The notes under the pieces: generated by a model
Told to the model about the DNA's origin: nothing
The model's input: the letters and a program-made list of their open reading frames with translations, nothing else
Database searches by the model: none
Shown here: positions 1 to 64,000 of the stretch, piece after piece
Layout of the letters: the number at the start of each line of letters is the position of its first letter
Numbering within the stretch: the first letter of the stretch is position 1
From: Bacteroidota bacterium
GTDB taxonomy: Bacteria > Bacteroidota > Ignavibacteria > UBA10030 > UBA8401
Direction: 5' to 3'
Length of the DNA: 64,000 bases
NCBI GenBank assembly: GCA_021796215.1
Contig: JAJYOK010000002.1
Span: 62,001 to 126,000, forward strand
Position numbers and translations under genes: made by a program

Positions 1-1113
1 ATCGGAGCGGCCGTGCGCCATCATATCAACAAAATTCACCACAATGCTTGTTAACTTATTCGATGTGTACGAAAGAATATTGTTTTCCGTCTGCCTGCCG
101 AAATCGCCGTCGAGAATTTTGATATATTTCGCTTCCGGTTTCACTTCAACATGGCGGCGCTCAAGCAGCTTGTCAAGCAATTGTTTCTCGTACCGATTGT
201 GGCTGGTTTCATCATCCTCTCCCTTTTGCCACAAGTCCGGAAATCGCTGCTCAATTTCTATGGGAAACAAGCCGCTGAAAATCGCATTACGGGAATACGG
301 TGTTGCAGTCGGAAGAATTGAAAAATAATATTCCTTCGAGACGGAATACAGTGAGCGCAAATGCTGTTCCATCACCAGCCATTGATCAAGCCGCATGCAG
401 TCAACGACAAAAAAGAATACTGACGGCTCTGTCTTTACATTAGGAATGACGTACTTATCAACAATATCAACAGAAAGCGTCGGGCGATCTGCGGGCTGGT
501 TGAGCCAGCGAATATAATTCCGTTCGATAAATTTCGAGAACTCAGCGTTGCACTCGCGCCATTGATCACTGAATGTCTGTCTCAAGCCAAGATTAGGATG
601 CATATCCAGTTCCATATCCCAGCCTACCAGTTTCACATACAAATCCACCCATTCATCATAGTTCATCGGATTCATCAGCATCCGGGAAATGGAATTGAAT
701 TCCTGAATGTAATCCTTCGAGACTTGCTGCCCCTGAATTTTTTTCCCTTCAAGAATCCGTTTCGCAGTCAGCAGCATCTGGCTCGGATTCACAGGCTTCG
801 TTAAATAGTCCGTGATCTTCACACCGATCGCATCATCCATCAGCGATTCGGCTTCGTTCTTCGTCACCATAACGACCGGCAGAGCAGGGGCAATTTCTTT
901 TATCTCCGACAATGTCTCTAATCCCCCTTTGCCGGACATCATCTCGTCGAGAAAAACAAGATCGAACTCATTTTTTCTTGCTAATTCAAGCGCATCTTCG
1001 CCGTTTGTAGCGGTGGTAACTTCGTACCCTTTCTCGCGCAAAAAAAGAACGTGAGAACGGAGAAGCTCCATTTCATCATCTACCCAAAGAATGGTACCTT
1101 TTTTGTCACTCAT
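1..1113 (-). CDS. porX: PorX-type response regulator with PglZ phosphatase domain (partial)
   Basis: The gene runs leftward off the window edge, so only the first 371 residues are present; its stop lies outside. Residues 1-120 form a receiver domain with acidic pocket VDDE (11-14), phospho-acceptor Asp56 in FLDEMM, Thr84/Lys85 and Lys106. After a helical linker an alkaline-phosphatase-superfamily PglZ domain begins, with metal-binding Asp238 in VVDCMRLD, candidate nucleophile Thr271 in LPTATPYSRN, and Asp363/His367 in FVDMMAHG. PorX is known as the response regulator of type IX secretion in Bacteroidota and hydrolyses cyclic or linear oligonucleotides. The start is the ATG at 1113. The gene diverges from the metallophosphoesterase across 140 bp. 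Type IX secretion in this organism is an inference, since no other Por genes are in view. Confidence 0.93.
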   Translation of the reverse strand, partial: MSDKKGTILWVDDEMELLRSHVLFLREKGYEVTTATNGEDALELARKNEFDLVFLDEMMSGKGGLETLSEIKEIAPALPVVMVTKNEAESLMDDAIGVKITDYLTKPVNPSQMLLTAKRILEGKKIQGQQVSKDYIQEFNSISRMLMNPMNYDEWVDLYVKLVGWDMELDMHPNLGLRQTFSDQWRECNAEFSKFIERNYIRWLNQPADRPTLSVDIVDKYVIPNVKTEPSVFFFVVDCMRLDQWLVMEQHLRSLYSVSKEYYFSILPTATPYSRNAIFSGLFPIEIEQRFPDLWQKGEDDETSHNRYEKQLLDKLLERRHVEVKPEAKYIKILDGDFGRQTENNILSYTSNKLTSIVVNFVDMMAHGRSD

Positions 1114-1253
1114 AATTTTTCTCTTTTGATAAAATACAAATTGCTGTTCCGAGAGTCAACGATTGGTTTTAGCAACAACGCCGCAGCGAACCTTTCCATT
1201 TTGAATTATGTTAAAAAATACGGATTTTACATTACCTTATTTTTCAAATATAG

Positions 1254-2516
1254 ATGAATAGATATCTGCTTTACACAAGTTTTAAGATCCTCGGCGTTAT
1301 TGTGTTTGCCTTTTCGCAACGGTACGCGCACAAAAAACTTCTGCTCTGGCTGCGGACGGAGAAAAATTTCCCGCGGAGTGCAACAATTGCTTTATCGGCT
1401 GTTTTCGTTGCGTTCAACATTCCATTGCTCATCTTTTTTCTCCCTCTGAGCGCGCTTGAATACTTACAGGGAAAAATCTTCAGCCTCATTGCATATCCGT
1501 TTTACGTTTGGCAGTTCGCGATTTTCCTCATTGTGTTGACGCTCTCAGGAATCAAATTGTTCCGAAGCGCCGCAAAACAAACATACCGGCTCTTCATCTC
1601 TAGAGGGGTTTTCAACAGAAAGCCGGAAATAGAGGAAAGAATCGCTCTTTTGAAAACAACTCCTTCTTTCCAAAAGTTTGATGCGTCACGGCGGGCTTTC
1701 CTACGCACCGGAATTGTTGGAATTTCTGCGTACTCTTTCATCGGTGCGGCAAGAGGAGTGATTGAACGGAATGATTATGAAATCATCGAACGCAACATCC
1801 ACATCAAAAATCTACCGGAGGAATTTAAAGGCTTTACCATCGGATTGATGAGCGACGTTCACTCCAGCGCATTCATGACAAAAGATGAAATGGACGATTA
1901 CGTAGCCGCTCTTAATACATTAAAAACAGATCTGGTTGTCGTTCCGGGAGATTTTGTCAACAGCGAAACAGAAGAAGTATATCCATTCGCCGAAGCTTTT
2001 GCCAACCTCCGTGCGCCGTATGGCGTGTTCGGCTGCCTTGGCAATCACGATTATTACGCCGACGTTGATGTTGTGGCAAAGGAAGTGAACGACTGCGGCG
2101 TGAAATTACTTCGCAACGACGCCGTGAAAATTCAAAAAGGAAATTCATTCCTCAATCTTGTCGGCGTTGATGACATTCGGCATCAGATTGATCCGAACAC
2201 TTATATTGAATCTGCACTGTCGTCTGTTCGCAACAAGCAGCCGAAAATCCTTCTTTGTCATCGTCCTTATTTTCTCGAGACAATTGATAATTACAACATC
2301 GACTTAACGCTTGCGGGCCACACGCACGGCGGACAAATTGTTCTTGCACACATCGGCGATATTTATCTCACGCCAGCCGCACTTGTCTCAAAATATATTT
2401 CGGGATTGTATCACGTCAACAACTCGCAAATGTACGTCACACGCGGTATTGGTACCGTCGGCGTTCCGCTTCGCGTTAACTGCCCGCCGGAAATTACAAA
2501 GATCACCTTGGTATAA
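1254..2516 (+). CDS. Membrane-anchored calcineurin-like metallophosphoesterase
   Basis: This 420-residue protein has three or four hydrophobic segments in the first 100 residues and a C-terminal metallophosphoesterase domain. The metal-binding series is complete: SDVHSS (Asp201, His203), PGDFVN, GNHDYY and GHTHGGQ. A sequence SRRAFLRTG at about 145-153 followed by a hydrophobic stretch looks like a twin-arginine signal placed internally, a layout common in YkuE-like proteins. The phosphatase domain is therefore probably outside the cytoplasmic membrane. The substrate is unknown; some YkuE relatives act on UDP-diacylglucosamine-like or other phosphoesters. It stands alone between porX and tdk. 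Confidence 0.88.
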   Translation: MNRYLLYTSFKILGVIVFAFSQRYAHKKLLLWLRTEKNFPRSATIALSAVFVAFNIPLLIFFLPLSALEYLQGKIFSLIAYPFYVWQFAIFLIVLTLSGIKLFRSAAKQTYRLFISRGVFNRKPEIEERIALLKTTPSFQKFDASRRAFLRTGIVGISAYSFIGAARGVIERNDYEIIERNIHIKNLPEEFKGFTIGLMSDVHSSAFMTKDEMDDYVAALNTLKTDLVVVPGDFVNSETEEVYPFAEAFANLRAPYGVFGCLGNHDYYADVDVVAKEVNDCGVKLLRNDAVKIQKGNSFLNLVGVDDIRHQIDPNTYIESALSSVRNKQPKILLCHRPYFLETIDNYNIDLTLAGHTHGGQIVLAHIGDIYLTPAALVSKYISGLYHVNNSQMYVTRGIGTVGVPLRVNCPPEITKITLV

Positions 2517-2618
2517 CGGCGTATTTGTTCCTTTCCTTGCATCTCGGAATCAATTTCTCTATATTTTTTCCCGTTGAGATTTGTTCCAATACGCATTCAC
2601 TAAAACGATTCACTGTAA

Positions 2619-3203
2619 ATGAATCCCTCTATGGAAGAAACACTTCATCTAACTCCGAAAAACACAGGCTGGATCGAAGTCATTGCCGGCTGCATGTTCA
2701 GCGGGAAGACGGAAGAGTTGATCCGCCGCATGCGCCGCGCGCAGATCGCCCGCCAGAAAATTGCCATCTTCAAGCCGCGCATTGATAACCGCTACAGCTC
2801 AAGCCACATTGTCTCACACAGCGAACAATCGCTCAGTTCCACCGTTGTTGATGACGCAAGCGAAATTCCTGCGCTCGCGCGTGATGCACACGTCATCGGT
2901 GTTGACGAGGGACAGTTCTTTAAGAACAATCTTGTTCAGATATGCGAAGAGCTTGCGAACGAAGGCAAGCGTGTTATTGTTGCCGGACTTGATCAGGATT
3001 ACCGCGGCGTGCCGTTCGAACCGATGCCGCAGCTTCTTGCCGTTGCGGAATATATCACAAAGACGCTTGCTATTTGCGTTGTCTGCGGAAATCCCGCTGA
3101 CAGAACGCAGCGGCTCACACAATCGCACGAGCGCGTTGTTGTCGGAGCAAAGGATGTGTACGAAGCGCGTTGCCGTCATTGTTTTCAACCGCCAACTGAC
3201 TGA
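2619..3203 (+). CDS. tdk: Thymidine kinase (type II)
   Basis: Thymidine kinase phosphorylates thymidine to dTMP with ATP in the cytoplasm. The 194 residues match the usual length of the type II family. The P-loop GCMFSGKT lies at 24-31, the catalytic region contains DEGQFF, the lasso region follows GLDQDYRG, and a structural zinc site is formed by CVVC and CRHC near the C-terminus. An alternative ATG lies four codons downstream (2631). It is followed by a nucleoside transporter and a nucleoside phosphorylase, which supports a salvage role. Confidence 0.95.
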
Positions 3204-3316
3204 GCAATTATCAATGAACAATTACCACTAAGGTGTTACGAAGGCAATTGATGATTTTTAATTCTTAATTCACGTTACGCATGGGAAAAATCCACCTAAA
3301 AAAGTAAGTTCGTCAA

Positions 3317-3373
3317 GGTACGCTTTAGCGTACCATCCATACTTGGATTCCCGCCTTCGCGGGAATGACGTCA
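3317..3373. repeat. REP-like palindromic repeat (copy 1)
   Basis: Two neighbouring palindromes lie between tdk and the transporter gene: GGTACGCTTTAGCGTACC (3317-3334), then a hairpin with arms ATTCCCGC and GCGGGAAT around a CTTC loop, followed by GACGTCA (3345-3373). The second has the shared form GATTCCCG...CGGGAATGACG found at several other intergenic sites in this window in both orientations. Confidence 0.8.
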
Positions 3374-3447
3374 CTCTGGTTTTGATTTCCAAAACAATCT
3401 TTTTGCTAACATGAGTTCTTCATTCATTATTTATCATTGGTAATTAC

Positions 3448-4800
3448 ATGGATATTGTTTCCGTTTTGCGCGGCATCGGCGGGGTCATTCTCATCATCGG
3501 CATTGCGTTCCTCTTCTCCAACAACAAGAAGAAAGTAAACTGGCGGCTCGTTGCAAGCGGATTCGGAATTCAGCTTGTCTTTGCAGTACTGATTCTTCAC
3601 AGTGAAACTCTCCGCGCGTGGTTCTTCCCTCTCGGCTGGCTGAAAGATGCCCTCAATTGGTTAGGCGGTGCGGTGGTCAGCCTCCTCGGATTCACAACAG
3701 AAGGATCGAAATTCGTTTTCGGAAGACTTGCAGTCAACTCCGGCTCTGAAAGTCTCGGCGTCTATTTTGCGTTTCAGGTTTTGCCGACAATCATTTTTGT
3801 CGCTTCGCTGACATCCGTTCTTTATTATCTCGGCATTCTCCAATTGGTGGTAAAAGGAATGGCGTACGTGATGGCAAAAATTATGGGAACGAGCGGCGCA
3901 GAATCCCTTTCGAACACCGCGAATATTTTTGTCGGACAAACGGAAGCGCCTTTGTTCATCCGCCCATATATTGAGAAGATGACAAACTCAGAGATTCTCA
4001 CGATCATGGTCGGCGGAATGGCAACAATTGCCGGAGGCGTGATGGCGAGCTACATTCAGATGCTGGGACAATCATTTGCTGACGCGCATCATCTTGCACT
4101 GGCGGATGCGCAGTTGAAGTTTGCCGTTCAGCTTCTTGCAGCAAGCACAATGGCGGCACCCGCCTCGCTTGCAATCTCGAAAATTCTTTATCCCGAAGTT
4201 GAAGAGCCGGAAACAAAGGGAACGGTAAAGCTGAAGGTTGAAAGCAACGCGTCGAACGTAATTGAAGCGGCGGCAACCGGCGCGGGCGACGGACTTCAGC
4301 TTGCGCTGAACGTTGCCGGAATGCTTCTCGCGTTCATCGCGCTCATCGCGTTGCTTAATTATTTGCTTGGCGGGCTTGGCGATATGCTTCACATCAACGC
4401 ATGGCTTACAGCAACGTACGGGCAGCCTCTTTCAATGCAGCTTATCTTCGGACTGGTTCTTCAATATCTTGCAATCGGCATTGGTGTGCCGGTCGCGGAC
4501 GCGCTTCACTTCGGCAGTCTTATCGGAACGAAAGTTGTGCTGAATGAATTTGTCGCGTATCTCGACCTCGCAAGCTATGTGAAGGCGGGAGTGATGAGCG
4601 AAAAAGGAGTGATGATGGCGACGTACGCGTTGTGCGGGTTTGCAAACTTTTCTTCCATCGCAATTCAGATCGGCGGCATAGGACCGCTGGCGCCGAACCG
4701 GAAAAAGGATATTGCAGCGCTCGGATTAAAAGCGGTATTAGGCGGAAGTCTTGCGACGCTGATGACTGCGACGATTGCAGGAATTCTTATCGGGTCGTGA
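3448..4800 (+). CDS. nupC: Concentrative nucleoside transporter (CNT/NupC family)
   Basis: This 450-residue inner-membrane protein has many hydrophobic segments and the CNT hallmarks: a gate region with NIFVGQTEAPLFI, a cytoplasmic loop with SNVIEAAATGAGDG, and a substrate/ion region with GTKVVLNEFVAYLDL. CNT proteins import nucleosides using a sodium or proton gradient. A charged stretch (about 252-270) separates the conserved halves, as is usual for the family. It lies between thymidine kinase and purine nucleoside phosphorylase, all on one strand, but gaps of 244 and 137 bp with repeats mean that co-transcription is not certain. Ion specificity cannot be read from the sequence. Confidence 0.93.
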   Translation: MDIVSVLRGIGGVILIIGIAFLFSNNKKKVNWRLVASGFGIQLVFAVLILHSETLRAWFFPLGWLKDALNWLGGAVVSLLGFTTEGSKFVFGRLAVNSGSESLGVYFAFQVLPTIIFVASLTSVLYYLGILQLVVKGMAYVMAKIMGTSGAESLSNTANIFVGQTEAPLFIRPYIEKMTNSEILTIMVGGMATIAGGVMASYIQMLGQSFADAHHLALADAQLKFAVQLLAASTMAAPASLAISKILYPEVEEPETKGTVKLKVESNASNVIEAAATGAGDGLQLALNVAGMLLAFIALIALLNYLLGGLGDMLHINAWLTATYGQPLSMQLIFGLVLQYLAIGIGVPVADALHFGSLIGTKVVLNEFVAYLDLASYVKAGVMSEKGVMMATYALCGFANFSSIAIQIGGIGPLAPNRKKDIAALGLKAVLGGSLATLMTATIAGILIGS

Positions 4801-4816
4801 AGCAAGAAACGTACTT

Positions 4817-4929
4817 ACCACAAAGGCGCAATGCCGCAACGAATTTAATTTACTTAGAAAAGAGGATTGATGGATTATTGGATAACTAGATGAATGGAGA
4901 AAAGAATCCAATAGTCCGGTAATCCAATT
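4817..4929. repeat. Dispersed intergenic repeats (ACCACAAAGGCGCAA type and TGGATTATTGGAT type)
   Basis: The gap before the phosphorylase gene carries two repeat types. ACCACAAAGGCGCAATGCCG (4817-4836) resembles the stretch ACCGCGAAGGGCGCAAAGA near 6001. An imperfect inverted repeat from GATTGATGGATTATTGGAT to AATCCAATAGTCCGGTAATC (4863-4927) recurs in variant form at about 9514-9580 and 25966-26036. Confidence 0.6.
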
Positions 4930-4937
4930 TTTTTCTG

Positions 4938-5813
4938 ATGGAAACCAAAATCGAAATTCAGATTGCAGAATCCGTTGCATTTATCCGCTCGAAGACAAGC
5001 TCGCAGCCAACGATTGGCATTGTGCTTGGCTCGGGCTTAGGCGAGTTCGGCGATTTACTGATTGACAAGACGACGATTGATACAAAAACAATCCCCCATT
5101 ATCCTCAATCATCTGTGCCGGGACATGCGGGGAAGCTTCACTTCGGAAAAATTTCTTCCGGCGAAAAAAAATCTGCAGAGCTTCTTGTCTTTCAGGGGCG
5201 CGTGCATTTCTACGAGACGAACGATCTTGCAAAAGTAGTTTACCCGATTGATATGGCGGCGGCGCTCGGCATCAAAAAACTGATCGTGACAAATGCCGCC
5301 GGTGGAATTAACCGGCAATTTGCCCCGGGCGATCTGATGTTCATCGAAGATTATCTTAACATCACGTTCAGAAATCCGCTCAATGGCAGGAATAAACTCG
5401 CCTCGCAGCGGAGCGGGAATGAACATGCCGTCATACGTCCCGCATTCAGCCGCGAGATGCTTGTGAAAGCGAAAAATGTCGCACGCGAGAACGGAATTCC
5501 ATATAAGGAAGGGGTGTACTGCTGGACGAAGGGACCGACGTACGAATCTGCAGCAGAGATTCACATGATAGATAAGTTAGGCGCAGATGCCGTGGGTATG
5601 TCCACTGTTCCTGAAGTGATTGTTGCGGCTGAGTACGGCATTGAGGCGCTTGGAATTTCCTGCATTACCAATCTTGCCACGGGGCTTTCCTCCGAAAAGC
5701 TTTCCCATGCTGAGGTGACTGTAGTTGCCAACCGCGTGAAGCAGAACTTTACAGAGCTGGTGTCGAAAATTGTGTTTGCGTTGGGGGAAAAGACAGTTAA
5801 CAGTAAACAGTGA
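4938..5813 (+). CDS. punA: Purine nucleoside phosphorylase (trimeric PNP family)
   Basis: The enzyme splits purine nucleosides with phosphate to give the free base and ribose 1-phosphate. The 291 residues show the trimeric PNP motifs: phosphate-binding GIVLGSGLGEFG near residue 28, TNAAGGIN, KGPTYESAAEI, and DAVGMSTVPEVIVA followed by SCITNLATG. Length and motif order match PunA/DeoD-II enzymes rather than hexameric DeoD. It completes a salvage set with the upstream kinase and transporter. No Shine-Dalgarno sequence is visible before the ATG. Confidence 0.94.
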   Translation: METKIEIQIAESVAFIRSKTSSQPTIGIVLGSGLGEFGDLLIDKTTIDTKTIPHYPQSSVPGHAGKLHFGKISSGEKKSAELLVFQGRVHFYETNDLAKVVYPIDMAAALGIKKLIVTNAAGGINRQFAPGDLMFIEDYLNITFRNPLNGRNKLASQRSGNEHAVIRPAFSREMLVKAKNVARENGIPYKEGVYCWTKGPTYESAAEIHMIDKLGADAVGMSTVPEVIVAAEYGIEALGISCITNLATGLSSEKLSHAEVTVVANRVKQNFTELVSKIVFALGEKTVNSKQ

Positions 5814-6081
5814 GCAGTTAAGAGGGCTTTCTCCGATTATTCAGAACACTTCCCCGAAGACTTAGAAGGCTTCCCCGAAGGCATTGAAGACCGCGCGGAA
5901 TGCAAAAATGAGGCTTTGAAGTTTTTGTGGAAGTGTTCAGGGAAGTATGAGGCTGGGGTGTTTTTATGGACTTGGGTGGATTCAGGATTGCTGGTTTTTT
6001 ACCGCGAAGGGCGCAAAGAGGACACATTAGAGATGTTCTTTTAAAGAGCATGGTGTTAGAATTGAAGGAAAAATAGTTCTT

Positions 6082-6116
6082 GGATTCTTCTCCGCCTTCG
6101 GCGGGTCAGAATGACA
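6082..6116. repeat. REP-like palindromic repeat (copy 2, diverged)
   Basis: GGATTCTTCTCCGCC-TTC-GGCGGGTCAGAATGACA has the same outer bases (GGATTC...GAATGAC) as the copy at 3345 but a different stem. Confidence 0.6.
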
Positions 6117-6212
6117 ACACGGATTTTCATACAGTCTGGGAGCATGGGAACGAGGCAATGTTACAGTTTGATTTCTTCCTCACCAATTGAACTCTTCTAA
6201 GATGCTTTTATT

Positions 6213-6274
6213 AGATTCCCGACAGAAGTCCCGCTGTACGGGATGCCGTAAAGCGGTACATTCGGGAATGACGG
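6213..6274. repeat. REP-like palindromic repeat (copy 3, extended)
   Basis: A longer element opens with AGATTCCCGACAG and closes with TTCGGGAATGACGG. It holds nested inverted repeats GTCCCG/CGGGAT and GCCGTAAAGCGGTAC. The ends match the other copies. Confidence 0.65.
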
Positions 6275-6597
6275 ACTTCCATTAACTTCATGCTGTGTAT
6301 AACGCGGCATCCACAATGAGTTACAACCTACCGGTTAGCTTCCTTGCTTTTCACACGCAAATCGGTTAACTTTTTAATTGAAACTCTGTTAGCAGAGTAA
6401 CATTGCAGCAATTCTGAGAAGAAAAGAACGATGTTTCCTAATCTCAAGAAGCTGCAAAAATGGAAATCCGAAGCAAAGTATATGTTCACAACAAACGCAA
6501 AAACATTTACTGGCACGGCATTTGCCTAATTTCTTAAAAATCTACAACACCAAAAGTATTTCACTTCATTTTAATTTGAGCAAAGGCACAACACACA

Positions 6598-8433
6598 ATG
6601 GCTAAAACCACAAAATCGCTTGACGAGGTAACGATACGGTTTGCCGGCGATTCAGGCGACGGTATGCAGCTTACCGGAACACAATTCACCAATACATCGG
6701 CAATTATGGGAAATGATCTGAGCACGCTGCCGGATTATCCCGCGGAAATCCGCGCGCCGCAAGGAACATTGTTCGGCGTCAGCGGTTTTCAAATTCATTT
6801 CGGAAGCAAAGAAATCAACACTCCCGGCGACCAATGCGACGTGCTCGTTGCAATGAACGCGGCGGCGCTGAAAGTAAACTTGCGCAGCTTAGTGAACGGC
6901 GGCTCCATTATTGTCAACACTGATGGATTCAACGACAAAAATCTGAAACTTGCAGGATATGAAGCGAATCCGTTGAACAACGATTCACTTTCAAAATATC
7001 AGGTTTTCCAGGTTGACATTACAAAGCTGACCACTCTTGCATTAGCGGACATGAATCTTCCACAGAAAATTGTCGACCGCACAAAAAATTTCTTCGCGCT
7101 CGGCATGATGTATTGGATCTACAACCGCTCGATTGAATCAACGATCGAATGGGTGAATGATAAATTCAAATCGAAAGCAGACATTGCCGAAGCGAACATT
7201 CGTGTGCTGAAAGCCGGATGGAATTTCGCCGAGACAACGGAAATTTTCAGCGTGCGGTACGATGTTAAGCCTGCCACTCTTGCACATGGAAAATACCGCA
7301 ACATCACCGGAAATCAGGCAACCGCGCTTGGGTTGGTTGCTGCGGCAAATAAAGCAAAGCTCGATTTATTCCTCGGCAGCTACCCCATCACTCCTGCGAG
7401 CGACATTTTACACGACCTTTCGATGTACAAACAGTACGGCGTGAAAACATTTCAGGCAGAAGATGAAATTGCCGGAGTGACAAGCGCCATCGGCGCATCG
7501 TTCGGCGGCGCGCTTGCTGTAACAACAACAAGCGGTCCCGGTCTTGCGTTGAAAACCGAAGCGATCGGATTGGCAGTGATGGTCGAACTTCCGCTGGTCA
7601 TTGTGAATATTCAGCGCGGCGGTCCGAGCACCGGACTTCCGACAAAAACGGAGCAAGCCGATCTTTTGCAGTCAATGTACGGACGCAACGGCGAAGCGCC
7701 TGTTCCTATCGTCGCCGCATCAACACCGGGCGACTGCTTCTATTCTGTCTTCGAAGCGAGCCGCATTGCGTTAAAATTCATGACGCCTGTGTTGTTCCTT
7801 TCCGATGGTTATCTCGGCAACGGCTCCGAGCCGTGGCTTATTCCAACTCCGGAAAGCTTGGCGGATATTTCTCCGAAATTCCGTACTGATCCGAACGGCT
7901 ATCTTCCCTATTTGCGTGATGAAAAAACGCTGGCGCGTGAATGGGCAATTCCCGGAACACCGGGACTTGAACACCGCATCGGCGGATTGGAAAAAGAGGA
8001 TAAAACCGGAAACGTCAGCTACGATCCGGAAAATCACGAGCGGATGATACGCTTGCGCGCAGAAAAAGTTGAACGCATCGCCAACGATATTCCTTTGGCA
8101 AAAGTTGAAGGAGATGAAAAAGGCGACTTGCTCGTTGTCGGGTGGGGCGGAACGTACGGCGCTATCCGCACGGCAGTTGAACAAAAACGCGCAGAAGGAA
8201 AATCGGTCTCGCATCTTCATCTTCATTATCTGAATCCGCTGCAAAAAAACATCGGCGAGATTCTATATAATTTTAAGAACGTGCTGGTCGCAGAAATCAA
8301 TATGGGGCAGCTCATAAAAATTCTGCGGGCGAAATATCTTGTGCCGGCAGTCGGGTTGAATAAAATTCAGGGCTTGCCGTTCAAATCATCCGAGATCGAA
8401 AAGAAAATTGACGAAATTTTAGGAGGTAAATAA
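6598..8433 (+). CDS. korA: 2-oxoglutarate:ferredoxin oxidoreductase, fused gamma-alpha subunit
   Basis: With KorB this enzyme interconverts 2-oxoglutarate + CoA and succinyl-CoA + CO2 using ferredoxin, in the oxidative or reductive TCA cycle. Residues about 10-190 form the gamma domain ([14 protein letters not shown]), and about 238-611 the alpha domain ([74 protein letters not shown]). The [11 protein letters not shown] motif is typical of the 2-oxoacid enzymes with fused gamma-alpha subunits. Three bases separate it from korB, so the two are co-transcribed. Assignment to 2-oxoglutarate rather than another 2-oxoacid rests on subunit architecture and is likely but not proven. Confidence 0.93.
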
Positions 8434-8436
8434 GGT

Positions 8437-9507
8437 ATGAGTGTTCTTGTAGAAGAAGTTCTTTCAAACGTAAAAGCAACATCGGTTGGAAACTCCGTTG
8501 GTGCAGCGAAAGTCACCGCAAAAGATTTTCAATCTGATCAGGATGTTCGCTGGTGTCCGGGCTGCGGCGATTATTCCATTCTCGCACAAACGCAGCGCAT
8601 TCTTCCCGACTTGAATATTCCGCGCGAGCGGATGGTCTTCATTTCGGGTATCGGCTGTTCAAGCCGCTTTCCGTATTACATGGAAACGTACGGCTTTCAC
8701 AGCATTCACGGCCGCGCAACTGCAATTGCTTCAGGATTAAAAATGGCGCGTCCCGATCTTTCTATCTGGGTCGTAACGGGCGACGGCGACGGATTGAGCA
8801 TCGGCGGCAATCACATGATTCATCTGATGCGCCGCAACGTTGACGTGAACGTGATACTCTTCAATAATCAAATTTACGGATTGACGAAGGGACAGTATTC
8901 ACCGACGTCGGAAAAAGGCAAAGTAACGAAGTCAACTCCGCTCGGCTCGATTGATTATCCGTTCAACCCCGCGGCATTGGCGCTCGGCTCAAGCTGCACA
9001 TTTGTTGCGCGGTCAATGGACAGAGACCCGAAACACATGCAAGCGGTGTTAAAACGTGCGGCGGAACATAAAGGAACGTCGTTTGTGGAAATGTATCAGA
9101 ACTGTAATGTGTTCAACGACGGCGCTTTCTTTACGCTCACTGAAAAAGAAACACGCGATGAGAACGTGCTGTACCTTGAACATGGTAAGCCCCTCATCTT
9201 TGGAAAAGAAAAAGACAAAGGAATTCATCTCGACGGATTCACTCCGACGGTTGTTTCTTTGAAAGACGGAAAGCATTCAGTCAACGATCTGATCGTACAT
9301 AACGAAAAAGATTCGACACTGGCATTCATTCTTGCCAACATGACGTATCAGGAGAAACTTCCGCGTCCGGTCGGAATTTTCCAGAGCATCGAGCGCCCGA
9401 CGTATGACGAGATGATGTCGCAGCAAATCGAGACCGCAATTCAAAAGCGCGGAAAAGGAACGCTGGAAAAATTATTGAACTCCGGAGAAACCTGGACGAT
9501 ACAGTAA
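8437..9507 (+). CDS. korB: 2-oxoglutarate:ferredoxin oxidoreductase, beta subunit
   Basis: This is the thiamine-diphosphate- and iron-sulfur-binding subunit. The 356 residues include [13 protein letters not shown] and GIGCSSR (cluster-ligand cysteines), the [12 protein letters not shown] segment, and the TPP motif [20 protein letters not shown] with [22 protein letters not shown] precedes the start and overlaps the end of korA. The window contains no ferredoxin gene beside it. Confidence 0.95.
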
Positions 9508-9513
9508 AGTAGA

Positions 9514-9592
9514 CAAATGGATTGATGGATGAATGGATAATTGGAGACCGCTGTAATCAACATTCCAATAATCCAATACTCCGACATCATTT
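9514..9592. repeat. Dispersed TGGATTGATGGAT-type inverted repeat
   Basis: Downstream of korB the sequence AATGGATTGATGGATGAATGG is followed by ATTCCAATAATCCAATACTCC, an imperfect inverted repeat related to those at 4863 and 25966. Confidence 0.55.
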
Positions 9593-9654
9593 CCCAGCTG
9601 TTAGGTGCGGCATCAAAGAATTTCGTATATTGATGCCGCACCTTTTTTATTTGT

Positions 9655-9672
9655 TGAAAACCCCTTTGGGGC
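9655..9672. repeat. Short palindrome CCCCTTTGGGG before nrnA
   Basis: GTTGAAAACCCCTTTGGGGC sits just upstream of the nrnA start. Nearly the same string, on the other strand, lies inside the SpoIIE phosphatase gene at 37577-37597. The hairpin could also affect nrnA translation, since it lies within 10 bases of the ATG. Confidence 0.5.
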
Positions 9673-9678
9673 TAAGCC

Positions 9679-10701
9679 ATGACAAAACTTTTTATGACCC
9701 CGCCGTTGCCTGGCGGGCTTGACGCGTGTAAACGCATTTTCGAACAGAAACATTCATTCGTCATCACAACGCACGTCAATCCGGACGGAGACGGCCTTGG
9801 AAGCGAAGTTGCACTCGCCGCATTTCTGCGCAGCATGGGCAAAGAAATAATCATCATCAATCAAAGCGAGACGCCGGCAAATTACCTCTTTCTCAACTCC
9901 ATTTATCCCATTGAACATTTTTCCCGCGAACACCACGCAAACGTAATCACCAAAGCCGATGTCATCATCGTGGCTGATACAAATTCACCGCTGCGTTTCA
10001 CGGCGATGAAAGATTTTGTCCTGCAAAGCAAAGCATACAAAATTTGCATTGACCACCATCTCGATCAGGCAGAATTTGCCGATCTTTATCTTATCGATGA
10101 ATCGTCGCCTGCAACCGGCGAAATCGTTTACCGCATTCTTTCCTATCTTGACCTTCATGCCATCACCCGGCAAATTGCCGACGCATTGTATGTCGCAATC
10201 ATGACGGACACCGGCTCGTTCCGTTTTCCAAAAACCGATGTTGAAACACACGGCATTATTGCAGAACTGCTCACGCGCGGCGTTGATCCTTCGGCGCTGT
10301 ATCAAAAAGTATTTGAAGAAGGAAGTATCAACAAGTTAAAATTATTGGGCAAGGCATTGGAGTCGCTCAAAACTGCTGCCGACGGAAAAATCGCCTACAT
10401 GGTTCTCCCCCGCTCTGCATTTACAGAAACTGCAACTGTGGAAGCCGACACGGACAACATGATCAATCAAACTATGAGCATCGGCGGCGTTGTTATCGGA
10501 TTATTGTTTGTAGAATTGGAAGACGGTGTTAAGGTGAGTTTTCGTTCTAAAGGAAACATCGCAGCAAACGAATTGGCAAAGGAATTCGGAGGCAACGGCC
10601 ATAAAAATGCAGCCGGAGCGCGTAAACATGCAATAGGCTTGAACGAGTTTGTTCAGCAGGTTGTGGAACGTGCAACGGTGTACGCGCAGGCTGACCATTA
10701 G
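9679..10701 (+). CDS. nrnA: DHH/DHHA1 phosphoesterase, nanoRNase/pAp phosphatase
   Basis: NrnA-type enzymes degrade 2-5 nt RNA fragments and often hydrolyse 3'-phosphoadenosine 5'-phosphate. The 340 residues contain the DHH-domain metal motifs HVNPDGDGLGSE, VADTNSP, CIDHHLDQ and MTDTGSFRFP, and a C-terminal DHHA1 domain with GNGHKNAAGAR. ATG at 9679 or a second ATG five codons later (9694) could be the start; neither has a clear Shine-Dalgarno sequence. It is followed closely by pepA. Confidence 0.92.
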   Translation: MTKLFMTPPLPGGLDACKRIFEQKHSFVITTHVNPDGDGLGSEVALAAFLRSMGKEIIIINQSETPANYLFLNSIYPIEHFSREHHANVITKADVIIVADTNSPLRFTAMKDFVLQSKAYKICIDHHLDQAEFADLYLIDESSPATGEIVYRILSYLDLHAITRQIADALYVAIMTDTGSFRFPKTDVETHGIIAELLTRGVDPSALYQKVFEEGSINKLKLLGKALESLKTAADGKIAYMVLPRSAFTETATVEADTDNMINQTMSIGGVVIGLLFVELEDGVKVSFRSKGNIAANELAKEFGGNGHKNAAGARKHAIGLNEFVQQVVERATVYAQADH

Positions 10702-10735
10702 CTTTTTGTCAGAATATTTCCCCCCGGAGAACATC

Positions 10736-12268
10736 ATGGATATCAAAGTCACAACAATACACGGAACGATAAGCACTCCACAGCGTGACGCTGTCGCTGT
10801 CTTCTTTTCTGAATGGAACATGGCGCTGCAGGCGGCAGGAAAAACAGAGCACAAAAAGCTGATGGAAAATATTCCTTCCGCGCTTCGTAAAAAAATTGAG
10901 ACCGCAATCCAGCTTAATGAATTCACTGGAAAAGAAAATGAATCCATTACGCTCTACACGGAATCCTTGGTTAACTCGCCGCGCCTTTTGCTCATCGGCA
11001 TTGGCGAATCAAAGAAACTGACATTAGAAAAATTCCGAAGAGCAGCGGCGGCAGCGGCAAAAAAAGCATCGTCCCTCAAGGCGGTTTCACTTGCCATTTT
11101 GTTCCCCGAACCGGTGGCAGGTGAAACTCTGGCCGCTGCAGAAATTTCACAAGCGATTGTGGAGGGAGCAATTCTTTCGCTCTACAAATTCGATAAATAT
11201 CAGAAACCGAACAATGAAAAGAAGAAATTACGCAGTATTGAAATAGTTGCTCCAAACACCCGGCTCGAAAAAGAAATTCACATCGGTGCGCAAAACGGTA
11301 TCGTGTTGTGTGAAGCTGTGTATCATGCGCGCGATCTGGAAAACGCGCCGTCAAATGAAATTTATCCTGAAACACTTGCCGGCCACGCCTTACAATCAGG
11401 AAAAAAATACGGGTTCGGTGTCACGATATTCGATAAGCGCAAGATTGAAAGCCTGAAAATGGGAGGCGTTATCGGCGTCAGCAAAGGAAGCGAGAATCCG
11501 CCGCGATTCATTATTCTTGAGTACAATGTGAAGGCAAAAAAACACGGCACCATTGTTCTTGTCGGCAAAGGGGTAACGTTCGACACAGGCGGAATTTCAA
11601 TTAAGCCCGCCGCAAGCATGGCAGAAATGAAAATGGATATGAGCGGTGCCGCGGCGGTCATCGGCACGTTCGAAGCAATTGCACAATTAAAAATCCCTGT
11701 TCACGTCGTCGGATTGATTCCAGCTGTTGAAAATATGCCGAGCGGCAGTGCAGTTAAACCCGGCGATATTCTTCGTCATTATAACGGCATGACTTCTGAA
11801 GTTGACAACACCGATGCCGAAGGAAGATTGATTCTCGCCGACGCGCTCGGCTATGCATCACAATACAAACCGGAACTCGTTATTGACCTTGCCACACTGA
11901 CCGGCGCGTGCGTCGTTGCACTTGGACATCTTGCAAGCGGCATGATGGGAAATGATCAGACTGCGATGGACGACCTGAAGACTGCCGGGGAAAAAACATA
12001 CGAACGCGTGTGGCAGCTTCCGCTTTTTGACGAGTACGAAAAACAAATCAAAAGCGATGTCGCGGATGTTAAAAATGTCGGCGGCCGTTGGGGAGGCGCA
12101 ATCACTGCCGGATGGTTCCTGAAAAAATTTATCGGCGATTACAAATGGATTCATCTCGATATTGCCGGAACAGCAATTCTTGAAGAAGCGCTCGATTATA
12201 CGCCGCGGGGAGGTTCCGGAGTCGGCGTGCGGCTGCTCGTCGAATTCCTGAAAAACGTTCATCGGTAA
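10736..12268 (+). CDS. pepA: Leucyl aminopeptidase (M17)
   Basis: This cytosolic two-metal aminopeptidase removes N-terminal residues from peptides. The M17 catalytic domain occupies the C-terminal two thirds, with VGKGVTFDTGGISIKP (metal-binding Lys and Asp), KMDMSGAAAV, and NTDAEGRLILADAL carrying the metal-binding Asp and Glu. ATG at 10736, eight bases after CCGGAGA, gives 510 residues, typical for the family; an upstream in-frame start at 10649 would overlap nrnA by 53 bp and is unlikely. Confidence 0.94.
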   Translation: MDIKVTTIHGTISTPQRDAVAVFFSEWNMALQAAGKTEHKKLMENIPSALRKKIETAIQLNEFTGKENESITLYTESLVNSPRLLLIGIGESKKLTLEKFRRAAAAAAKKASSLKAVSLAILFPEPVAGETLAAAEISQAIVEGAILSLYKFDKYQKPNNEKKKLRSIEIVAPNTRLEKEIHIGAQNGIVLCEAVYHARDLENAPSNEIYPETLAGHALQSGKKYGFGVTIFDKRKIESLKMGGVIGVSKGSENPPRFIILEYNVKAKKHGTIVLVGKGVTFDTGGISIKPAASMAEMKMDMSGAAAVIGTFEAIAQLKIPVHVVGLIPAVENMPSGSAVKPGDILRHYNGMTSEVDNTDAEGRLILADALGYASQYKPELVIDLATLTGACVVALGHLASGMMGNDQTAMDDLKTAGEKTYERVWQLPLFDEYEKQIKSDVADVKNVGGRWGGAITAGWFLKKFIGDYKWIHLDIAGTAILEEALDYTPRGGSGVGVRLLVEFLKNVHR

Positions 12269-12303
12269 CCCTGTCTTATGACCGTTCATTTCACGATAGT
12301 TCT

Positions 12304-13668
12304 ATGATTCGAATTCTTCCGGTCGGCGGTGCAGGCGAAATTGGCGCCTCATGCTTTCATATTGATTTCCATGGCACGGGAATTATCCTTGACGCCGGTA
12401 TGCATCCGCGGAAAAAAGGCATTGAGTCTCTGCCGAATTTCGGCTTGATGAAAGACCTTCCTCTCGATGCCGTCTTAATTTCACATGCGCATGAAGATCA
12501 CATTGGCTCTCTTCCCTATTTAATCCAGCGCTTTCCTTATCTGCGGGTCGTCACTACACCGCAAACCCGAGCGATCGCCGAACTCACATTGCATAATTCT
12601 GTCTCGATTTTGCAGGACGAGTTGAAAGAAGATGACCCGTTGAAACCATACACCCACGATGAAATTGATTTGCTGATTCAAAGCATTGAATACCGTTCTT
12701 ATGAAGAACAATTTATTGTCAGCGGATATGAAAACAGGAACAACGCAGATGTGAACGTTTCATTCTGGGATGCGGGCCATGTTCTCGGCTCTGCCGGAAT
12801 TCTCCTTGAGCATCATGAACGTACCTTGTTTTATACCGGCGATGTCAAAATGAGAAACCAAAGTGTAACGTGCGCCGCACGGATTCCACAACGGCATATT
12901 GACACCGTGCTGCTCGAATGCACACAAGGCGCCGCAGAGCCTTCCACATTTCCTGAATGGGAACGTGAAGCACAGCGATTTGCTCAACGCTCCAACGAAA
13001 TCATTGAACAAGGCGGCTCCATTTTAATTCCGGTCTTTGCCCTTGGAAAAATGCAGGAGATGCTCGCCACAATTTGGGAACTGATGGAAAAAGGTGTTCT
13101 GGCGAAAACGGATATTTACACCGGAGGCATCGCCCGGAAAATCTGCACGGTCTATGATCGAAACCGTTACGTTGTGCGCCGCATGAATAAAGAATTTGAA
13201 TTTGCAAATGTGGAACAAAGCGACTTTTTTGAAATTGAAAACTTGCAGGAGCTTTTTCGGCGCCCGTCAATCATTCTTGCAACGAGCGGTATGATGATAG
13301 AAGGAACGATGTCGTTCAGGCTTGCTCAGCGCTGGCTCGCACAAAAGCAGAGCGCCATATTTACTGTCGGATATATGGACCCCAGCACACCGGGACACCG
13401 CATCGCAACGGCACAGCAGGGAGAGGAAATTCGCCTGACAGATTTTTCGGAGCCGCAGGAAGTTCGGTGTTCCATTGAGCGTTTTCATTTCACCGCTCAT
13501 AGCATGCGCGATGGATTGATGGAAATTGTCCGGCGCACAACGCCGAACCGTGTCATTCTCGTTCACGGTGATCCGGAAGCGATTGACTGGATGGGTCATT
13601 CCATTCTCAAAAATTTCCCCGGGACAAAAGTCCACGCCGCAGAGATCGGTAGAACAATTGAATTCTAA
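12304..13668 (+). CDS. Beta-CASP metallo-beta-lactamase-fold nuclease
   Basis: The 454-residue protein has the metallo-beta-lactamase signature SHAHEDHIGS (His61, His63, Asp65, His66), the third histidine in GHVLGSAG, and Asp in FYTGDVKM. The beta-CASP motifs follow: LATSGMM (motif A region), FTAHSMRDGL (motif B) and ILVHGDPEA (motif C). This is the family of RNA-processing nucleases related to CPSF73/YSH1-type proteins. RNA is the probable substrate. It lies 35 bp downstream of pepA. Confidence 0.88.
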   Translation: MIRILPVGGAGEIGASCFHIDFHGTGIILDAGMHPRKKGIESLPNFGLMKDLPLDAVLISHAHEDHIGSLPYLIQRFPYLRVVTTPQTRAIAELTLHNSVSILQDELKEDDPLKPYTHDEIDLLIQSIEYRSYEEQFIVSGYENRNNADVNVSFWDAGHVLGSAGILLEHHERTLFYTGDVKMRNQSVTCAARIPQRHIDTVLLECTQGAAEPSTFPEWEREAQRFAQRSNEIIEQGGSILIPVFALGKMQEMLATIWELMEKGVLAKTDIYTGGIARKICTVYDRNRYVVRRMNKEFEFANVEQSDFFEIENLQELFRRPSIILATSGMMIEGTMSFRLAQRWLAQKQSAIFTVGYMDPSTPGHRIATAQQGEEIRLTDFSEPQEVRCSIERFHFTAHSMRDGLMEIVRRTTPNRVILVHGDPEAIDWMGHSILKNFPGTKVHAAEIGRTIEF

Positions 13669-13749
13669 CAGGCGGAACTCTTTTCTTTACTGTTGATTCT
13701 CAAAAGATTCCTCACTACTTTTGCAGTGTACAAATCAAGGAGACTATCC

Positions 13750-14949
13750 ATGAAAACTCTCATCGCAGATTCTTTTCCACAACAATACATTAGTGATATT
13801 ATCAACCGCGGCGTTGAAGTCGCCTATAAACCAAAACTCAAATCCGAAGAACTGACAGGAAACATCAACGATGCGTCAGTTCTTGTCGTTCGTTCGACAG
13901 AAGTACATCACGATTGTATTGAAGCGGCAAACAATCTTAGCCTTATTATCCGTGCCGGTGCAGGCGTCAACAATATTGACATCAAAGCCGCTAATGCACG
14001 CGGGATTTATGTTGCAAACTGTCCGGGAAAAAATTCCATCGCGGTTGCCGAACTGACAATGGCGCTCCTTTGTTCACTCGACCGTCGGATCGTCGAAAAC
14101 GTCGTTGACCTTCACTCGGGAAAATGGAACAAGGCGGAGTACTCGAAAGCAGATGGGCTGTTCGGTAAAACGATAGGAATTATTGGCGTCGGCCAAATTG
14201 GCAAAGAAGTGATTACTCGCGCACGAGCATTCGGACTGAACATTGTTGCATGGTCGCGCTCACTGACGCCGGAGAAAGCGCGTGATCTTGAAATTGAATA
14301 CGCGCCATCTGTAGAGGCGCTTGTTCCGCGCTGCGATATTATTTCCGTGCATCTCGCACTCAAACCGGAAACACGCAACCTCATCAACCGCGACGTCATC
14401 CGTTCAATGAAGCCGGGAACAATTTTTCTCAACACGTCCCGTCCGGAAATTGCCGACGAAGCAGCGTTATGTGATGCGGTTTCTGCCGGACAAATCCGCG
14501 TCGGCACTGACGTATTTTTGCACGAACCGGAAGAAAAAAGCGGACCGTTTAACAGTAAACTTGCTTCTCTTCCAAACGTGTACGGCACACATCATATCGG
14601 AGCTTCAACAAATCAGGCACAGAATGCGGTTGCTGCAGAAGTTGTTGCAATCATTGATGAATTTCTCCGTCAAGGAACAGTGAGACATTGGGTGAATCGG
14701 GCGAAAAAAACGGCAGCGAAATGGCAGCTCGTTGTGCGCCACTTTGACAAGCCCGGCGTTCTGGCAAGTGTGCTGGAAGATTTAAAGCGGTCACATATCA
14801 ATGTGCAGGAAGTTGAAAATGTAATTTTCGATGGCGAACAAACCGCCTGCTGCACGTTGCGTTTGGATGCAAAACCTTCCGATGAAACGGTATCCGGCAT
14901 TCGTTCCCGCAATGACGAAGTGATTCAAGTATCGCTTCTTGCAATGTAA
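13750..14949 (+). CDS. serA: D-3-phosphoglycerate dehydrogenase-like protein (2-hydroxyacid dehydrogenase)
   Basis: The predicted reaction is oxidation of 3-phosphoglycerate to 3-phosphohydroxypyruvate with NAD+, the first step of serine synthesis. Seen motifs are RAGAGVNNID, the Rossmann loop GIIGVGQIGKEV, substrate/catalytic regions FLNTSRPEIADE and EPEEKSGPF, and histidines in YGTHHIGAST. Residues about 325-399 form a small ACT-like domain (LVVRHFDKPGVLASVLEDL). The ATG at 13750 is preceded by AAGGAG at good spacing and gives 399 residues; an upstream in-frame start at 13693 lacks this. Another hydroxyacid substrate is possible, but the ACT domain favours SerA. Confidence 0.85.
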   Translation: MKTLIADSFPQQYISDIINRGVEVAYKPKLKSEELTGNINDASVLVVRSTEVHHDCIEAANNLSLIIRAGAGVNNIDIKAANARGIYVANCPGKNSIAVAELTMALLCSLDRRIVENVVDLHSGKWNKAEYSKADGLFGKTIGIIGVGQIGKEVITRARAFGLNIVAWSRSLTPEKARDLEIEYAPSVEALVPRCDIISVHLALKPETRNLINRDVIRSMKPGTIFLNTSRPEIADEAALCDAVSAGQIRVGTDVFLHEPEEKSGPFNSKLASLPNVYGTHHIGASTNQAQNAVAAEVVAIIDEFLRQGTVRHWVNRAKKTAAKWQLVVRHFDKPGVLASVLEDLKRSHINVQEVENVIFDGEQTACCTLRLDAKPSDETVSGIRSRNDEVIQVSLLAM

Positions 14950-15074
14950 CAAAAAAAAATGCAGCAGAAGTCCGGCGGAACCCGGCTGTGACCACAGCTT
15001 TTAGGGAAGCCTGCTTTCCTTGCGTTTCCAGCGCTATATTTATATCTTTCAAAGAGAAAAATAAAATTATCAGA

Positions 15075-16646
15075 ATGATTTCAAGATTTGTTTCGATAGA
15101 AAACGAACTGCAGAGCCTCGTCAAAGGCGATGCCTGGTTTGATGAAGCAACGCGGGAAACATACAGTACTGCCACGTGCATGTACAAAATCATGCCGGTT
15201 GGTGTTATTGCTCCAAAAGATACGGAAGATGTCCAGAACGTCGTTCGTTTTTGTCGTGAAAACCGGATCGCAGTCATTCCGCGCGGGGGCGGGACCGGTT
15301 TAGCGGGCCAGTCCATCGGATTTGGCATCGTTCTCGATTTCACAAAGTATATGAATCACGTTGTGAGTATTTCTGATGAAACAAACAGCACGACGGTGCA
15401 AGCAGGCTGTATTCTCAGCGACATTAATGTGCTGCTACAACCGCTGGGAAAATATTATCCTATTGATCCGCAAAGCGCAAAACTCTGTACCATAGGCGGA
15501 AACATTGCTACCAACGCAGCAGGCGCGCATGGTTTACATTTCGGTGCTACAAAAGATCAGATTACAAAGCTTTCACTCGTTCTTTCTAACGGAGATGCAG
15601 CCGAAGTGTTTCGGCGGGAGTCATCCAACATTCTCACAAAAGAGGGAGCGGAAACTTTCTCCACCGCGAAAAATATTCTTCAATCTCATCAAGCTCTCAT
15701 CGAACGGAAAAAGCCGCGCGTAACCAAAACTTCAAGCGGTTACAACGTGTACGAAGCGCTCAGCAATGGGAATTTAGACGCGGTGCGTTTACTGTGCGGC
15801 TCAGAAGGAACACTCGCCGTCGTAACGGAAGCAGAACTTCGGCTTCATCCGATTCCGGCAACACACGTAACTGCCGTTGCGTACTTCCCGACATACGAAG
15901 CGACTGCAGAAGCCACACAAATCGCACTTGAATTTTCCCCGGCTGCAATTGAATTGCTCGACAAATCCTACACCGATGTCGGCAAAGGGATGAGTGAAAC
16001 AATAGACCGTTTCATTGCAGGCAGTTTTCAAACAATGCTGTTGATCGAATTCGAAGGCGAATCGAAAGAGCAACTGGCATTTTCAGCAGAGGCGCTGCAC
16101 GCCGTTTTGCAAAAACACGGTTTGCTCTCACGCTGGATTTTATTGGAGACGGATTATGACCGGAAAGAAGCGTGGAGACTTCGGGAAGAAGTATCGACAG
16201 AACTAAATATGCGTTTGTCTGCATTACGCAAAATTTCGACAATTGAAGACGGCATAGTGCCCGTTCAAAATTTACCGGCGTATATGAAAGGCTTGAAACG
16301 AATTCTTGATGCGCATGGCATCCCTTTCACACTCTACGGACATGCCGGTTCGGGGAACATTCACTGTTCCATGTTCGTCGAAATTGGAACAAACGAAGGC
16401 CGGACAAAACTGGAAGCGGCAACGCGTGAAGTATTTGGCCTCATTTCACAACTTGATGGTTCACTCACCGGCGAACACGGCGACGGTTTTGTGCGTACAC
16501 CGTTTCTGAAGCGGACGTTCGGCGATGAAATGTATGGACTCTTCGAAGAAATTAAAACTTGCTTCGATCCCGACAATATTCTCAATCCACAAAAAATTAT
16601 TGGAAAACAGGATGGGGCTTTCCTTCATGACATTAAATACACATAA
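15075..16646 (+). CDS. FAD-linked 2-hydroxyacid dehydrogenase (GlcD/D-lactate dehydrogenase family)
   Basis: This VAO-type flavoprotein oxidises a 2-hydroxyacid such as glycolate, D-lactate or D-2-hydroxyglutarate. The FAD domain carries PRGGGTGLAGQSIG and CTIGGNIATNAAGAHG; the C-terminal FAD-oxidase domain has YGHAGSGNIHCSMF and LTGEHGDG. The start at 15075 gives 523 residues; a GTG at 14988 would add an unconserved leader. No Cys-rich GlcF partner is adjacent. Next to a SerA-like gene, D-2-hydroxyglutarate is an attractive substrate because SerA enzymes can produce it, but this is inference. Confidence 0.85.
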   Translation: MISRFVSIENELQSLVKGDAWFDEATRETYSTATCMYKIMPVGVIAPKDTEDVQNVVRFCRENRIAVIPRGGGTGLAGQSIGFGIVLDFTKYMNHVVSISDETNSTTVQAGCILSDINVLLQPLGKYYPIDPQSAKLCTIGGNIATNAAGAHGLHFGATKDQITKLSLVLSNGDAAEVFRRESSNILTKEGAETFSTAKNILQSHQALIERKKPRVTKTSSGYNVYEALSNGNLDAVRLLCGSEGTLAVVTEAELRLHPIPATHVTAVAYFPTYEATAEATQIALEFSPAAIELLDKSYTDVGKGMSETIDRFIAGSFQTMLLIEFEGESKEQLAFSAEALHAVLQKHGLLSRWILLETDYDRKEAWRLREEVSTELNMRLSALRKISTIEDGIVPVQNLPAYMKGLKRILDAHGIPFTLYGHAGSGNIHCSMFVEIGTNEGRTKLEAATREVFGLISQLDGSLTGEHGDGFVRTPFLKRTFGDEMYGLFEEIKTCFDPDNILNPQKIIGKQDGAFLHDIKYT

Positions 16647-18033
16647 AATTACTTTATCCTTATTCATGGGCTGGTTGTTGCTCGCTGCTGCTACGCTCAG
16701 CGCGCAGGAACGCCAGCAAATGGCAGAACGAGGCATGGAAAACCTTGTGAGCTTCGAATCAGATCTGATGGCTGGCGATTCGGCCGCAGCGCGGGTTGAC
16801 ATTTTATTTCGTGTGCGCTACGATTTTTTTGTCTTTACGCATTCTTTCGGTTCACCGTCGAATCAATTCAATGCGAACGGAGAACTAGGCGTTGAAGTGC
16901 TTGACTCCAACGAAACGCCTGTAACGCGCGACATCAAAACGATTCAACTCCAATCTGAAACAAGCAATTCTTCCTTGCTGAAAAGCAATTACTATCAAGC
17001 CGGCACGACACTTTCACTCGCTCCGGGAAAATATAAGCTTATTTACCATGTTGATGATAAACAGTCCGAACGACAGTTCCGCGATGATCATCAAATTCTC
17101 ATCGTTCCTTCGTTCAATGAAAAAAGCATTGCAAAATCGTCGGCAATTTTTGTCACTCCAATATCGCAGCCTTCTTCGAAATCAACATTCTCGCTGCTAA
17201 ATCTTGGCAGCGGCACATATTTGGGAAAGAACACCGGTGTTCTCCTCAGCATTGCTCCACAAGATTCTGCCGAAGCGATTCATTATGAAATCAACCGGAT
17301 AGGGAACGACGAAAATCCGCACAAACAGTTTGATGGCGCAATGAGAGAAGAAAAGAGAGAAAAAGAACAATCGCCAGCGCAAAGCGACACCATACTCAGC
17401 GCCACGCTCTTCTCTCAACTCGGTGTTTCACTTGAAAGCGACAGCTTCCAAACAGTTTCGTACCGTTTCATTCCGCATCGCGGCAGCATCTGGACGTACG
17501 GCATTCTTCACACAGAACAATTGCCGCAAGGACATTATATCCTGAAAATCCATTTTGCCGGAAATGATACGGCGACGATACGGCGACCGTTCACGGTGCG
17601 GTGGCTGGACATGCCCATGTCGCTGACAAACCTCGATTTTGCCGTGAAAGCAATGCAATACATCACGACCGATAGTGAATACGACCGCCTCCAAAGCGGC
17701 AGTCGAACAACGCGCATCGAAGAGTTTGAGGACTTTTGGAAACAGCGCGACCCGACGCCTGCAACGGCGTACAATGAAATGATGGCAGAATATTTCCGCC
17801 GCGTTGATTATACTGAGACAGCCTTCAGAACTTTGAAAGAAGAAAACGGTGCGCTGACCGACAGAGGAAAGGTGTACATCCTTAACGGCGCTCCGTCAAA
17901 TATCGAACGGCTGCTGCAGCCAAATAGCGTTCCTAAGGAAGTCTGGACATATGCATCGCTGAAGAAAAAATTTTATTTTGAAGACCCAAGCAGACAGGGG
18001 AATTATAAACTTGTACTCGCTGAGCAAAAATGA
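16627..18033 (+). CDS. Secreted GWxTD-domain protein
   Basis: The 468-residue product begins with a hydrophobic signal sequence (LFMGWLLLAAATLSAQ) and ends in a GWxTD domain (about residues 355-460) containing FWKQRDPTPATAYNE, EYFRRVDYTE and GRVYILNGAP-like GKVYILNGAPSN. GWxTD domains occur in surface or periplasmic proteins of Bacteroidota and Ignavibacteriota relatives and have no established function. The start overlaps the end of the flavoprotein gene by 20 bp; ATG at 16612 is an alternative. Its stop overlaps pdxA by four bases (ATGA), indicating translational coupling. Confidence 0.85.
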   Translation: MTLNTHKITLSLFMGWLLLAAATLSAQERQQMAERGMENLVSFESDLMAGDSAAARVDILFRVRYDFFVFTHSFGSPSNQFNANGELGVEVLDSNETPVTRDIKTIQLQSETSNSSLLKSNYYQAGTTLSLAPGKYKLIYHVDDKQSERQFRDDHQILIVPSFNEKSIAKSSAIFVTPISQPSSKSTFSLLNLGSGTYLGKNTGVLLSIAPQDSAEAIHYEINRIGNDENPHKQFDGAMREEKREKEQSPAQSDTILSATLFSQLGVSLESDSFQTVSYRFIPHRGSIWTYGILHTEQLPQGHYILKIHFAGNDTATIRRPFTVRWLDMPMSLTNLDFAVKAMQYITTDSEYDRLQSGSRTTRIEEFEDFWKQRDPTPATAYNEMMAEYFRRVDYTETAFRTLKEENGALTDRGKVYILNGAPSNIERLLQPNSVPKEVWTYASLKKKFYFEDPSRQGNYKLVLAEQK

Positions 18034-19031
18034 AACCACTTATCGGTATTACCATCGGAGATTTTAATGGCATTGGCCCAGAAATCATACTGAAAAGCCT
18101 TATTTCTCCCGCAGTTCGAAAATCTATTTCTCCTGTGCTCATCGGTTCAGCAGAGATTTTTAATTTTTATAATAAAAAGCTGAAAACGAAACTTGCGCTC
18201 AAAGTTGTCAACGCGCCATCCGACAAAGTAGCTCAGTCCGAAATCCCCGTTATTAATGTCTATAACGGATCAGAAAAAAATGTGCAACTCGGCAAATCTG
18301 CGCCCGACGCCGGGGTATGCGCAGGTATTGCGCTCGAGCGCGCAGTTCAATTCTGCCTGCAAAAGCAGCTTGAGGCAATGGTAACGGGACCGACATCGAA
18401 AGAAGCTCTCCACTTTGCGGGATACAATTTTCCGGGACAAACCGAAATGCTTGCAATGCTCAGCCGGTCTGAACGCGTGACAATGATTCTTGTCGCAAAA
18501 ACGCTGCGCGTCGGTCTTGTCACGATTCATGTACCGATTCGCCGGGTTGTTGAAAATATTTTTATCGAACGTGTGGTTGAAAAATTGGAAACGATTGACT
18601 CATCCCTTAAAAATGATTTCGGAATCCCCGCGCCGAACATTGCAGTGCTGGGGCTTAATCCTCACGCTGGTGAAAATGGCGCCATCGGTTCAGAGGAAAA
18701 AGAAATTATAAAGCCTGCAATTGAAAAAGCGCACGAGAAAGGAATTAAAGCCAGCGGTCCTTTTGCCGCAGACGGTTTCTTCGCCACATTGAAACCGAAT
18801 TCCTACGATGCGATCCTTGCCATGTACCATGATCAAGGATTAATTCCTTTGAAAGTGCTTGGCTTCCATGACGGAGTCAACTACTCCGCCGGGATGAAAA
18901 TCATTCGCACGTCGCCGGACCACGGCACCGCTTATGATATTGCGGGAAAAGGTATCGCCAAACCCGGAAGCATGATTGCCGCTATTGACCTTGCCCAAAG
19001 CATCGTCGCCACCCGACAAAAAAAATCCTGA
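18030..19031 (+). CDS. pdxA: 4-hydroxythreonine-4-phosphate dehydrogenase
   Basis: PdxA oxidises 4-phosphohydroxy-L-threonine in the DXP-dependent pathway to pyridoxal phosphate. The 333 residues have GITIGDFNGIGPEIILKSL at the N-terminus, GPTSKEAL, GQTEMLA, metal-binding His in IHVPIRRV, LNPHAGENG, and MYHDQGLIPLK with SPDHGTAYDIAGKG near the C-terminus. Length and motifs match PdxA well. It overlaps the preceding GWxTD gene by four bases. Confidence 0.95.
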   Translation: MKPLIGITIGDFNGIGPEIILKSLISPAVRKSISPVLIGSAEIFNFYNKKLKTKLALKVVNAPSDKVAQSEIPVINVYNGSEKNVQLGKSAPDAGVCAGIALERAVQFCLQKQLEAMVTGPTSKEALHFAGYNFPGQTEMLAMLSRSERVTMILVAKTLRVGLVTIHVPIRRVVENIFIERVVEKLETIDSSLKNDFGIPAPNIAVLGLNPHAGENGAIGSEEKEIIKPAIEKAHEKGIKASGPFAADGFFATLKPNSYDAILAMYHDQGLIPLKVLGFHDGVNYSAGMKIIRTSPDHGTAYDIAGKGIAKPGSMIAAIDLAQSIVATRQKKS

Positions 19032-19038
19032 AGCATTC

Positions 19039-19725
19039 ATGAGTGCTGCCACAACTTCTATGGTGAAAGTGCTGAACGCAACAATGTCGTTCAGCAGCAC
19101 CGTTGTGCTGGACCACATTTCACTTGACATCAAAGCAGGCGAATTCGTTTCATTAGTTGGAACGACAGGAAGCGGGAAAAGCACACTCTTGCGTTTGCTC
19201 TATATGGACATTTTTCCGAAGACTGGAATCGTAACGGTCGGCAACTTCGTTTCATCTTCGATCAAGCGCAAACAAATTCCTCTTCTGCGAAGGAAACTCG
19301 GAATTATTTTTCAGGATTTCAAATTGCTTGACGACCGCTCGGTGTACGACAATGTTGCTTTTGCCCTCCATGTCACCCACGCACGACGTAGCGACATTAA
19401 GAAAAAAGTTTTGAACGTTCTTGCAAACGTCGGATTAAGCCATAAGCGAAACAGCATGCCGAATCAGCTATCGGGTGGAGAAGCCCAGCGCGTCGCAATC
19501 GCCCGCGCGCTGGTGAACGAGCCTTTCCTTCTTCTTGCCGACGAACCAACAGGAAATCTTGATCCCGCTTCGTCGCTGGAAATCTTAAAAATTTTAAAGG
19601 ATATTAATGCGCGCGGCACGGCAGTATTGATGGCGACGCACAATTATGATTTAGTCCGCAAAGCAGAGGGAAGAATTGTTCAGATTAAAGAAAAAAAATT
19701 GTTCGACGTTAAATTGAAGCACTGA
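19039..19725 (+). CDS. ftsE: FtsE-like ABC transporter ATP-binding protein
   Basis: The 228-residue ATPase contains Walker A VGTTGSGKST, Q-loop IIFQDFKLL, signature LSGGEAQRVAIARAL, Walker B LLLADEPT and H-loop MATHNYDLV. The QDFKLL and THNYDLV strings are typical of FtsE, which with FtsX controls peptidoglycan hydrolases at the septum. No ftsX follows: the next gene is on the opposite strand two bases away. Starts at 19060 (222 codons) or 18976 (overlapping pdxA) are possible. A LolD-type role cannot be excluded. Confidence 0.82.
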   Translation: MSAATTSMVKVLNATMSFSSTVVLDHISLDIKAGEFVSLVGTTGSGKSTLLRLLYMDIFPKTGIVTVGNFVSSSIKRKQIPLLRRKLGIIFQDFKLLDDRSVYDNVAFALHVTHARRSDIKKKVLNVLANVGLSHKRNSMPNQLSGGEAQRVAIARALVNEPFLLLADEPTGNLDPASSLEILKILKDINARGTAVLMATHNYDLVRKAEGRIVQIKEKKLFDVKLKH

Positions 19726-19727
19726 AC

Positions 19728-19985
19728 TTACCCCATCACCGCTTCCACCCTTTTTACCTGATTGATTTCACGCATCAACGCACGCTCAATGCCGGCGCGC
19801 AATGTCATGATAGACATCGGACAATCTTTGCATGCGCCAATGAGTCTCACCTTCACAATTCCATCAGGCAGCACGGCGACCAGTTCAACATCGCCGCCGT
19901 CAATCTGAAGATAGTGCCGAATTTTTTCCAACGATTGAACGATGCGCTCTTTCAATTGTTCTGCTTCAGCTCCCTGGTTTTCCAT
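19728..19985 (-). CDS. NifU-like scaffold domain protein
   Basis: This 85-residue protein is a stand-alone NifU C-terminal domain, which carries a labile iron-sulfur cluster on a CxxC pair for transfer to client proteins. The pattern LQIDGGDVELV...GACKDCPMSIMTLRAGIE is diagnostic. It lies 25 bp downstream of the Mrp ATPase gene on the same strand and is probably co-transcribed with it. It meets ftsE tail to tail with two bases between. Confidence 0.92.
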   Translation of the reverse strand: MENQGAEAEQLKERIVQSLEKIRHYLQIDGGDVELVAVLPDGIVKVRLIGACKDCPMSIMTLRAGIERALMREINQVKRVEAVMG

Positions 19986-20010
19986 TATGAAATTTCAGTC
20001 CAAAGGGGTT

Positions 20011-21111
20011 TTAATTTGACGAAGAATTTCCCATCATGATTTCTATTGGCTGCCCGGAAGAAGAAAGATTTCTGATACTGATCTGTGCGGCAAGACTTCG
20101 TGCAATCTCCGTGATAATTTTCGATTGCGGACTTTTCGGGTCAGATTCCACCAGCGGCCTGCCAACATCACCGCCGACCCGAATATTTGTATCAAGAGGA
20201 ATTTCGCCGAGGAACGGAACATTCAACTCTTTCGCCGCTTTGCGACCGCCGCCGGCGTCAAAAATATTCTCACGCTGTCCGCAGTGCGAGCAAATAAAAT
20301 AGCTCATGTTTTCAATAATGCCGAGAATCGGAACATTGACCTTATTAAACATCACCAAACCTTTCCGTGCATCGGCGAGAGAAATTTCCTGCGGCGTTGT
20401 CACAATCACCGCCCCGGTAAGAGGGATTTGCTGCACTAACGTAAGCTGAATATCGCCTGTGCCCGGCGGAAGATCGAAGACAAGATAATCAAGATCGCCC
20501 CATTCAACATCTGACATGAATTGCCGCACCGCGCCGCTTGCCATCGGTCCGCGCCAAATCACCGCCTGCATCGGGTCAACTAGAAAACCTATCGACATGA
20601 CTTTCACACCGTATTTTTCCAACGGTTGCAATTTTTGATCGTGCAGCTTAGGGCGCTCGTTGATGTTGAACATTATCGGAATGCTGGGACCGTACACGTC
20701 ACAATCAATCAAACCAACCGATGCGCCTTCTTTCACCAAAGCAATTGCGAGATTAACAGCAACCGTTGATTTGCCGACTCCTCCCTTTCCGCTTGCAACA
20801 GCAATCGTATTTTTCACACCTTTCAATAATTGCGCCGGCTGCGAAACCTGTCTTGACGAAACATTCGAAGTCATTGCAATGGAAACTGTTCCGACACCGG
20901 CAATCGTTTGGCGGATTGCGCTCTCCGATTCCGCTTTCAACTGGTCGCGAACCGGGCACGCCGGTGTCGTCAGTTCAATTGTAAAGCTGACATTCTTCCC
21001 TTCAATGACAACGTTCTTAACAAAATTCAACGCTACAATATCTTTATGAAGATCAGGATCGTGCACAACACGCAGCGCATCTACAACATTTTCTACAGTC
21101 AATAATTTCAT
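20011..21111 (-). CDS. apbC: Mrp/ApbC iron-sulfur carrier ATPase with N-terminal MIP18 domain
   Basis: The protein has an N-terminal MIP18/DUF59 domain (about 1-85, VVHDPDLHKDIVALNFV and TPACPVRDQL) and a deviant Walker A GKGGVGKSTVAVNLA, followed by DCDVYGPSIP, VFDLPPGTGD, a switch GIIENMSYFICSHCG with a CxxC pair, and GEIPLDTNIRVGGD. Such proteins bind and deliver Fe-S clusters. ATG at 21111 gives 366 residues; a TTG five codons upstream (21126) is less likely. Neighbours NifU-like and, further upstream, DUF971 fit cofactor assembly. Confidence 0.93.
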   Translation of the reverse strand: MKLLTVENVVDALRVVHDPDLHKDIVALNFVKNVVIEGKNVSFTIELTTPACPVRDQLKAESESAIRQTIAGVGTVSIAMTSNVSSRQVSQPAQLLKGVKNTIAVASGKGGVGKSTVAVNLAIALVKEGASVGLIDCDVYGPSIPIMFNINERPKLHDQKLQPLEKYGVKVMSIGFLVDPMQAVIWRGPMASGAVRQFMSDVEWGDLDYLVFDLPPGTGDIQLTLVQQIPLTGAVIVTTPQEISLADARKGLVMFNKVNVPILGIIENMSYFICSHCGQRENIFDAGGGRKAAKELNVPFLGEIPLDTNIRVGGDVGRPLVESDPKSPQSKIITEIARSLAAQISIRNLSSSGQPIEIMMGNSSSN

Positions 21112-21225
21112 TCTCTGTTCAACCAATCCTCTCAGTACTTCGTAGTTTATTCATTGCCAAAAGAACTCTCAGACATACATCGTTTTCACTATAACCAATG
21201 CGTAAGGAATATTGTTTCACTCACA

Positions 21226-23076
21226 TTATTGATTAAGCGGAATTGACCGAAGATATTCCTGTGCCCACCCGCTGTCAAAAACAACGCCGGGAACTGCCAC
21301 AATGCGACCGCCGAATCCCAAATATCGCCAGGTAAACATTTGTGTCGTCGTTGTATGCAAATTGCGCAGCGCTTGCTGGTCAATGGTAACACCATATTTT
21401 CTTGCCAGTCCTGCGACATAATGATTAATTGCTTCTTGTTTTTTCTCTTCTGAAAGTTTTTTTTCTATCGCACTTTTGTATTTTTCAAACACAGCACCGG
21501 TTGTATCAATAAGTGTTTTCTTGCCGAGCACTTTGAAAATTGTCAGCCCTTCTTTGATTCGCAGAGGACCAATCAATTGCCCGGAATCTGCTTCAGCAGC
21601 ATAAAATCCAAGATCGCCGTGTGCTTTTGAAGAAAACCATCCTGACTCGCCGCCGTTTTCTGCCCACTCTCTCCGCTTCGAATATTTCCGTGCGAGCAAA
21701 GCCATATCTTCACCGCTGAGAAGACGCTGGTGAATTTTCTGCGCCAGCTTTACACTGTCAACAAGTATTTCGCGGATGTTCACTTCAACAGTTCCGCCGT
21801 ACAGCCGCGCATTATCTTTATAGTACTGCATCAATTCTTTATCAGAAACTTGCACGGAGTCCGCGACACGACGCAGCAAATCGTACGCCCGGTGGTTGTC
21901 ATACCAAACGCCGACATCGTGGCGCACTTGAGGCGAATATTGAATATTTTTCCGGAATGCTTCGCGAACGAGCAATTCATTCTGCACAACAGTTTTGATG
22001 TTGTTGTTAAGAATTACCTCAACGATGTTTCGGCGCAAGGATGGAAAAATGACCTCATTATACTTCAGCCCCTCGATAATATCTCCAAACGTCATGTTTC
22101 CGTTCTTCGCCGTAATGAATGCCTCATCCAACCGGTCATGAAAATCTGCTGCAAGCCGTTCCATATCACGTGGACTGAGCATGTAATAATCTTTTACTTG
22201 ATGTCCCGTAGAATCTTCATGTAAAATTGCATACACACTGTCAGCAAGAAGGAGAAATAATTTCGGATTTGCCTCCGCCCGCTGTTTCCCGAGGATTGAA
22301 AAGAACACGCGCTGCGCAATTTCATCTTCTTGCCTCCCACGAATAATTTTTTGCACGGAGGCAATTTGGTCGGGTAGCGATTCTTCGGCGTATTTGGGAT
22401 TCGTCTCCTTGTCCACCACATAAAGCACAACCCAGCCGTAATTCGCATCCTCAAACGGGTGCGAAAGTTTCAATTTACCGACAGCATAGGCAGCATTTTC
22501 AAACGGAATATCGTCACCGCCAAAGTTTACCGTTGCTGTATCAAGCGCTGTGTAGAGTGAATCTTTGAAAACCGAGAGCACACTGTCTCTGTGTGCAGCA
22601 CGCATAACTTTTTTATAAAGCTGATCGCCTTTCTCCTGAGAACGAACTTCGAGAATAGCAACGTGCAATTGATAGGCGTATTTTTTCAGACCGTCTTGAA
22701 TTTCAGCATTGGTCACTTTAATCTGAGGTATGACCTCCCGCTTGAACAACTCATCGCGCGAAAACATTTTTTCAAGAGAATGCCGCCAGACTTGCGAAGC
22801 AGAGTCCTGATCAATTCCCAAATTTGTCGCCTCAAACGCCAACAACTTTTCGGCGATCATGGAATACAAAAACTCCTGCTTCGTATATTCAATGCGGGAC
22901 TTGTTGTCCTTCATCGGCCACGGCATAAGCTCAAAGCGTTCGAGGTAATCGCTGGCGTTAATGACGTCTGTTCCGACTATTGCAATGGTATCGGTCGGTA
23001 ATTGCGATGACTGAGCGAATGAAACCGCAGCGAAAATTGTCAACAAAAAAAGGATGGGCGAAATCTTTCTTCCCAT
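21226..23076 (-). CDS. Periplasmic peptidyl-prolyl isomerase, PpiC/SurA-like
   Basis: A signal peptide (ISPILFLLTIFAAVSFAQS) is followed by a large helical N-terminal region and a parvulin domain at about 405-510, recognised by VNIREILVDS, LARKYSKRREWAENGGESGWF and LIGPLRIKEGLTIFKVL. The protein is probably an outer-membrane protein chaperone or foldase. The ATG at 23076 is taken as the start; a GTG at 23085 would overlap the purC stop as GTGA. Either way it is translationally close to purC. Confidence 0.85.
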   Translation of the reverse strand: MGRKISPILFLLTIFAAVSFAQSSQLPTDTIAIVGTDVINASDYLERFELMPWPMKDNKSRIEYTKQEFLYSMIAEKLLAFEATNLGIDQDSASQVWRHSLEKMFSRDELFKREVIPQIKVTNAEIQDGLKKYAYQLHVAILEVRSQEKGDQLYKKVMRAAHRDSVLSVFKDSLYTALDTATVNFGGDDIPFENAAYAVGKLKLSHPFEDANYGWVVLYVVDKETNPKYAEESLPDQIASVQKIIRGRQEDEIAQRVFFSILGKQRAEANPKLFLLLADSVYAILHEDSTGHQVKDYYMLSPRDMERLAADFHDRLDEAFITAKNGNMTFGDIIEGLKYNEVIFPSLRRNIVEVILNNNIKTVVQNELLVREAFRKNIQYSPQVRHDVGVWYDNHRAYDLLRRVADSVQVSDKELMQYYKDNARLYGGTVEVNIREILVDSVKLAQKIHQRLLSGEDMALLARKYSKRREWAENGGESGWFSSKAHGDLGFYAAEADSGQLIGPLRIKEGLTIFKVLGKKTLIDTTGAVFEKYKSAIEKKLSEEKKQEAINHYVAGLARKYGVTIDQQALRNLHTTTTQMFTWRYLGFGGRIVAVPGVVFDSGWAQEYLRSIPLNQ

Positions 23077-23081
23077 TACTC

Positions 23082-23984
23082 TCACTCTACTTCTTTCCCT
23101 GTTAATCGTCGAAGCGCTTCGCGATACAATTCTGATGTTTTATGAATAACTTCTTCCGGCATTGTCGGGCCCGGCGGTTGTTTGTTAAATTTGATTGACG
23201 TGAGATAATCACGAACAAACTGCTTATCGAAACTTTCCTGAGATTTGCCGGGAACATATTTGCTTGCAGGCCAGAAACGAGAAGAGTCGGGCGTTAACAG
23301 TTCATCAATCAGCATCAACTTGCCGTCATATCTGCCGAATTCCATTTTTGTGTCAGCAATAATAATGCCTTTTGCTTCTGCAATTCTGGATGCGCGGGAA
23401 AAAATCTCAATCGAAACGTCTCTTACCTTCTTACTGATCTCTTCGCCCTCTATTTTGATCATTTCTTCAAAGGAAATATTTTCATCATGCGTGCCCAATT
23501 CCGCTTTGGTTGACGGCGTAAAAATCGGCTTTGGTAAACGTGAACTTTCTACAAGTCCTGCCGGCAGCGGAATTTTACATACCGTTTGGCTTTTCTGATA
23601 TTCCGCCCAGCCGGAACCGGAAAGATATCCGCGCACAATGCACTCAACACCGAGCGGTGCAGTTTTCTTTACCATCATGCTTCTCCCGCGTAAATCTTCG
23701 GCATAGGGTGCGCACGTTTTTGGAAAATCTTTGACGTCGGTGGCGACGATGTGATTGACAATGACGTCTTTTGTTTGCTCAAACCAGAAATTAGAAATTT
23801 GGGTGAGCACTTTTCCTTTATAAGGAATTCCTTGCGGCATTATCACGTCGAACGCCGAAAGGCGGTCAGTCGCAACGATAAGCAGATGTTCGCCAAGATC
23901 GTAAATGTCGCGAACCTTTCCCCGCTTGAGAAGTTTCAGTGCAGGAAATTGTGTTTCCGTAATTACTTTTACTGAAGAATTCAT
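23082..23984 (-). CDS. purC: Phosphoribosylaminoimidazole-succinocarboxamide synthase
   Basis: PurC ligates aspartate to CAIR with ATP to form SAICAR in purine synthesis. The 300 residues have [64 protein letters not shown] and [10 protein letters not shown]. The length is that of the longer, eukaryote-like PurC form. Its ATG overlaps the aat stop by four bases. The other purine gene here, purM, is about 10 kb away. Confidence 0.96.
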
Positions 23985-24598
23985 TGTTCTCCTCTTTTAT
24001 GGACTGTAAATGTGCATTTGGATTTCAATGCGGATGACAAGTGTTTCAAATATTCTTCTCTTGAAATTTCTATTGCGCCTAAGCTCTGCAAATGCGGCGT
24101 CATGTACTGAGCATCGAGCAAGCTGAAATTTTGTTCTCTTAATCGCTGCATCAAAACCGCTAGCGCAACTTTTGATGCATCAGTTCTTTTGCTGAACATT
24201 GATTCGCCGAAAAATGCACCGCCAAGCACTACGCCGTACAATCCTCCTGCGAGATTTTCTTCATACCACGATTCAACCGAATGTGCAAATCCCAGTTCAA
24301 ACAATTTTATATAACTCCGGACAATCGTTTCGGATATCCATGTCTCTTCTCTCTCTGCGCACGAACGAATCACTCTTTCAAAAGCTGTATCGAAACGGAC
24401 GTCAAAAGTATTTTCCCTCAGCGTGCGCCGCAGACTGCGCGAAAATTTCAGCACATCCAACGGAAAAACTGCACGCCTTTCGGGCTCATACCAATGAATT
24501 TCTCCTTCGCGGCTTTCCGCCATCGGAAAGATACCGCGGCTGTACGCATACAGCAGCATGGTGCTGTCAATAATACCGGACTCAACATTCGTGCGCAT
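23981..24598 (-). CDS. aat: Leucyl/phenylalanyl-tRNA--protein transferase
   Basis: Aat attaches Leu or Phe from aminoacyl-tRNA to proteins with N-terminal Arg or Lys, marking them for ClpAP. The motifs [56 protein letters not shown] and [21 protein letters not shown] are clear. At 205 residues it is somewhat shorter than the E. coli protein because it lacks N-terminal residues, as is common in Bacteroidota. It is coupled to purC by an ATGA overlap. Confidence 0.95.
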
Positions 24599-24607
24599 GG
24601 CATAAGT

Positions 24608-24931
24608 TTACGATGAAACGTGTGTAGAACATTGTTCACACTCGCATGATCTTCGAAGATACTCATACGTATACAAACCTGTGCCATGCCCGTCTCCCCA
24701 CACAATTTGAATAGCATATTGCCCAATAGGCGATATGCTTCGTATTTCAAATTCACCAGCCTTAAAAATTGGCAATGTAACTTTTCCCTGCATTTCTTCC
24801 CGTTCTGTTTTGCACGAGGCACACGGACACGCTTCGCGCAAGCGGCGAAATGTATGTCTGCCAACATGCCCGTCGTTCCATGTTACAGAGATTTCCGAAC
24901 CGGATGTTTTCTGGATGTGCGTCGGAATCAT
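24608..24931 (-). CDS. DUF971 (GBBH-like N-terminal domain) protein
   Basis: This 107-residue protein has the DUF971 pattern ISVTWNDGHVGRHTFRRLRE, then paired cysteines CPCASC, and QIVWGDGHGTGLYTYEYLR followed by CECEQC. The domain is also found at the N-terminus of gamma-butyrobetaine hydroxylase and as a module in some Mrp ATPases, so iron or Fe-S handling is suspected, but the function is not established. It lies upstream of aat with a gap of nine bases. Confidence 0.85.
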   Translation of the reverse strand: MIPTHIQKTSGSEISVTWNDGHVGRHTFRRLREACPCASCKTEREEMQGKVTLPIFKAGEFEIRSISPIGQYAIQIVWGDGHGTGLYTYEYLRRSCECEQCSTHVSS

Positions 24932-24982
24932 AATATCGTCAACTTTCGTTCTTCATTCAACCTGCGGAAAAAAAATGCTCGA

Positions 24983-25954
24983 TCAATCACCGTAAAAATT
25001 CCGCACCCACCGATGTTTGTGAAGTTCAGTGAGAAATTTGACTGATAATTTTTTCCCATCAGAAACAGCAGCGTTGGTTTCAGCGTGAGCAGCCGTGCGC
25101 ATACCGGGAATCACCGTTGAAACTGCCGGGTGCGAAAGGCAGAATCGCAGCGCAAGTTCAGGCAACGTTCGTGCTTCGGCGCCGAGCAGCGTTTTCAATT
25201 TCTCAGCGCGCTCTGCGACTTCTCGTTTACGGTCGCCGCGGAAATAATCGTTGCGCCAATCTTTTTCCGGAAATTTCGTTTCCATCGTCACACGGCCGGT
25301 CAATCCGCCTTCATCGAACGGTACGCGGACAATAACGCCGATATTATGCTTCTGGCAATACGGAAACAATTCATCTTCCGGCGATTGGTCGAAAATATTA
25401 TAGATAACCTGAAATGAATCAATCATTCCGGTTTTAGCCGCCTTCAACGCCGACGCCGGCTGATGATCGTTGATAGAGATTCCGAAATGCGCAACCTTCC
25501 CTTCACTCTTTAATTTCTCCACCGCGCTCCAAATCTCAGAAGCATCAACCCATTCGTCGCTCCATACATGAAACTGCTGGAGATCAAGGCAATCAACTCT
25601 GAGATTCTTCAGGCTTTTTTCTGTGCACTCAATAATATAATCGTGGGGGAACGCTTCATGAAACGGCACGCCTTGCCGCGCGGGCCATTGACGATTCTTT
25701 GGCGGAATTTTTGTCGCGACGAATATCCGCTCACTGCGTGACCGCAGCACCTTGCCGACCAACTGTTCACTGTGTCCATCTCCGTAGGCGAGCGCTGTAT
25801 CAATAAAATTAACGCCAAGGTCTGCGGCTTTGTTCAGAGCAATCAGTGCTTCTTTGTCGTCAGAGCCTTGCCACATTGCTCCGCCGATGCCCCACGCACC
25901 AAAGCCGATTTCAGAAATTGTATATCCTGTTTTTCCAAGCTGCCGTGTAAACAT
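24983..25954 (-). CDS. Aldo/keto reductase
   Basis: The 323-residue protein has the NAD(P)H-dependent AKR barrel features: [20 protein letters not shown], catalytic Asp and Tyr in [15 protein letters not shown], Lys in VATKIPP, a His in LQQFHVWSD, and a C-terminal cofactor region [21 protein letters not shown]. The ATG at 25954 follows GAAGAA; a TTG four codons earlier is less likely. The substrate cannot be inferred. Confidence 0.9.
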
Positions 25955-25965
25955 AATTTTCTTCA

Positions 25966-26038
25966 ATGGAATATTGGAATACCGGAGTGAAAGAGTGAAT
26001 TGAAAAATTCCATTATTCCACTAATCCACCAATCCTTT
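25966..26038. repeat. Dispersed TGGAATATTGGAAT-type inverted repeat
   Basis: Upstream of the aldo-keto reductase the sequence AATGGAATATTGGAATACCGG is followed by AATTCCATTATTCCACTAATC. It is an imperfect inverted repeat related to those at 4863 and 9514. Confidence 0.5.
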
Positions 26039-26044
26039 GTTCAA

Positions 26045-26257
26045 TTATTCAAATGGATTCTTGACATTTCGCTTCGGCTTTAACGCTTTGTATTTTTCCA
26101 ACAATAAAATTAAATGCCGGCGCGAAAGTTCATCGAGGTCTTCATCATCTTTGTCACGCTTCGCAAACATCTCGAAGTCATGCAAATCTTTTCCCTTCAT
26201 CAAGTAAGAAAGATCCTTAAGCTCTTGAATCAGCTGATGTTGTTCTGTCTGCGTCAT
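26045..26257 (-). CDS. Small hypothetical protein
   Basis: A 70-residue frame lies 78 bp downstream of the phosphofructokinase gene on the same strand. The product is charged and helical, with no signal peptide or cysteines: an acidic middle (KRDKDDEDLDELSRRH) and a basic C-terminus (KYKALKPKRNVKNPFE). I do not recognise a family. It is not a shadow of a larger gene, which supports it, but there is no stronger evidence. Confidence 0.6.
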   Translation of the reverse strand: MTQTEQHQLIQELKDLSYLMKGKDLHDFEMFAKRDKDDEDLDELSRRHLILLLEKYKALKPKRNVKNPFE

Positions 26258-26335
26258 GGGAATTTCTGTAGCGAAAGATGTAAAACTTCACAGCACTCAT
26301 CCACTGAAGGTATCAATGACACCGCAGCACGACTT

Positions 26336-27442
26336 TCAATCTTCCTCGTCGCCAAAACTTGTACCGACTGCACGCGCTGCCCGCACAACCTCGCCATCTA
26401 CCGGAACCAAACGCTGGCGCGCAATCGCATCGGCTATCGGCACGCTTGTTACAGTCAAGCCCTGCAAACTTACCATGTGGCCGAATTTACACTCAAGAGC
26501 AAGCTCGACGGCTTTTGTACCGTACCGCGTAGCGAGAATACGATCGTACGCTGTCGGACTTCCGCCGCGCTGCAAATGTCCGAGCACAGTCACGCGCGTT
26601 TCAAGCCCGGTTTCTTCCGTCACTTTATGAGCTACATGGTCTCCGATTCCGCCGAAGCGAATGGGGTCTGTGCGCTTAATATCCGTCTCTTTCACAACAA
26701 CTTCTTCATGCGAGGCTTTCGCACCTTCTGCAACACACACAATGCTGAAACGATTGCCGCGCGTACTCCGTTCAATCACGCGCTGGAAAACAGATTCCCA
26801 CTTGAATGGAATTTCAGGAAGAAGAATAATGTCGGCGCCGCCGGCAAGTCCCGCTTGCAGAGCAATCCATCCCGCATAACGTCCCATGACTTCGATAACC
26901 ATCACACGATGATGAGCTGATGCGGTTGTATGCAGTCTGTCTATCGCTTCGGTCGCAATGCTCAACGCGGTATCAAAACCGAATGTCTGATCAGTTGCGC
27001 CGAGATCATTATCAATTGTTTTCGGCACGCCGATAATATTCATGCCCATCTCTCCAAGTTTTTTCGAGATGTGCATTGTGCCGTCTCCGCCAATGGCGAT
27101 AAGACAATCGAGTCCCCAGCCTTTGTAATGCTTCAATGTTCTCGATGAAGCGTCAACAATTTCAATTCCATTATTTCCTTCAGAAGGAAAATGAAACGGA
27201 TCTCCTTTGTTTGAGGTGCCGAGAATCGTTCCGCCAAGTCCGATAATGCCGGAAATATCCTGGCGCGAAAGTTCACGCATCCTTCCTTCAACAAATCCTT
27301 CGAATCCGTCTTGAATACCGACAACGGTCACACCGTAATCGGTCATGGCCGGTTTCGCGATACCACGAATCACTGCATTTAATCCGGGACAGTCTCCGCC
27401 TCCGGTTAATATTCCTATCCGCCTAATTTTTTTTTCTGGCAC
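26336..27442 (-). CDS. pfkA: 6-phosphofructokinase, group III (mixed-substrate) type
   Basis: The enzyme phosphorylates fructose 6-phosphate in glycolysis. The 368 residues have ILTGGGDCPGLNAVIRG, GGDGTMHISKKL, GVPKTIDNDLGATDQTFGFDTA, MGRYAGWIALQAG and LGHLQRGGSPTAYDRILATRYG. The combination of Gly in GGDGT and Lys in PKTIDND marks the group III enzymes; Gly at the first position usually means ATP rather than pyrophosphate as donor. The start is a GTG at 27442, fixed by the position of the Rossmann-like N-terminus. It follows the GH31 gene by 61 bp. Confidence 0.93.
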   Translation of the reverse strand: MPEKKIRRIGILTGGGDCPGLNAVIRGIAKPAMTDYGVTVVGIQDGFEGFVEGRMRELSRQDISGIIGLGGTILGTSNKGDPFHFPSEGNNGIEIVDASSRTLKHYKGWGLDCLIAIGGDGTMHISKKLGEMGMNIIGVPKTIDNDLGATDQTFGFDTALSIATEAIDRLHTTASAHHRVMVIEVMGRYAGWIALQAGLAGGADIILLPEIPFKWESVFQRVIERSTRGNRFSIVCVAEGAKASHEEVVVKETDIKRTDPIRFGGIGDHVAHKVTEETGLETRVTVLGHLQRGGSPTAYDRILATRYGTKAVELALECKFGHMVSLQGLTVTSVPIADAIARQRLVPVDGEVVRAARAVGTSFGDEED

Positions 27443-27503
27443 TGTATCTAACCTGTTTTTTTGTGATTGACCTTATAATGTACGAAATTCTTGAAAGACC
27501 CGC

Positions 27504-29969
27504 TCAACGTTTTTTGTGAATCGTAATCGTCATCGCCTTTTCCGAATCCGGAAGCTTCACGCTGACACAATTTGCCGTATGATCGAAGTTCCATCCTTCC
27601 GTTGCGTTCGATAACGAACTTGTCTCAGGAATCTTCTTCCCTTCAAAAGTGACGCTAGACGGTTTGTTCATTAAACCGTTCACAGCAAAAACAACGAATC
27701 GTTTTGACGGAACATAGCTTCCTTCCGCCACAGAACGTTCGACAACAATTTCATCATCTTTGACTACAGCTTTTATTTCAACGGTGCGGAAACTTCCTTT
27801 TTGATAATCGAAACTGATCCCGTCATCTTCGTAGCACAACCCCTTTGCTTCTGTGGAGGGAAAAATCTCAAACGTCAGCGGATCGGCAGGAGCCTCATCG
27901 GTGTATTGAACTACTTGCTGCATCGGAATCACCGCGCCCGCCCTCACAAAAACCGGCACATGATCAATCGGTGCTTTCGCGCTGATCCATTTCCCGCCGC
28001 TGATTTTTTCTTTCGTCCAGAAATCGTACCACTCGCCAGCCGGAAGATACATCTGCCGCGTTGTTGCTCCCGCTTCCAACACCGGTGAAACAAGCAGGTC
28101 TTCTCCGAGCATAAACTGTGTGTCAATATTGTACGTTGTTTTATCGCCGGGATAATTCAGCATCAGCGGACGCATCACAGGCAAACCGGAAACGGAAGAT
28201 TTGTAAAATTCCGTATACAGAAACGGAAGCAGTTGATAGCGAGTCTCTATAGATTTTCTATTGATCTTCTCAAATTCTTTGCCGTACGCCCATGGTTCTT
28301 TGTTCTTGCTTCCCGTAACAGAATGCGAGCGGCAGAACGGGAGAAACACGCCGTACTCGAGCCACCGCGCATACAACTCACCGCTCGGATTTCCGATGAA
28401 ACCTCCGATGTCAGGTCCGACAAAAGGCTGCCCGGATAATCCGAAATTCAAACACATCGGAATTGCCATGGCAAGATGTTCCCAGCTGCTGACATTATCG
28501 CCGGTCCATGCCGCCGCATACCGCTGAATTCCTGCAAAGCCTGCACGTGTCAGCACGAATGGGCGTTCATTCGGACGGAGCCTGCGCAATCCGTCGTACG
28601 TGCCGCGCGCCATTTCCATTCCGTACACATTATGAATTTCTGCATGCGACTCAATTTGTCCGTCCACATTGTGGCGAACATTCAACGGAAAAGTTTTCGA
28701 TGGCACGTCGAACACCGACGGTTCGTTCATGTCATTCCAGAAACCGCGCACGCCATCATCAACCAATCCTTTATACAGCGTTCCCCACCACGCGCGCGCT
28801 TGTGCGTTGGCAAAATCCGGGAACGCACATTCACCGGGCCACACTTTGCCAATGAACGGGGTGCCATCCGGCATCGTTGCAAAATATTTTCCCTTCATCC
28901 CTTGTTGATAAACCCAATAGCTCGTGTCTTCCTTGATTCCCGGATCAATGATCGTCACAATTTTGAATCCATCTTTAGCAAGATCACCGATCATTTTTTG
29001 GGGATCGGGAAAATTCTTTCTATTCCATGTAAAGCAGCGATAGCCGTCCATGTAATCTATGTCGAGATAGATCACATCGCACGGAATTTTTTTCTTGCGG
29101 AAATCGGCGGCGATCTCGCGCACTCTCGATTCAGGATAATAGCTCCATCGCGATTGCTGATAGCCGAGCGCCCATTTCGGCGGAAGATTCATCTTTCCGA
29201 CCAAATCGGTGTATCCCTCAATAACGCGCTTCGGATCGGGTCCGTAAATGAAATAGTAATCTATCACACCGCCATCGGCACCGAAAGAATAATAATTGTC
29301 CGATTCCTTCCCCATATCAAATGAAGTGCGGAATGTGTTGTCGAGAAAAATTCCGTACGCTTTTCCATTCTTCATGCCGATGAAGAACGGAATGCTCTGA
29401 TAAATCGGATCTGTTGCGGGAGTGTACGCCGGAATATCGTAGTTCCAATCAGTCATCGCAAGTCCGCGCCGCTGTAACGGTCCTGTTTTTTCACCGAAGC
29501 CATAATACAATTCTTCTTCCGGCATTCTTTTCCAAACGCGAATTTGTTCGCCATCCCATGCCATACCTTTTGAAGAATCATCCTCATTGATCACTGCTCC
29601 GTCGGGAGTGAAAAATGCAATGCGGCACGGCGAACGGTTGATCTTGATTGTCAATTCTTTTGTTGCAATCGTAATCGTCTTCCCGTCATCGCTGTAGCTG
29701 TGGTGCGGAAATAAAAAATCCGTTTTCATCACTGCGAATGAATTGATCGAAGGAGCATTGTTTCCGCGATATGCACGAACACGCACGATATTTTCGGCGA
29801 GCGGCGTGATCTGCACCTGCACACCATTGCATTGAACGACGATCTGCTGATCAGATTGAAGCGACGTTTGAACGCTGCCAATAGATTCCCATCCCGCCTT
29901 CGCTGTTGTAAGAGCCATACTCAAAATTCCCGCAAAAAGAAAAATCCTTCTCACAATACGATGCTCCAT
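27504..29969 (-). CDS. Secreted GH31 family alpha-glucosidase
   Basis: The 821-residue protein begins with a signal peptide (IFLFAGILSMALTTAKAG) and has GH31 organisation: N-terminal beta-sandwich, catalytic barrel with WALGYQQSRWSYYPESRVRE, IYLDIDYMDGYRCFTWN, nucleophile Asp in GFWNDMNEPSVF, and acid/base region WTGDNVSSWEHL, then C-terminal beta domains (PVFVRAGAVIPMQQ). It probably cleaves alpha-glucosides outside the cytoplasm; xylosidase activity cannot be excluded. Its start overlaps the stop of the upstream oxidoreductase by one base. Confidence 0.93.
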   Translation of the reverse strand: MEHRIVRRIFLFAGILSMALTTAKAGWESIGSVQTSLQSDQQIVVQCNGVQVQITPLAENIVRVRAYRGNNAPSINSFAVMKTDFLFPHHSYSDDGKTITIATKELTIKINRSPCRIAFFTPDGAVINEDDSSKGMAWDGEQIRVWKRMPEEELYYGFGEKTGPLQRRGLAMTDWNYDIPAYTPATDPIYQSIPFFIGMKNGKAYGIFLDNTFRTSFDMGKESDNYYSFGADGGVIDYYFIYGPDPKRVIEGYTDLVGKMNLPPKWALGYQQSRWSYYPESRVREIAADFRKKKIPCDVIYLDIDYMDGYRCFTWNRKNFPDPQKMIGDLAKDGFKIVTIIDPGIKEDTSYWVYQQGMKGKYFATMPDGTPFIGKVWPGECAFPDFANAQARAWWGTLYKGLVDDGVRGFWNDMNEPSVFDVPSKTFPLNVRHNVDGQIESHAEIHNVYGMEMARGTYDGLRRLRPNERPFVLTRAGFAGIQRYAAAWTGDNVSSWEHLAMAIPMCLNFGLSGQPFVGPDIGGFIGNPSGELYARWLEYGVFLPFCRSHSVTGSKNKEPWAYGKEFEKINRKSIETRYQLLPFLYTEFYKSSVSGLPVMRPLMLNYPGDKTTYNIDTQFMLGEDLLVSPVLEAGATTRQMYLPAGEWYDFWTKEKISGGKWISAKAPIDHVPVFVRAGAVIPMQQVVQYTDEAPADPLTFEIFPSTEAKGLCYEDDGISFDYQKGSFRTVEIKAVVKDDEIVVERSVAEGSYVPSKRFVVFAVNGLMNKPSSVTFEGKKIPETSSLSNATEGWNFDHTANCVSVKLPDSEKAMTITIHKKR

Positions 29970-30964
29970 TACATTTTCATCGCTGCATCAAGCACAATTT
30001 GGTTTTGTAAACCGACACTGCCCGGTACCACCGGTTCGGTATTCTTCAAAATACTTTCAGAAAGATTGGTGACCTCTTCAACATACAAATTCGGAATCTC
30101 GATTTCTTCAATTTCAGTTTTTTCCTTTTTCCCATCTTTACAGAGATTCACAGTCAACGGAACGATGGCGTTGTTGTGTGTGAAGTCGCTCGCCGAAACC
30201 GACCCTTGTGTCCCGATAATTTCCACAAACGTCCGGCGGAACGGCGCGTCGAATGAGCAGTAGATTGAGCCGAGTGTTCCTCGAGAAAACTGCAAGGCAA
30301 GTTTTGCCGAATGTTCCGTATGCGTTTCTGTCGGCTTCGGCAGAAGAACGCTTTTCGTTACCTCAACTTCATCCTGCAGCGCGAAACGAAGCGTATCTAA
30401 ACAATGCACGCCAATATCGAAAACCGGTCCGCCGCCTGCAAGCTTCATATCAAACAGCCACGAACGCGGACTGATACGGGCATCGTACATGAATTCCGCA
30501 TTGGCAAAAATAATGTCACCCAACATGCCGGATTGTACGATCTTTTTCATCTTCCGCACCAGCGGCGAAAATCTCAGCATGTGCCCAACCATCAGCTTCA
30601 CATTCGCGGCGCGGCACGCATCAATCATTCGCCTCGCTTCGGCAGCATTCATTGCCATCGGTTTTTCGACAAGCACGTGCTTGCCCGCGTTTGCCGCAGC
30701 AACTGTTTCATTACAATGTCCGGCATTTGCAGAAACAATAAAGACAGCATCAACATCGCGATGGGCAACGAGCTTTTCAACCGAATCGAATGCTAATGGA
30801 ATATGATACTCATTCGCCTTCTCTTTCGCCGCAGAAAGCGAGCGCTTTTGAATCGCCACCAGCTCGGAATTCGGCGATGCACTGATTGCAGGCGCAATTG
30901 CGCGTTCTGCAAATAGTCCGAATCCGACGATACCGTAACGGATCTTATCTTTTGTGGATTCCAT
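29969..30964 (-). CDS. Gfo/Idh/MocA family oxidoreductase
   Basis: The 331-residue protein has an N-terminal Rossmann domain (IRYGIVGFGLFAERAIAPA), the conserved EKP in HVLVEKPMAMNAAEARRMI, and a C-terminal substrate domain with GGGPVFDIGVHCLDTLRFAL. Members act on sugars or their derivatives with NAD(P). It is translationally coupled to the secreted GH31 glucosidase (TAATG junction), which suggests a shared sugar pathway. The exact substrate is unknown. Confidence 0.9.
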   Translation of the reverse strand: MESTKDKIRYGIVGFGLFAERAIAPAISASPNSELVAIQKRSLSAAKEKANEYHIPLAFDSVEKLVAHRDVDAVFIVSANAGHCNETVAAANAGKHVLVEKPMAMNAAEARRMIDACRAANVKLMVGHMLRFSPLVRKMKKIVQSGMLGDIIFANAEFMYDARISPRSWLFDMKLAGGGPVFDIGVHCLDTLRFALQDEVEVTKSVLLPKPTETHTEHSAKLALQFSRGTLGSIYCSFDAPFRRTFVEIIGTQGSVSASDFTHNNAIVPLTVNLCKDGKKEKTEIEEIEIPNLYVEEVTNLSESILKNTEPVVPGSVGLQNQIVLDAAMKM

Positions 30965-31157
30965 AATAACAATGGAAGGAAATTTTATAGCAGAAGCAAA
31001 TAACAGGATGTGCCGATATGACGTTTCATGTTCGGCTTTAATATGGAAAAAAAGCTGAAAAGAATCAAGAAAAAGACCGCTTTGAATTCCAATAGTCTTG
31101 CACTTTGTGCGATTCTTTCTTACTCTATTTCAGAGAATAATAAGGATAAAATTTCCT

Positions 31158-31487
31158 ATGGCAAAAAAAATCACAGTTACTTTACTTTGCTCCCTCTGCC
31201 TTCTTCTTTTGGCCGCAGGATGCCGCACGCAAAACGCTCCGCAGCAAAAACAAAAAGCATTCGTCACAACGTATGCCGAGCTGCTTCTCCTTCACGAAAA
31301 GGAGAAAATGCGCAGCCATCTTCCGGATTCACTCTATCAAATGAAGGTTGATACTTTTTTCCTTCAGCACCATACAACAAAGGAACAATTCAGAAATACG
31401 ATGGCGGATATTTCAGCCGATCCGGAAAACTGGAAAAACTTTTTGCAGGATGTAAACCGTGCGGTTGATAGTTTGAGAAACAGATGA
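31158..31487 (+). CDS. Small lipoprotein
   Basis: The 109-residue product has a lipoprotein signal with lipobox LLAAGC (Cys about residue 20), so it is anchored in a membrane. The rest is helical and charged; HHTTKEQFRNTMADISADPENWKNFL resembles the DUF4296-type lipoproteins of Bacteroidota in size and pattern, but I am not certain. The ATG at 31158 is chosen because it places the signal at the N-terminus; an upstream in-frame ATG adds an unlikely leader. Confidence 0.7.
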   Translation: MAKKITVTLLCSLCLLLLAAGCRTQNAPQQKQKAFVTTYAELLLLHEKEKMRSHLPDSLYQMKVDTFFLQHHTTKEQFRNTMADISADPENWKNFLQDVNRAVDSLRNR

Positions 31488-31533
31488 CAGCAGTCAGATG
31501 TCAGTGACAGAGGTCAGTAGGTTGCCGAGAAAT

Positions 31534-31568
31534 GAAAAATGGAACAGGGTATCCTTCTTCCATTTTTC
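31534..31568. terminator. Bidirectional hairpin between convergent genes
   Basis: GAAAAATGGAA and TTCCATTTTTC form an 11-bp perfect stem around a 13-base loop. The site lies between the lipoprotein gene (rightward) and the histidine kinase gene (leftward), where a shared terminator is expected. Confidence 0.6.
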
Positions 31569-31584
31569 CATTTGATTTCCATCC

Positions 31585-33402
31585 CTAACTCCCCTTTTTC
31601 AGTGTGAACTTGAATTTCGAACCGAGCCCTGATTCACTTTCCACCCAAATCCGGCCGCCGTGCGCTTTGATGATCTCGCGGCAAATCCACAATCCCAAAC
31701 CTGAACCTTTGATATTATTTACTTCTGCTGAATCAACACGGGAAAACTTCTGAAAGAGCTTATCGCGCTGTTCCGGGGGAATGCCAATTCCTTCGTCGCA
31801 CACGGAGAAAAGAATTTCCTCGTCGGAATAATTCACAACCGCAATATCCACTTTCCCGCCTTTTGGAGAATATTTCACAGCGTTGGAAACCAAATTTTGC
31901 AATGCCTGACGCAGCTTGCTTTGATCGCCCTTCACGAACGAAGCGTCAAGCTCGATGTTGTAGTTCAATTGATGTTTATTGGAAAACTTCACCATCGAAA
32001 TTGCTTCCTTCACCAGCGTCTCGACGTTCACAAGCTTAAAATAATAGCTCAACTGTCCCGATTCCACCTTCGTGATCGTGAGCGTATCTTCTGCAAGCTG
32101 GCTGAGTTTCGCCGCTTGATCAACTATGATGTTTAAATATTCACGGAAGTGACGGTCGGAAGCGATTTGCTCTTTCTTCAGAAGCGACTTTGCTGCAAGC
32201 ATAACACTGGATAGCGGCGTGCGAAAATCATGAGAGACGATTCCGACAAAATCTGATTTCAACTTATCCAGCTCAAGCAGCTTTTTGTTCGTATCCTTCA
32301 ATTCATTGTAAAGTGTCGCGTTGTGAATTGCCGTTCCCAACTGATCGCTCAGCGTATCAAGCACAATCACATCGGTTTCATCGAACGCGTAGAGTTTTGA
32401 ATCTTCCACATTCAACACACCAACAACTTCATTATCAACTTTAATCGGAATTGCCAGTTCAGAATTCGTGTGATGATAGGCGATTGCAAGATAACGCGGA
32501 TTTGCCGACACGTCGTTTGCGGTAATCTCTTCTCCGTATTGCGCGACCCACCCTACGATACCTTCTCCTAATTTCTGCCGATAACCGTGCGGAAGAAAAT
32601 CCACATAATTTCCGGAATGCGCAACCAGCACAACTTCTTGCGCTTCCCTATCAACAGAAAAAATTGTGACATCAAAATAATTAAAATTTTTCTGAATCAA
32701 CTCGGCGGCGGAAATAAACAATTGTTCCAAATCCAGCGTTGACGTCAGCTTGCCGGCGATCGTATTGACAAGCTCGATTTGAGCTAGGCGCTTCTGAGCA
32801 TTATCAAACATAGCAACGCGGCGTAGCGCTGAAGCAATGTGAAAGCCGATCAGTTGGATGATCCACTTATCCGGCGTATGGTACGCATCGGAATGAGTTG
32901 AGCCGAAGCAGAGCGCTCCGACCACTTCCGAGCTTGTTCGAAGCGGAGTGAGCAGCAGCGACTTGATTCCTTTTTCGCGGAGACCGCCTTCAATTACCTC
33001 GTTGAATGAAGGGCATGTTGCTATATCAACAAAAACGCTTGTTTGATTTTGAATTGTCCAGCCGGCCATTCCCTCATCCGCGTTAAACACCTGATGGTTG
33101 AAATTCAACGTAGTACCCATTTGCGTCAATGCATTGACCGCAAAATGCGTGCGTTTTGCATTCAACAAATTAAGGGAGCAAAATTCCCCTTCAATGAGCT
33201 TTCCGATTTCCGATTGAAGGATTTCAAGAATCTCTTTGCGCGAAACGGTATCGTCAATCTTTAGGGAAATTTCAGCAAGCGTGCTGATTTTTTTCGAAAA
33301 GCCCTGAGCTTCCTGTAAAAGGATGCGCAGTTCTTCTTTTGGCAGTTCTAAATTTTTCGCCGATTGCCAGTCAGATGCCATCTTTTCTACCATCAATTTC
33401 AT
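31585..33402 (-). CDS. Cytoplasmic GAF-domain sensor histidine kinase
   Basis: The 605-residue protein has no membrane segment. Two GAF domains span about 40-200 and 210-360, followed by a HisKA domain with phospho-acceptor His in FVGIVSHDFRTPLSSV and an HATPase domain with N box NLVSNAVKYSPKGG, G1 CDEGIGIPPEQR and G2 GSGLGLWICREI. It probably senses a small intracellular ligand or redox state. No response regulator is adjacent, so the partner is unknown. The exact start among three nearby ATGs (codons 1, 4, 8) is uncertain. Confidence 0.92.
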   Translation of the reverse strand: MKLMVEKMASDWQSAKNLELPKEELRILLQEAQGFSKKISTLAEISLKIDDTVSRKEILEILQSEIGKLIEGEFCSLNLLNAKRTHFAVNALTQMGTTLNFNHQVFNADEGMAGWTIQNQTSVFVDIATCPSFNEVIEGGLREKGIKSLLLTPLRTSSEVVGALCFGSTHSDAYHTPDKWIIQLIGFHIASALRRVAMFDNAQKRLAQIELVNTIAGKLTSTLDLEQLFISAAELIQKNFNYFDVTIFSVDREAQEVVLVAHSGNYVDFLPHGYRQKLGEGIVGWVAQYGEEITANDVSANPRYLAIAYHHTNSELAIPIKVDNEVVGVLNVEDSKLYAFDETDVIVLDTLSDQLGTAIHNATLYNELKDTNKKLLELDKLKSDFVGIVSHDFRTPLSSVMLAAKSLLKKEQIASDRHFREYLNIIVDQAAKLSQLAEDTLTITKVESGQLSYYFKLVNVETLVKEAISMVKFSNKHQLNYNIELDASFVKGDQSKLRQALQNLVSNAVKYSPKGGKVDIAVVNYSDEEILFSVCDEGIGIPPEQRDKLFQKFSRVDSAEVNNIKGSGLGLWICREIIKAHGGRIWVESESGLGSKFKFTLKKGS

Positions 33403-33483
33403 ATCGTTTCTGTTTCGCCGTTGGCGCCATTTTTAATACTATAGTTGTCAATGAAAAAATAAAAAAACAATCTTCATGCGGTA

Positions 33484-34485
33484 TCATTGCGTCACTACTT
33501 CTCCGACAATTACCGGCTTTTCGCCGTGGCGGGAAAGAAGAGCAATGGCATCGTCCGCTTTTTGCTTGGGAGCAATCACGATCAAACCGACGCCGAGATT
33601 AAATGTTCGGCGCATATCAGATTCCGGAACATTGCCTGCGTGTTGAATCAGTGAAAAAATTTCCGGGCGGTGCCATGCGGTCCAATCAACCGTTATCCGC
33701 AATCCCCGGGGAATGATTCTCATCGTGTTGCCGATAATTCCGCCGCCGGTGATGTGCGACATACCCGAAACAAGCGAATGTTTCAACAACAAAGAAATCG
33801 GTGAAAGATATGAACGATGTATTGCAAGCAGCGAATCGCCCAGGGTGCTTCGCAGCTCTTTCGTCTTCTTTTTCAATGCAAAACGCGGCAACAAAATTTT
33901 GCGCGCTAGCGAATAACCATTCGTATGCAACCCTGTTGAACGAAGTCCGATCAACACATCGCCACGGCGAATTTTTCTGCCGTCAACGATTTTCTCCTTC
34001 TCAACAACTCCGACAATTGTTCCCGCGAGATCAAATTCTCCCTTTGCATACAAGCCTGGCATTTCGGCGGTTTCGCCGCCGACGAGAGAACACGAATTTT
34101 GCTTGCACGCAACAACAAATCCTTCTATCACTTTTGTCGCAACAGACGGTAAAAGTTTTCCCGTCGCAAAATAATCCATGAAGAAGAGCGGCATCGCGCC
34201 GCACACAGCAATATCGTTCACACAATGATTTACTAAATCCTGTCCCACTGTATGATAACGCTTCATCGCAAAAGCGATCTTCAGCTTTGTACCGACACCA
34301 TCAACGCTGGAAACGAGAACGGGGTGTTTCATCGACGGAAAAGCAGCGTCATAGAAGGCGCCGAATGCCCCAATATCTGCAAGCACATTCTTTGAAAACG
34401 TAGAGCGCACAACGTGTTTAATCCGGCGGACAACTTCCTCGCCGGTTTTAATGTTAACGCCCGCCTTAGTATATGTTTGCGCCAA
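33484..34485 (-). CDS. purM: Phosphoribosylformylglycinamidine cyclo-ligase (AIR synthase)
   Basis: PurM closes the imidazole ring of FGAM to give AIR with ATP. Motifs include VSSVDGVGTKLKIA, GQDLVNHCVNDIAVCGA, LVGGETAEMPGLY, GLRSTGLHTNGYSLAR and HITGGGIIGNTMRII. The 333-residue length is typical. The start is a TTG at 34485 with AAGGA five bases upstream (ACAAGGAAACATTG); no in-frame ATG fits better. Confidence 0.94.
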   Translation of the reverse strand: MAQTYTKAGVNIKTGEEVVRRIKHVVRSTFSKNVLADIGAFGAFYDAAFPSMKHPVLVSSVDGVGTKLKIAFAMKRYHTVGQDLVNHCVNDIAVCGAMPLFFMDYFATGKLLPSVATKVIEGFVVACKQNSCSLVGGETAEMPGLYAKGEFDLAGTIVGVVEKEKIVDGRKIRRGDVLIGLRSTGLHTNGYSLARKILLPRFALKKKTKELRSTLGDSLLAIHRSYLSPISLLLKHSLVSGMSHITGGGIIGNTMRIIPRGLRITVDWTAWHRPEIFSLIQHAGNVPESDMRRTFNLGVGLIVIAPKQKADDAIALLSRHGEKPVIVGEVVTQ

Positions 34486-34623
34486 TGTTTCCTTGTTTCA
34501 GAAGCGACTTAACTGAATGAAAACGCTTTCACAATGTAAGGAAAAAATGAGAAAATTAAAAGAAAATTAATAAAAATTCTGTGTGTGCTGTTCATTATTT
34601 TTTCAGAAGCCGAAGGCAATGAC

Positions 34624-34652
34624 TTGACAAATTCACAATCCGTTGGTACACT
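34624..34652 (+). promoter_or_regulatory. Sigma70-like promoter upstream of the 57-codon gene
   Basis: TTGACA (34624-34629) and TACACT (34647-34652) are separated by exactly 17 bases. The -35 box is a perfect sigma70 match and the -10 box matches 4 of 6. It points toward the small gene at 34770 and would give a leader of roughly 110 bases. Confidence 0.5.
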
Positions 34653-34716
34653 TGTACAGCATCTTCTACATCCAGTTGAAAATCCCGTTGGGGCAGGCGA
34701 ACAGTTTTTCACCAAT

Positions 34717-34754
34717 TGCGCCAAAAGCGCATCAGCCTTAGGCTGACATTTTTT
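34717..34754 (+). promoter_or_regulatory. Tandem hairpins with T-tract in leader of small gene (possible attenuator)
   Basis: Two hairpins stand back to back: TGCGC-CAAAA-GCGCA (34717-34731) and TCAGCC-TTA-GGCTGA (34732-34746), the latter followed by CA and six T. The second looks like an intrinsic terminator and lies just before GAAAGGA (34756-34762) and the ATG at 34770, so it could control expression by attenuation or by masking the ribosome site. Confidence 0.5.
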
Positions 34755-34769
34755 CGAAAGGAAAAAACT

Positions 34770-34943
34770 ATGAAGTCCACAACGTCAAAATTCCGAAATC
34801 AACTCAAGCAAACGCGGGCACTTTTCAAAACCATTGTGAAGGGTGATAAGAATTTCTCCCTGAAAATCCAGAAAGACAAACGATTTCGTATCGTGCAAAG
34901 TATTACCGCAGGGCATGTTCGCGGCGGACATTCATTCCACTGA
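34770..34943 (+). CDS. Small basic 57-residue protein of unknown function
   Basis: The frame starts at ATG 34770, eight bases after AAAGGA, and ends 28 bases before a strong terminator. The product is strongly basic (KQTRALFKTIVKGDKNFSLK, then KDKRFR) with no cysteines and no signal peptide, and ends ITAGHVRGGHSFH. A promoter-like element, leader hairpins and terminator all frame it as an independent unit. I do not recognise a family. A regulatory peptide, small DNA/RNA-binding protein or peptide precursor are all possible; nothing in the sequence decides. Confidence 0.6.
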   Translation: MKSTTSKFRNQLKQTRALFKTIVKGDKNFSLKIQKDKRFRIVQSITAGHVRGGHSFH

Positions 34944-34971
34944 CAATATTTTTCACTAACAAATTGACAAG

Positions 34972-35005
34972 CCTTCCGGTTGAATCTTTTGCCGGAAGGT
35001 TTTTT
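34972..35005 (+). terminator. Intrinsic terminator after small gene
   Basis: CCTTCCGG and CCGGAAGG form a perfect 8-bp stem with a 12-base loop, followed directly by TTTTTTG and TTTTT. Confidence 0.88.
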
Positions 35006-35096
35006 GTTTTTGTCAAAGATGGAGCCCATCTCTGAGGCAGCCTCCATCGTGTTTCTCGATAAGTCTCTTCTTAACAATTCCGTAATGATTCCGCTA

Positions 35097-35126
35097 TTTG
35101 TGGGTAATGTAAGAGCCCTATCTTTG
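35097..35126 (+). promoter_or_regulatory. Bacteroidota-type promoter (TTTG / TATCTTTG)
   Basis: TTTG at 35097-35100 and TATCTTTG at 35119-35126, followed by C, are spaced by 18 bases. This fits the Bacteroidota primary sigma consensus TTTG-N19/20-TAnnTTTG with one base less in the spacer. It lies 62 bp before the outer-membrane protein gene at 35189. Confidence 0.65.
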
Positions 35127-35188
35127 CAGTGCCACAAAAAATGAATTTCAAAAAAACGATCTATCCACTAACTTACAAGGAGACATAT

Positions 35189-36211
35189 ATGAAGAAATTC
35201 TTTTTCTACCTCACCGTTTCATTACTCGCTGTATGGAGCGGCGTTTTGGCGCAGCCGAAATTCTCCGGCTTGTTTTTCGGAGACTATTACTACATGGCGA
35301 ACAACCATATTGGAAGTCAAAAGACTATGCAGGCGTTCGACTACAGACGTATCTATCTTACTACCGATTATGCTATTGCGGAAGATGTGATGGCAAGGTT
35401 CCGTTTAGAATCCGACCCTGGCGCTTCAAGCCTCGGCACAGGAAACAACACCGGAAAATTGTCAACCATGGTAAAGGATGCGTGGTTCCAGATCAACAAA
35501 GTCACCGATGGCGGTAACATGATCATCGGTTTGCAGGGAACACCGAACATCAACATGGCAGAAGGAATATTCGGTTACAGGCCGTTGGAGAAAACAATTC
35601 AGGACCTTCACGGAATTTCAGCTTCGAGAGATATGGGAGTATCCTTCAATCAGAAATTCTCAGATCAGCTTTTGGGCGGACTGCTACTTGGAAACAACAG
35701 CGGCAACGGTGTATGGACCAACAAGTATAAAGCGGCATATCTTTATGTGCAATACAATCCGATGAAAGAATTGACTGTTTTGGTTGACGGGCAGTACAAC
35801 GGCGTTGCCGTAAGTTCATTCAACAGAACTGCAGACGTGATCGTGAACTATGCAAACACTTCTCTGAGTCTCGGAGTCCAATATTTTCTGAACGGTAAGA
35901 ACGCCGCCGCCGGAGCCCCAACAATTAAACAGAGCGGAATCAGCTTGAATGGCTGGGCAGCACTGTCGGACAACTTGCACCTCGTGGCACGATACGACAA
36001 TTATACTCCCGATGCTGACCACAAAAACACATCAATTGGAACGAGCACCCAGAGTTTCATTCTTGGCGGACTCGACTGGAGTATCAAGAAGAACGTTCAC
36101 TTTATGCCGAACGTTGAATACACGTCGTATGCATCGTACACGACTGCCGGCGTTTCCACAAGCCCCGACCCCGATGTGTTGACAAGAATAACATTTTATA
36201 TTTCGTTCTAA
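35189..36211 (+). CDS. Outer-membrane porin-like beta-barrel protein
   Basis: The 340-residue product has a signal peptide (FFFYLTVSLLAVWSGVLAQ), alternating hydrophobic/polar strands and a C-terminal phenylalanine (ITFYISF), all typical of outer-membrane barrels. ATG at 35189 follows AAGGAGA. It is 33 bp upstream of pstS on the same strand, so a role as phosphate-linked porin is suggested by context only. No known porin signature is clear. Confidence 0.75.
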   Translation: MKKFFFYLTVSLLAVWSGVLAQPKFSGLFFGDYYYMANNHIGSQKTMQAFDYRRIYLTTDYAIAEDVMARFRLESDPGASSLGTGNNTGKLSTMVKDAWFQINKVTDGGNMIIGLQGTPNINMAEGIFGYRPLEKTIQDLHGISASRDMGVSFNQKFSDQLLGGLLLGNNSGNGVWTNKYKAAYLYVQYNPMKELTVLVDGQYNGVAVSSFNRTADVIVNYANTSLSLGVQYFLNGKNAAAGAPTIKQSGISLNGWAALSDNLHLVARYDNYTPDADHKNTSIGTSTQSFILGGLDWSIKKNVHFMPNVEYTSYASYTTAGVSTSPDPDVLTRITFYISF

Positions 36212-36244
36212 TTTTATCACAAATCCAAAAAAAGGAGATCCAGA

Positions 36245-37294
36245 ATGAAAAACTTTTTGAAAGCACTTGTAATTGGAATGTTGCTCGTTGGAGCGGTAAG
36301 CACGAGCAGTGCGCAGCTTCAATTGACCGGCGCCGGTTCAACATTCATCTATGTCATCGCAACAAAGTGGTTCGATGTCTATCATCAGAAAACCGGGACA
36401 CAGTTCAATTATCAATCGATTGGCAGCGGTGCTGGAATTAAGCAAGTGACCGAAGGAACTGTTGATTTTGGCGCAACCGATGGACCAATGACTGATGAAC
36501 AATTGAGTGAAGCGAAGCAAAAACAGGGAACAGATATTCTTCACCTTCCGGCAATTATGGGAGGGGAAGCGATCACTTACAATGAACCCGCAATCAAAGG
36601 CAAACTCCGCTTAACTCCGGAAGTCATTGCCGGCATCTATCTCGGCGAAATTACCATGTGGAATGATGCAAAAATTAAAGCGGCAAATCCCGGCATGTCG
36701 CTTCCTTCAACAAGCATTCTTGTTGTGCATCGCTCCGATGGAAGCGGGACATCATATATCTTCACAGATTATTTAAGCAAGGTCAGCACAGAGTGGGAAC
36801 AAAAAGTCGGACGCGGGACATCGGTGAACTGGCCTGTAGGATTAGGTGGGAAAGGAAATGAAGGCGTGTCAGGTTTAGTGAAACAGACCGAGGGATCCAT
36901 CGGCTATGTTGAGCTTGCTTATGCAGTCAAAAATAATCTGCCGTACGCGTCCGTGCAAAACAAAGCCGGAGTATTTCTTGATCCGACATTTGAAACAGTT
37001 ACTGCCGCGGCGGCAGGTGCAGCAAAACACATGCCCGCCGATCTGCGTGTTTCAATTACCAATGCTGATGGAAAAAATTCCTACCCCATCTGCGGGTTTA
37101 CATGGTTCCTTGTTCCCAAACAAATAAAAGATAAAACGAAAGCTGAAGCGCTTGTAAAATTTTTAAAATGGGCTTTCACGGATGGACAGAAATACGCCAA
37201 AGACCTTCTTTATTCTCCATTGCCGAAACAGGTCGTTGCACTTAACGAAAAGAAAATTGCTTCCATCACTTACAACGGTAAGCCAATCAAGTAA
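36245..37294 (+). CDS. pstS: Phosphate ABC transporter substrate-binding protein
   Basis: PstS binds phosphate in the periplasm and passes it to the PstCAB importer. After the signal peptide (LVIGMLLVGAVSTSSAQ) come LTGAGSTFIYVIATKWF, NYQSIGSGAGIKQ, VDFGATDGPM, the anion-binding HRSDGSGTSYIFTDYL, and GGKGNEGV with a later TEGSIGYVELAYA. The 349-residue length is normal. The transporter genes pstC, pstA and pstB are not adjacent; a terminator follows at 37381. Confidence 0.95.
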   Translation: MKNFLKALVIGMLLVGAVSTSSAQLQLTGAGSTFIYVIATKWFDVYHQKTGTQFNYQSIGSGAGIKQVTEGTVDFGATDGPMTDEQLSEAKQKQGTDILHLPAIMGGEAITYNEPAIKGKLRLTPEVIAGIYLGEITMWNDAKIKAANPGMSLPSTSILVVHRSDGSGTSYIFTDYLSKVSTEWEQKVGRGTSVNWPVGLGGKGNEGVSGLVKQTEGSIGYVELAYAVKNNLPYASVQNKAGVFLDPTFETVTAAAAGAAKHMPADLRVSITNADGKNSYPICGFTWFLVPKQIKDKTKAEALVKFLKWAFTDGQKYAKDLLYSPLPKQVVALNEKKIASITYNGKPIK

Positions 37295-37380
37295 ATGCCA
37301 AAGGCATCCCTTCGGGACATGTCTCCCCCCAAGGGATTTTTCAACTTGCTCACGGCGCTTGGTCTGCCGCTTCGCACAAA

Positions 37381-37409
37381 AACGGGATTCGAATAGAATC
37401 CCGTTTTTC
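37381..37409. terminator. Strong terminator between pstS and convergent gene
   Basis: AACGGGATTC-GAATA-GAATCCCGTT is a perfect 10-bp hairpin. It is preceded by A residues and followed by T residues, so it can serve both pstS and the leftward SpoIIE gene. Confidence 0.9.
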
Positions 37410-37455
37410 ATTTTAGAGAAACCAAAAAAATCGCTCTCAAAGCTATTAAGATTTT

Positions 37456-38574
37456 TTATTCACGTTTCACAAGAATCAATGAAAGATCATCTGCAGGACT
37501 GGCATTACCGATAAAACGATCAACTTCCGCCACAAGCGACACACCGACTTGACTTGGTACACCGGAAGACGACTGCCCCAAAGGGGTTCTCAACAAAAAT
37601 TTCATCAGTCTCTCTTTACCAAAAAATTCTCCTTGCTCGTTGCGTGCTTCAGTAACTCCGTCGGAATACAAAACACAGAGATCGCCGTTTTTCATCTGAA
37701 CTACGCGCTCGGTATATTGAATTTCACGCGCCAAGCCGAGCGCAGGTTCTCCTTTTTCCATTTCTTCCACGGCGCTATTGCTCAACACAAGAGCCGGAAG
37801 ATGTCCGGCATTGACAATACGCACTTCTCCCCCGCTGCATTCCGCGTACAACAACGATGCAAACATGTTCGAAGGACTGTCACGGTGAAAAATTGCGTTG
37901 ATCCGGCTGATAAGAGACCCAAGTCCGCCGTCGGAGGGTTCGCTAAATGCCAGAGCGCGAATTGTCGCCTGAAGTTTTGCCGTCAGCAATGCCGCGCGCA
38001 ATCCTTTTCCAGAAACATCGGCAATGGCAACGCCAAAACGATGGTCGTCGAGACGAAGGAAATCTACCAAATCGCCGCATACTTCATTAGCAGAACGTGT
38101 GAAGAGCCAGATAGACCATCCATCAAATTTCGGAGTTCGTTCAGGCATCAGCGATTCCTGAATGCGCCGGCCGGCTTCAAGCTCGTCATGTGCCAGCAGT
38201 TTATCTTTCAATTCAAGAATCAAAATAAGCACGAGTGCCGCACCGCCAAGAAGTGCGGTATCACTATGGACGCTTCTCCCTTCTTTATTGATATCAATGC
38301 TAATGTTCATTAGCAACAGAACACCGATAACAAGCATGAGGCGGCGAAACGGAGATAATTTGTAGAACATTCCACGCAAAACCCAACCCGTGATATGCAA
38401 AGCACTCCGAACGGCTCGCATTGTTTTGAGACGCCCACGCTGTTCGTCGGTCAGATAAAATTCTTTGATCTCGCGCAGTTCTTTAAAGAACGTTTTGCCC
38501 ATATCCGACCTGCGGAAATCATCGAACAAAACATGAAAAAAATTGTGCGGTCGATTCGTATCAAATGATGTCAT
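37456..38574 (-). CDS. Membrane SpoIIE/RsbU-type PP2C serine phosphatase
   Basis: The 372-residue protein has two hydrophobic segments (LMLVIGVLLLMNISI and LLGGAALVLILILEL) followed by a PP2C domain: RRIQESLMPERTPKF, CGDLVDFL, VAIADVSGKGLRAALLTAKLQATIRAL, NAGHLPALV and VLYSDGVTEARN with ADDLSLILV at the end. Such phosphatases usually dephosphorylate STAS antagonists in partner-switching. GDLVDF replaces the common GDYYDF. ATG at 38574 follows AAGG; an in-frame ATG at 38643 is less likely. A short CCCCAAAGGGG palindrome lies inside the 3' part (37577-37597). Confidence 0.88.
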   Translation of the reverse strand: MTSFDTNRPHNFFHVLFDDFRRSDMGKTFFKELREIKEFYLTDEQRGRLKTMRAVRSALHITGWVLRGMFYKLSPFRRLMLVIGVLLLMNISIDINKEGRSVHSDTALLGGAALVLILILELKDKLLAHDELEAGRRIQESLMPERTPKFDGWSIWLFTRSANEVCGDLVDFLRLDDHRFGVAIADVSGKGLRAALLTAKLQATIRALAFSEPSDGGLGSLISRINAIFHRDSPSNMFASLLYAECSGGEVRIVNAGHLPALVLSNSAVEEMEKGEPALGLAREIQYTERVVQMKNGDLCVLYSDGVTEARNEQGEFFGKERLMKFLLRTPLGQSSSGVPSQVGVSLVAEVDRFIGNASPADDLSLILVKRE

Positions 38575-38671
38575 ATTGAAAAGCCCTTGGATATAGTTAC
38601 ACAATGATACGGCAAAAAAATGAAAATGTTTAGACTTTATCATTTTTGACTTTTAAAAGCTGCGCCTTTTT

Positions 38672-38679
38672 TAATTTTG
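38672..38679 (+). promoter_or_regulatory. Possible Bacteroidota -7 element upstream of merR
   Basis: TAATTTTG matches TAnnTTTG and lies 84 bp before the merR start. A TTTG at 38645-38648 is 23 bases upstream, longer than the usual spacing, so this is a tentative promoter. Confidence 0.35.
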
Positions 38680-38744
38680 AGAGACATAGGCTTCATCTCT
38701 TTTCAAAACCCGCGAAAAACACAAAGGTCCATTGGCATTAAACT

Positions 38745-38760
38745 TGTATTTATAAATACA
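38745..38760 (+). promoter_or_regulatory. Perfect 16-bp palindrome, candidate operator of merR operon
   Basis: TGTATTTATAAATACA is a perfect inverted repeat ending three bases before the merR ATG. Its position fits binding of a dimeric regulator, perhaps the MerR protein itself, and it would also overlap the ribosome-binding region. Confidence 0.55.
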
Positions 38761-38763
38761 GCT

Positions 38764-39198
38764 ATGAAGACGTTTGATAGAGAGAAACCGATATACACCA
38801 TTGCAACCGCTGCGGGCATGGTCGGCGTTTCAGTTGAAACCCTGCGACTGTATGAGCGGCGCGGACTCATTCTCATTTATAAAAGCCGAGGGAATCAGCG
38901 TCTCTATTCACAATCGGATGTTGAGAGATTTGAATGCATCAGAAAAGCGATCAACGAGCACAAGATTTCGATTGAAGGCATTCGCCGGATGCAGGCAATG
39001 ATTCCGTGCTGGGAATATGTACAATGTTCAACAGAACAGCGCAATGTGTGCCCCGCGTATAACAGGCCCGACGCAGGTTGTTGGACATATAAACATAAAA
39101 AGAATGCCTGCAAAGACCGCGAATGCAAAACCTGTTCTGTTTACCAGCTTTCGGCAGATTGCGATAATATCAAAGCTGCGATCCATCAAAGGAAATGA
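38764..39198 (+). CDS. MerR-family regulator with Cys-rich C-terminal domain
   Basis: Residues 8-75 form a MerR winged-helix domain (YTIATAAGMVGVSVETLRLY, RRGLI, NQRLYSQSDVERF). The C-terminal part is short and contains eight cysteines (82, 88, 96, 106, 116, 121, 124, 133) with two CW pairs (PCWEYVQC and GCWTYK), the pattern of so-called two-CW proteins, likely to bind metal, heme or an Fe-S cluster. The usual long dimer coiled coil is reduced. ATG at 38764 fits the domain start. It lies three bases upstream of the octaheme cytochrome gene, so it is probably the local regulator and a redox or sulfur sensor. Confidence 0.88.
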   Translation: MKTFDREKPIYTIATAAGMVGVSVETLRLYERRGLILIYKSRGNQRLYSQSDVERFECIRKAINEHKISIEGIRRMQAMIPCWEYVQCSTEQRNVCPAYNRPDAGCWTYKHKKNACKDRECKTCSVYQLSADCDNIKAAIHQRK

Positions 39199-39201
39199 AC
39201 C

Positions 39202-40818
39202 ATGAAAAAAATATTCTTTGCTCTCCTCCTCCTCGGGGCTTCCATCGGACTGGTGCTGACCGCTCTTCATAAAAACAGCACCGAGAGTACACCACTGTCC
39301 GAGTTAAGGAAACAATATTCTCAAAAAACAAAACCATCCGTTGATCATTCTCTCTTCCCTCAACTCAAAAAAAAATTTACCAAACCCCAACAAGTTACTG
39401 CCGCGTGTATTTCCTGCCATAACGGACGAACAGAAGAAGTGATGCACTCGACACACTGGAACTGGGAACGTCTCGAATATATCAAGGGGAAAGGCATCAG
39501 GGCAATCGGTAAAAGAAATATTCTGAATAATTTCTGCATCGGCATAGCGGGCAGTGAAAAAAGCTGCACACGATGTCATGTCGGATACGGATATGCGAAT
39601 ACGGCTGCATACTTCACAGACTCGCTCAATGTAGATTGCCTTGCCTGCCACGATAACAGCGGCACGTACATGAAGGCAAACGAGAAAGCAGGAATGCCCG
39701 ACACTTCAGTGAATTTAAATTTCGTGGCGCAGCATGTCGGCAAGCCGACCCGAACGGATTGCGGCGCCTGCCATTTTTTCGGCGGAGGCGGCAACAATGT
39801 GAAACATGGCGACCTCGAAATGGCGCTGTTCGACCCATCGCGAAATGTTGACGTCCATATGGCGTCCGACGGCGCAGATATGCAATGCGTGGACTGCCAC
39901 ACTGCACAAAAACATCAGATGTTGGGAAAAATGTATTCCGTGTCTTCTATGAACCGCAACCGCGTTCAATGTGAAACCTGCCACGGCTCGATGCCTCACA
40001 CCGACAACGTGCTGAACGATCACACGCTTAAAGTTGCCTGCCAAACATGCCATATACCGGTGTACGCAAAAGTGAATCCAACGAAGCTTTTCTGGGACTG
40101 GTCTCAAGCCGGAAGATTGAAAGACGGCAAGCCGTTTGAAGAAAAAGATTCGAACGGTACCGACGTTTATATGTCCATCAAAGGAGCATTTGTGTGGGGA
40201 AAGAACGTAAAACCAGATTACCTCTGGTTCAACGGCACAGCGTCGCATTACCTTGTCGGTGATGCAATTGATCCGTCAAAGATGGTAAAGATCAATACAC
40301 TGTACGGCAGTTATGATGATCCCGATGCAAAGATTTATCCGGTGAAAATTCACCGCGGGAAACAAATCTACGATGCACAATATCACTATCTCATACAACC
40401 GAAATTATTCTCCGACAAACCCGGCGATGGCGGCTACTGGGGTGACTTCAACTGGAACCGTGCCGCAGAAGAAGGTATGAAAAAAATCAATCTCCCCTAC
40501 AGCGGCAAGTACGGTTTTGTCGAAACGGAAATGTATTGGCCCGTTAACCATATGATTTCTCCGAAAGAACAAACAGTGTCATGCACAGAATGCCACACGC
40601 GTGAAAACGGGCGACTTGCCAATCTCAACGGATTTTATTTGCCGGGAAGGGATTACAATGCAAGCGTGGAATTGTTCGGCAAAGGAATTCTTCTGCTCAC
40701 ACTTGTCGGCATCATTCTTCACGGCGGAGCAAGAATTGTTGTTCGTCGGAAGCGTTCCAAGATGATCTCTAACTCTAAAGCGGAGACCATCTCTGCTAAA
40801 TCAAAAGGAGCAAAGTAA
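39202..40818 (+). CDS. Octaheme c-type cytochrome, tetrathionate reductase family
   Basis: The 538-residue protein has an N-terminal hydrophobic segment (5-22) and eight CxxCH heme motifs at Cys69, 122, 146, 187, 229, 257, 280 and 461 (CISCH, CTRCH, CLACH, CGACH, CVDCH, CETCH, CQTCH, CTECH). The number, spacing and the long gap before heme 8 match the Shewanella OTR family, which reduces tetrathionate, and nitrite and hydroxylamine in vitro. A C-terminal helix (494-513) anchors it, facing the periplasm. The last 20 residues are encoded by a palindromic repeat (40760-40792). The next gene, a cytochrome b, would supply electrons from quinol. Confidence 0.92.
   Translation: MKKIFFALLLLGASIGLVLTALHKNSTESTPLSELRKQYSQKTKPSVDHSLFPQLKKKFTKPQQVTAACISCHNGRTEEVMHSTHWNWERLEYIKGKGIRAIGKRNILNNFCIGIAGSEKSCTRCHVGYGYANTAAYFTDSLNVDCLACHDNSGTYMKANEKAGMPDTSVNLNFVAQHVGKPTRTDCGACHFFGGGGNNVKHGDLEMALFDPSRNVDVHMASDGADMQCVDCHTAQKHQMLGKMYSVSSMNRNRVQCETCHGSMPHTDNVLNDHTLKVACQTCHIPVYAKVNPTKLFWDWSQAGRLKDGKPFEEKDSNGTDVYMSIKGAFVWGKNVKPDYLWFNGTASHYLVGDAIDPSKMVKINTLYGSYDDPDAKIYPVKIHRGKQIYDAQYHYLIQPKLFSDKPGDGGYWGDFNWNRAAEEGMKKINLPYSGKYGFVETEMYWPVNHMISPKEQTVSCTECHTRENGRLANLNGFYLPGRDYNASVELFGKGILLLTLVGIILHGGARIVVRRKRSKMISNSKAETISAKSKGAK
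40760..40792. repeat. AGATGRTCTC palindromic repeat within the octaheme gene 3' end
   Basis: AGATGATCTC (40760-40769) and GAGACCATCT (40783-40792) form an inverted repeat with one mismatch around 13 bases. Related palindromes (AGATGGAGCCCATCT at 35018, AGATGGTCCC...GAGACTATC at 60905) occur between genes. Confidence 0.55.
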
Positions 40819-40819
40819 C

Positions 40820-41479
40820 ATGAAAAAGGAATATGTCTATCGTGCATTTGAGCGATTCTGGCACTGGACGCAAGCGGCACTTATCATTTTTCTCGGCGTC
40901 TCAGGCTTTGAAATTCACGGATCACTTCATTTCTTCGGCTACGAAAATGCTGTGCACTACCACAATATCGCTGCAATCAGTTTTCTCATCCTCATTGCGT
41001 TCGCAATCTTCTGGCATTTGACGACAGGCGAATGGCGGCAATACATTCCGACATGGAAAAATCTCCGTGCTCAGGCGGAATATTATATTTTCGGAATTTT
41101 CCGCAACGCTCCACATCCGACAAAAAAAACCGTGTTGAGCAAACTGAATCCGTTGCAAAAAATTGTGTACGCCGGATTGAAAGTGCTCGTCATTCCTGTA
41201 ATGGTAATTACTGGACTTCTTTACATGTTCTATCGCTATCCTCAGAAATATGAAGTTCTCAGCTTGAATATCAAAAATTTGGAAGCAATCGCGATTCTCC
41301 ATACTGTCGGTGCATTCCTCCTTGTTGCGTTCTTCATTATGCACCTGTATTTGATCACGACGGGACAAACAGTAACATCGAACCTGAAGGCGATGATCAC
41401 AGGCTACGAAGAACTTGAAGGCGAACCGCATGAAAAGAAAAAATATCCTGAAGTTAATGAACCTGTTCTATCCAAGTGA
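40820..41479 (+). CDS. Membrane cytochrome b (cytochrome b561/NiFe-hydrogenase b type)
   Basis: The 219-residue protein has four hydrophobic helices and histidines positioned as in di-heme b cytochromes: FERFWHWTQAALI, ENAVHYHNIAAISF, AIFWHLTTGEW, ILHTVGAFLLVAFFIMHLYLI. Such proteins pass electrons from menaquinol to a periplasmic partner, here most likely the octaheme cytochrome one base upstream. AAAGGAG precedes the ATG. The C-terminal 25 residues are charged and cytoplasmic. Confidence 0.9.
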   Translation: MKKEYVYRAFERFWHWTQAALIIFLGVSGFEIHGSLHFFGYENAVHYHNIAAISFLILIAFAIFWHLTTGEWRQYIPTWKNLRAQAEYYIFGIFRNAPHPTKKTVLSKLNPLQKIVYAGLKVLVIPVMVITGLLYMFYRYPQKYEVLSLNIKNLEAIAILHTVGAFLLVAFFIMHLYLITTGQTVTSNLKAMITGYEELEGEPHEKKKYPEVNEPVLSK

Positions 41480-41488
41480 GATAAGACA

Positions 41489-42001
41489 ATGAACACAAAA
41501 TATATGAATCCGTACCTTGCCGGATTTTTTCTCGGCTTGGTTTTACTTGCAACAATTTTTATTACCGGACGCGGCTTGGGTGCGAGCGGCGCAATTAAAG
41601 ATGTTACCATTGCTGTAATGGACGTTTTTGCACCGGCACATACGGAACGGGCACCGTTCTTCAACAATTATGTCGGGCCGGGAAAAGAAAATCCGCTGAA
41701 ATCATGGCTCGTGTTTGAAATTGCGGGCGTTTTCATCGGAGCGTTCGTTTCCGGCTTGGCGTCCAATCGGTTAAAATTTGTTACTGAAGCGGGGCCGAAA
41801 GTCCGCCCGAAACTTCGCTGGCTCTTTGCAGCAATCGGCGGAGCGCTCTTCGGGCTCGGCGCACAATTCGCGCGGGGATGCACAAGCGGTGCGGCTCTCA
41901 GCGGAATGGCGGTGCTTTCAACGGCGGGCTTCATTGCAATGCTCGCAATCTTCGGCACCGGGTACGCAGTGGCGTACGTTGCCAGAAAATTATGGCTTTA
42001 A
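41489..42001 (+). CDS. YeeE/YedE family sulfur transporter, N-terminal-type half
   Basis: This 170-residue membrane protein has the YeeE/YedE (TsuA-type) signature GLGAQFARGCTSGAALSGMAVLS and several helices. Characterised TsuA imports thiosulfate through conserved cysteines that line the channel. This protein is half the length of the fused transporters, and a second half follows 98 bp downstream, so the two probably assemble. A long loop between helices (APAHTERAPFFNNYVGPGKE) is unusual. It lies in the octaheme cytochrome operon. Confidence 0.87.
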   Translation: MNTKYMNPYLAGFFLGLVLLATIFITGRGLGASGAIKDVTIAVMDVFAPAHTERAPFFNNYVGPGKENPLKSWLVFEIAGVFIGAFVSGLASNRLKFVTEAGPKVRPKLRWLFAAIGGALFGLGAQFARGCTSGAALSGMAVLSTAGFIAMLAIFGTGYAVAYVARKLWL

Positions 42002-42047
42002 ACTGAAGTTATATAAAATGATTTTTTCAGATGACAAAACAGAGTAT

Positions 42048-42076
42048 CGTCATTCCCGCGAAGTCGGGCATGACAG
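42048..42076. repeat. REP-like palindromic repeat (copy 4, reverse orientation)
   Basis: CGTCATTCCCGCGAAGTCGG followed by GCATGACAG lies in the 98-bp gap between the two half-transporter genes, in the opposite orientation to the copy at 3345. Confidence 0.7.
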
Positions 42077-42099
42077 CTTCCTAACAAAAAGGTGAAACA

Positions 42100-43296
42100 A
42101 TGGGTCCATTCGTTCCTGATCTTATCTCCGACCAATTGAATTTGGTCGTTGCCTTGCTGCTCGGCATTGCTTTTGGCTTCGTGCTTGAGCAAGCAGGCTT
42201 TTCCTCATCGCGGAAACTTGCCGGAGTTTTCTACGGCTACGACTTCACCGTGCTGCGCGTATTTTTTACGGCAGCGATTACGGCGATGAGCGGCGTTCTC
42301 TTACTCGATTATTTCGGGCTGCTCGACACCGACATTATTTTTGTAAATCCAACGTGGCTTGTTCCGACAATTGTCGGCGGCGCCATAATGGGCGTCGGTT
42401 TTATTCTCGGCGGCTATTGCCCGGGCACAAGCGTGTGCGCGGCGGCAATCGGAAAAATTGATGCGATGTTCTTTGTCGGCGGAGGATTGTTAGGCGTGTT
42501 TGTGTTCGGCGAATTGTATCCGCTGTACGATAATTTTTACGCATCTACATCCCTCGGTGCTGTCAAGGTTTTTGATTCACTCGGAATGACGCAGGGAGTC
42601 TTTGCATTTATTTTGATTGCTATTGCCGTCGGTGCGTTCGCCATTACAACACTTATCGAAAAACGAGCGAATAAGACTTCCGCCCCATCATTCGAGTTCA
42701 AACCGAAAAAACATTTTGCCGCAGGAACTGCTGTTGTTGCGCTTGGCGTTCTGTTCATTTTCATGCCGAACAGAAAAACACATCTTATCAACGAAGTGAG
42801 CGGCACACACTACATCTCCTCGCATTCGGTAAGCACAATGGACGTTGACGAACTTGCCTTCCGCATTGTTGACCATGAACCGAATGTGCACATTGTTGAC
42901 ATTCGTTCAGCCGCTGAGTATGCAAAACTCGCTCTCCCCGGTTCGGACAATATGACTCTGCGCGATTTTTTCAGTAAAGAGTGGGCACCTCTTTTTTCAC
43001 AACGGCACGTGAAGAAAATTCTTCTTGCCGATAACGAAACGGAAGAGCGCACCGGGTATTTGCTTTTGCAAAAATTGGGCTACGAAAATCTCGCCGTGCT
43101 GAACGGCGGATTTGAAGCGTTCAACAAAACTATTCTCTCTCCATCAACATTTGTTCCGGTGGGAACGCGCTGGGATAATGATGTCAAGGAATTCCGGGAA
43201 CAAGCGCGCACAAAAATTCTGAAGATGATTGCCGACAGCAGAAATGCAGGGCCAAAGGTAGAGAAAAAACCGAAGAAGATTCAGGGAGGATGCTGA
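42100..43296 (+). CDS. YeeE/YedE half-transporter fused to rhodanese-like domain lacking catalytic Cys
   Basis: Residues 1-225 are membrane helices with the YeeE/YedE pattern GFVLEQAGFSSSRKLAG and GVGFILGGYCPGTSVCAAAIG (Cys107, Cys113). Residues about 245-345 form a rhodanese fold (HIVDIRSAAEYAKLALPGS ... NLAVLNGGFEAF), but the active-site loop reads ILLADNETEERTGY: Asp311 stands where the persulfide-carrying Cys belongs. The tail is Lys-rich and ends in Gly-Gly-Cys. The fusion suggests that imported sulfur is handed to a cytoplasmic domain; with the normal Cys missing, the domain may only bind, or the C-terminal Cys may carry the sulfur. This last point is inference. Confidence 0.87.
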   Translation: MGPFVPDLISDQLNLVVALLLGIAFGFVLEQAGFSSSRKLAGVFYGYDFTVLRVFFTAAITAMSGVLLLDYFGLLDTDIIFVNPTWLVPTIVGGAIMGVGFILGGYCPGTSVCAAAIGKIDAMFFVGGGLLGVFVFGELYPLYDNFYASTSLGAVKVFDSLGMTQGVFAFILIAIAVGAFAITTLIEKRANKTSAPSFEFKPKKHFAAGTAVVALGVLFIFMPNRKTHLINEVSGTHYISSHSVSTMDVDELAFRIVDHEPNVHIVDIRSAAEYAKLALPGSDNMTLRDFFSKEWAPLFSQRHVKKILLADNETEERTGYLLLQKLGYENLAVLNGGFEAFNKTILSPSTFVPVGTRWDNDVKEFREQARTKILKMIADSRNAGPKVEKKPKKIQGGC

Positions 43297-43320
43297 GATT
43301 CCGCAACGATGTATCGTTGT

Positions 43321-43359
43321 AAAAAAAGCCAATCCCGATTACCGGAATTGGCTTTTTTT
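43321..43359. terminator. Bidirectional terminator after the sulfur operon
   Basis: Seven A residues, a stem GCCAATCCCG/CCGGAATTGGC with a short loop, and seven T residues lie 25 bp after the operon's last stop codon. Confidence 0.9.
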
Positions 43360-43560
43360 ATCCTAACTCTGAGCCAACCCATACACCATCAACTTGACAA
43401 TCTCACGAAAAGACTTAGATTAGCCACATACATAGTTTTGCGCTCTCCAGAACAGCACAAAAAGACAAACTATTTTGAAAACCACCATTTATTTTCGATT
43501 ACAGAGAATTTCCATAATGTCTTGCATTGGGACCGGGCGATACGATTCTGAGAGGTTCGA

Positions 43561-45087
43561 ATGAACATTCTCCTCCTCTATCCGCATATGCCAGATACTT
43601 TCTGGTCTATGCAGCATTTCATGAAGATGGTTTCAAAGAAATCAAGCTACCCTCCGCTGGGACTTCTGACAGTCGCACGAATTCTGCCTGATAACTGGAA
43701 CAAGAAGCTGGTTGATCTCAATGTCACTCCGCTTGACCCTGCCGATGTGGAATGGGCGGATTACGTGTTTGTCTCTGCGATGAATGTTCAACGCAAATAT
43801 GCGCACGAAGCAATTTTGGAATGCAAGAAACACGGAAAGAAAGTTGTTGCAGGCGGACCGTTGTTCACACATGAACATGAATACTTTCCGGAGGTTGACC
43901 ATTTTGTTTTGAACGAAGCGGAAATCACACTTCCCCTTTTTGTCGCCGACCTCACGAATGGAACTCCGAAACGAATCTATTCAAGCACAGAATTTGCCGA
44001 CATGAGCGAGGCAGTTCTGCCTGACTGGAGCCTGCTCGATCTCAAAAAATATGCGTACGCCATCGTGCAATATTCGCGCGGATGTCCTTACATGTGCGAT
44101 TTCTGCGATGTGACCACACTCTTCGGGCGGAGACCACGAACGAAAACAGCACAGCAGATAATCAGAGAATTGGATGAAATACTCGCCACCGGTGATCCGA
44201 TGATGATTCTCTTTGCTGACGATAATCTAATCGGCAACAGAAGGGATTTAAAGAACAATCTTCTGCCGGAATTAATAAAGTGGAGGCACGCACGTAAAAC
44301 GGCGCCGGGATTTGCAACGCAGGTCACCATCAATCTGGCGGATGACGAAGAGATGATGAAATTAATGATTGACGCCGGATTTAGAAACATCTTCGTCGGC
44401 ATCGAATCAACGGATATTGAAAGCTTAGAGGCATGCAGAAAAACGCAAAACCTCAAGCGAAGCATTTCCGGCGATGTTCAGCTTTTGCAGAAAAAAGGAT
44501 TCATTGTTACCGGCGGATTTATTGTCGGATTTGATGCAGATAAAGAGACGATCTTCGACCAGCAGATTGATTTCATTCAGGAGAGCGGCATTGTGATGGC
44601 AACGGTGAATGTGCTCAAAGCGCCGCCGGGAACGGAATTGTACGACAGAATGAAAAAAGAGAACCGGCTGGTCGGCGATTTTGATTTCGACGAAAATAAA
44701 ACGAACATCGTCACGAAAATGGATACGCTCATTTTGTACAACGGGTATAAAAAAATACTTGATACAATCTACGATCCGCAAAAAGTCTATGAACGTTCAC
44801 GAAGCTTCCTTCTCAGATACGGCAATTATTCTTCTGAAAATCCCTTACAAAGAAAATTCCTCTTCGAAGATATTCTTGCACTTCTTGGAATCATCTATTT
44901 TGCCGGTATTGCAGGAAAGGGACGATTTTATTTCTGGAAACTGATGATCGAGATCGCTGTGAGAAGGAAAAGGAATTTGACCAACGCGCTCTTCTTTGGC
45001 GCACTGATGTACCAGTTTCAGAACCTTCACAAAAAGTTTATTGAAAGCTACAATCAGGTTGTCTCTGCATATCCCAAAGCCGCGTAG
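43561..45087 (+). CDS. B12-binding-domain radical SAM protein with DUF4070-type C-terminus
   Basis: Residues 1-150 form a cobalamin-binding-like domain (YPPLGLLTVARILP, KVVAGGPLFTHEHEYFPEVDHFVLNEAE). The radical SAM cluster motif is GCPYMCDFC (Cys175, 179, 182), followed by GRRPRTKTAQQIIRELDEI, which resembles the HpnP-like group of B12 radical SAM methylases. A C-terminal region (about 370-500) fits DUF4070. Substrate unknown; members methylate lipids or natural products. TAGTTTTG (43433-43440) could be its -7 promoter element. It stands alone. Confidence 0.87.
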   Translation: MNILLLYPHMPDTFWSMQHFMKMVSKKSSYPPLGLLTVARILPDNWNKKLVDLNVTPLDPADVEWADYVFVSAMNVQRKYAHEAILECKKHGKKVVAGGPLFTHEHEYFPEVDHFVLNEAEITLPLFVADLTNGTPKRIYSSTEFADMSEAVLPDWSLLDLKKYAYAIVQYSRGCPYMCDFCDVTTLFGRRPRTKTAQQIIRELDEILATGDPMMILFADDNLIGNRRDLKNNLLPELIKWRHARKTAPGFATQVTINLADDEEMMKLMIDAGFRNIFVGIESTDIESLEACRKTQNLKRSISGDVQLLQKKGFIVTGGFIVGFDADKETIFDQQIDFIQESGIVMATVNVLKAPPGTELYDRMKKENRLVGDFDFDENKTNIVTKMDTLILYNGYKKILDTIYDPQKVYERSRSFLLRYGNYSSENPLQRKFLFEDILALLGIIYFAGIAGKGRFYFWKLMIEIAVRRKRNLTNALFFGALMYQFQNLHKKFIESYNQVVSAYPKAA

Positions 45088-45161
45088 CATCTTCTGTCCG
45101 GGACGTGCCGGATTCTCGAGAACTGCCATATTTTTTTTGCGCTTTGCGTAACACGAATTAC

Positions 45162-46973
45162 TCACACCGCTTTCACAACAATCAATGTAATGTCATCCGA
45201 TTGCGGTGCGCCGGAAACGTGGCGGGCAACATCTTCCTGAACGGCGGAGATAATTTCCTGCGGCATTCGTGAAGAGACAGTGCGGAGAAAACTTTCAAGC
45301 CGTTCTTCGGTATATTCATTTCCATCGTTATCCATCGCTTCACTTACGCCGTCGGTAAAAAGCACGAGCATATCTCCGGTTTCAAAAGCAACGGAACCTT
45401 CCCGATACGGCATGAGCGCCTTCATAATGCCGAGAATAAGTCCGCCTTCGCCGAGGCGCTTCACCGTTCCGTCCGCCGTAATAACAAACGGGTGATTATG
45501 TCCGGCATTGACATAGCGAAGCGTGCCTGCCTGTCCGGCAGGCAGGCGCGAATCCGGATCGAGCGCGCCCCAGAAAAACGTGATGAACTTGTTCGCGTTG
45601 GTATTTTCAAACAAGAGATCGTTCACGCGTGCCGTGCATTCTGCGAGAGGAAGATCGAACGGCACAAGCGCACGAATGGTTGCCTGCACGTTTGCCATCA
45701 GCAGCGACGCCGGTGTACCTTTGCCTGAAACATCGCCGATGGCAAGAACAAACTTGCCGTTGTTGGTCCGGATCACATCGTAATAATCTCCGCCGACTTG
45801 CTTTGATGGGCAATTGAGCGCGGCGATTTGGAAACCGGGAATTTCCGGAAGAGATTTCGGCAGCAGTCCGTTCTGAATTTCGCGTGCAATGGTCAGCTCG
45901 TCTTCCATTTTCTGCTTCTCAATCGCTTCGTTAAAGAGGCGTGAATTTTCAAGAGAAATAATTGCAAGATTGCCGATAGAATAGATGAATTCGAGATCGG
46001 CCTGGGAATACCCGCTGCCTCTCAGCCGTTCGCCGAGGCAGACGATTCCTTTCACTTCGTTTTGCGACTGCAGAGGAACGATTGCTGCGATACCAGCCGC
46101 TTCGCAGGCAGCTTTTATTGCGGCGGTCACTTTTCTCTTAGGAAAATCTGCAACACGCATCGGCGATGTGACCAATGAAAAAACCTTCTCCTTGAATTTA
46201 AGCAACGGTGATGTGTCAATGCGGGAAGCTACCACGCCGCCGTCTTTCAGGCACACAGCGTAGCGGTTCGCGCCGATATGTCCCATCAGTGTAAAGCCGA
46301 AAAGCTTCAGCAAGCGCTCGCGGTCTACGACTGCGGTAAATTCTTTGCTCAGCTCGAACAGTGTTTTCAATTCCTGAATTTTTCCGTCAAGCGTACGATT
46401 GACGGAACGCAATTCCTGAAACGCTATCCCTTTATCAATGGCGGAAGCGGCGACATTGATAAAGATGTCAACAAATTCTTTTTCGTCCGAAGAAAACCGT
46501 CCCGCTTTTCGCGGGGTTTTCAATTTCGTATCTATCCTCCCGCCAATACCGAAGTAGCCAAGCACGGTGTCATGCGAAATAATCGGAAAAATCTGTCTGA
46601 TACCGGCACGGGAGAAAACCTTCCACACGGGCGGCGCAGCCGACGAAATTGAAAAATCCTTTTTTGGAGGACGGGCGAGAAGAATATCCTTGCGGAGAAG
46701 ATCGCTGCCGATACCTTTGCAATTTTCAACTCGAAAACGATTTTCGCCGACCTTCAGTGTCGCCTGCGGCGCCATTTTCAACAAGACAAGACTTTTCGTC
46801 ACGCGAAGCTTCGCCATCAGCGTGAGGAGAACAGAGCCGAGAATAAATTTGAGATCGAGCGTGGAATTGACAAGCGTGCTGAATTCAAAAAGCGGGGTGC
46901 TGTCGAGAAGGTGTTGAGTATGTGGGGAAGAGAAAATCTGTTTCAAAGATAATACTCGCGTAAATAGCGTCAT
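45162..46973 (-). CDS. GAF-domain SpoIIE-type PP2C phosphatase
   Basis: The 603-residue cytoplasmic protein has two GAF domains (about 30-185 and 205-355) and a SpoIIE domain: AREIQNGLLPKSLPEIPGF, GGDYYDVI, LAIGDVSGKGTPASLLMANVQ, YVNAGHNHPFVI, LVLFTDGVSEAMD and SDDITLIVV. An 8-residue stretch RLPAGQAG (about 476-483) interrupts the usual GALDPDS...TLRYVNAGH segment and is encoded by a palindrome (45525-45547). The ATG at 46973 lies inside a REP-like repeat; no better start is seen upstream. The group downstream encodes its probable STAS and kinase partners. Confidence 0.9.
   Translation of the reverse strand: MTLFTRVLSLKQIFSSPHTQHLLDSTPLFEFSTLVNSTLDLKFILGSVLLTLMAKLRVTKSLVLLKMAPQATLKVGENRFRVENCKGIGSDLLRKDILLARPPKKDFSISSAAPPVWKVFSRAGIRQIFPIISHDTVLGYFGIGGRIDTKLKTPRKAGRFSSDEKEFVDIFINVAASAIDKGIAFQELRSVNRTLDGKIQELKTLFELSKEFTAVVDRERLLKLFGFTLMGHIGANRYAVCLKDGGVVASRIDTSPLLKFKEKVFSLVTSPMRVADFPKRKVTAAIKAACEAAGIAAIVPLQSQNEVKGIVCLGERLRGSGYSQADLEFIYSIGNLAIISLENSRLFNEAIEKQKMEDELTIAREIQNGLLPKSLPEIPGFQIAALNCPSKQVGGDYYDVIRTNNGKFVLAIGDVSGKGTPASLLMANVQATIRALVPFDLPLAECTARVNDLLFENTNANKFITFFWGALDPDSRLPAGQAGTLRYVNAGHNHPFVITADGTVKRLGEGGLILGIMKALMPYREGSVAFETGDMLVLFTDGVSEAMDNDGNEYTEERLESFLRTVSSRMPQEIISAVQEDVARHVSGAPQSDDITLIVVKAV
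45525..45547. repeat. Palindromic element inserted in frame in a phosphatase gene
   Basis: GCCTGCCTG and CAGGCAGGC form a perfect 9-bp stem around TCCGG. With one more base it adds 24 nt, encoding RLPAGQAG on the minus strand, between conserved segments of the SpoIIE domain. Confidence 0.8.
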
Positions 46974-46992
46974 TCCCGCGAAGGCGGGAATC
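46968..46992. repeat. REP-like palindromic repeat (copy 5) carrying a start codon
   Basis: Arms ATTCCCGC and GCGGGAAT around GAAG, preceded by CGTC, form the reverse-orientation version of the 3345 copy. On the minus strand its GAATGACG end supplies the ATG at 46973 used by the phosphatase gene. Confidence 0.8.
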
Positions 46993-47018
46993 TATTTTTA
47001 ACCATTATTTGAAATACT

Positions 47019-47049
47019 GAATTCCCGACAGAAACATTCGGAAATGACG
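47019..47049. repeat. REP-like palindromic repeat (copy 6, diverged)
   Basis: GAATTCCCGACAGAAACATT then CGGAAATGACG has the same outline as the copy at 6213 but a much shorter centre. It lies 27 bp from copy 5. Confidence 0.55.
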
Positions 47050-47074
47050 TACTCTTTATTTTGCATAACGTCAG

Positions 47075-47524
47075 CTATTGAGAGATTCTGTGGTGCAAAT
47101 ATTTTGTAAGACAGACGACGTTCTGTTTCGGCTGAATGGAATATTCAACCTTGTCCATCAGCTTTTTCATCAAATACATGCCGAGGCCGCCACGTTTGTA
47201 ATGCGACAAATATTCTTTCATGTTCGGCATTTGTACATGATCTGGATCAAAATGTCTGCCGTGGTCAACAATCTGCACCTGAAATTCCTCTTTCTTCGTT
47301 GTCACAACGACATGAATATCCTGGTCCTCTGCATAATCGTACGCGTGCTTGATAATATTTGTGCATGCCTCGTCAACAGCAAGCGCAATATTGTTGATTT
47401 CATCGTCACGAAAGCCGAACTGCTTCGCAGCATCGGAAACAAACTTCCGGACATGCATCAACTCCTCCGTGCTGCTTGCAATACGAAGGCGCAATTCATT
47501 TCTCTCTGTAGATTTCTTTGCCAA
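47075..47524 (-). CDS. RsbW-type anti-sigma factor / serine kinase (HATPase)
   Basis: The protein has the GHKL ATPase pattern of anti-sigma kinases: N box NIALAVDEACTNIIKHAY, then VQIVDHGRHFDPD and GGLGMYLMKKLMDKVEY. Members phosphorylate a STAS antagonist and otherwise bind a sigma factor or another target. A TTG at 47524 gives 149 residues, the usual length; the in-frame ATG at 47632 would overlap the STAS gene by 56 bp and add a basic leader. The STAS gene is immediately upstream on the same strand. Confidence 0.85.
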   Translation of the reverse strand: MAKKSTERNELRLRIASSTEELMHVRKFVSDAAKQFGFRDDEINNIALAVDEACTNIIKHAYDYAEDQDIHVVVTTKKEEFQVQIVDHGRHFDPDHVQMPNMKEYLSHYKRGGLGMYLMKKLMDKVEYSIQPKQNVVCLTKYLHHRISQ

Positions 47525-47576
47525 GGGATTTTTATTTATTTCATTATTGATGAAAAACGGACGCGTCCGCTTTCCT

Positions 47577-47948
47577 TCACGTTTTCGCCTCGAATTTTTT
47601 AATCGCTTCGCCTTCGTCTTTGAAAATTTCATATAACATCGGAAAACCGAGAAGGTCAAAAATATTGAACACTTTCGGAGACATGTTTGAAAGCTTAATG
47701 TCCCCTTTGTTCATGCGCACTTCTTCAATGAACGCCATAAACACTCCCAGCCCGGCGCTGGAGATATACGACAGGTCCCTGCAATTCACAAGAATGTTGT
47801 ATTTTTTTTCAGCGATCAATTTCTCAAAAGCCTCTTCGAGATGCGGCGTTGTGTGTGCATCAAGATATCCTTTGAGGTCCATGATGTGAACCTTATTGGA
47901 AACGCCCTGGGGGCTGTTCTCTCGAAATGAAACTTTGAAGTCACTCAT
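47577..47948 (-). CDS. STAS-domain anti-sigma factor antagonist
   Basis: The 123-residue protein has the SpoIIAA/RsbV fold: VHIMDLKGYLDAHTTPHLEE, the phosphorylation loop CRDLSYISSAGLGVFMAF, and FDLLGFPMLYEIF. The serine before AGLG is the likely phosphosite. ATG at 47948 is preceded by AAGGAG at good spacing, which decides against the in-frame ATG at 48008. With the kinase downstream and the SpoIIE phosphatases on both sides it makes a complete partner-switching set except for the final target. Confidence 0.92.
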   Translation of the reverse strand: MSDFKVSFRENSPQGVSNKVHIMDLKGYLDAHTTPHLEEAFEKLIAEKKYNILVNCRDLSYISSAGLGVFMAFIEEVRMNKGDIKLSNMSPKVFNIFDLLGFPMLYEIFKDEGEAIKKFEAKT

Positions 47949-47978
47949 TGCAAACTCCTTCGGTTGAAAAAATTGTAA

Positions 47979-48059
47979 TGTCTGACAGCGCTTTTTGCTG
48001 TCTGACATTTTGCAACTGGTAAAGTCAGCTGTCAGACGACTGGAAAGTGCCGTCAGACA
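47979..48059. repeat. GTCTGACA repeat cluster
   Basis: The gap between the STAS gene and the next phosphatase holds TGTCTGACA twice and TGTCAGACG/GTCAGACA on the other strand. Similar AGTCAGATGTCAGTGACAG sequence occurs after the lipoprotein gene at about 31494-31512. Confidence 0.5.
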
Positions 48060-50201
48060 TCAATCACCCTGCCACTTCAGAACAAATACCGTCAAATCGT
48101 CATCGTAGCCGTGTTCGTCGGTGTAGTTCCAGACTCCTTGAATGATTTCTTCTTTGATCTCGTCGGAAGTCCGGCTGCGATGGCGTGAAACAAGTTCTAA
48201 CAGCCGTTCGTATCCGAATTCTTCTCCGTCTGAAGAACGTGATTCGGTAACGCCGTCCGTGTAGAAAACGCACACGTCGCCTTTCTTCATGCGGATGTTA
48301 TGTTCTTCAATCGTTTCTTCGAACAGTTTTCCTGCTCGTAAACCAAGTCCCATGCCGGTTGGCTTCACATATTCCTTTTTGTCGGAAGAAATGTAGAGCA
48401 TCGGGCAATGACCAGCTCGGGAAAGAATCAATTCGCCCGTGCGTGTATCAAGGATGGCATAAATTAAACTAATAAATGAGCGTTTGTCAATACTCGAAAT
48501 GAGCGCTTCGTTTGCCTTCACCAAAAATTGTTTCGGTGAAGAGTAAATTTTGCTCAGCGATTGAAAAATGCCCTTCACTTCCGCCATGTAAAACGCTGCG
48601 CCGACCCCTTTGCCCGACACGTCGCCGATGACGATGCCGACGCGGTAATCATCAAACATAACGATATCGTAATAGTCGCCGCCGACTTCAAGCGCGGGCG
48701 CCGAAACCGCTTTCATATCGACAGATTTGAACAGCGGCAATGTTTGCGGAATCAATCTCTTTTGCATTTCCTGCGCGATCAACAATTCGCGCTGAAGCCG
48801 TTCTTTCTCCAGCGATTTTTTGAAAAGCTTCGCGTTCTCAATTGCGATGGTGACATGATCGGCAAAACCGGAAACAATATTCACATCATCTTCTTCAAAT
48901 CCATGATCAATTTCTTTTGTTGCATAGAGAATACCGATCAACTCATCATGTGAAATAAGCGGCACAACAAGCAGCGTTCCAACATCTTTTATATTTGATA
49001 TATAACTTGTGCGCCGGTCATTTTTCACGTTATCAACAAGCAAAATCTTTTTTGAAGAAAGCACAAGCGAGCGCACGGTGTGTTCGCCGCCAAAAAGAAT
49101 TTGCTCGACGTTCTCCGGTTCGATGTTGTGCTGAGAAATGATGCCGTCCAATTTATGATCATACTGTTTCCCGTCTGCGGGCAGCACTTCAAGCCATGCG
49201 CTCGATGCTTCGCAGACTTCAAGTGTCATCTTTGTGACCGTCTTCGCCAAATCGTTGAAATCAAACACCTGTGTAATCAAGCGGCTTAAGTTGTGGAGCG
49301 AGCTGACTTCATTTTGTTTCCGGTCGAACGCCGCCGCAGTCGGCAAATGAAACAGCGTGCTGATGAACGCCATGCCGAAATAAACCGAGCCGAAGAGTGC
49401 GGAAAGCTGCACAAATATGTACAACGGGTAATTAAAATACAGAAGTGCTTTTGTCAGCGAAGACATTTCAGAAAGTATAATGTTGATTGCCATGAAACCG
49501 AAAAAAGCGAGCAAAGCGTACACCATGGCATAAATCTTTTCGCGGCGGGAAAGATACGCGATCCATGAAAGACGGAAAGAGTTAATGATGATAAAAAGAA
49601 TAGCGAGCGTGAACAGGATCGTTTTCGCGAGCGATGTTTCCAGCGGACGAAGATTGTATGTTGCCGCTGCTGCGCCAAACATCACGACGAGAAGAAGAAC
49701 AAAATTCCTTTTTGTGCCGCGCGTCCGTTTGTAGAACAGCATGTCCTTCACATGCCGCACAGTCACAATTGCAGCCAGTCCGCTGATAACGCTGAGCAGC
49801 GTAGAAAAAAGAATTGTCAGATAATCACGTGGATAAAGCTGAAGATCGCGGGATTCAAACCAGTTCAGCGGCAAGATGCTTACAACAATGTAAGCACCGA
49901 TAAGAATGCCCGCCCACACCGACGACGCGCCAAGGCGCTGCACCTGGCTTCGCTCGGATTCTTTGATCTTTGAATCAACATAAAAATAAAGGAATACAAA
50001 GGCGACAGCAACCAAAAGAAGCCGCACGAAAAGAATTCCGTCCAGTCCGCCTTCGATGTTTTTCAAGATCGCATCAATGACAAACACAATGACGAAAAGG
50101 ACCGCGGAACCGACAGCAAAAAGGATTTTTTTGATTCTCATATCTGAATGGTCTGCGCCGCATCCCAAGGGGACATTTTGACGACACAACCGTTTTATCA
50201 T
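48060..50201 (-). CDS. Polytopic membrane SpoIIE-type PP2C phosphatase with GAF domain
   Basis: The 713-residue protein begins with seven or eight hydrophobic segments (about 25-300), followed by a GAF domain (about 310-450) and a SpoIIE PP2C domain: IAQEMQKRLIPQTLPLF, GGDYYDIVMFDD, VIGDVSGKGVGAAFYMAEVKG, SRAGHCPMLYI, VCVFYTDGVTESRS and DDDLTVFVLKW. It probably senses a membrane or intracellular signal and dephosphorylates the STAS protein encoded downstream. Codon 21 is a second ATG (50141) close to the first membrane helix and may be the real start. TTG-N20-TATCTTTC upstream (minus strand, about 50266-50236) resembles a Bacteroidota promoter. Confidence 0.9.
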   Translation of the reverse strand: MIKRLCRQNVPLGCGADHSDMRIKKILFAVGSAVLFVIVFVIDAILKNIEGGLDGILFVRLLLVAVAFVFLYFYVDSKIKESERSQVQRLGASSVWAGILIGAYIVVSILPLNWFESRDLQLYPRDYLTILFSTLLSVISGLAAIVTVRHVKDMLFYKRTRGTKRNFVLLLVVMFGAAAATYNLRPLETSLAKTILFTLAILFIIINSFRLSWIAYLSRREKIYAMVYALLAFFGFMAINIILSEMSSLTKALLYFNYPLYIFVQLSALFGSVYFGMAFISTLFHLPTAAAFDRKQNEVSSLHNLSRLITQVFDFNDLAKTVTKMTLEVCEASSAWLEVLPADGKQYDHKLDGIISQHNIEPENVEQILFGGEHTVRSLVLSSKKILLVDNVKNDRRTSYISNIKDVGTLLVVPLISHDELIGILYATKEIDHGFEEDDVNIVSGFADHVTIAIENAKLFKKSLEKERLQRELLIAQEMQKRLIPQTLPLFKSVDMKAVSAPALEVGGDYYDIVMFDDYRVGIVIGDVSGKGVGAAFYMAEVKGIFQSLSKIYSSPKQFLVKANEALISSIDKRSFISLIYAILDTRTGELILSRAGHCPMLYISSDKKEYVKPTGMGLGLRAGKLFEETIEEHNIRMKKGDVCVFYTDGVTESRSSDGEEFGYERLLELVSRHRSRTSDEIKEEIIQGVWNYTDEHGYDDDLTVFVLKWQGD

Positions 50202-50427
50202 TCGAGGGAATGAAGAAAAAGTTGCGCTTGGGTAGGAAAGATATTGAAAAACGGGTTGAATTACAACGAAACATGCTCTAAAAATGTCACTTATTCCCCT
50301 TCTCTGGAATTAACATAAAGAAATTTTGTTTATTTTTGTAAAGGATCGTTTTTAGCACCTGACACTAGGAGCTTTATCAAAGCCTTAAACAACCACTCAC
50401 CATTCACTTCTAAAAAACAAATATGAA

Positions 50428-51243
50428 ATGGGATCGAGTTGCTGTATTTTATGCCTATTCCTCCTTTTGCCCGCATTCACACGTATGCAAGCTCAAACCA
50501 AAGATTCAACTTCCGTTCCGCTGACAAAACTTTTTTATCACATTGATAAACATTTCGTCGGTTCATTTACGTACAACGACGGATTGAACCACATTCTTGC
50601 TGCCGGACTTTCGTTCGGAATTGTAAAGAGCGGAATAGACTGGAAAGTGAACCGTCTCGCATACAACAACAGAAGTGTTGCCAATGCCGGGCTTCCTTCC
50701 GTCACTGTCGGCGGTACTGCACCCATCATTGTTCCGATCGGCTTGCTCATCTACGGTAAAGTGGAACACGACGGAGACATACAGAACACTGCGCTCGCAC
50801 TGGGACAAGCGGCAATCATCAGCGTGGTGATGTCGTCGGCGTATAAAGCTTTCACCGGAAGAAGACCGCCGGGAATTTTGCACGGCGGCAGCGGTGACAA
50901 CAACGATTACAGCGGAGATTTCAAATTCGGATTTTTGAATCGCGGCGTGTACAACGGCTGGCCCAGTTCACACACGATGAACGCTTTCGCCATGGCAGCA
51001 ACATTGAGCGAATTATATCCGAACGCGGCCGCACTCAAAACCATTGCATACACGTACGCATCATTCGTAGGATTGGGAGTCTCTGTGAACATTCATTGGT
51101 TTTCCGATGCCGTCGCTGGTGCGTTAATCGGGTATTCGATCGGTAAAGTGGTCGGCGCGGATTTCGGAAAACAAACTCAAACAGAGCAGTCACTTGGTTT
51201 TTACTTCACCCCATCCGGCATCAATTTCACTTACAGCTTTTAG
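50428..51243 (+). CDS. PAP2-superfamily phosphatase-like membrane protein
   Basis: The 271-residue protein has a hydrophobic signal-like N-terminus (CCILCLFLLLPAFTRMQAQ) and a PAP2 domain with YKAFTGRRPPG (motif 1 region), GWPSSHTMNAFAMAA (motif 2, SGH-like with SSH) and NIHWFSDAVAGALIG (motif 3). Motif 1 and motif 3 deviate from consensus: the Arg normally seven residues before the motif 3 His is Gly. The protein may be a lipid phosphatase, or a degenerate member. It stands alone between divergent and convergent genes. Confidence 0.82.
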   Translation: MGSSCCILCLFLLLPAFTRMQAQTKDSTSVPLTKLFYHIDKHFVGSFTYNDGLNHILAAGLSFGIVKSGIDWKVNRLAYNNRSVANAGLPSVTVGGTAPIIVPIGLLIYGKVEHDGDIQNTALALGQAAIISVVMSSAYKAFTGRRPPGILHGGSGDNNDYSGDFKFGFLNRGVYNGWPSSHTMNAFAMAATLSELYPNAAALKTIAYTYASFVGLGVSVNIHWFSDAVAGALIGYSIGKVVGADFGKQTQTEQSLGFYFTPSGINFTYSF

Positions 51244-51274
51244 AATACAGCTCTTCGGGAATTATCTCGAATGG

Positions 51275-52633
51275 TTATTCCACCAAAATATCTTTGTTCA
51301 TCAAAGTAATCTTCGCATTCGGATCCATGTTCTTCAAAATTGAAGTGATGCGGCGGGCATCTCCGTAAAACACCATTGTCATGTTTTCCGGATCGAATAC
51401 TTCACTGATCGTTTTTTTTGCGGTTTGGAGATTCACAGCGTCAATACGTTTGTAATAACTTTCCTGATCCAGAATCGGAACTCCGTAGCGATCGCGGTTA
51501 ACTTCGCTTGACAATTTATATTTCAAATCAAGCTGGTATGCATAGCGATTCTTAAACGCTGCATTCCGATGCGAAAGCCTTTCCTGGAATTCTTTATCTT
51601 CCGGAAAATCATGAATGAGCTGCTTCATTGCCGGAATGAGTTTTTCAGACGATGTTGCTGCCGGGTCGGAATAGAATCCGATTCTGCCGTGTCGTATCGT
51701 CGGCTGCATAATAAATCCGTACGCGCCATAGCACCAGCCATTCTTATTCCGCAGCACATCGAACAGCAATCCTTCGAAGCTGCCGAGCGCGTCAACTACA
51801 AGCTGAAGATCAAAGCGGCGGTCGTCATTGGCAGAAATTCCGCGCTGCGTCCAAATGAAGCGGTCGTTCGTTGCATCGCGCGAGTCAACGATATACGCTT
51901 CAAGTCCGTGCGATTCGCGAAAAGGAGCTTCAGGCTTCAACGCGAATCCGTCCGTTTGCCTGTTGCGCGTAAACGCTGACAACTTGCCGGAAATTTCTTC
52001 TTGCGGCAAATCAGAAATGCAGGTAAAATAAAGAACACGTGTGCCGCAGACAGCCGAGAAAAAATTCACGACATCATTGCGCGCGACCGCATTCACACCT
52101 TTGCGCGATCCGATCTTCCCTAACCGCGTTCCGTTGAACAACACATACTGGTTTCCCGCATTGAGCACACGTTCCGGTTCCTGTAAAGCAGCTTCCATTT
52201 GATTCAATTCCTGTTTCTTCACAAGATCAAGTTCGTCGTTCGGGAATGACACCTCGTTCATCACCGTGTGTACCAATACGAGCACTTCATCTAAATTTTT
52301 TGTAAAGCAGGAAATATTGACTGCAAAATCTGTTTCCGAAACTGCCGCGTTAACATCGGCACCGAGAAGCTCGAATTTTTTTGAAATTTCTTCGCGTGAC
52401 ATTGCCGCCGTTCCGCGGAACAGCATTTTCGCCGTCATGCGTGCAAGTCCGGCTTTTGCTTCCGCTTCCTGCTGAATGCCGCCGCCATGAAACACCAGCG
52501 ACAACGAGGTCATCGGCACGCGCAAATCCTGCTGGTAATACAAATGATGATTTACAACGGCGTCAATCCCGCCTGCGGTGCCATGTCCCATTTCTTTTGT
52601 CCTTAATATATCTGTTGCTTCTGCAGCTGTCAT
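51275..52633 (-). CDS. M16-family peptidase-like subunit lacking the zinc motif
   Basis: The 452-residue protein has the M16 fold (TSLSLVFHGGGIQQEAEAKAGLARMTAKMLFRG) but GLARMTAKM stands where the active subunit has HxxEH, so it cannot bind zinc in the usual way. The neighbouring gene upstream encodes the HxxEH partner; such pairs form heterodimers. ATG at 52633 is preferred over a TTG at 52648. The gap to the partner gene is 27 bp. Confidence 0.88.
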   Translation of the reverse strand: MTAAEATDILRTKEMGHGTAGGIDAVVNHHLYYQQDLRVPMTSLSLVFHGGGIQQEAEAKAGLARMTAKMLFRGTAAMSREEISKKFELLGADVNAAVSETDFAVNISCFTKNLDEVLVLVHTVMNEVSFPNDELDLVKKQELNQMEAALQEPERVLNAGNQYVLFNGTRLGKIGSRKGVNAVARNDVVNFFSAVCGTRVLYFTCISDLPQEEISGKLSAFTRNRQTDGFALKPEAPFRESHGLEAYIVDSRDATNDRFIWTQRGISANDDRRFDLQLVVDALGSFEGLLFDVLRNKNGWCYGAYGFIMQPTIRHGRIGFYSDPAATSSEKLIPAMKQLIHDFPEDKEFQERLSHRNAAFKNRYAYQLDLKYKLSSEVNRDRYGVPILDQESYYKRIDAVNLQTAKKTISEVFDPENMTMVFYGDARRITSILKNMDPNAKITLMNKDILVE

Positions 52634-52660
52634 AAATATTTTCTGCAACGAATACCGAAA

Positions 52661-53986
52661 TTAATTTTTGTTCTCCGGACGCAAATACACAGTCGTTGCT
52701 TTAGCGTCAAGAATGTACTGTGCGACGACGCGCCGGACATCATCTTTTGTTACCTTATCAATACGATCAAGCGCTCTAATTTGAAATGAAAGATCGTTCG
52801 CGTTGATAAAGCTGTCGCCCAGCAATCGGGCGAGCGCTGCCGGTGTTGTTGCCGCACGATAAATTTCTCTTTGCAAATTATTTTTTGCAATAAGAATCTG
52901 TTCGTCACTGATCGCACCTTCGGCAAGTTCTTTCACCGAAGCATTAAAAATGTTCTCGACATCATCAAACGATTCTCCGCTCGCAAGCTGCGCGAAGAAT
53001 TCAAATGTCCCTTCATCTTTTGAGTTATACGCATCAGCAGCAACCGACGTCACTTTTGCTTTATTCAGTAAACGTTCATTCAAGAGGGCGCTTTTACCGG
53101 AGGTAAGAAGCCTGCCCACCATTGCAAGCGCGGGATAATCAGGATGTTCCATCTTCGGAATGTGCCACACCTTCGCGATCATGGCCGTTTGTGCTTTCGG
53201 ATGCGTTATCGCTGCTATGCGGTCTTCGCTCTGCACCGGCTCGGAAACTACATTACGTTTCTTCGGTTCGGAAGGCTCCATTGCACCGTAACGGTCAGCA
53301 ATCGAAGCCATCACTGCTTCCGGCTGCACATCGCCAACAACAATAATAAGCGCATTGTTTGGTGTATAGAAAGTACGATAAAAATCCTGTGCCTCTTCCA
53401 CAGTAAAATTCTTGATCGTTTCTGCCTCACCGATTGTGGAATACTTGTAATTATGTTTTGTGTACGCCAGCTTGTATACTTCTTCCCACAAAAAACGATT
53501 CGGATCGTCCAGCCCGCGGTTTCGTTCCGTGAGTACAGCGCCTTTTTCCGTTTCAAACATGGAGGAATCAATCATCAAATTCGTCATACGATCCGATTCT
53601 AAATCCGTCGCAAGGTCAATCTTGGAATTAGGGAATGTAAAGAAATAAACAGTTTGGTCGCGTGAAGTATAAGCGTTCAGTCCCGTGCCGCCGTTGGAGT
53701 TGACGATGCGGTCAAACTCACCCATCTCGCGGCGCGATGTTTTCCGAAACATCATGTGCTCGAACAAATGCGCCAGCCCCTGATGCCCCGCGGGTTCATC
53801 TGCCGAACCGGTTTTGAACCACGTTTGATAACTGAAGATCGGTGTCGTGTTATCAACAACAATGGCGACCTGCAAGCCGTTCGGCAATTCATAATGTTCG
53901 ATGGTCAGATTGCCAAGCAGATTGATTTCTTTCAGCCGACGATACTGTGTGAATGTTTGCATTTCCAAAGTTCTTTGTTGTGTCAT
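52661..53986 (-). CDS. M16-family zinc peptidase, catalytic subunit
   Basis: The 441-residue protein has the inverted zinc motif in GLAHLFEHMMFRKTSRREMGEF (HxxEH) and a downstream Glu in FETEKGAVLTERNRGLDDP, with R/Y-containing C-terminal domain. No signal peptide is visible, so it appears cytoplasmic. It probably degrades peptides together with the inactive subunit encoded next to it. Confidence 0.92.
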   Translation of the reverse strand: MTQQRTLEMQTFTQYRRLKEINLLGNLTIEHYELPNGLQVAIVVDNTTPIFSYQTWFKTGSADEPAGHQGLAHLFEHMMFRKTSRREMGEFDRIVNSNGGTGLNAYTSRDQTVYFFTFPNSKIDLATDLESDRMTNLMIDSSMFETEKGAVLTERNRGLDDPNRFLWEEVYKLAYTKHNYKYSTIGEAETIKNFTVEEAQDFYRTFYTPNNALIIVVGDVQPEAVMASIADRYGAMEPSEPKKRNVVSEPVQSEDRIAAITHPKAQTAMIAKVWHIPKMEHPDYPALAMVGRLLTSGKSALLNERLLNKAKVTSVAADAYNSKDEGTFEFFAQLASGESFDDVENIFNASVKELAEGAISDEQILIAKNNLQREIYRAATTPAALARLLGDSFINANDLSFQIRALDRIDKVTKDDVRRVVAQYILDAKATTVYLRPENKN

Positions 53987-54062
53987 AAATTCAGCCGCCG
54001 TTTAAGAAAAGAACGCTACGACCGCAATTGTATTTCTAACACACTAACGATGAAGTTTGTTC

Positions 54063-54096
54063 AAAAAAAAGGCCGAAGCGGGGCTTCGACCTTTTT
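54063..54096. terminator. Terminator downstream of M28 peptidase gene
   Basis: Eight A residues, a stem GGCCGAAGC/GCTTCGACC with one mismatch, and five T residues lie 31 bp after the stop of the leftward peptidase gene and before the M16 gene. Confidence 0.88.
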
Positions 54097-54126
54097 CATT
54101 TTCTCTCTGTCACTGTGGCTGACCGG

Positions 54127-55572
54127 CTACAGCCCTTCTTCAGAAATGAAATACGCCAGTGAAGCCATCGCAATGGCGCCAAGCTCAAGTTCGCGCGAGT
54201 TTACGTTTGCCAGCACGTCTTTATCCGAATGATGGTAATCGAAGTATCGCTGATTTGACGGAACAAGTCCGATAAGAGCGGCACCCTTATCCTTCAAATA
54301 AGAAATATCTTCGCCGCCTCCGCCTCTGCGAATCGAGCAAATATCCGTCGGTTCAAGTAACGACGCCCACGATGCAATTTTCTGAAATACGGAAGAATCC
54401 GCTGAAACACCGAACGCACGAGGATCAAATCCACCGGCATCGGATTCGATAGCGGCGACTGCTTTTTCATTCGCGGGAAGCTGTGCGGCATATCCCTCGC
54501 CGCCGCGCGAACCGTTTTCTTCATTCATGAACAACACAACGCGAATCGTGCGCTTCGGTTTCAATCCAAGTTCTTTGATAAGCCGCAGCGCTTCGATGGA
54601 CTGTGTAACTCCTACGCCGTCATCGTGTGCACCTTTGCCTTTGTCCCAGCTATCAAGATGGCCGCCCATCACAATAACTTCGTTTGGAAATTCAGTGCCG
54701 GGAAGTTCGCCGATCACGTTTGCAGATTTTACATCGGAAAGAGTTTTACAATCCAGCGCAAAATGAACACGCAGGTGCGGATTGCGTTTCAGGTTATCAC
54801 TTAATCTGTTTGCGGCAACAGTGCTTAATGCCGCTGTCGGCACTTTGGGAATTGAATCCCGATAATACATCACACCGGTGTGCGGAACATTGTCAACAAC
54901 AAGCGTCATCGAACGAATAAGCGCACCAACGCCGCCCACACTCGCCGCAGCAGACGCGCCTCCTCCGCGCTGATCAACCGCTCCGCCGTACGCAGCAAAT
55001 GTCGAAACCAATGTCGGGTCCATCGGCCGATTAAAGAAAATAATTTTTCCCTTTGCCTCCGGGCCAAGTGCTTTCGCTTCTGCGAGCGAATGCACTTCAA
55101 TGACTTCAGCAGTGATACCCTTCTTCGGCGTTGCAATACTTCCTCCCAGTGCGCATATCGCCAGAGGGATATTCTTTCTTCCTTTTCTGCCGACAATCCA
55201 TGCTTTTTCAACCTTTCCGCGCACCCAATGCGGCACCATCACATTCTGCAGCCGCACATTTTGGAAGCCGAGCTTTTCCATCAAATTTTTTCCCCATGTG
55301 ACTGCTTTCGCCGCTTGCGGCGATCCGCTCAACCTGCCGCCGATCTTTCCCGTCAGTTCAGCAAGATTTTTGTACGCTTGCTGCTCGGTCAAACCCTTTT
55401 TGACCAGAGACGAAACGATGTCGCTGTACGACGACATCGGATTAGTTACCGTAACCTCCGCAGCGGCTTTCGCGGTGTGCCGCTGCTGCGCAAATGCAGC
55501 TGTCGAAAAGAATGGAACATCAAGCCAAAGGTAAGACAGTGCAACAATTGTTACACAACTTTTTCGAAGCAT
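54127..55572 (-). CDS. Secreted M28-family aminopeptidase/carboxypeptidase Q-like
   Basis: The 481-residue protein starts with a signal sequence (IVALSYLWLDVPFFSTAAFAQ). A PA-like insert (about 120-250) interrupts the catalytic domain. Zinc ligands are seen in VIVMGGHLDSWDKGKGAHDDGVG (His, Asp), FMNEENGSRGGEGY (Glu pair) and AIESDAGGFDP, and the last His is in RYFDYHHSDKDVL. It degrades peptides in the periplasm or outside the cell. Transcription probably ends at the hairpin at 54063. Confidence 0.93.
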   Translation of the reverse strand: MLRKSCVTIVALSYLWLDVPFFSTAAFAQQRHTAKAAAEVTVTNPMSSYSDIVSSLVKKGLTEQQAYKNLAELTGKIGGRLSGSPQAAKAVTWGKNLMEKLGFQNVRLQNVMVPHWVRGKVEKAWIVGRKGRKNIPLAICALGGSIATPKKGITAEVIEVHSLAEAKALGPEAKGKIIFFNRPMDPTLVSTFAAYGGAVDQRGGGASAAASVGGVGALIRSMTLVVDNVPHTGVMYYRDSIPKVPTAALSTVAANRLSDNLKRNPHLRVHFALDCKTLSDVKSANVIGELPGTEFPNEVIVMGGHLDSWDKGKGAHDDGVGVTQSIEALRLIKELGLKPKRTIRVVLFMNEENGSRGGEGYAAQLPANEKAVAAIESDAGGFDPRAFGVSADSSVFQKIASWASLLEPTDICSIRRGGGGEDISYLKDKGAALIGLVPSNQRYFDYHHSDKDVLANVNSRELELGAIAMASLAYFISEEGL

Positions 55573-55603
55573 CGTTGCTTCCCTCCTCGTTAAAATGATT
55601 TGC

Positions 55604-56116
55604 TCAGGTGAGATTCTTCTTCAACTTTTTATAGAGAGAACGCATTTCTTCAGATACCAATTTTACATCGGCAAGCACCGGCATAAAATTCGTGTCGCCG
55701 TTCCAACGCGGAACAATGTGAAAATGAATATGCTGGTCAATTCCTGCGCCGGCAACTCGTCCCACATTCGCACCGATATTGAAACCTTGCGGCGCAATCG
55801 TTTTCTTCAATAACGAAAGCATTGCAGAAATTGTTTTCATGATATCGGCATGTTCTTTCACCGAAAGTTCGCCAAAGTCGGGAATGTGACGGTACGGAAT
55901 CACCAGCAGATGTCCGCTGTTGTAGGGATACAAATTCATCATCACAAAACAGTGAGTGCTTCGGGAAAGGATGAAATGATGCGCATCCCGATTGGAAATC
56001 CCTTTGTGATTATCATTCACCGCGTCACAAAAAACACACGCGTTCTCATCCTTCAATTTCTTATTGGAAAACGTGGCGATGTATTGCGAGCGCCACGGGG
56101 AGAAAAGCCGTTCCAT
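55604..56116 (-). CDS. HIT-family hydrolase (Ap4A-type)
   Basis: The 170-residue protein has the histidine triad in AGAGIDQHIHFHIVPRW and the N-terminal zinc-type segment ENACVFCDAVND, as in bacterial HIT hydrolases that act on dinucleoside polyphosphates or nucleotide conjugates. ATG at 56116 (start of MERLFSPWRSQYI) matches the usual N-terminus of this group; an in-frame ATG at 56260 adds 48 unconserved residues. Confidence 0.88.
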   Translation of the reverse strand: MERLFSPWRSQYIATFSNKKLKDENACVFCDAVNDNHKGISNRDAHHFILSRSTHCFVMMNLYPYNSGHLLVIPYRHIPDFGELSVKEHADIMKTISAMLSLLKKTIAPQGFNIGANVGRVAGAGIDQHIHFHIVPRWNGDTNFMPVLADVKLVSEEMRSLYKKLKKNLT

Positions 56117-56561
56117 GAGAATGTCTTTCAATTTTGATTTCAGCCGAAGACTGATCAGCCTCAAGCTGAATTGAATATAGCGATTCAGCACCGTAAAATA
56201 CAAGCTGCGAATCAGACTGATGTTCCTTAATAACATTAATCCGTAAAAACCACTTGTCACCCGTACGAGTATTAACTTTACATCCGTCGTTTCTGTGAGT
56301 TGCGGTCACCATATTAATGTAGGACGCATCGTTAAAAATATGTAGACACAAAATTACATTGTTGAGCCGATTGTATTTTTCCTTCTGCATTCCTATCCTT
56401 CTCCATGATTAAGCACGTTAACAGTCTCCCGAACAAGAAGAGCGCTCTTATGCATTTCCCGCCGTTCACAAGCGGCAGCCAAAACTCGACTATTGTGTGA
56501 ATTATTTTTTAATTCCGTTTTAACCGCGGAATCAATCATACTCAATGAGGAGGAATGTATC
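56117..56561. other. Intergenic region, no gene seen
   Basis: About 445 bp separate the divergent HIT and nucleotidyltransferase genes. TAATTTTG on the minus strand (56356-56349) could be a -7 element, without a clear -33 partner. GAGGAGGAATG at 56547-56557 is the ribosome site of the right-hand gene. I see no RNA gene or repeat here. Confidence 0.5.
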
Positions 56562-57701
56562 ATGGCAATCGAACTTTGGCCAAGAAACTCGAGTCGCTTC
56601 GCCGATAACTATTGGGGAATTATTCTTGCGGGGGGAGACGGAAAACGCCTCGAACATTTTCTAAAAACTGAATTCGGACTGAATCGCCCGAAACAGTTCT
56701 GCACAATAATCGGCAGGCGTTCGATGCTCAGACACACTATTGACAGAGTATCTCCTTTCATTCCGAATTCCCGCCTCCTCACGGTAATTTCCCGGCGGCA
56801 TCTTTCCTACGCAATGGCGGATTTATATGATAGGGACCCGAAAACCGTTGTGACTGTTCCGTTCAATTGTGAAACAGCGCCGAGCATTCTTCTTCCGCTG
56901 TTGAGCATCAATAATACAAACCCTAACGCTATCGTCACCGTCTTTCCTTCCGACCATTTCATACTTGAAGAAGAACGCTTCATGGAATATGTGAAGGCAG
57001 CGTGCAACTTCGTTAACAAACAGCCGGAGTTTCTGGCAACGCTGGGCATTGTGCCGAACAGCCCGCAGAAAGGATATGGATGGATTGAGAAGGGAGATTT
57101 GCTTCACAGCGAAGTGGAACATCACGCCGAAGGCATGGGAGAAAAGCGGGCTTTCAGAATTAAAAAATTTTGGGAGAAGCCGGATGAAGAACTTACGCAG
57201 TATCTTCACACACGCGGCTGCTTGTGGAACACGATGACGCTGATCGGAACAGCGGCGACATTCATACGCCTGTTTAAGGAATGCACTCCTGAAATATTTT
57301 CATCATTTCAGCGCATTTGGAATGACATCGGCACATTCCGTGAATCGGAAACGACCTATGAAGTATTCAGAACACTGCCGAGCGTCAATTTTTCACACGC
57401 GGTGCTGGAACGAGTTCCGCATCGCCTCTGCGTTCTTCCTGTGAACGGCGTGTACTGGAGCGACTGGGGAGATGAGAACCGCATCCGGTGCGACCTTGCG
57501 CGGCTTGCACAATACAAACGTGGCGTCCACCCAAGCACAATTGAAAATACGGAATGCCGCGTTGAGAACAGCCCCAAGGATGTTTTCAACAACAATAAAG
57601 AAGATATTGCAGAGCCACTTCCGTCTTTGGAACAAACTTCAATTTTACAACAGATTGAAAATCCCCTTGGTACACAAGACAAAGAATTTTCTTTTTCCTA
57701 A
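56562..57701 (+). CDS. Mannose-1-phosphate guanylyltransferase-like nucleotidyltransferase
   Basis: The 379-residue protein has the sugar-nucleotide transferase start YWGIILAGGDGKRLEHF, RPKQFCTIIGRRSML, FPSDHFILEEERF, GYGWIEKG and FWEKPDEEL, in the order seen in ManC/GMP enzymes. It would make GDP-mannose or a related activated sugar. The ATG at 56562 follows GAGGAGGAATG. The C-terminal 60 residues are polar and unlike the family. The genuine sugar is uncertain. Confidence 0.85.
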   Translation: MAIELWPRNSSRFADNYWGIILAGGDGKRLEHFLKTEFGLNRPKQFCTIIGRRSMLRHTIDRVSPFIPNSRLLTVISRRHLSYAMADLYDRDPKTVVTVPFNCETAPSILLPLLSINNTNPNAIVTVFPSDHFILEEERFMEYVKAACNFVNKQPEFLATLGIVPNSPQKGYGWIEKGDLLHSEVEHHAEGMGEKRAFRIKKFWEKPDEELTQYLHTRGCLWNTMTLIGTAATFIRLFKECTPEIFSSFQRIWNDIGTFRESETTYEVFRTLPSVNFSHAVLERVPHRLCVLPVNGVYWSDWGDENRIRCDLARLAQYKRGVHPSTIENTECRVENSPKDVFNNNKEDIAEPLPSLEQTSILQQIENPLGTQDKEFSFS

Positions 57702-57812
57702 GTCCCGAAAAAATTCCTTCGGGAGAATGCCTTCGGCACTTATTGCAGTAAACTTAGAATTTATGTTGTAACGAACAGGCCCGAGCCATAAATATACTTC
57801 AAGAGGTGAGAG

Positions 57813-58145
57813 ATGAAACCAATATCAATCAACGACACAGACTTCACGCAGGAAGTCCTCAATGCTGACGAACTTGTCCTTGCCTATTTCTGGACGCCGC
57901 GGTCACATACGTGCCGTACAATTTCATCTATGCTCGAAGCCATTGGCGATCATTTCGATTGGGAACTCAAGATTGTCAAAGTTGACATCGAGTTAAATAA
58001 ACAAGCCGCAATGGATTTTGGCGTTGCATGGGTGCCGCAAATTCTTTTCTTCGCCGGAGGAAAAGTTGTGGAGCGGGAAGAAATAATTTCTTCAGAAGAG
58101 GAATTAGACGAGCGGGTGCAGCGGCTGCTTTCGGTGCAAGTGTAA
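57813..58145 (+). CDS. Thioredoxin-like protein with SxxC active site
   Basis: The 110-residue thioredoxin fold has LVLAYFWTPRSHTCRTISSML where thioredoxins have WCGPC; the first, nucleophilic Cys is Ser31 and only Cys34 remains. The cis-proline segment is present (VAWVPQILFFAGG), as is IVKVDIELNKQAAMDFGV. A redox disulfide reductase role is therefore doubtful; binding or monothiol chemistry are possible. It stands between the nucleotidyltransferase and dxr. Confidence 0.85.
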   Translation: MKPISINDTDFTQEVLNADELVLAYFWTPRSHTCRTISSMLEAIGDHFDWELKIVKVDIELNKQAAMDFGVAWVPQILFFAGGKVVEREEIISSEEELDERVQRLLSVQV

Positions 58146-58172
58146 AAAAGCCGGTGAAACAAGAAGCGTCAT

Positions 58173-58201
58173 CATCAAAAAACATTTACTGTTTTTTGAT
58201 G
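58173..58201 (+). terminator. Hairpin after thioredoxin-like gene
   Basis: CATCAAAAAAC-ATTTACT-GTTTTTTGATG is a perfect 11-bp stem 28 bp after the stop codon. The stem itself carries a T-run, so it may act as a terminator, although no free T-tract follows. Confidence 0.55.
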
Positions 58202-58383
58202 CTCCCCGGAGGAAAGGCAGTATTATTTTTGAGCATATGTGTTCAAAAACAAATCAACCTGCTTTAATAACTTCAATTTCACACCATTCGTTTTAACTTT
58301 CAATCAGCTATTTAGCTTACCTTGACTTCCAACCCATATTTAAGTACCTTTTTGTCAAAGTTTTCCCAGCAACAGCAGGTTTC

Positions 58384-59544
58384 ATGCTTCATTCTAAACC
58401 AAAAAACATCGCGATTCTCGGTTCTACGGGTTCCATCGGTAAAAACAGCTTAGAAGTAATTGCCAATTTTCCGGATCAGTTCAACGTCTCCTACCTCACC
58501 GTTCACAAGAATATTGACGCTCTTTGCGAGCAGATCAAACGCTTTCATCCGAAGGGCGTTGTCGTTCTGGATGAAAATTCGGCTGAGGTGTGTAAGAATC
58601 GTGTGAACGGAACAACGCAGGTTTTCCGCGGTGAAAAAGGATTGGAAGAAATCGTTCAGCGGGATGATGTGGATGTCGTCATCAGTTCACTCGTCGGCTT
58701 CGCAGGATTGAAACCGACAATCAGAGCAATTGAAGCCGGAAAAAAAATTGCGCTTGCCAATAAAGAAACGCTTGTTGTCGCCGGAGAAATTATTATGCGC
58801 CTCGTGAAAGAACACGGCGTAGAATTAATTCCGGTGGACAGCGAACACTCGGCAATTTTTCAATGCCTTGTTGGTGAATCAAACGCACAAATCGAAAAAA
58901 TTATTCTCACGGCATCCGGCGGGCCGTTTCGCACAAAATCGCTCGATGAATTGAAAAACGTCACCATTGCTCAGGCGCTGAATCACCCGAACTGGAAAAT
59001 GGGAAACAAGATTACGATTGATTCTGCAACATTGATGAACAAAGGACTCGAAGTGATCGAAGCGCACTGGCTGTTCGGACTGCCGGTTGAAAAGATTGAA
59101 GTCCTCATTCATCCGCAATCCATCATTCATTCCATGGTGGAATTTGTTGACGGCTCGGTCAAAGCGCAGCTTGGAATGCCGGATATGAAATTACCGATTC
59201 AATATGCGCTGACATATCCCGAGCGTATCAGCACACAAAATGTGCGGGTTGATTTCCCGAAATTACACGAACTGACATTTTTCGAACCGGACCCGGCACG
59301 TTTCAAATGTTTGCAGCTTGCGATGGACGCTCTTCACGAAGGCGGAACGATGCCGGCGGTGATGAACGCCGCAAATGAGATTGCCGTCGAAAAGTTTTTG
59401 AACGGAATGATCCCATTTCTCCAGATTCCCGAAATGATCGAACGTGTGATGGAGCGCCATTCACCGCGGCACTCTCCTGTCATAGATGATGTTATTGAAG
59501 CAGACGCAGACGCGCGCCGCTTTACTCAAGCGTTGTTGAATTAA
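58384..59544 (+). CDS. dxr: 1-deoxy-D-xylulose 5-phosphate reductoisomerase
   Basis: Dxr converts DXP to MEP with NADPH in isoprenoid synthesis. The 386 residues have AILGSTGSIGKNSLEVI, ALANKETLVVAGEI, PVDSEHSAIFQCL, LTASGGPFR, NHPNWKMGNKITIDSATLMNKGLEVIEA and HPQSIIHSMVEF. It is followed 38 bp later by rseP, a common pairing in bacteria. Confidence 0.97.
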   Translation: MLHSKPKNIAILGSTGSIGKNSLEVIANFPDQFNVSYLTVHKNIDALCEQIKRFHPKGVVVLDENSAEVCKNRVNGTTQVFRGEKGLEEIVQRDDVDVVISSLVGFAGLKPTIRAIEAGKKIALANKETLVVAGEIIMRLVKEHGVELIPVDSEHSAIFQCLVGESNAQIEKIILTASGGPFRTKSLDELKNVTIAQALNHPNWKMGNKITIDSATLMNKGLEVIEAHWLFGLPVEKIEVLIHPQSIIHSMVEFVDGSVKAQLGMPDMKLPIQYALTYPERISTQNVRVDFPKLHELTFFEPDPARFKCLQLAMDALHEGGTMPAVMNAANEIAVEKFLNGMIPFLQIPEMIERVMERHSPRHSPVIDDVIEADADARRFTQALLN

Positions 59545-59582
59545 GTAGTCCCAATTGCCGAACATAAAATAACTTTACTACA

Positions 59583-60899
59583 ATGCAATTACTCGACACC
59601 ATATTCTATTTTATCATCACCATCGGCGTGCTTGTTTTTGTTCACGAGCTTGGACATTTTCTCGCAGCCAAAGCATGCAAAATGCGCGTTGACAGATTCT
59701 CCATCGGCTTCCCGCCGCGCGCGTTCGGGAAAAAAATCGGCGAAACGGATTACTGCGTTTCGTGGATTCCGGTCGGCGGCTACGTGAAAATTGCCGGTAT
59801 GATAGATGAAAGCTTCGACACAGAATTTCTTAATCATGAACCGCAGCCGTGGGAATTCCGCGCGAAACCTGTTTGGCAGCGCATTATTGTGATTTGTGCC
59901 GGCGTGCTCATGAACATTTTCCTTGCTATTGGAATTTTTTGGGGAATCAATTTTGTGCAGGGCGAATATCACCGGCAAACGACCGAAATCGGTTATGTGG
60001 TCGCTCATAGTGCCGCACAGCAGCTCGGTTTCAAAGAGGGCGACAAGATTCTCTCCATCAATGGAGAAAAGATCGAACACTGGGATCAAATTCAAACCGC
60101 AATGTATGTAGATTTTGTTGGCGATGACCTCCAATGGACACTTAAACGGGATAACGCCACAACAACAGTGAATACTCCCCGTTCATCCATTCCCGATATT
60201 TCCGACGGGATGTTCGGCATTCTCCCAAATCAAACTGAAGCGGCAATTGTTGAAGTCTTAAAAGGAAAGCCTGCCGACAAAGCCGGATTTCTTCCGGGCG
60301 ATGTGATCCTTACGCTGAATCATTCTCCTATCATCAATCAATATCAAGCTACACAAATCATCAAAGCGAATCCCGGCAAAGCGATTGATGCCACAGTAAA
60401 GCGCGGCAGTGAAGTGAGGGATTTGACAGTTACGCCCGGCAGCGATGGACTCATCGGCGTTGGGCTCGAAAGCAAATATACCGGCCCGTTGCTTCATGTG
60501 AAATACGGTTTCTTCGAATCTTTTCCAAAAGGCGTGAGCGACGTGTACAATGCCACCACATTGTTTCTCCGCTCCATTTGGCAAATTGTCATCGGTAAAG
60601 CATCACTTTCAAAATCTGTCGGTGGACCTATAAAGATAGCACAGATTGCGACACGCACTGCCGAAATCGGTGTGGCAAGCTTTCTCGGGTTTATCGCACT
60701 ATTGAGCGTTAGCCTGGCGGTCATGAATATTCTTCCGTTTCCTGCACTCGACGGAGGACACCTTGCAATGCTCATTTATGAAGGAATCGTTGGAAAACCG
60801 ATACCGCAGCGGGTACAGCAAGGAATACAACAGGCAGGCGTGGTCTTACTGCTGACTTTTATGGCGTTTATCATTTACAACGACATTACCGGTTTTTAA
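59583..60899 (+). CDS. rseP: Site-2 zinc metalloprotease RseP
   Basis: RseP cleaves membrane-embedded anti-sigma factors and signal-peptide remnants. The 438 residues have the zinc motif VHELGHFLAAK (His21, Glu22, His25), a second motif NILPFPALDGGH near residue 390, four hydrophobic segments and two central PDZ domains (about 130-310). It is probably co-transcribed with dxr. Confidence 0.95.
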   Translation: MQLLDTIFYFIITIGVLVFVHELGHFLAAKACKMRVDRFSIGFPPRAFGKKIGETDYCVSWIPVGGYVKIAGMIDESFDTEFLNHEPQPWEFRAKPVWQRIIVICAGVLMNIFLAIGIFWGINFVQGEYHRQTTEIGYVVAHSAAQQLGFKEGDKILSINGEKIEHWDQIQTAMYVDFVGDDLQWTLKRDNATTTVNTPRSSIPDISDGMFGILPNQTEAAIVEVLKGKPADKAGFLPGDVILTLNHSPIINQYQATQIIKANPGKAIDATVKRGSEVRDLTVTPGSDGLIGVGLESKYTGPLLHVKYGFFESFPKGVSDVYNATTLFLRSIWQIVIGKASLSKSVGGPIKIAQIATRTAEIGVASFLGFIALLSVSLAVMNILPFPALDGGHLAMLIYEGIVGKPIPQRVQQGIQQAGVVLLLTFMAFIIYNDITGF

Positions 60900-61031
60900 A
60901 GGGCAGATGGTCCCTGTCTTAAAGATGGAGACTATCGCCTTCGTGATTTTCAACACAGCATTGTTTGTTGAAACTATTAGCTTGGAATTAGGATATTATC
61001 ATAATGTTTATAGCGTGAGGAGCGTTTATTT

Positions 61032-62186
61032 ATGAAAAGCCTTTATCGTCTGCTTATACTCGGACTGATTTCGGTTGGTCTGGTTCAGACATCACGATCA
61101 CAGTCGTACACTGCAACAGCAGTTTACGTTGACGCTGATATTATCAACGCCACAACGATTGTGGACCCACTTGCGGAAACAATAAAAGATGTTCCTGCAA
61201 ACAACTTTTCACTCTTTATTCATAACCCCGGCACAGACACCATCTGGGTAAACATGCAATTGCAAGCGTATGTTACGCTTGATGAAGATCGGGTGAAGAA
61301 ATCGTTGTTCACGCAAAATCCATACACAGAAACCCCTTTCAGCGTCCCTCCGGGCGGAAGATTGTTCCGCAGTACTGATGCAACAAATAGTCCCGACATT
61401 AAATTTAATTACGAAGTGGCTAACGAAGTAAAAGATGAGCTTAAAAATAAAGTGACAAGCGCTTCAAGCGGCGGACTCGTTCCATCCGGAACGTACGAAG
61501 CAATCATTGCAATGCAAGTAGTGAAAGTTGGAAACACTTCGACAAACATTCCTGTCACAATTACGCCGTCGTCGGATATAATTATTCAAGTCACAAATCC
61601 TACAACAGCGACACTCATTCTTCCTGATCAGAACGGTTACGTGTATCCTTCACCCTTCCCGCAATTTCAGTGGTCGTATGACGTGCGGTCGGTAACGATC
61701 AGTGTGTACGAAAAACGCCCCGAGCAGCAATCGCTCGAAGACGCGATCTCGTCTTCCAGTCCTTACCTTGTCGTGAACATTGACCGGCAGCAATCGGGTA
61801 ATCTTTCAATCTTCACGTACCCCCAAACGAATGTTGGCGGTCCGGGCATCACCATTACTCAAGGTCCCCGCCCGCTTGAACGCGGGAAAATGTATGTTGT
61901 AGTTCTCGATGGAAACCGGACAGCGTTCGGCACACAAGTAGAGCCCCTTCGCACAATCCGCTCATTCGTTATCTCCGATCCCGATGGCGAGCTTGTGAAA
62001 AACATGCTGCAAAACGCATTTTCCGGTGGACCGTTTCAAAATGTGGTGAATATTATTCAGGATCAAAAACTGACGCCAAACACTTCGCGAATCATGCTGA
62101 ACGGAGTTCCGCTTTCATCGCAGGAATTGCAAATTCTGTTGAATCAGAATAAAAATAAAATCAAATCTGTTACTTTTGAAGAATAA
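61032..62186 (+). CDS. Secreted protein of unknown function
   Basis: The 384-residue product has a signal sequence (LYRLLILGLISVGLVQTSRSQ) and predicted beta-rich, polar sequence with proline-bounded repeats. It has no cysteines and no motif I recognise. The middle part (FQWSYDVRSVTISVYEKRPEQQS) resembles the beta-sandwich domains common in surface proteins. It is 27 bp upstream of a FecR-domain gene and probably in one operon with it. Confidence 0.75.
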   Translation: MKSLYRLLILGLISVGLVQTSRSQSYTATAVYVDADIINATTIVDPLAETIKDVPANNFSLFIHNPGTDTIWVNMQLQAYVTLDEDRVKKSLFTQNPYTETPFSVPPGGRLFRSTDATNSPDIKFNYEVANEVKDELKNKVTSASSGGLVPSGTYEAIIAMQVVKVGNTSTNIPVTITPSSDIIIQVTNPTTATLILPDQNGYVYPSPFPQFQWSYDVRSVTISVYEKRPEQQSLEDAISSSSPYLVVNIDRQQSGNLSIFTYPQTNVGGPGITITQGPRPLERGKMYVVVLDGNRTAFGTQVEPLRTIRSFVISDPDGELVKNMLQNAFSGGPFQNVVNIIQDQKLTPNTSRIMLNGVPLSSQELQILLNQNKNKIKSVTFEE

Positions 62187-62213
62187 TTGCACCGACCTAT
62201 TTGGAGAACGCGC

Positions 62214-63314
62214 ATGAAAAAAATTATACTGTTGTCATTCGTCGTACTGCTTGCAACAGCCCAGAGCATAGCACTGTCGTCTCCCGCTGCTGATTCTAAA
62301 AAGCCGATCGCGACAGTCTTCAAACCGGTTGGCACAGTAGAGTATCAAACCGCAGGCAAAGGTTGGACGAAAGCGACGCCGGCAATCCCGTTGTATCCGG
62401 GTGATCGTGTACGCACGGCTGAAAATTCTTTCGTCATTATAAAATTTCTCGAAAACTCCATCCTTCGTGTGCAGCAAAAAACTGAGATCACAATCAACGG
62501 AGAGATTTCTGCGGACAAGGAATTTTCGAAAAATGTAAACGTGCGGTACGGTCAGCTTGGCTTCAATGTTCAAAAGCATGCAAATGAAAAATTTGAGTTT
62601 ACAACACCGACCTCTGTCGCTTCGATTCGCGGAACGCAGGGGGCGTTAACCAGCACAGATAGTTCGTTCCAGCTTATTCTCGGATCGGGTGTTGTCGTCG
62701 TGACTAACTTGTTCTCAAATCAAAACATCACTGTGAACGGCGGGCAAATGGCAATTTCGCTCGCTAACGGTCAGCTCAATGTGAAGCAGGCAACGCAGGA
62801 AGAGTTGAACCAAATGAACCAGTCAACATCTGGAAACGGCAACGAAGGCGGTCAAGGCAACAACGGCGAAGGCGGACAAAGCAGCGGCTCATCATCTGGT
62901 GGAGCAATGACATTCGGCTTCAACGTTACTGCACCTTCCGTTACAGAGGGGCAATCGTTCGATGTGACAGTCGAATTTACTCAGACGTCGGTTCCGCTTG
63001 ACTCTCTGAAATCGCTTGTCTCATATTTTGCTCTTGCTTATAAGGCACCTGCCGCAAGCATATACAAAGAACTGCCGGGCACAATCAGCGGATCGTCGGT
63101 GAAATTCACAATTCCGGAAAGCGATGCGATAGCTCCATCAATTCAAGTCTATGTGATCTTGCGGACTACAACCGGCGTGCAACTCACATATCCTCAGTCG
63201 AATCCAGAGAGCAACCCAATCGTCATCCCGATTCAATCCGCAAATATGAACGAGCTGAAGATTGAGTTTACTGACCCGAGTGGGAAGCGCAAAACAATGG
63301 TTATTGATTATTAA
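62214..63314 (+). CDS. Secreted FecR-domain protein with C-terminal beta-sandwich
   Basis: The 366-residue protein has a signal peptide (IILLSFVVLLATAQSIALS), a FecR domain at about 35-195 (LYPGDRVRTAENSFVIIKFLEN, TPTSVASIRGTQG, NGGQMAIS), a Gly/Ser/Asn-rich linker and a C-terminal module (about 240-350). That module resembles the first domain of the next gene. ATG at 62214 after TTGGAGA fits the signal peptide; the in-frame TTG at 62187 does not. It is probably part of a surface-protein operon; iron signalling is not implied because no sigma factor or TonB receptor is near. Confidence 0.85.
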   Translation: MKKIILLSFVVLLATAQSIALSSPAADSKKPIATVFKPVGTVEYQTAGKGWTKATPAIPLYPGDRVRTAENSFVIIKFLENSILRVQQKTEITINGEISADKEFSKNVNVRYGQLGFNVQKHANEKFEFTTPTSVASIRGTQGALTSTDSSFQLILGSGVVVVTNLFSNQNITVNGGQMAISLANGQLNVKQATQEELNQMNQSTSGNGNEGGQGNNGEGGQSSGSSSGGAMTFGFNVTAPSVTEGQSFDVTVEFTQTSVPLDSLKSLVSYFALAYKAPAASIYKELPGTISGSSVKFTIPESDAIAPSIQVYVILRTTTGVQLTYPQSNPESNPIVIPIQSANMNELKIEFTDPSGKRKTMVIDY

Positions 63315-63348
63315 CGTATCCGCCGAATCGGCGGCGAAGTTGCTTACA

Positions 63349-63395
63349 CCGCTTGCAATTCTATAATGGTTTTTATAGATTGCAAGCGGTTTTTA
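63349..63395 (+). terminator. Strong terminator after FecR-domain gene
   Basis: CCGCTTGCAATTCTATAA and TTATAGATTGCAAGCGG pair over 17 bp with one bulged T, followed by TTTTTAT. A smaller hairpin CCGCC-GAATC-GGCGG lies just before (63321-63335). Confidence 0.9.
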
Positions 63396-63429
63396 TTTAG
63401 TATCGGTCATTTCTTTCGGGTGCTTCCAT

Positions 63430-64000
63430 ATGTTTTTTGCTAAAAAAGTTCATTCCTTCGCGGCATTATGCTGCGTCATGCTGTTAATTGCGTCAGTTCA
63501 ATCTCACGCACAAATTAACAGTTATATCCGCTCATTGACGACACAGCCTGCAAAAGAAGGGGCAGATTTACAGATTTCTGTATCACTCAATAACACATCG
63601 GATATTGAGCGAGTGTTGTTGTATTACAGATCATTCGGAACGACAGAATACAAAATTTTAGAAATGCCGGTGGACCGCGACTCAGCAAGTGTCACAATTC
63701 CCGCTGCAGATGTTGCTCCTCCGTTCATTGAGTGTTACGTTCTTGCGCAGACAAACTCCGGCAAACAGGAAACATATCCGTACCAAAACGCGCAAACGAT
63801 GCCGACCAGAGTTCCTGTTGAACCGCGCTCACCGAAAGATCAGGAAGTCATCATTCTCAGTCCCGACAGAAACGATTATCTTCTTCCTTCGGATATTTAT
63901 ATTTCTGTTTCGTTAGTCTATGCAACGGATAACATTGATCGTTCACGGACACAGGTATTCTTCGACAATGTTAATGTTTCCAGCAAAGCAGTCATAATGG
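63430..64000 (+). CDS. Secreted protein, N-terminal part (runs off window)
   Basis: The first 190 residues are present, starting at ATG 63430; the frame is open at the window end. A signal peptide (LCCVMLLIASVQSHAQ) is followed by a domain (about 40-145) that resembles the C-terminal module of the preceding FecR protein: an alternating strand pattern, a YYRSFGTTEYKILEMP-like strand, VTIPAADVAPPFIECYVLAQ, and YPYQNAQTMPTRVPVEP. A second domain begins at about 150. Function unknown. Confidence 0.8.
   Translation, partial: MFFAKKVHSFAALCCVMLLIASVQSHAQINSYIRSLTTQPAKEGADLQISVSLNNTSDIERVLLYYRSFGTTEYKILEMPVDRDSASVTIPAADVAPPFIECYVLAQTNSGKQETYPYQNAQTMPTRVPVEPRSPKDQEVIILSPDRNDYLLPSDIYISVSLVYATDNIDRSRTQVFFDNVNVSSKAVIM

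Follow-up and report, generated by a model that had tools for sequence, protein, structure and literature searches.

Genes for OTR, an octaheme cytochrome c, that turn up in environmental genomes are frequently taken as a sign of "tetrathionate respiration." In vitro, Shewanella OTR acts as a tetrathionate reductase; it also reduces nitrite and hydroxylamine (PMC4484225). Its octaheme relatives comprise oxidases as well, HAO being one example (PMC8840924). Caldithrix abyssi has an OTR, but growth tests did not support the tetrathionate respiration that had been predicted (PMC5317091). In Ignavibacteriae bacterium Ch128a, Otr and a cytochrome b561 were named as one cluster and a linkage to quinone was proposed (PMC7509429), and in lucinid symbionts otr is reported to adjoin soxY and soxZ (PMC11237559). 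SoxY ends in GGCGG, the Cys of which binds the sulfur substrate (PMC6067878). Sulfur transport by YeeE-type proteins proceeds via a relay of cysteines that is lengthened by a Cys of a partner protein, and TsuA/YeeE imports thiosulfate (PMC11073785). In PmpA/PmpB, each half carries one Cys equivalent to Cys91 or Cys293 of TsuA, and a heterodimer is predicted (PMC11582611). Here, we describe a locus in which an OTR, a cytochrome b and a split YeeE-type transporter are encoded side by side.

Results

Five open reading frames were found on the plus strand from 38764 to 43296, in the order first described, of the window, i.e., the whole stretch of 64,000 nucleotides that was analysed; gene families were assigned by Pfam/NCBIfam profile matches (Table 1). 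The preliminary description had given gaps of 3, 3, 1, 9 and 98 bp between these co-directional genes. Gaps of 3, 1, 9 and 98 bp (5' to 3') are indeed present, but only four gaps exist and the additional 3 has to be dropped. As also described, the operon ends at a strong terminator, which has a fold energy of -20 kcal/mol (z, -5.9) and a T run and was not equalled by any shuffled sequence. The 98-bp gap contains a palindromic repeat, the core of which, GTCATTCCCGCGAA, has 21 copies in the genome (control, 0), and the equivalent gap is shorter in many relatives; the repeat is incidental to the module.

Table 1. Features of the locus, with positions in the window
Feature	Position	Strand	Basis
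Candidate sigma-54-like -24/-12 element TGGCATTAAACTTGTA	38733..38748	+	constant distance to merR start
Perfect palindrome TGTATTTATAAATACA, possible operator	38745..38760		directly upstream of merR
MerR-type regulator, Cys-rich C-terminal domain resembling two-CW domain	38764..39198	+	PF13411 (MerR_1), 60 bits
OTR-family octaheme cytochrome c, C-terminal membrane anchor (putative)	39202..40818	+	TIGR04315, 594 bits
Cytochrome b of the b561 type, probably the quinone-reactive partner of OTR	40820..41479	+	PF01292 (Ni_hydr_CYTB), 95 bits
YeeE/YedE half transporter, C-half (PmpA-like)	41489..42001	+	PF04143 (Sulf_transp), 70 bits
Dispersed palindromic repeat within the 98-bp gap	42049..42074		genome copies counted
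YeeE/YedE N-half (PmpB-like), predicted periplasmic pseudo-rhodanese and predicted flexible C-terminal GGC arm	42100..43296	+	PF04143, 57 bits; PF00581, 43 bits
Transcription terminator	43320..43365	+	fold energy and T run

The second gene product had been taken for an octaheme OTR, and the assignment held: its score against TIGR04315 was well above the cut-off of 375 bits, it has eight CXXCH motifs that are conserved among relatives, and it matched the Shewanella structure 1SP3 with an E value of 2e-130. K201 aligns with Lys153 of 1SP3, the active-site ligand of heme 2, and was invariant in 21 sequences, as were H507 and R511. A C-terminal hydrophobic helix was present in 72 of 76 YeeE-linked OTRs; judged by this helix, the OTR is membrane anchored at its C terminus. 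The cytochrome b proposed as the third gene product was likewise confirmed, by PF01292 and by seven histidines (His15, 66, 161 and 175 and also His33, 48 and 99), each of which is kept in 79 or more loci. Cytochromes b of this family serve both electron directions in known enzymes. Plausibly, OTR and cytochrome b form one quinone-linked complex.

The two YeeE halves of the preliminary description were both recovered with PF04143 (cut-off, 27 bits). The C-half covers profile positions 175 to 308 and has Cys131, conserved in 81/81 sequences; the corresponding Cys107 of the N-half was found in 80/80. Motif and profile together support a split sulfur-type transporter. The usual cytoplasmic partner of YeeE is TusA. 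The operon encodes no TusA, YeeD or TsuB partner, and PF01206 had no match in the genome (the control was positive in 11 of 14 genomes). A recognisable PAPS/APS reductase-type protein was not found in the genome either, and a role in providing a sulfur source is neither proven nor excluded by these absences. Among 60 relatives, the operon did not correlate with genes of sulfate assimilation, which were too sparse.

The new point of this locus is the fifth protein, which joins a rhodanese domain devoid of the catalytic Cys to a conserved GGC tail. The rhodanese-like domain noticed earlier is real as far as the fold is concerned (PF00581; structural Z about 13 at an rmsd of about 2 A), but the reader of the sequence had overlooked that the catalytic Cys is missing: in 80 homologs none was found at the start of the loop, which reads ADNETEER here. 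Since it is missing in every homolog, an active rhodanese is ruled out. In contrast to the linker (1.49 bits) and the rhodanese core (2.25 bits), the tail (residues 392 to 398) has an information content of 3.44 bits. The terminal Cys398 was present in 79/79 sequences. The GGC ending, likewise overlooked before, is widespread: of 78 loci, 77 encode a protein that ends with GGC, GGCG, GGCS or GGCGS, and one has VGC; residues after GGC were seen in a few homologs only. The tail is predicted to be flexible, with a pLDDT below 50 in the structure prediction. The topology was derived from charge counts, the transmembrane part of the model being moderately confident. Loop 5-6 has 4.1 Lys plus Arg, versus 0.0 at the N terminus and 0.04 in loop 2-3, and by the positive-inside rule the rhodanese domain is predicted to be periplasmic. 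This charge rule disfavours the simplest idea for a YeeE-rhodanese pair, a cytoplasmic rhodanese that receives imported sulfur. A sequence search of the PDB with the fifth protein gave no relative, and fold searches matched the rhodanese part alone and barely covered the transmembrane part. Sulf_transp and Rhodanese were the only domains matched; the SoxY domain (PF13501) was not. No SoxY was detected among 60 relatives either, but this test is weak since its control was silent too.

The preliminary description had named rare linkage of these genes as a result that would refute it. The genes are instead strongly and widely linked: in 79 of the 80 related loci, which come from several phyla, they follow the order OTR, cytochrome b, YeeE half, YeeE half/rhodanese, and in the 80th the four-gene core is interrupted by a contig end. 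The complete order proposed earlier, with merR in front, applies to these last four genes but not to merR, which was found in 29/80 loci. The core order is retained at 40 to 50% protein identity while all other neighbours vary, and apart from an upstream regulator no gene beyond the core has a constant place. The core also occurs in Acidobacteriota, Armatimonadota, KSB1 and LCP-89 MAGs, whose loci are interleaved in the tree. Constant order, changing flanks and interleaving rule out a chance neighbourhood; the linkage of the four genes is not due to chance. When loci were sampled by OTR first, with an even draw over phyla, the YeeE pair adjoined OTR in 26 of 44. The other 18 had an OTR without YeeE, as does Paracoccus, so that the linkage is not a rule for the whole family. 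YeeE-linked OTRs fall almost entirely (80/81) into a single clade with an SH-aLRT of 99. Soluble OTRs belong to a different clade, and in another type of locus a soluble OTR adjoins a peroxiredoxin gene.

A sensor encoded first and a two-CW MerR had been proposed for the regulation of the operon. A regulator is often first, but it is not always a MerR: 29 of the 80 loci have MerR, about 15 MarR and 2 ArsR, the ArsR being a two-Cys protein in both. MerR is exchangeable and not an obligatory member of the module. The MerR winged-helix domain (cut-off of PF13411, 21.6 bits) and the Cys-rich tail stand, and nine Cys are conserved in 28 to 29 of 29 loci; the only family match for the tail, NF045718 two_CW, scored 15.3 bits (E, 0.02), below its cut-off of 35. 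The candidate sigma-54 element matched TGGCACGNNNNTTGCW in at least 8 of 12 positions in 24 of 27 MerR-type loci, at a nearly constant distance to the start, and in at least 9 of 12 in 19 of 27, versus 1.2 in shuffles. It reads GG-N10-GT here and has GC in other loci (GG-N10-GC), and rpoN is present in the same genome. The palindrome is identical in 8 further loci, in seven of those at -19, and is a single copy within the window when 2 mismatches are allowed.

Discussion

The module is conserved, largely undescribed and built from known parts, and its composition suggests that sulfur compounds are reduced (or oxidized) during handover of sulfur across the membrane. The best reading, which we favour tentatively and put slightly below an even chance, is that the OTR/cytochrome b complex acts on sulfur held by the arm and that the arm feeds the YeeE pore. 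The last four gene products would then form a single membrane module, in which cytochrome b and the anchored OTR would trade electrons with the quinone pool on the periplasmic face and the two YeeE halves would make up the split transporter. The pseudo-rhodanese would be non-catalytic and serve as the holder of the flexible arm, whose terminal Cys, as in SoxY, may form a covalent bond with periplasmic thiosulfate or sulfane sulfur. The arm would bring this sulfur to OTR at its heme 2/Lys site, where the chemistry would be reductive or, less likely, oxidative, and would pass sulfur on to the relay of cysteines in the pore. Taken further, this could be a redox-driven group translocation of sulfur, i.e., quinone-linked octaheme chemistry on the sulfur of the transporter's own Cys arm, with redox reaction and passage in one machine; we consider this possible, if somewhat doubtful. 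The conserved terminal Cys could instead serve metal binding, disulfide formation or regulation. Since OTR members also occur without YeeE, a carrier is not necessarily part of OTR chemistry.

The scheme of the preliminary description, respiration of tetrathionate to thiosulfate by OTR, and import of the thiosulfate by the YeeE pair as sulfur source, taken together with a relic rhodanese, is compatible with the module data but rather unlikely. It has behind it the in vitro activity of Shewanella OTR (PMC4484225), thiosulfate import by TsuA/YeeE (PMC11073785) and the absence of any PAPS/APS reductase-type match in the genome search. However, a TusA/YeeD partner was found neither in the operon nor in the genome, the Caldithrix growth tests did not support the respiration predicted there (PMC5317091), and a relic would not retain an invariant GGC tail and an intact fold across phyla. 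The arm, the most conserved unusual feature, has no role in this scheme.

An oxidative direction, in which OTR would oxidize a persulfide or thiosulfate on the arm in a SoxCD-like manner, with electrons passing via cytochrome b to quinone and YeeE taking in or supplying sulfane sulfur, appears improbable. To our knowledge, OTR itself is known solely as a reductase, and SoxY was not found in the 60 relatives, in a search whose control was silent, although the arm is SoxY-like and a cytochrome b of PF01292 would work in both directions. Oxidases such as HAO among the octaheme relatives (PMC8840924) also agree with this direction. Detoxification of polythionates, reactive sulfur or nitrite/hydroxylamine, induced by a thiol sensor and without gain of energy or sulfur, seems quite improbable. 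The Cys-rich or two-Cys regulators that come first in many loci, the reduction of nitrite and hydroxylamine by OTR (PMC4484225) and the peroxiredoxin gene next to a soluble OTR would fit, but for this purpose quinone coupling together with a transporter of its own would be an elaborate design, and the soluble OTRs are of the other clade. That the genes have unrelated functions and stay together merely by inheritance, which many loci from related phyla would allow, is hardly credible given an order that outlasts its neighbours and the interleaved MAG loci.

In a large clade, the gene for OTR belongs to a fixed gene block that also encodes a sulfur transporter with a SoxY-like arm, and therefore the label "tetrathionate respiration" may be wrong or incomplete, which may affect many genomes of Ignavibacteriota, Bacteroidota and Acidobacteriota. 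If the arm carries sulfur, this would be a new way of coupling electron transfer to the passage of sulfur, and the question of the natural substrate of OTR would be directly approachable through one cysteine. A group-translocation machine, if true, would have a distribution over several phyla and would so far have gone under the sole name of "octaheme tetrathionate reductase."

How does the module compare with known systems? The OTR is homologous to that of Shewanella oneidensis (1SP3) over the whole domain, with eight hemes and the Lys153/K201 equivalence, but the latter is periplasmic and interacts with STC (PMC4484225), whereas the OTR described here is apparently anchored and has its own cytochrome b and YeeE pair. 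The genome of Ch128a is that of one of our loci (L100), which has the four-gene core; the paper on it (PMC7509429) does not mention YeeE and rhodanese, hence neither the transporter nor the GGC arm. The two-Cys ArsR at the regulator position in 2 of the 80 loci resembles sulfane-sulfur sensors of the SqrR/BigR/SoxR type, whereas the regulator at 38764 to 39198 is a MerR with a Cys-rich tail. Like PmpA/PmpB and TsuA/YeeE, the transporter has a single conserved Cys in each of two half proteins; unlike them, it comes without a TusA/YeeD partner and is linked to a multiheme enzyme, and its PmpB-like half has additional transmembrane helices, the pseudo-rhodanese and the GGC arm. It resembles SoxY of SoxYZ in the predicted flexible C-terminal Gly-Gly-Cys arm, which in a few homologs ends with GGCG or GGCGS, but in place of a SoxY domain the arm is borne by a rhodanese fold that is tethered to a transporter.

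Operon structure and conservation of the gene order

The preliminary description of the window listed five genes in one direction that end at a strong terminator, and both points held: all open reading frames lie on the plus strand, separated by gaps of 3, 1, 9 and 98 bp, and the terminator behind the operon was borne out. Pfam and NCBIfam profiles assigned gene 1 to MerR_1, gene 2 to TIGR04315 (594 bits vs. a cutoff of 375), gene 3 to Ni_hydr_CYTB and genes 4 and 5 to Sulf_transp, the fifth protein carrying a Rhodanese domain in addition. Gene 2 thus encodes a cytochrome of the octaheme tetrathionate reductase (OTR) family. A dispersed palindromic repeat lies between the two YeeE halves and accounts for a large part of the 98-bp gap there. 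In another genome (locus L094), a gene whose start sequence is similar to that of the radical SAM gene behind the window operon is found upstream of the operon.

Features in the window and in loci of two other genomes
Feature	Position	Observation
Region upstream of merR	38733-38763	-24/-12-like element and perfect palindrome
Operon	38764-43296	Five genes
Palindromic repeat	42049-42074	Core GTCATTCCCGCGAA; 21 copies in the window genome
B12-binding radical SAM gene	43561-45087	With DUF4070; behind the operon
Locus L175	7799-9003	YeeE/rhodanese gene broken into two overlapping frames (sequencing error or genuine split)
Locus L182	5313-10451	Diverged form; the OTR lacks a membrane helix, the YeeE pair has a GGLCS tail, and a 631-aa multiheme protein comes next, its C-terminal part matching cytochrome b561

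The gene order OTR-cytochrome b-YeeE half-YeeE half/rhodanese was present on a single strand in 79 of the 80 best loci of a scan with the fifth protein (one genome per species); the 80th is truncated at a contig end. These records are named as Ignavibacteriota, Bacteroidota, Acidobacteriota, Armatimonadota, KSB1, LCP-89 and others, and since the majority are MAGs, isolated odd taxon names may be binning errors. Among 60 relatives, 24 had an OTR above the cutoff, and the YeeE pair lay downstream in 21 of the 24 extended loci. Two of the remaining loci (L054 and L055) are truncated at contig ends, L054 and L053 being fragments of a single genome, and the third (L052) contains a lone, soluble-type OTR. 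When 296 genomes drawn evenly from the phylum were searched for OTR first, 26 of 44 OTR sites above the cutoff were linked to a YeeE pair. The only recurrent flanking gene at a constant position was the upstream regulator. The four-gene module is almost certainly real and conserved. A literature search, with subscription journals mostly outside its coverage, retrieved no paper describing OTR, YeeE and rhodanese as a single system.

The OTR and its cytochrome b

The window OTR matches the Shewanella OTR (PDB 1SP3; E 2e-130), and K201 aligns with residue 153 of that structure, the Lys ligand of active-site heme 2. C112 is an additional invariant Cys outside the CXXCH motifs, and 1SP3 has an equivalent too. 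A C-terminal hydrophobic helix was present in 72 of 76 linked OTRs, with His507 and Arg511 invariant in 21 sequences. A quick maximum-likelihood phylogeny built from 98 OTRs placed 80 of the 81 linked OTRs in a single group (SH-aLRT, 99), the exception being the long branch of L182.

The unlinked loci of the phylum draw were of two kinds, OTR plus cytochrome b without YeeE (found in one family of the phylum, f26; 10 of the 41 genomes with an OTR above the cutoff) and a shorter OTR of ~460 aa without a membrane helix. In the f26 loci L163-L167, the OTR has the C-terminal helix. The soluble OTR of L168, L169 and L176 stands in a separate recurring neighbourhood, near genes for a Mrp/ParA-like ATPase and a CGGC protein, and peroxiredoxin and NifX-type genes were additionally present in the scanned cases. 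At L056 (G000:C18), a cytochrome b with 37% identity to that of the operon is followed by a second multiheme protein, part of which aligns with OTR at 29% identity; the same genome has one more cytochrome b/multiheme pair.

Every candidate heme His of cytochrome b is conserved. Together with the C-terminal helix of OTR, this points most naturally to an OTR complex that is bound to the membrane and linked to quinone. For Ch128a, whose genome is locus L100 here, Otr with cytochrome b561 had been proposed earlier (PMC7509429).

The split YeeE transporter and its C-terminal tail

With the PmpA/PmpB half definitions of PMC11582611, the membrane part of the fifth protein fits the N-half (PmpB-like) of the YeeE profile and the fourth protein the C-half (PmpA-like). 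The Cys residues expected for transport are conserved (Cys107 in 80/80, Cys131 in 81/81). In the six helices of the fifth protein, positive charge is found in loops 1-2, 3-4 and 5-6, and therefore the N-terminus and the rhodanese domain are predicted to be outside. This domain has a rhodanese fold (Z, ~13; pLDDT, ~90), and the catalytic Cys is absent from every homolog compared. It is followed by one helix and a flexible tail, which ends in GGC in 71 of 78 uncut loci (GGCG in 3, GGCS in 2, GGCGS and VGC in 1 each). All 15 additional loci end in GGC or GGCS, although some of their genomes may duplicate named records. The last seven residues carry a mean information of 3.44 bits vs. 1.49 in the preceding linker.

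Sulfur metabolism and regulation

TusA (PF01206) was not found in the window genome by a search that was positive in 11 of 14 control genomes, nor was a PAPS/APS-reductase-type protein found there. Therefore, imported sulfur would bypass TusA, and the cell probably obtains reduced sulfur from outside; these results do not discriminate between a sulfur source, respiration and detoxification.

The window MerR has nine conserved Cys, and its tail is only distantly similar to the two-CW domain. In some other loci, its position is taken by a two-Cys MarR or, in two loci (L109 and L116), by a two-Cys ArsR with one Cys before the HTH and the other near the C-terminus. A -24/-12-like element occurs at a fixed position before merR in 24 of 27 loci, and eight other loci share with the window an identical, perfect 16-bp palindrome directly before merR. 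The element is a candidate sigma-54-like promoter, whose spacing would make the transcript almost leaderless; rpoN is present in the genome.

Comparison with known systems

As the best explanation of the whole, we tentatively suggest that OTR and cytochrome b would form one redox complex, which a periplasmic Cys arm might couple to the split YeeE transporter. The ArsR-type proteins of L109 and L116 are reminiscent of two-conserved-Cys ArsR repressors that are sulfane sulfur sensors in other bacteria (PMC12423496). In SoxY, the sulfur substrate is bound by the Cys of a C-terminal GGCGG (PMC6067878), and in lucinid symbionts otr is reported to adjoin soxY and soxZ (PMC11237559). On these grounds we read the tail as a carrier arm, and it is fairly probable that the GGC arm serves as a sulfur carrier. 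The likeness to SoxY lies in the chain end and is not one of homology.
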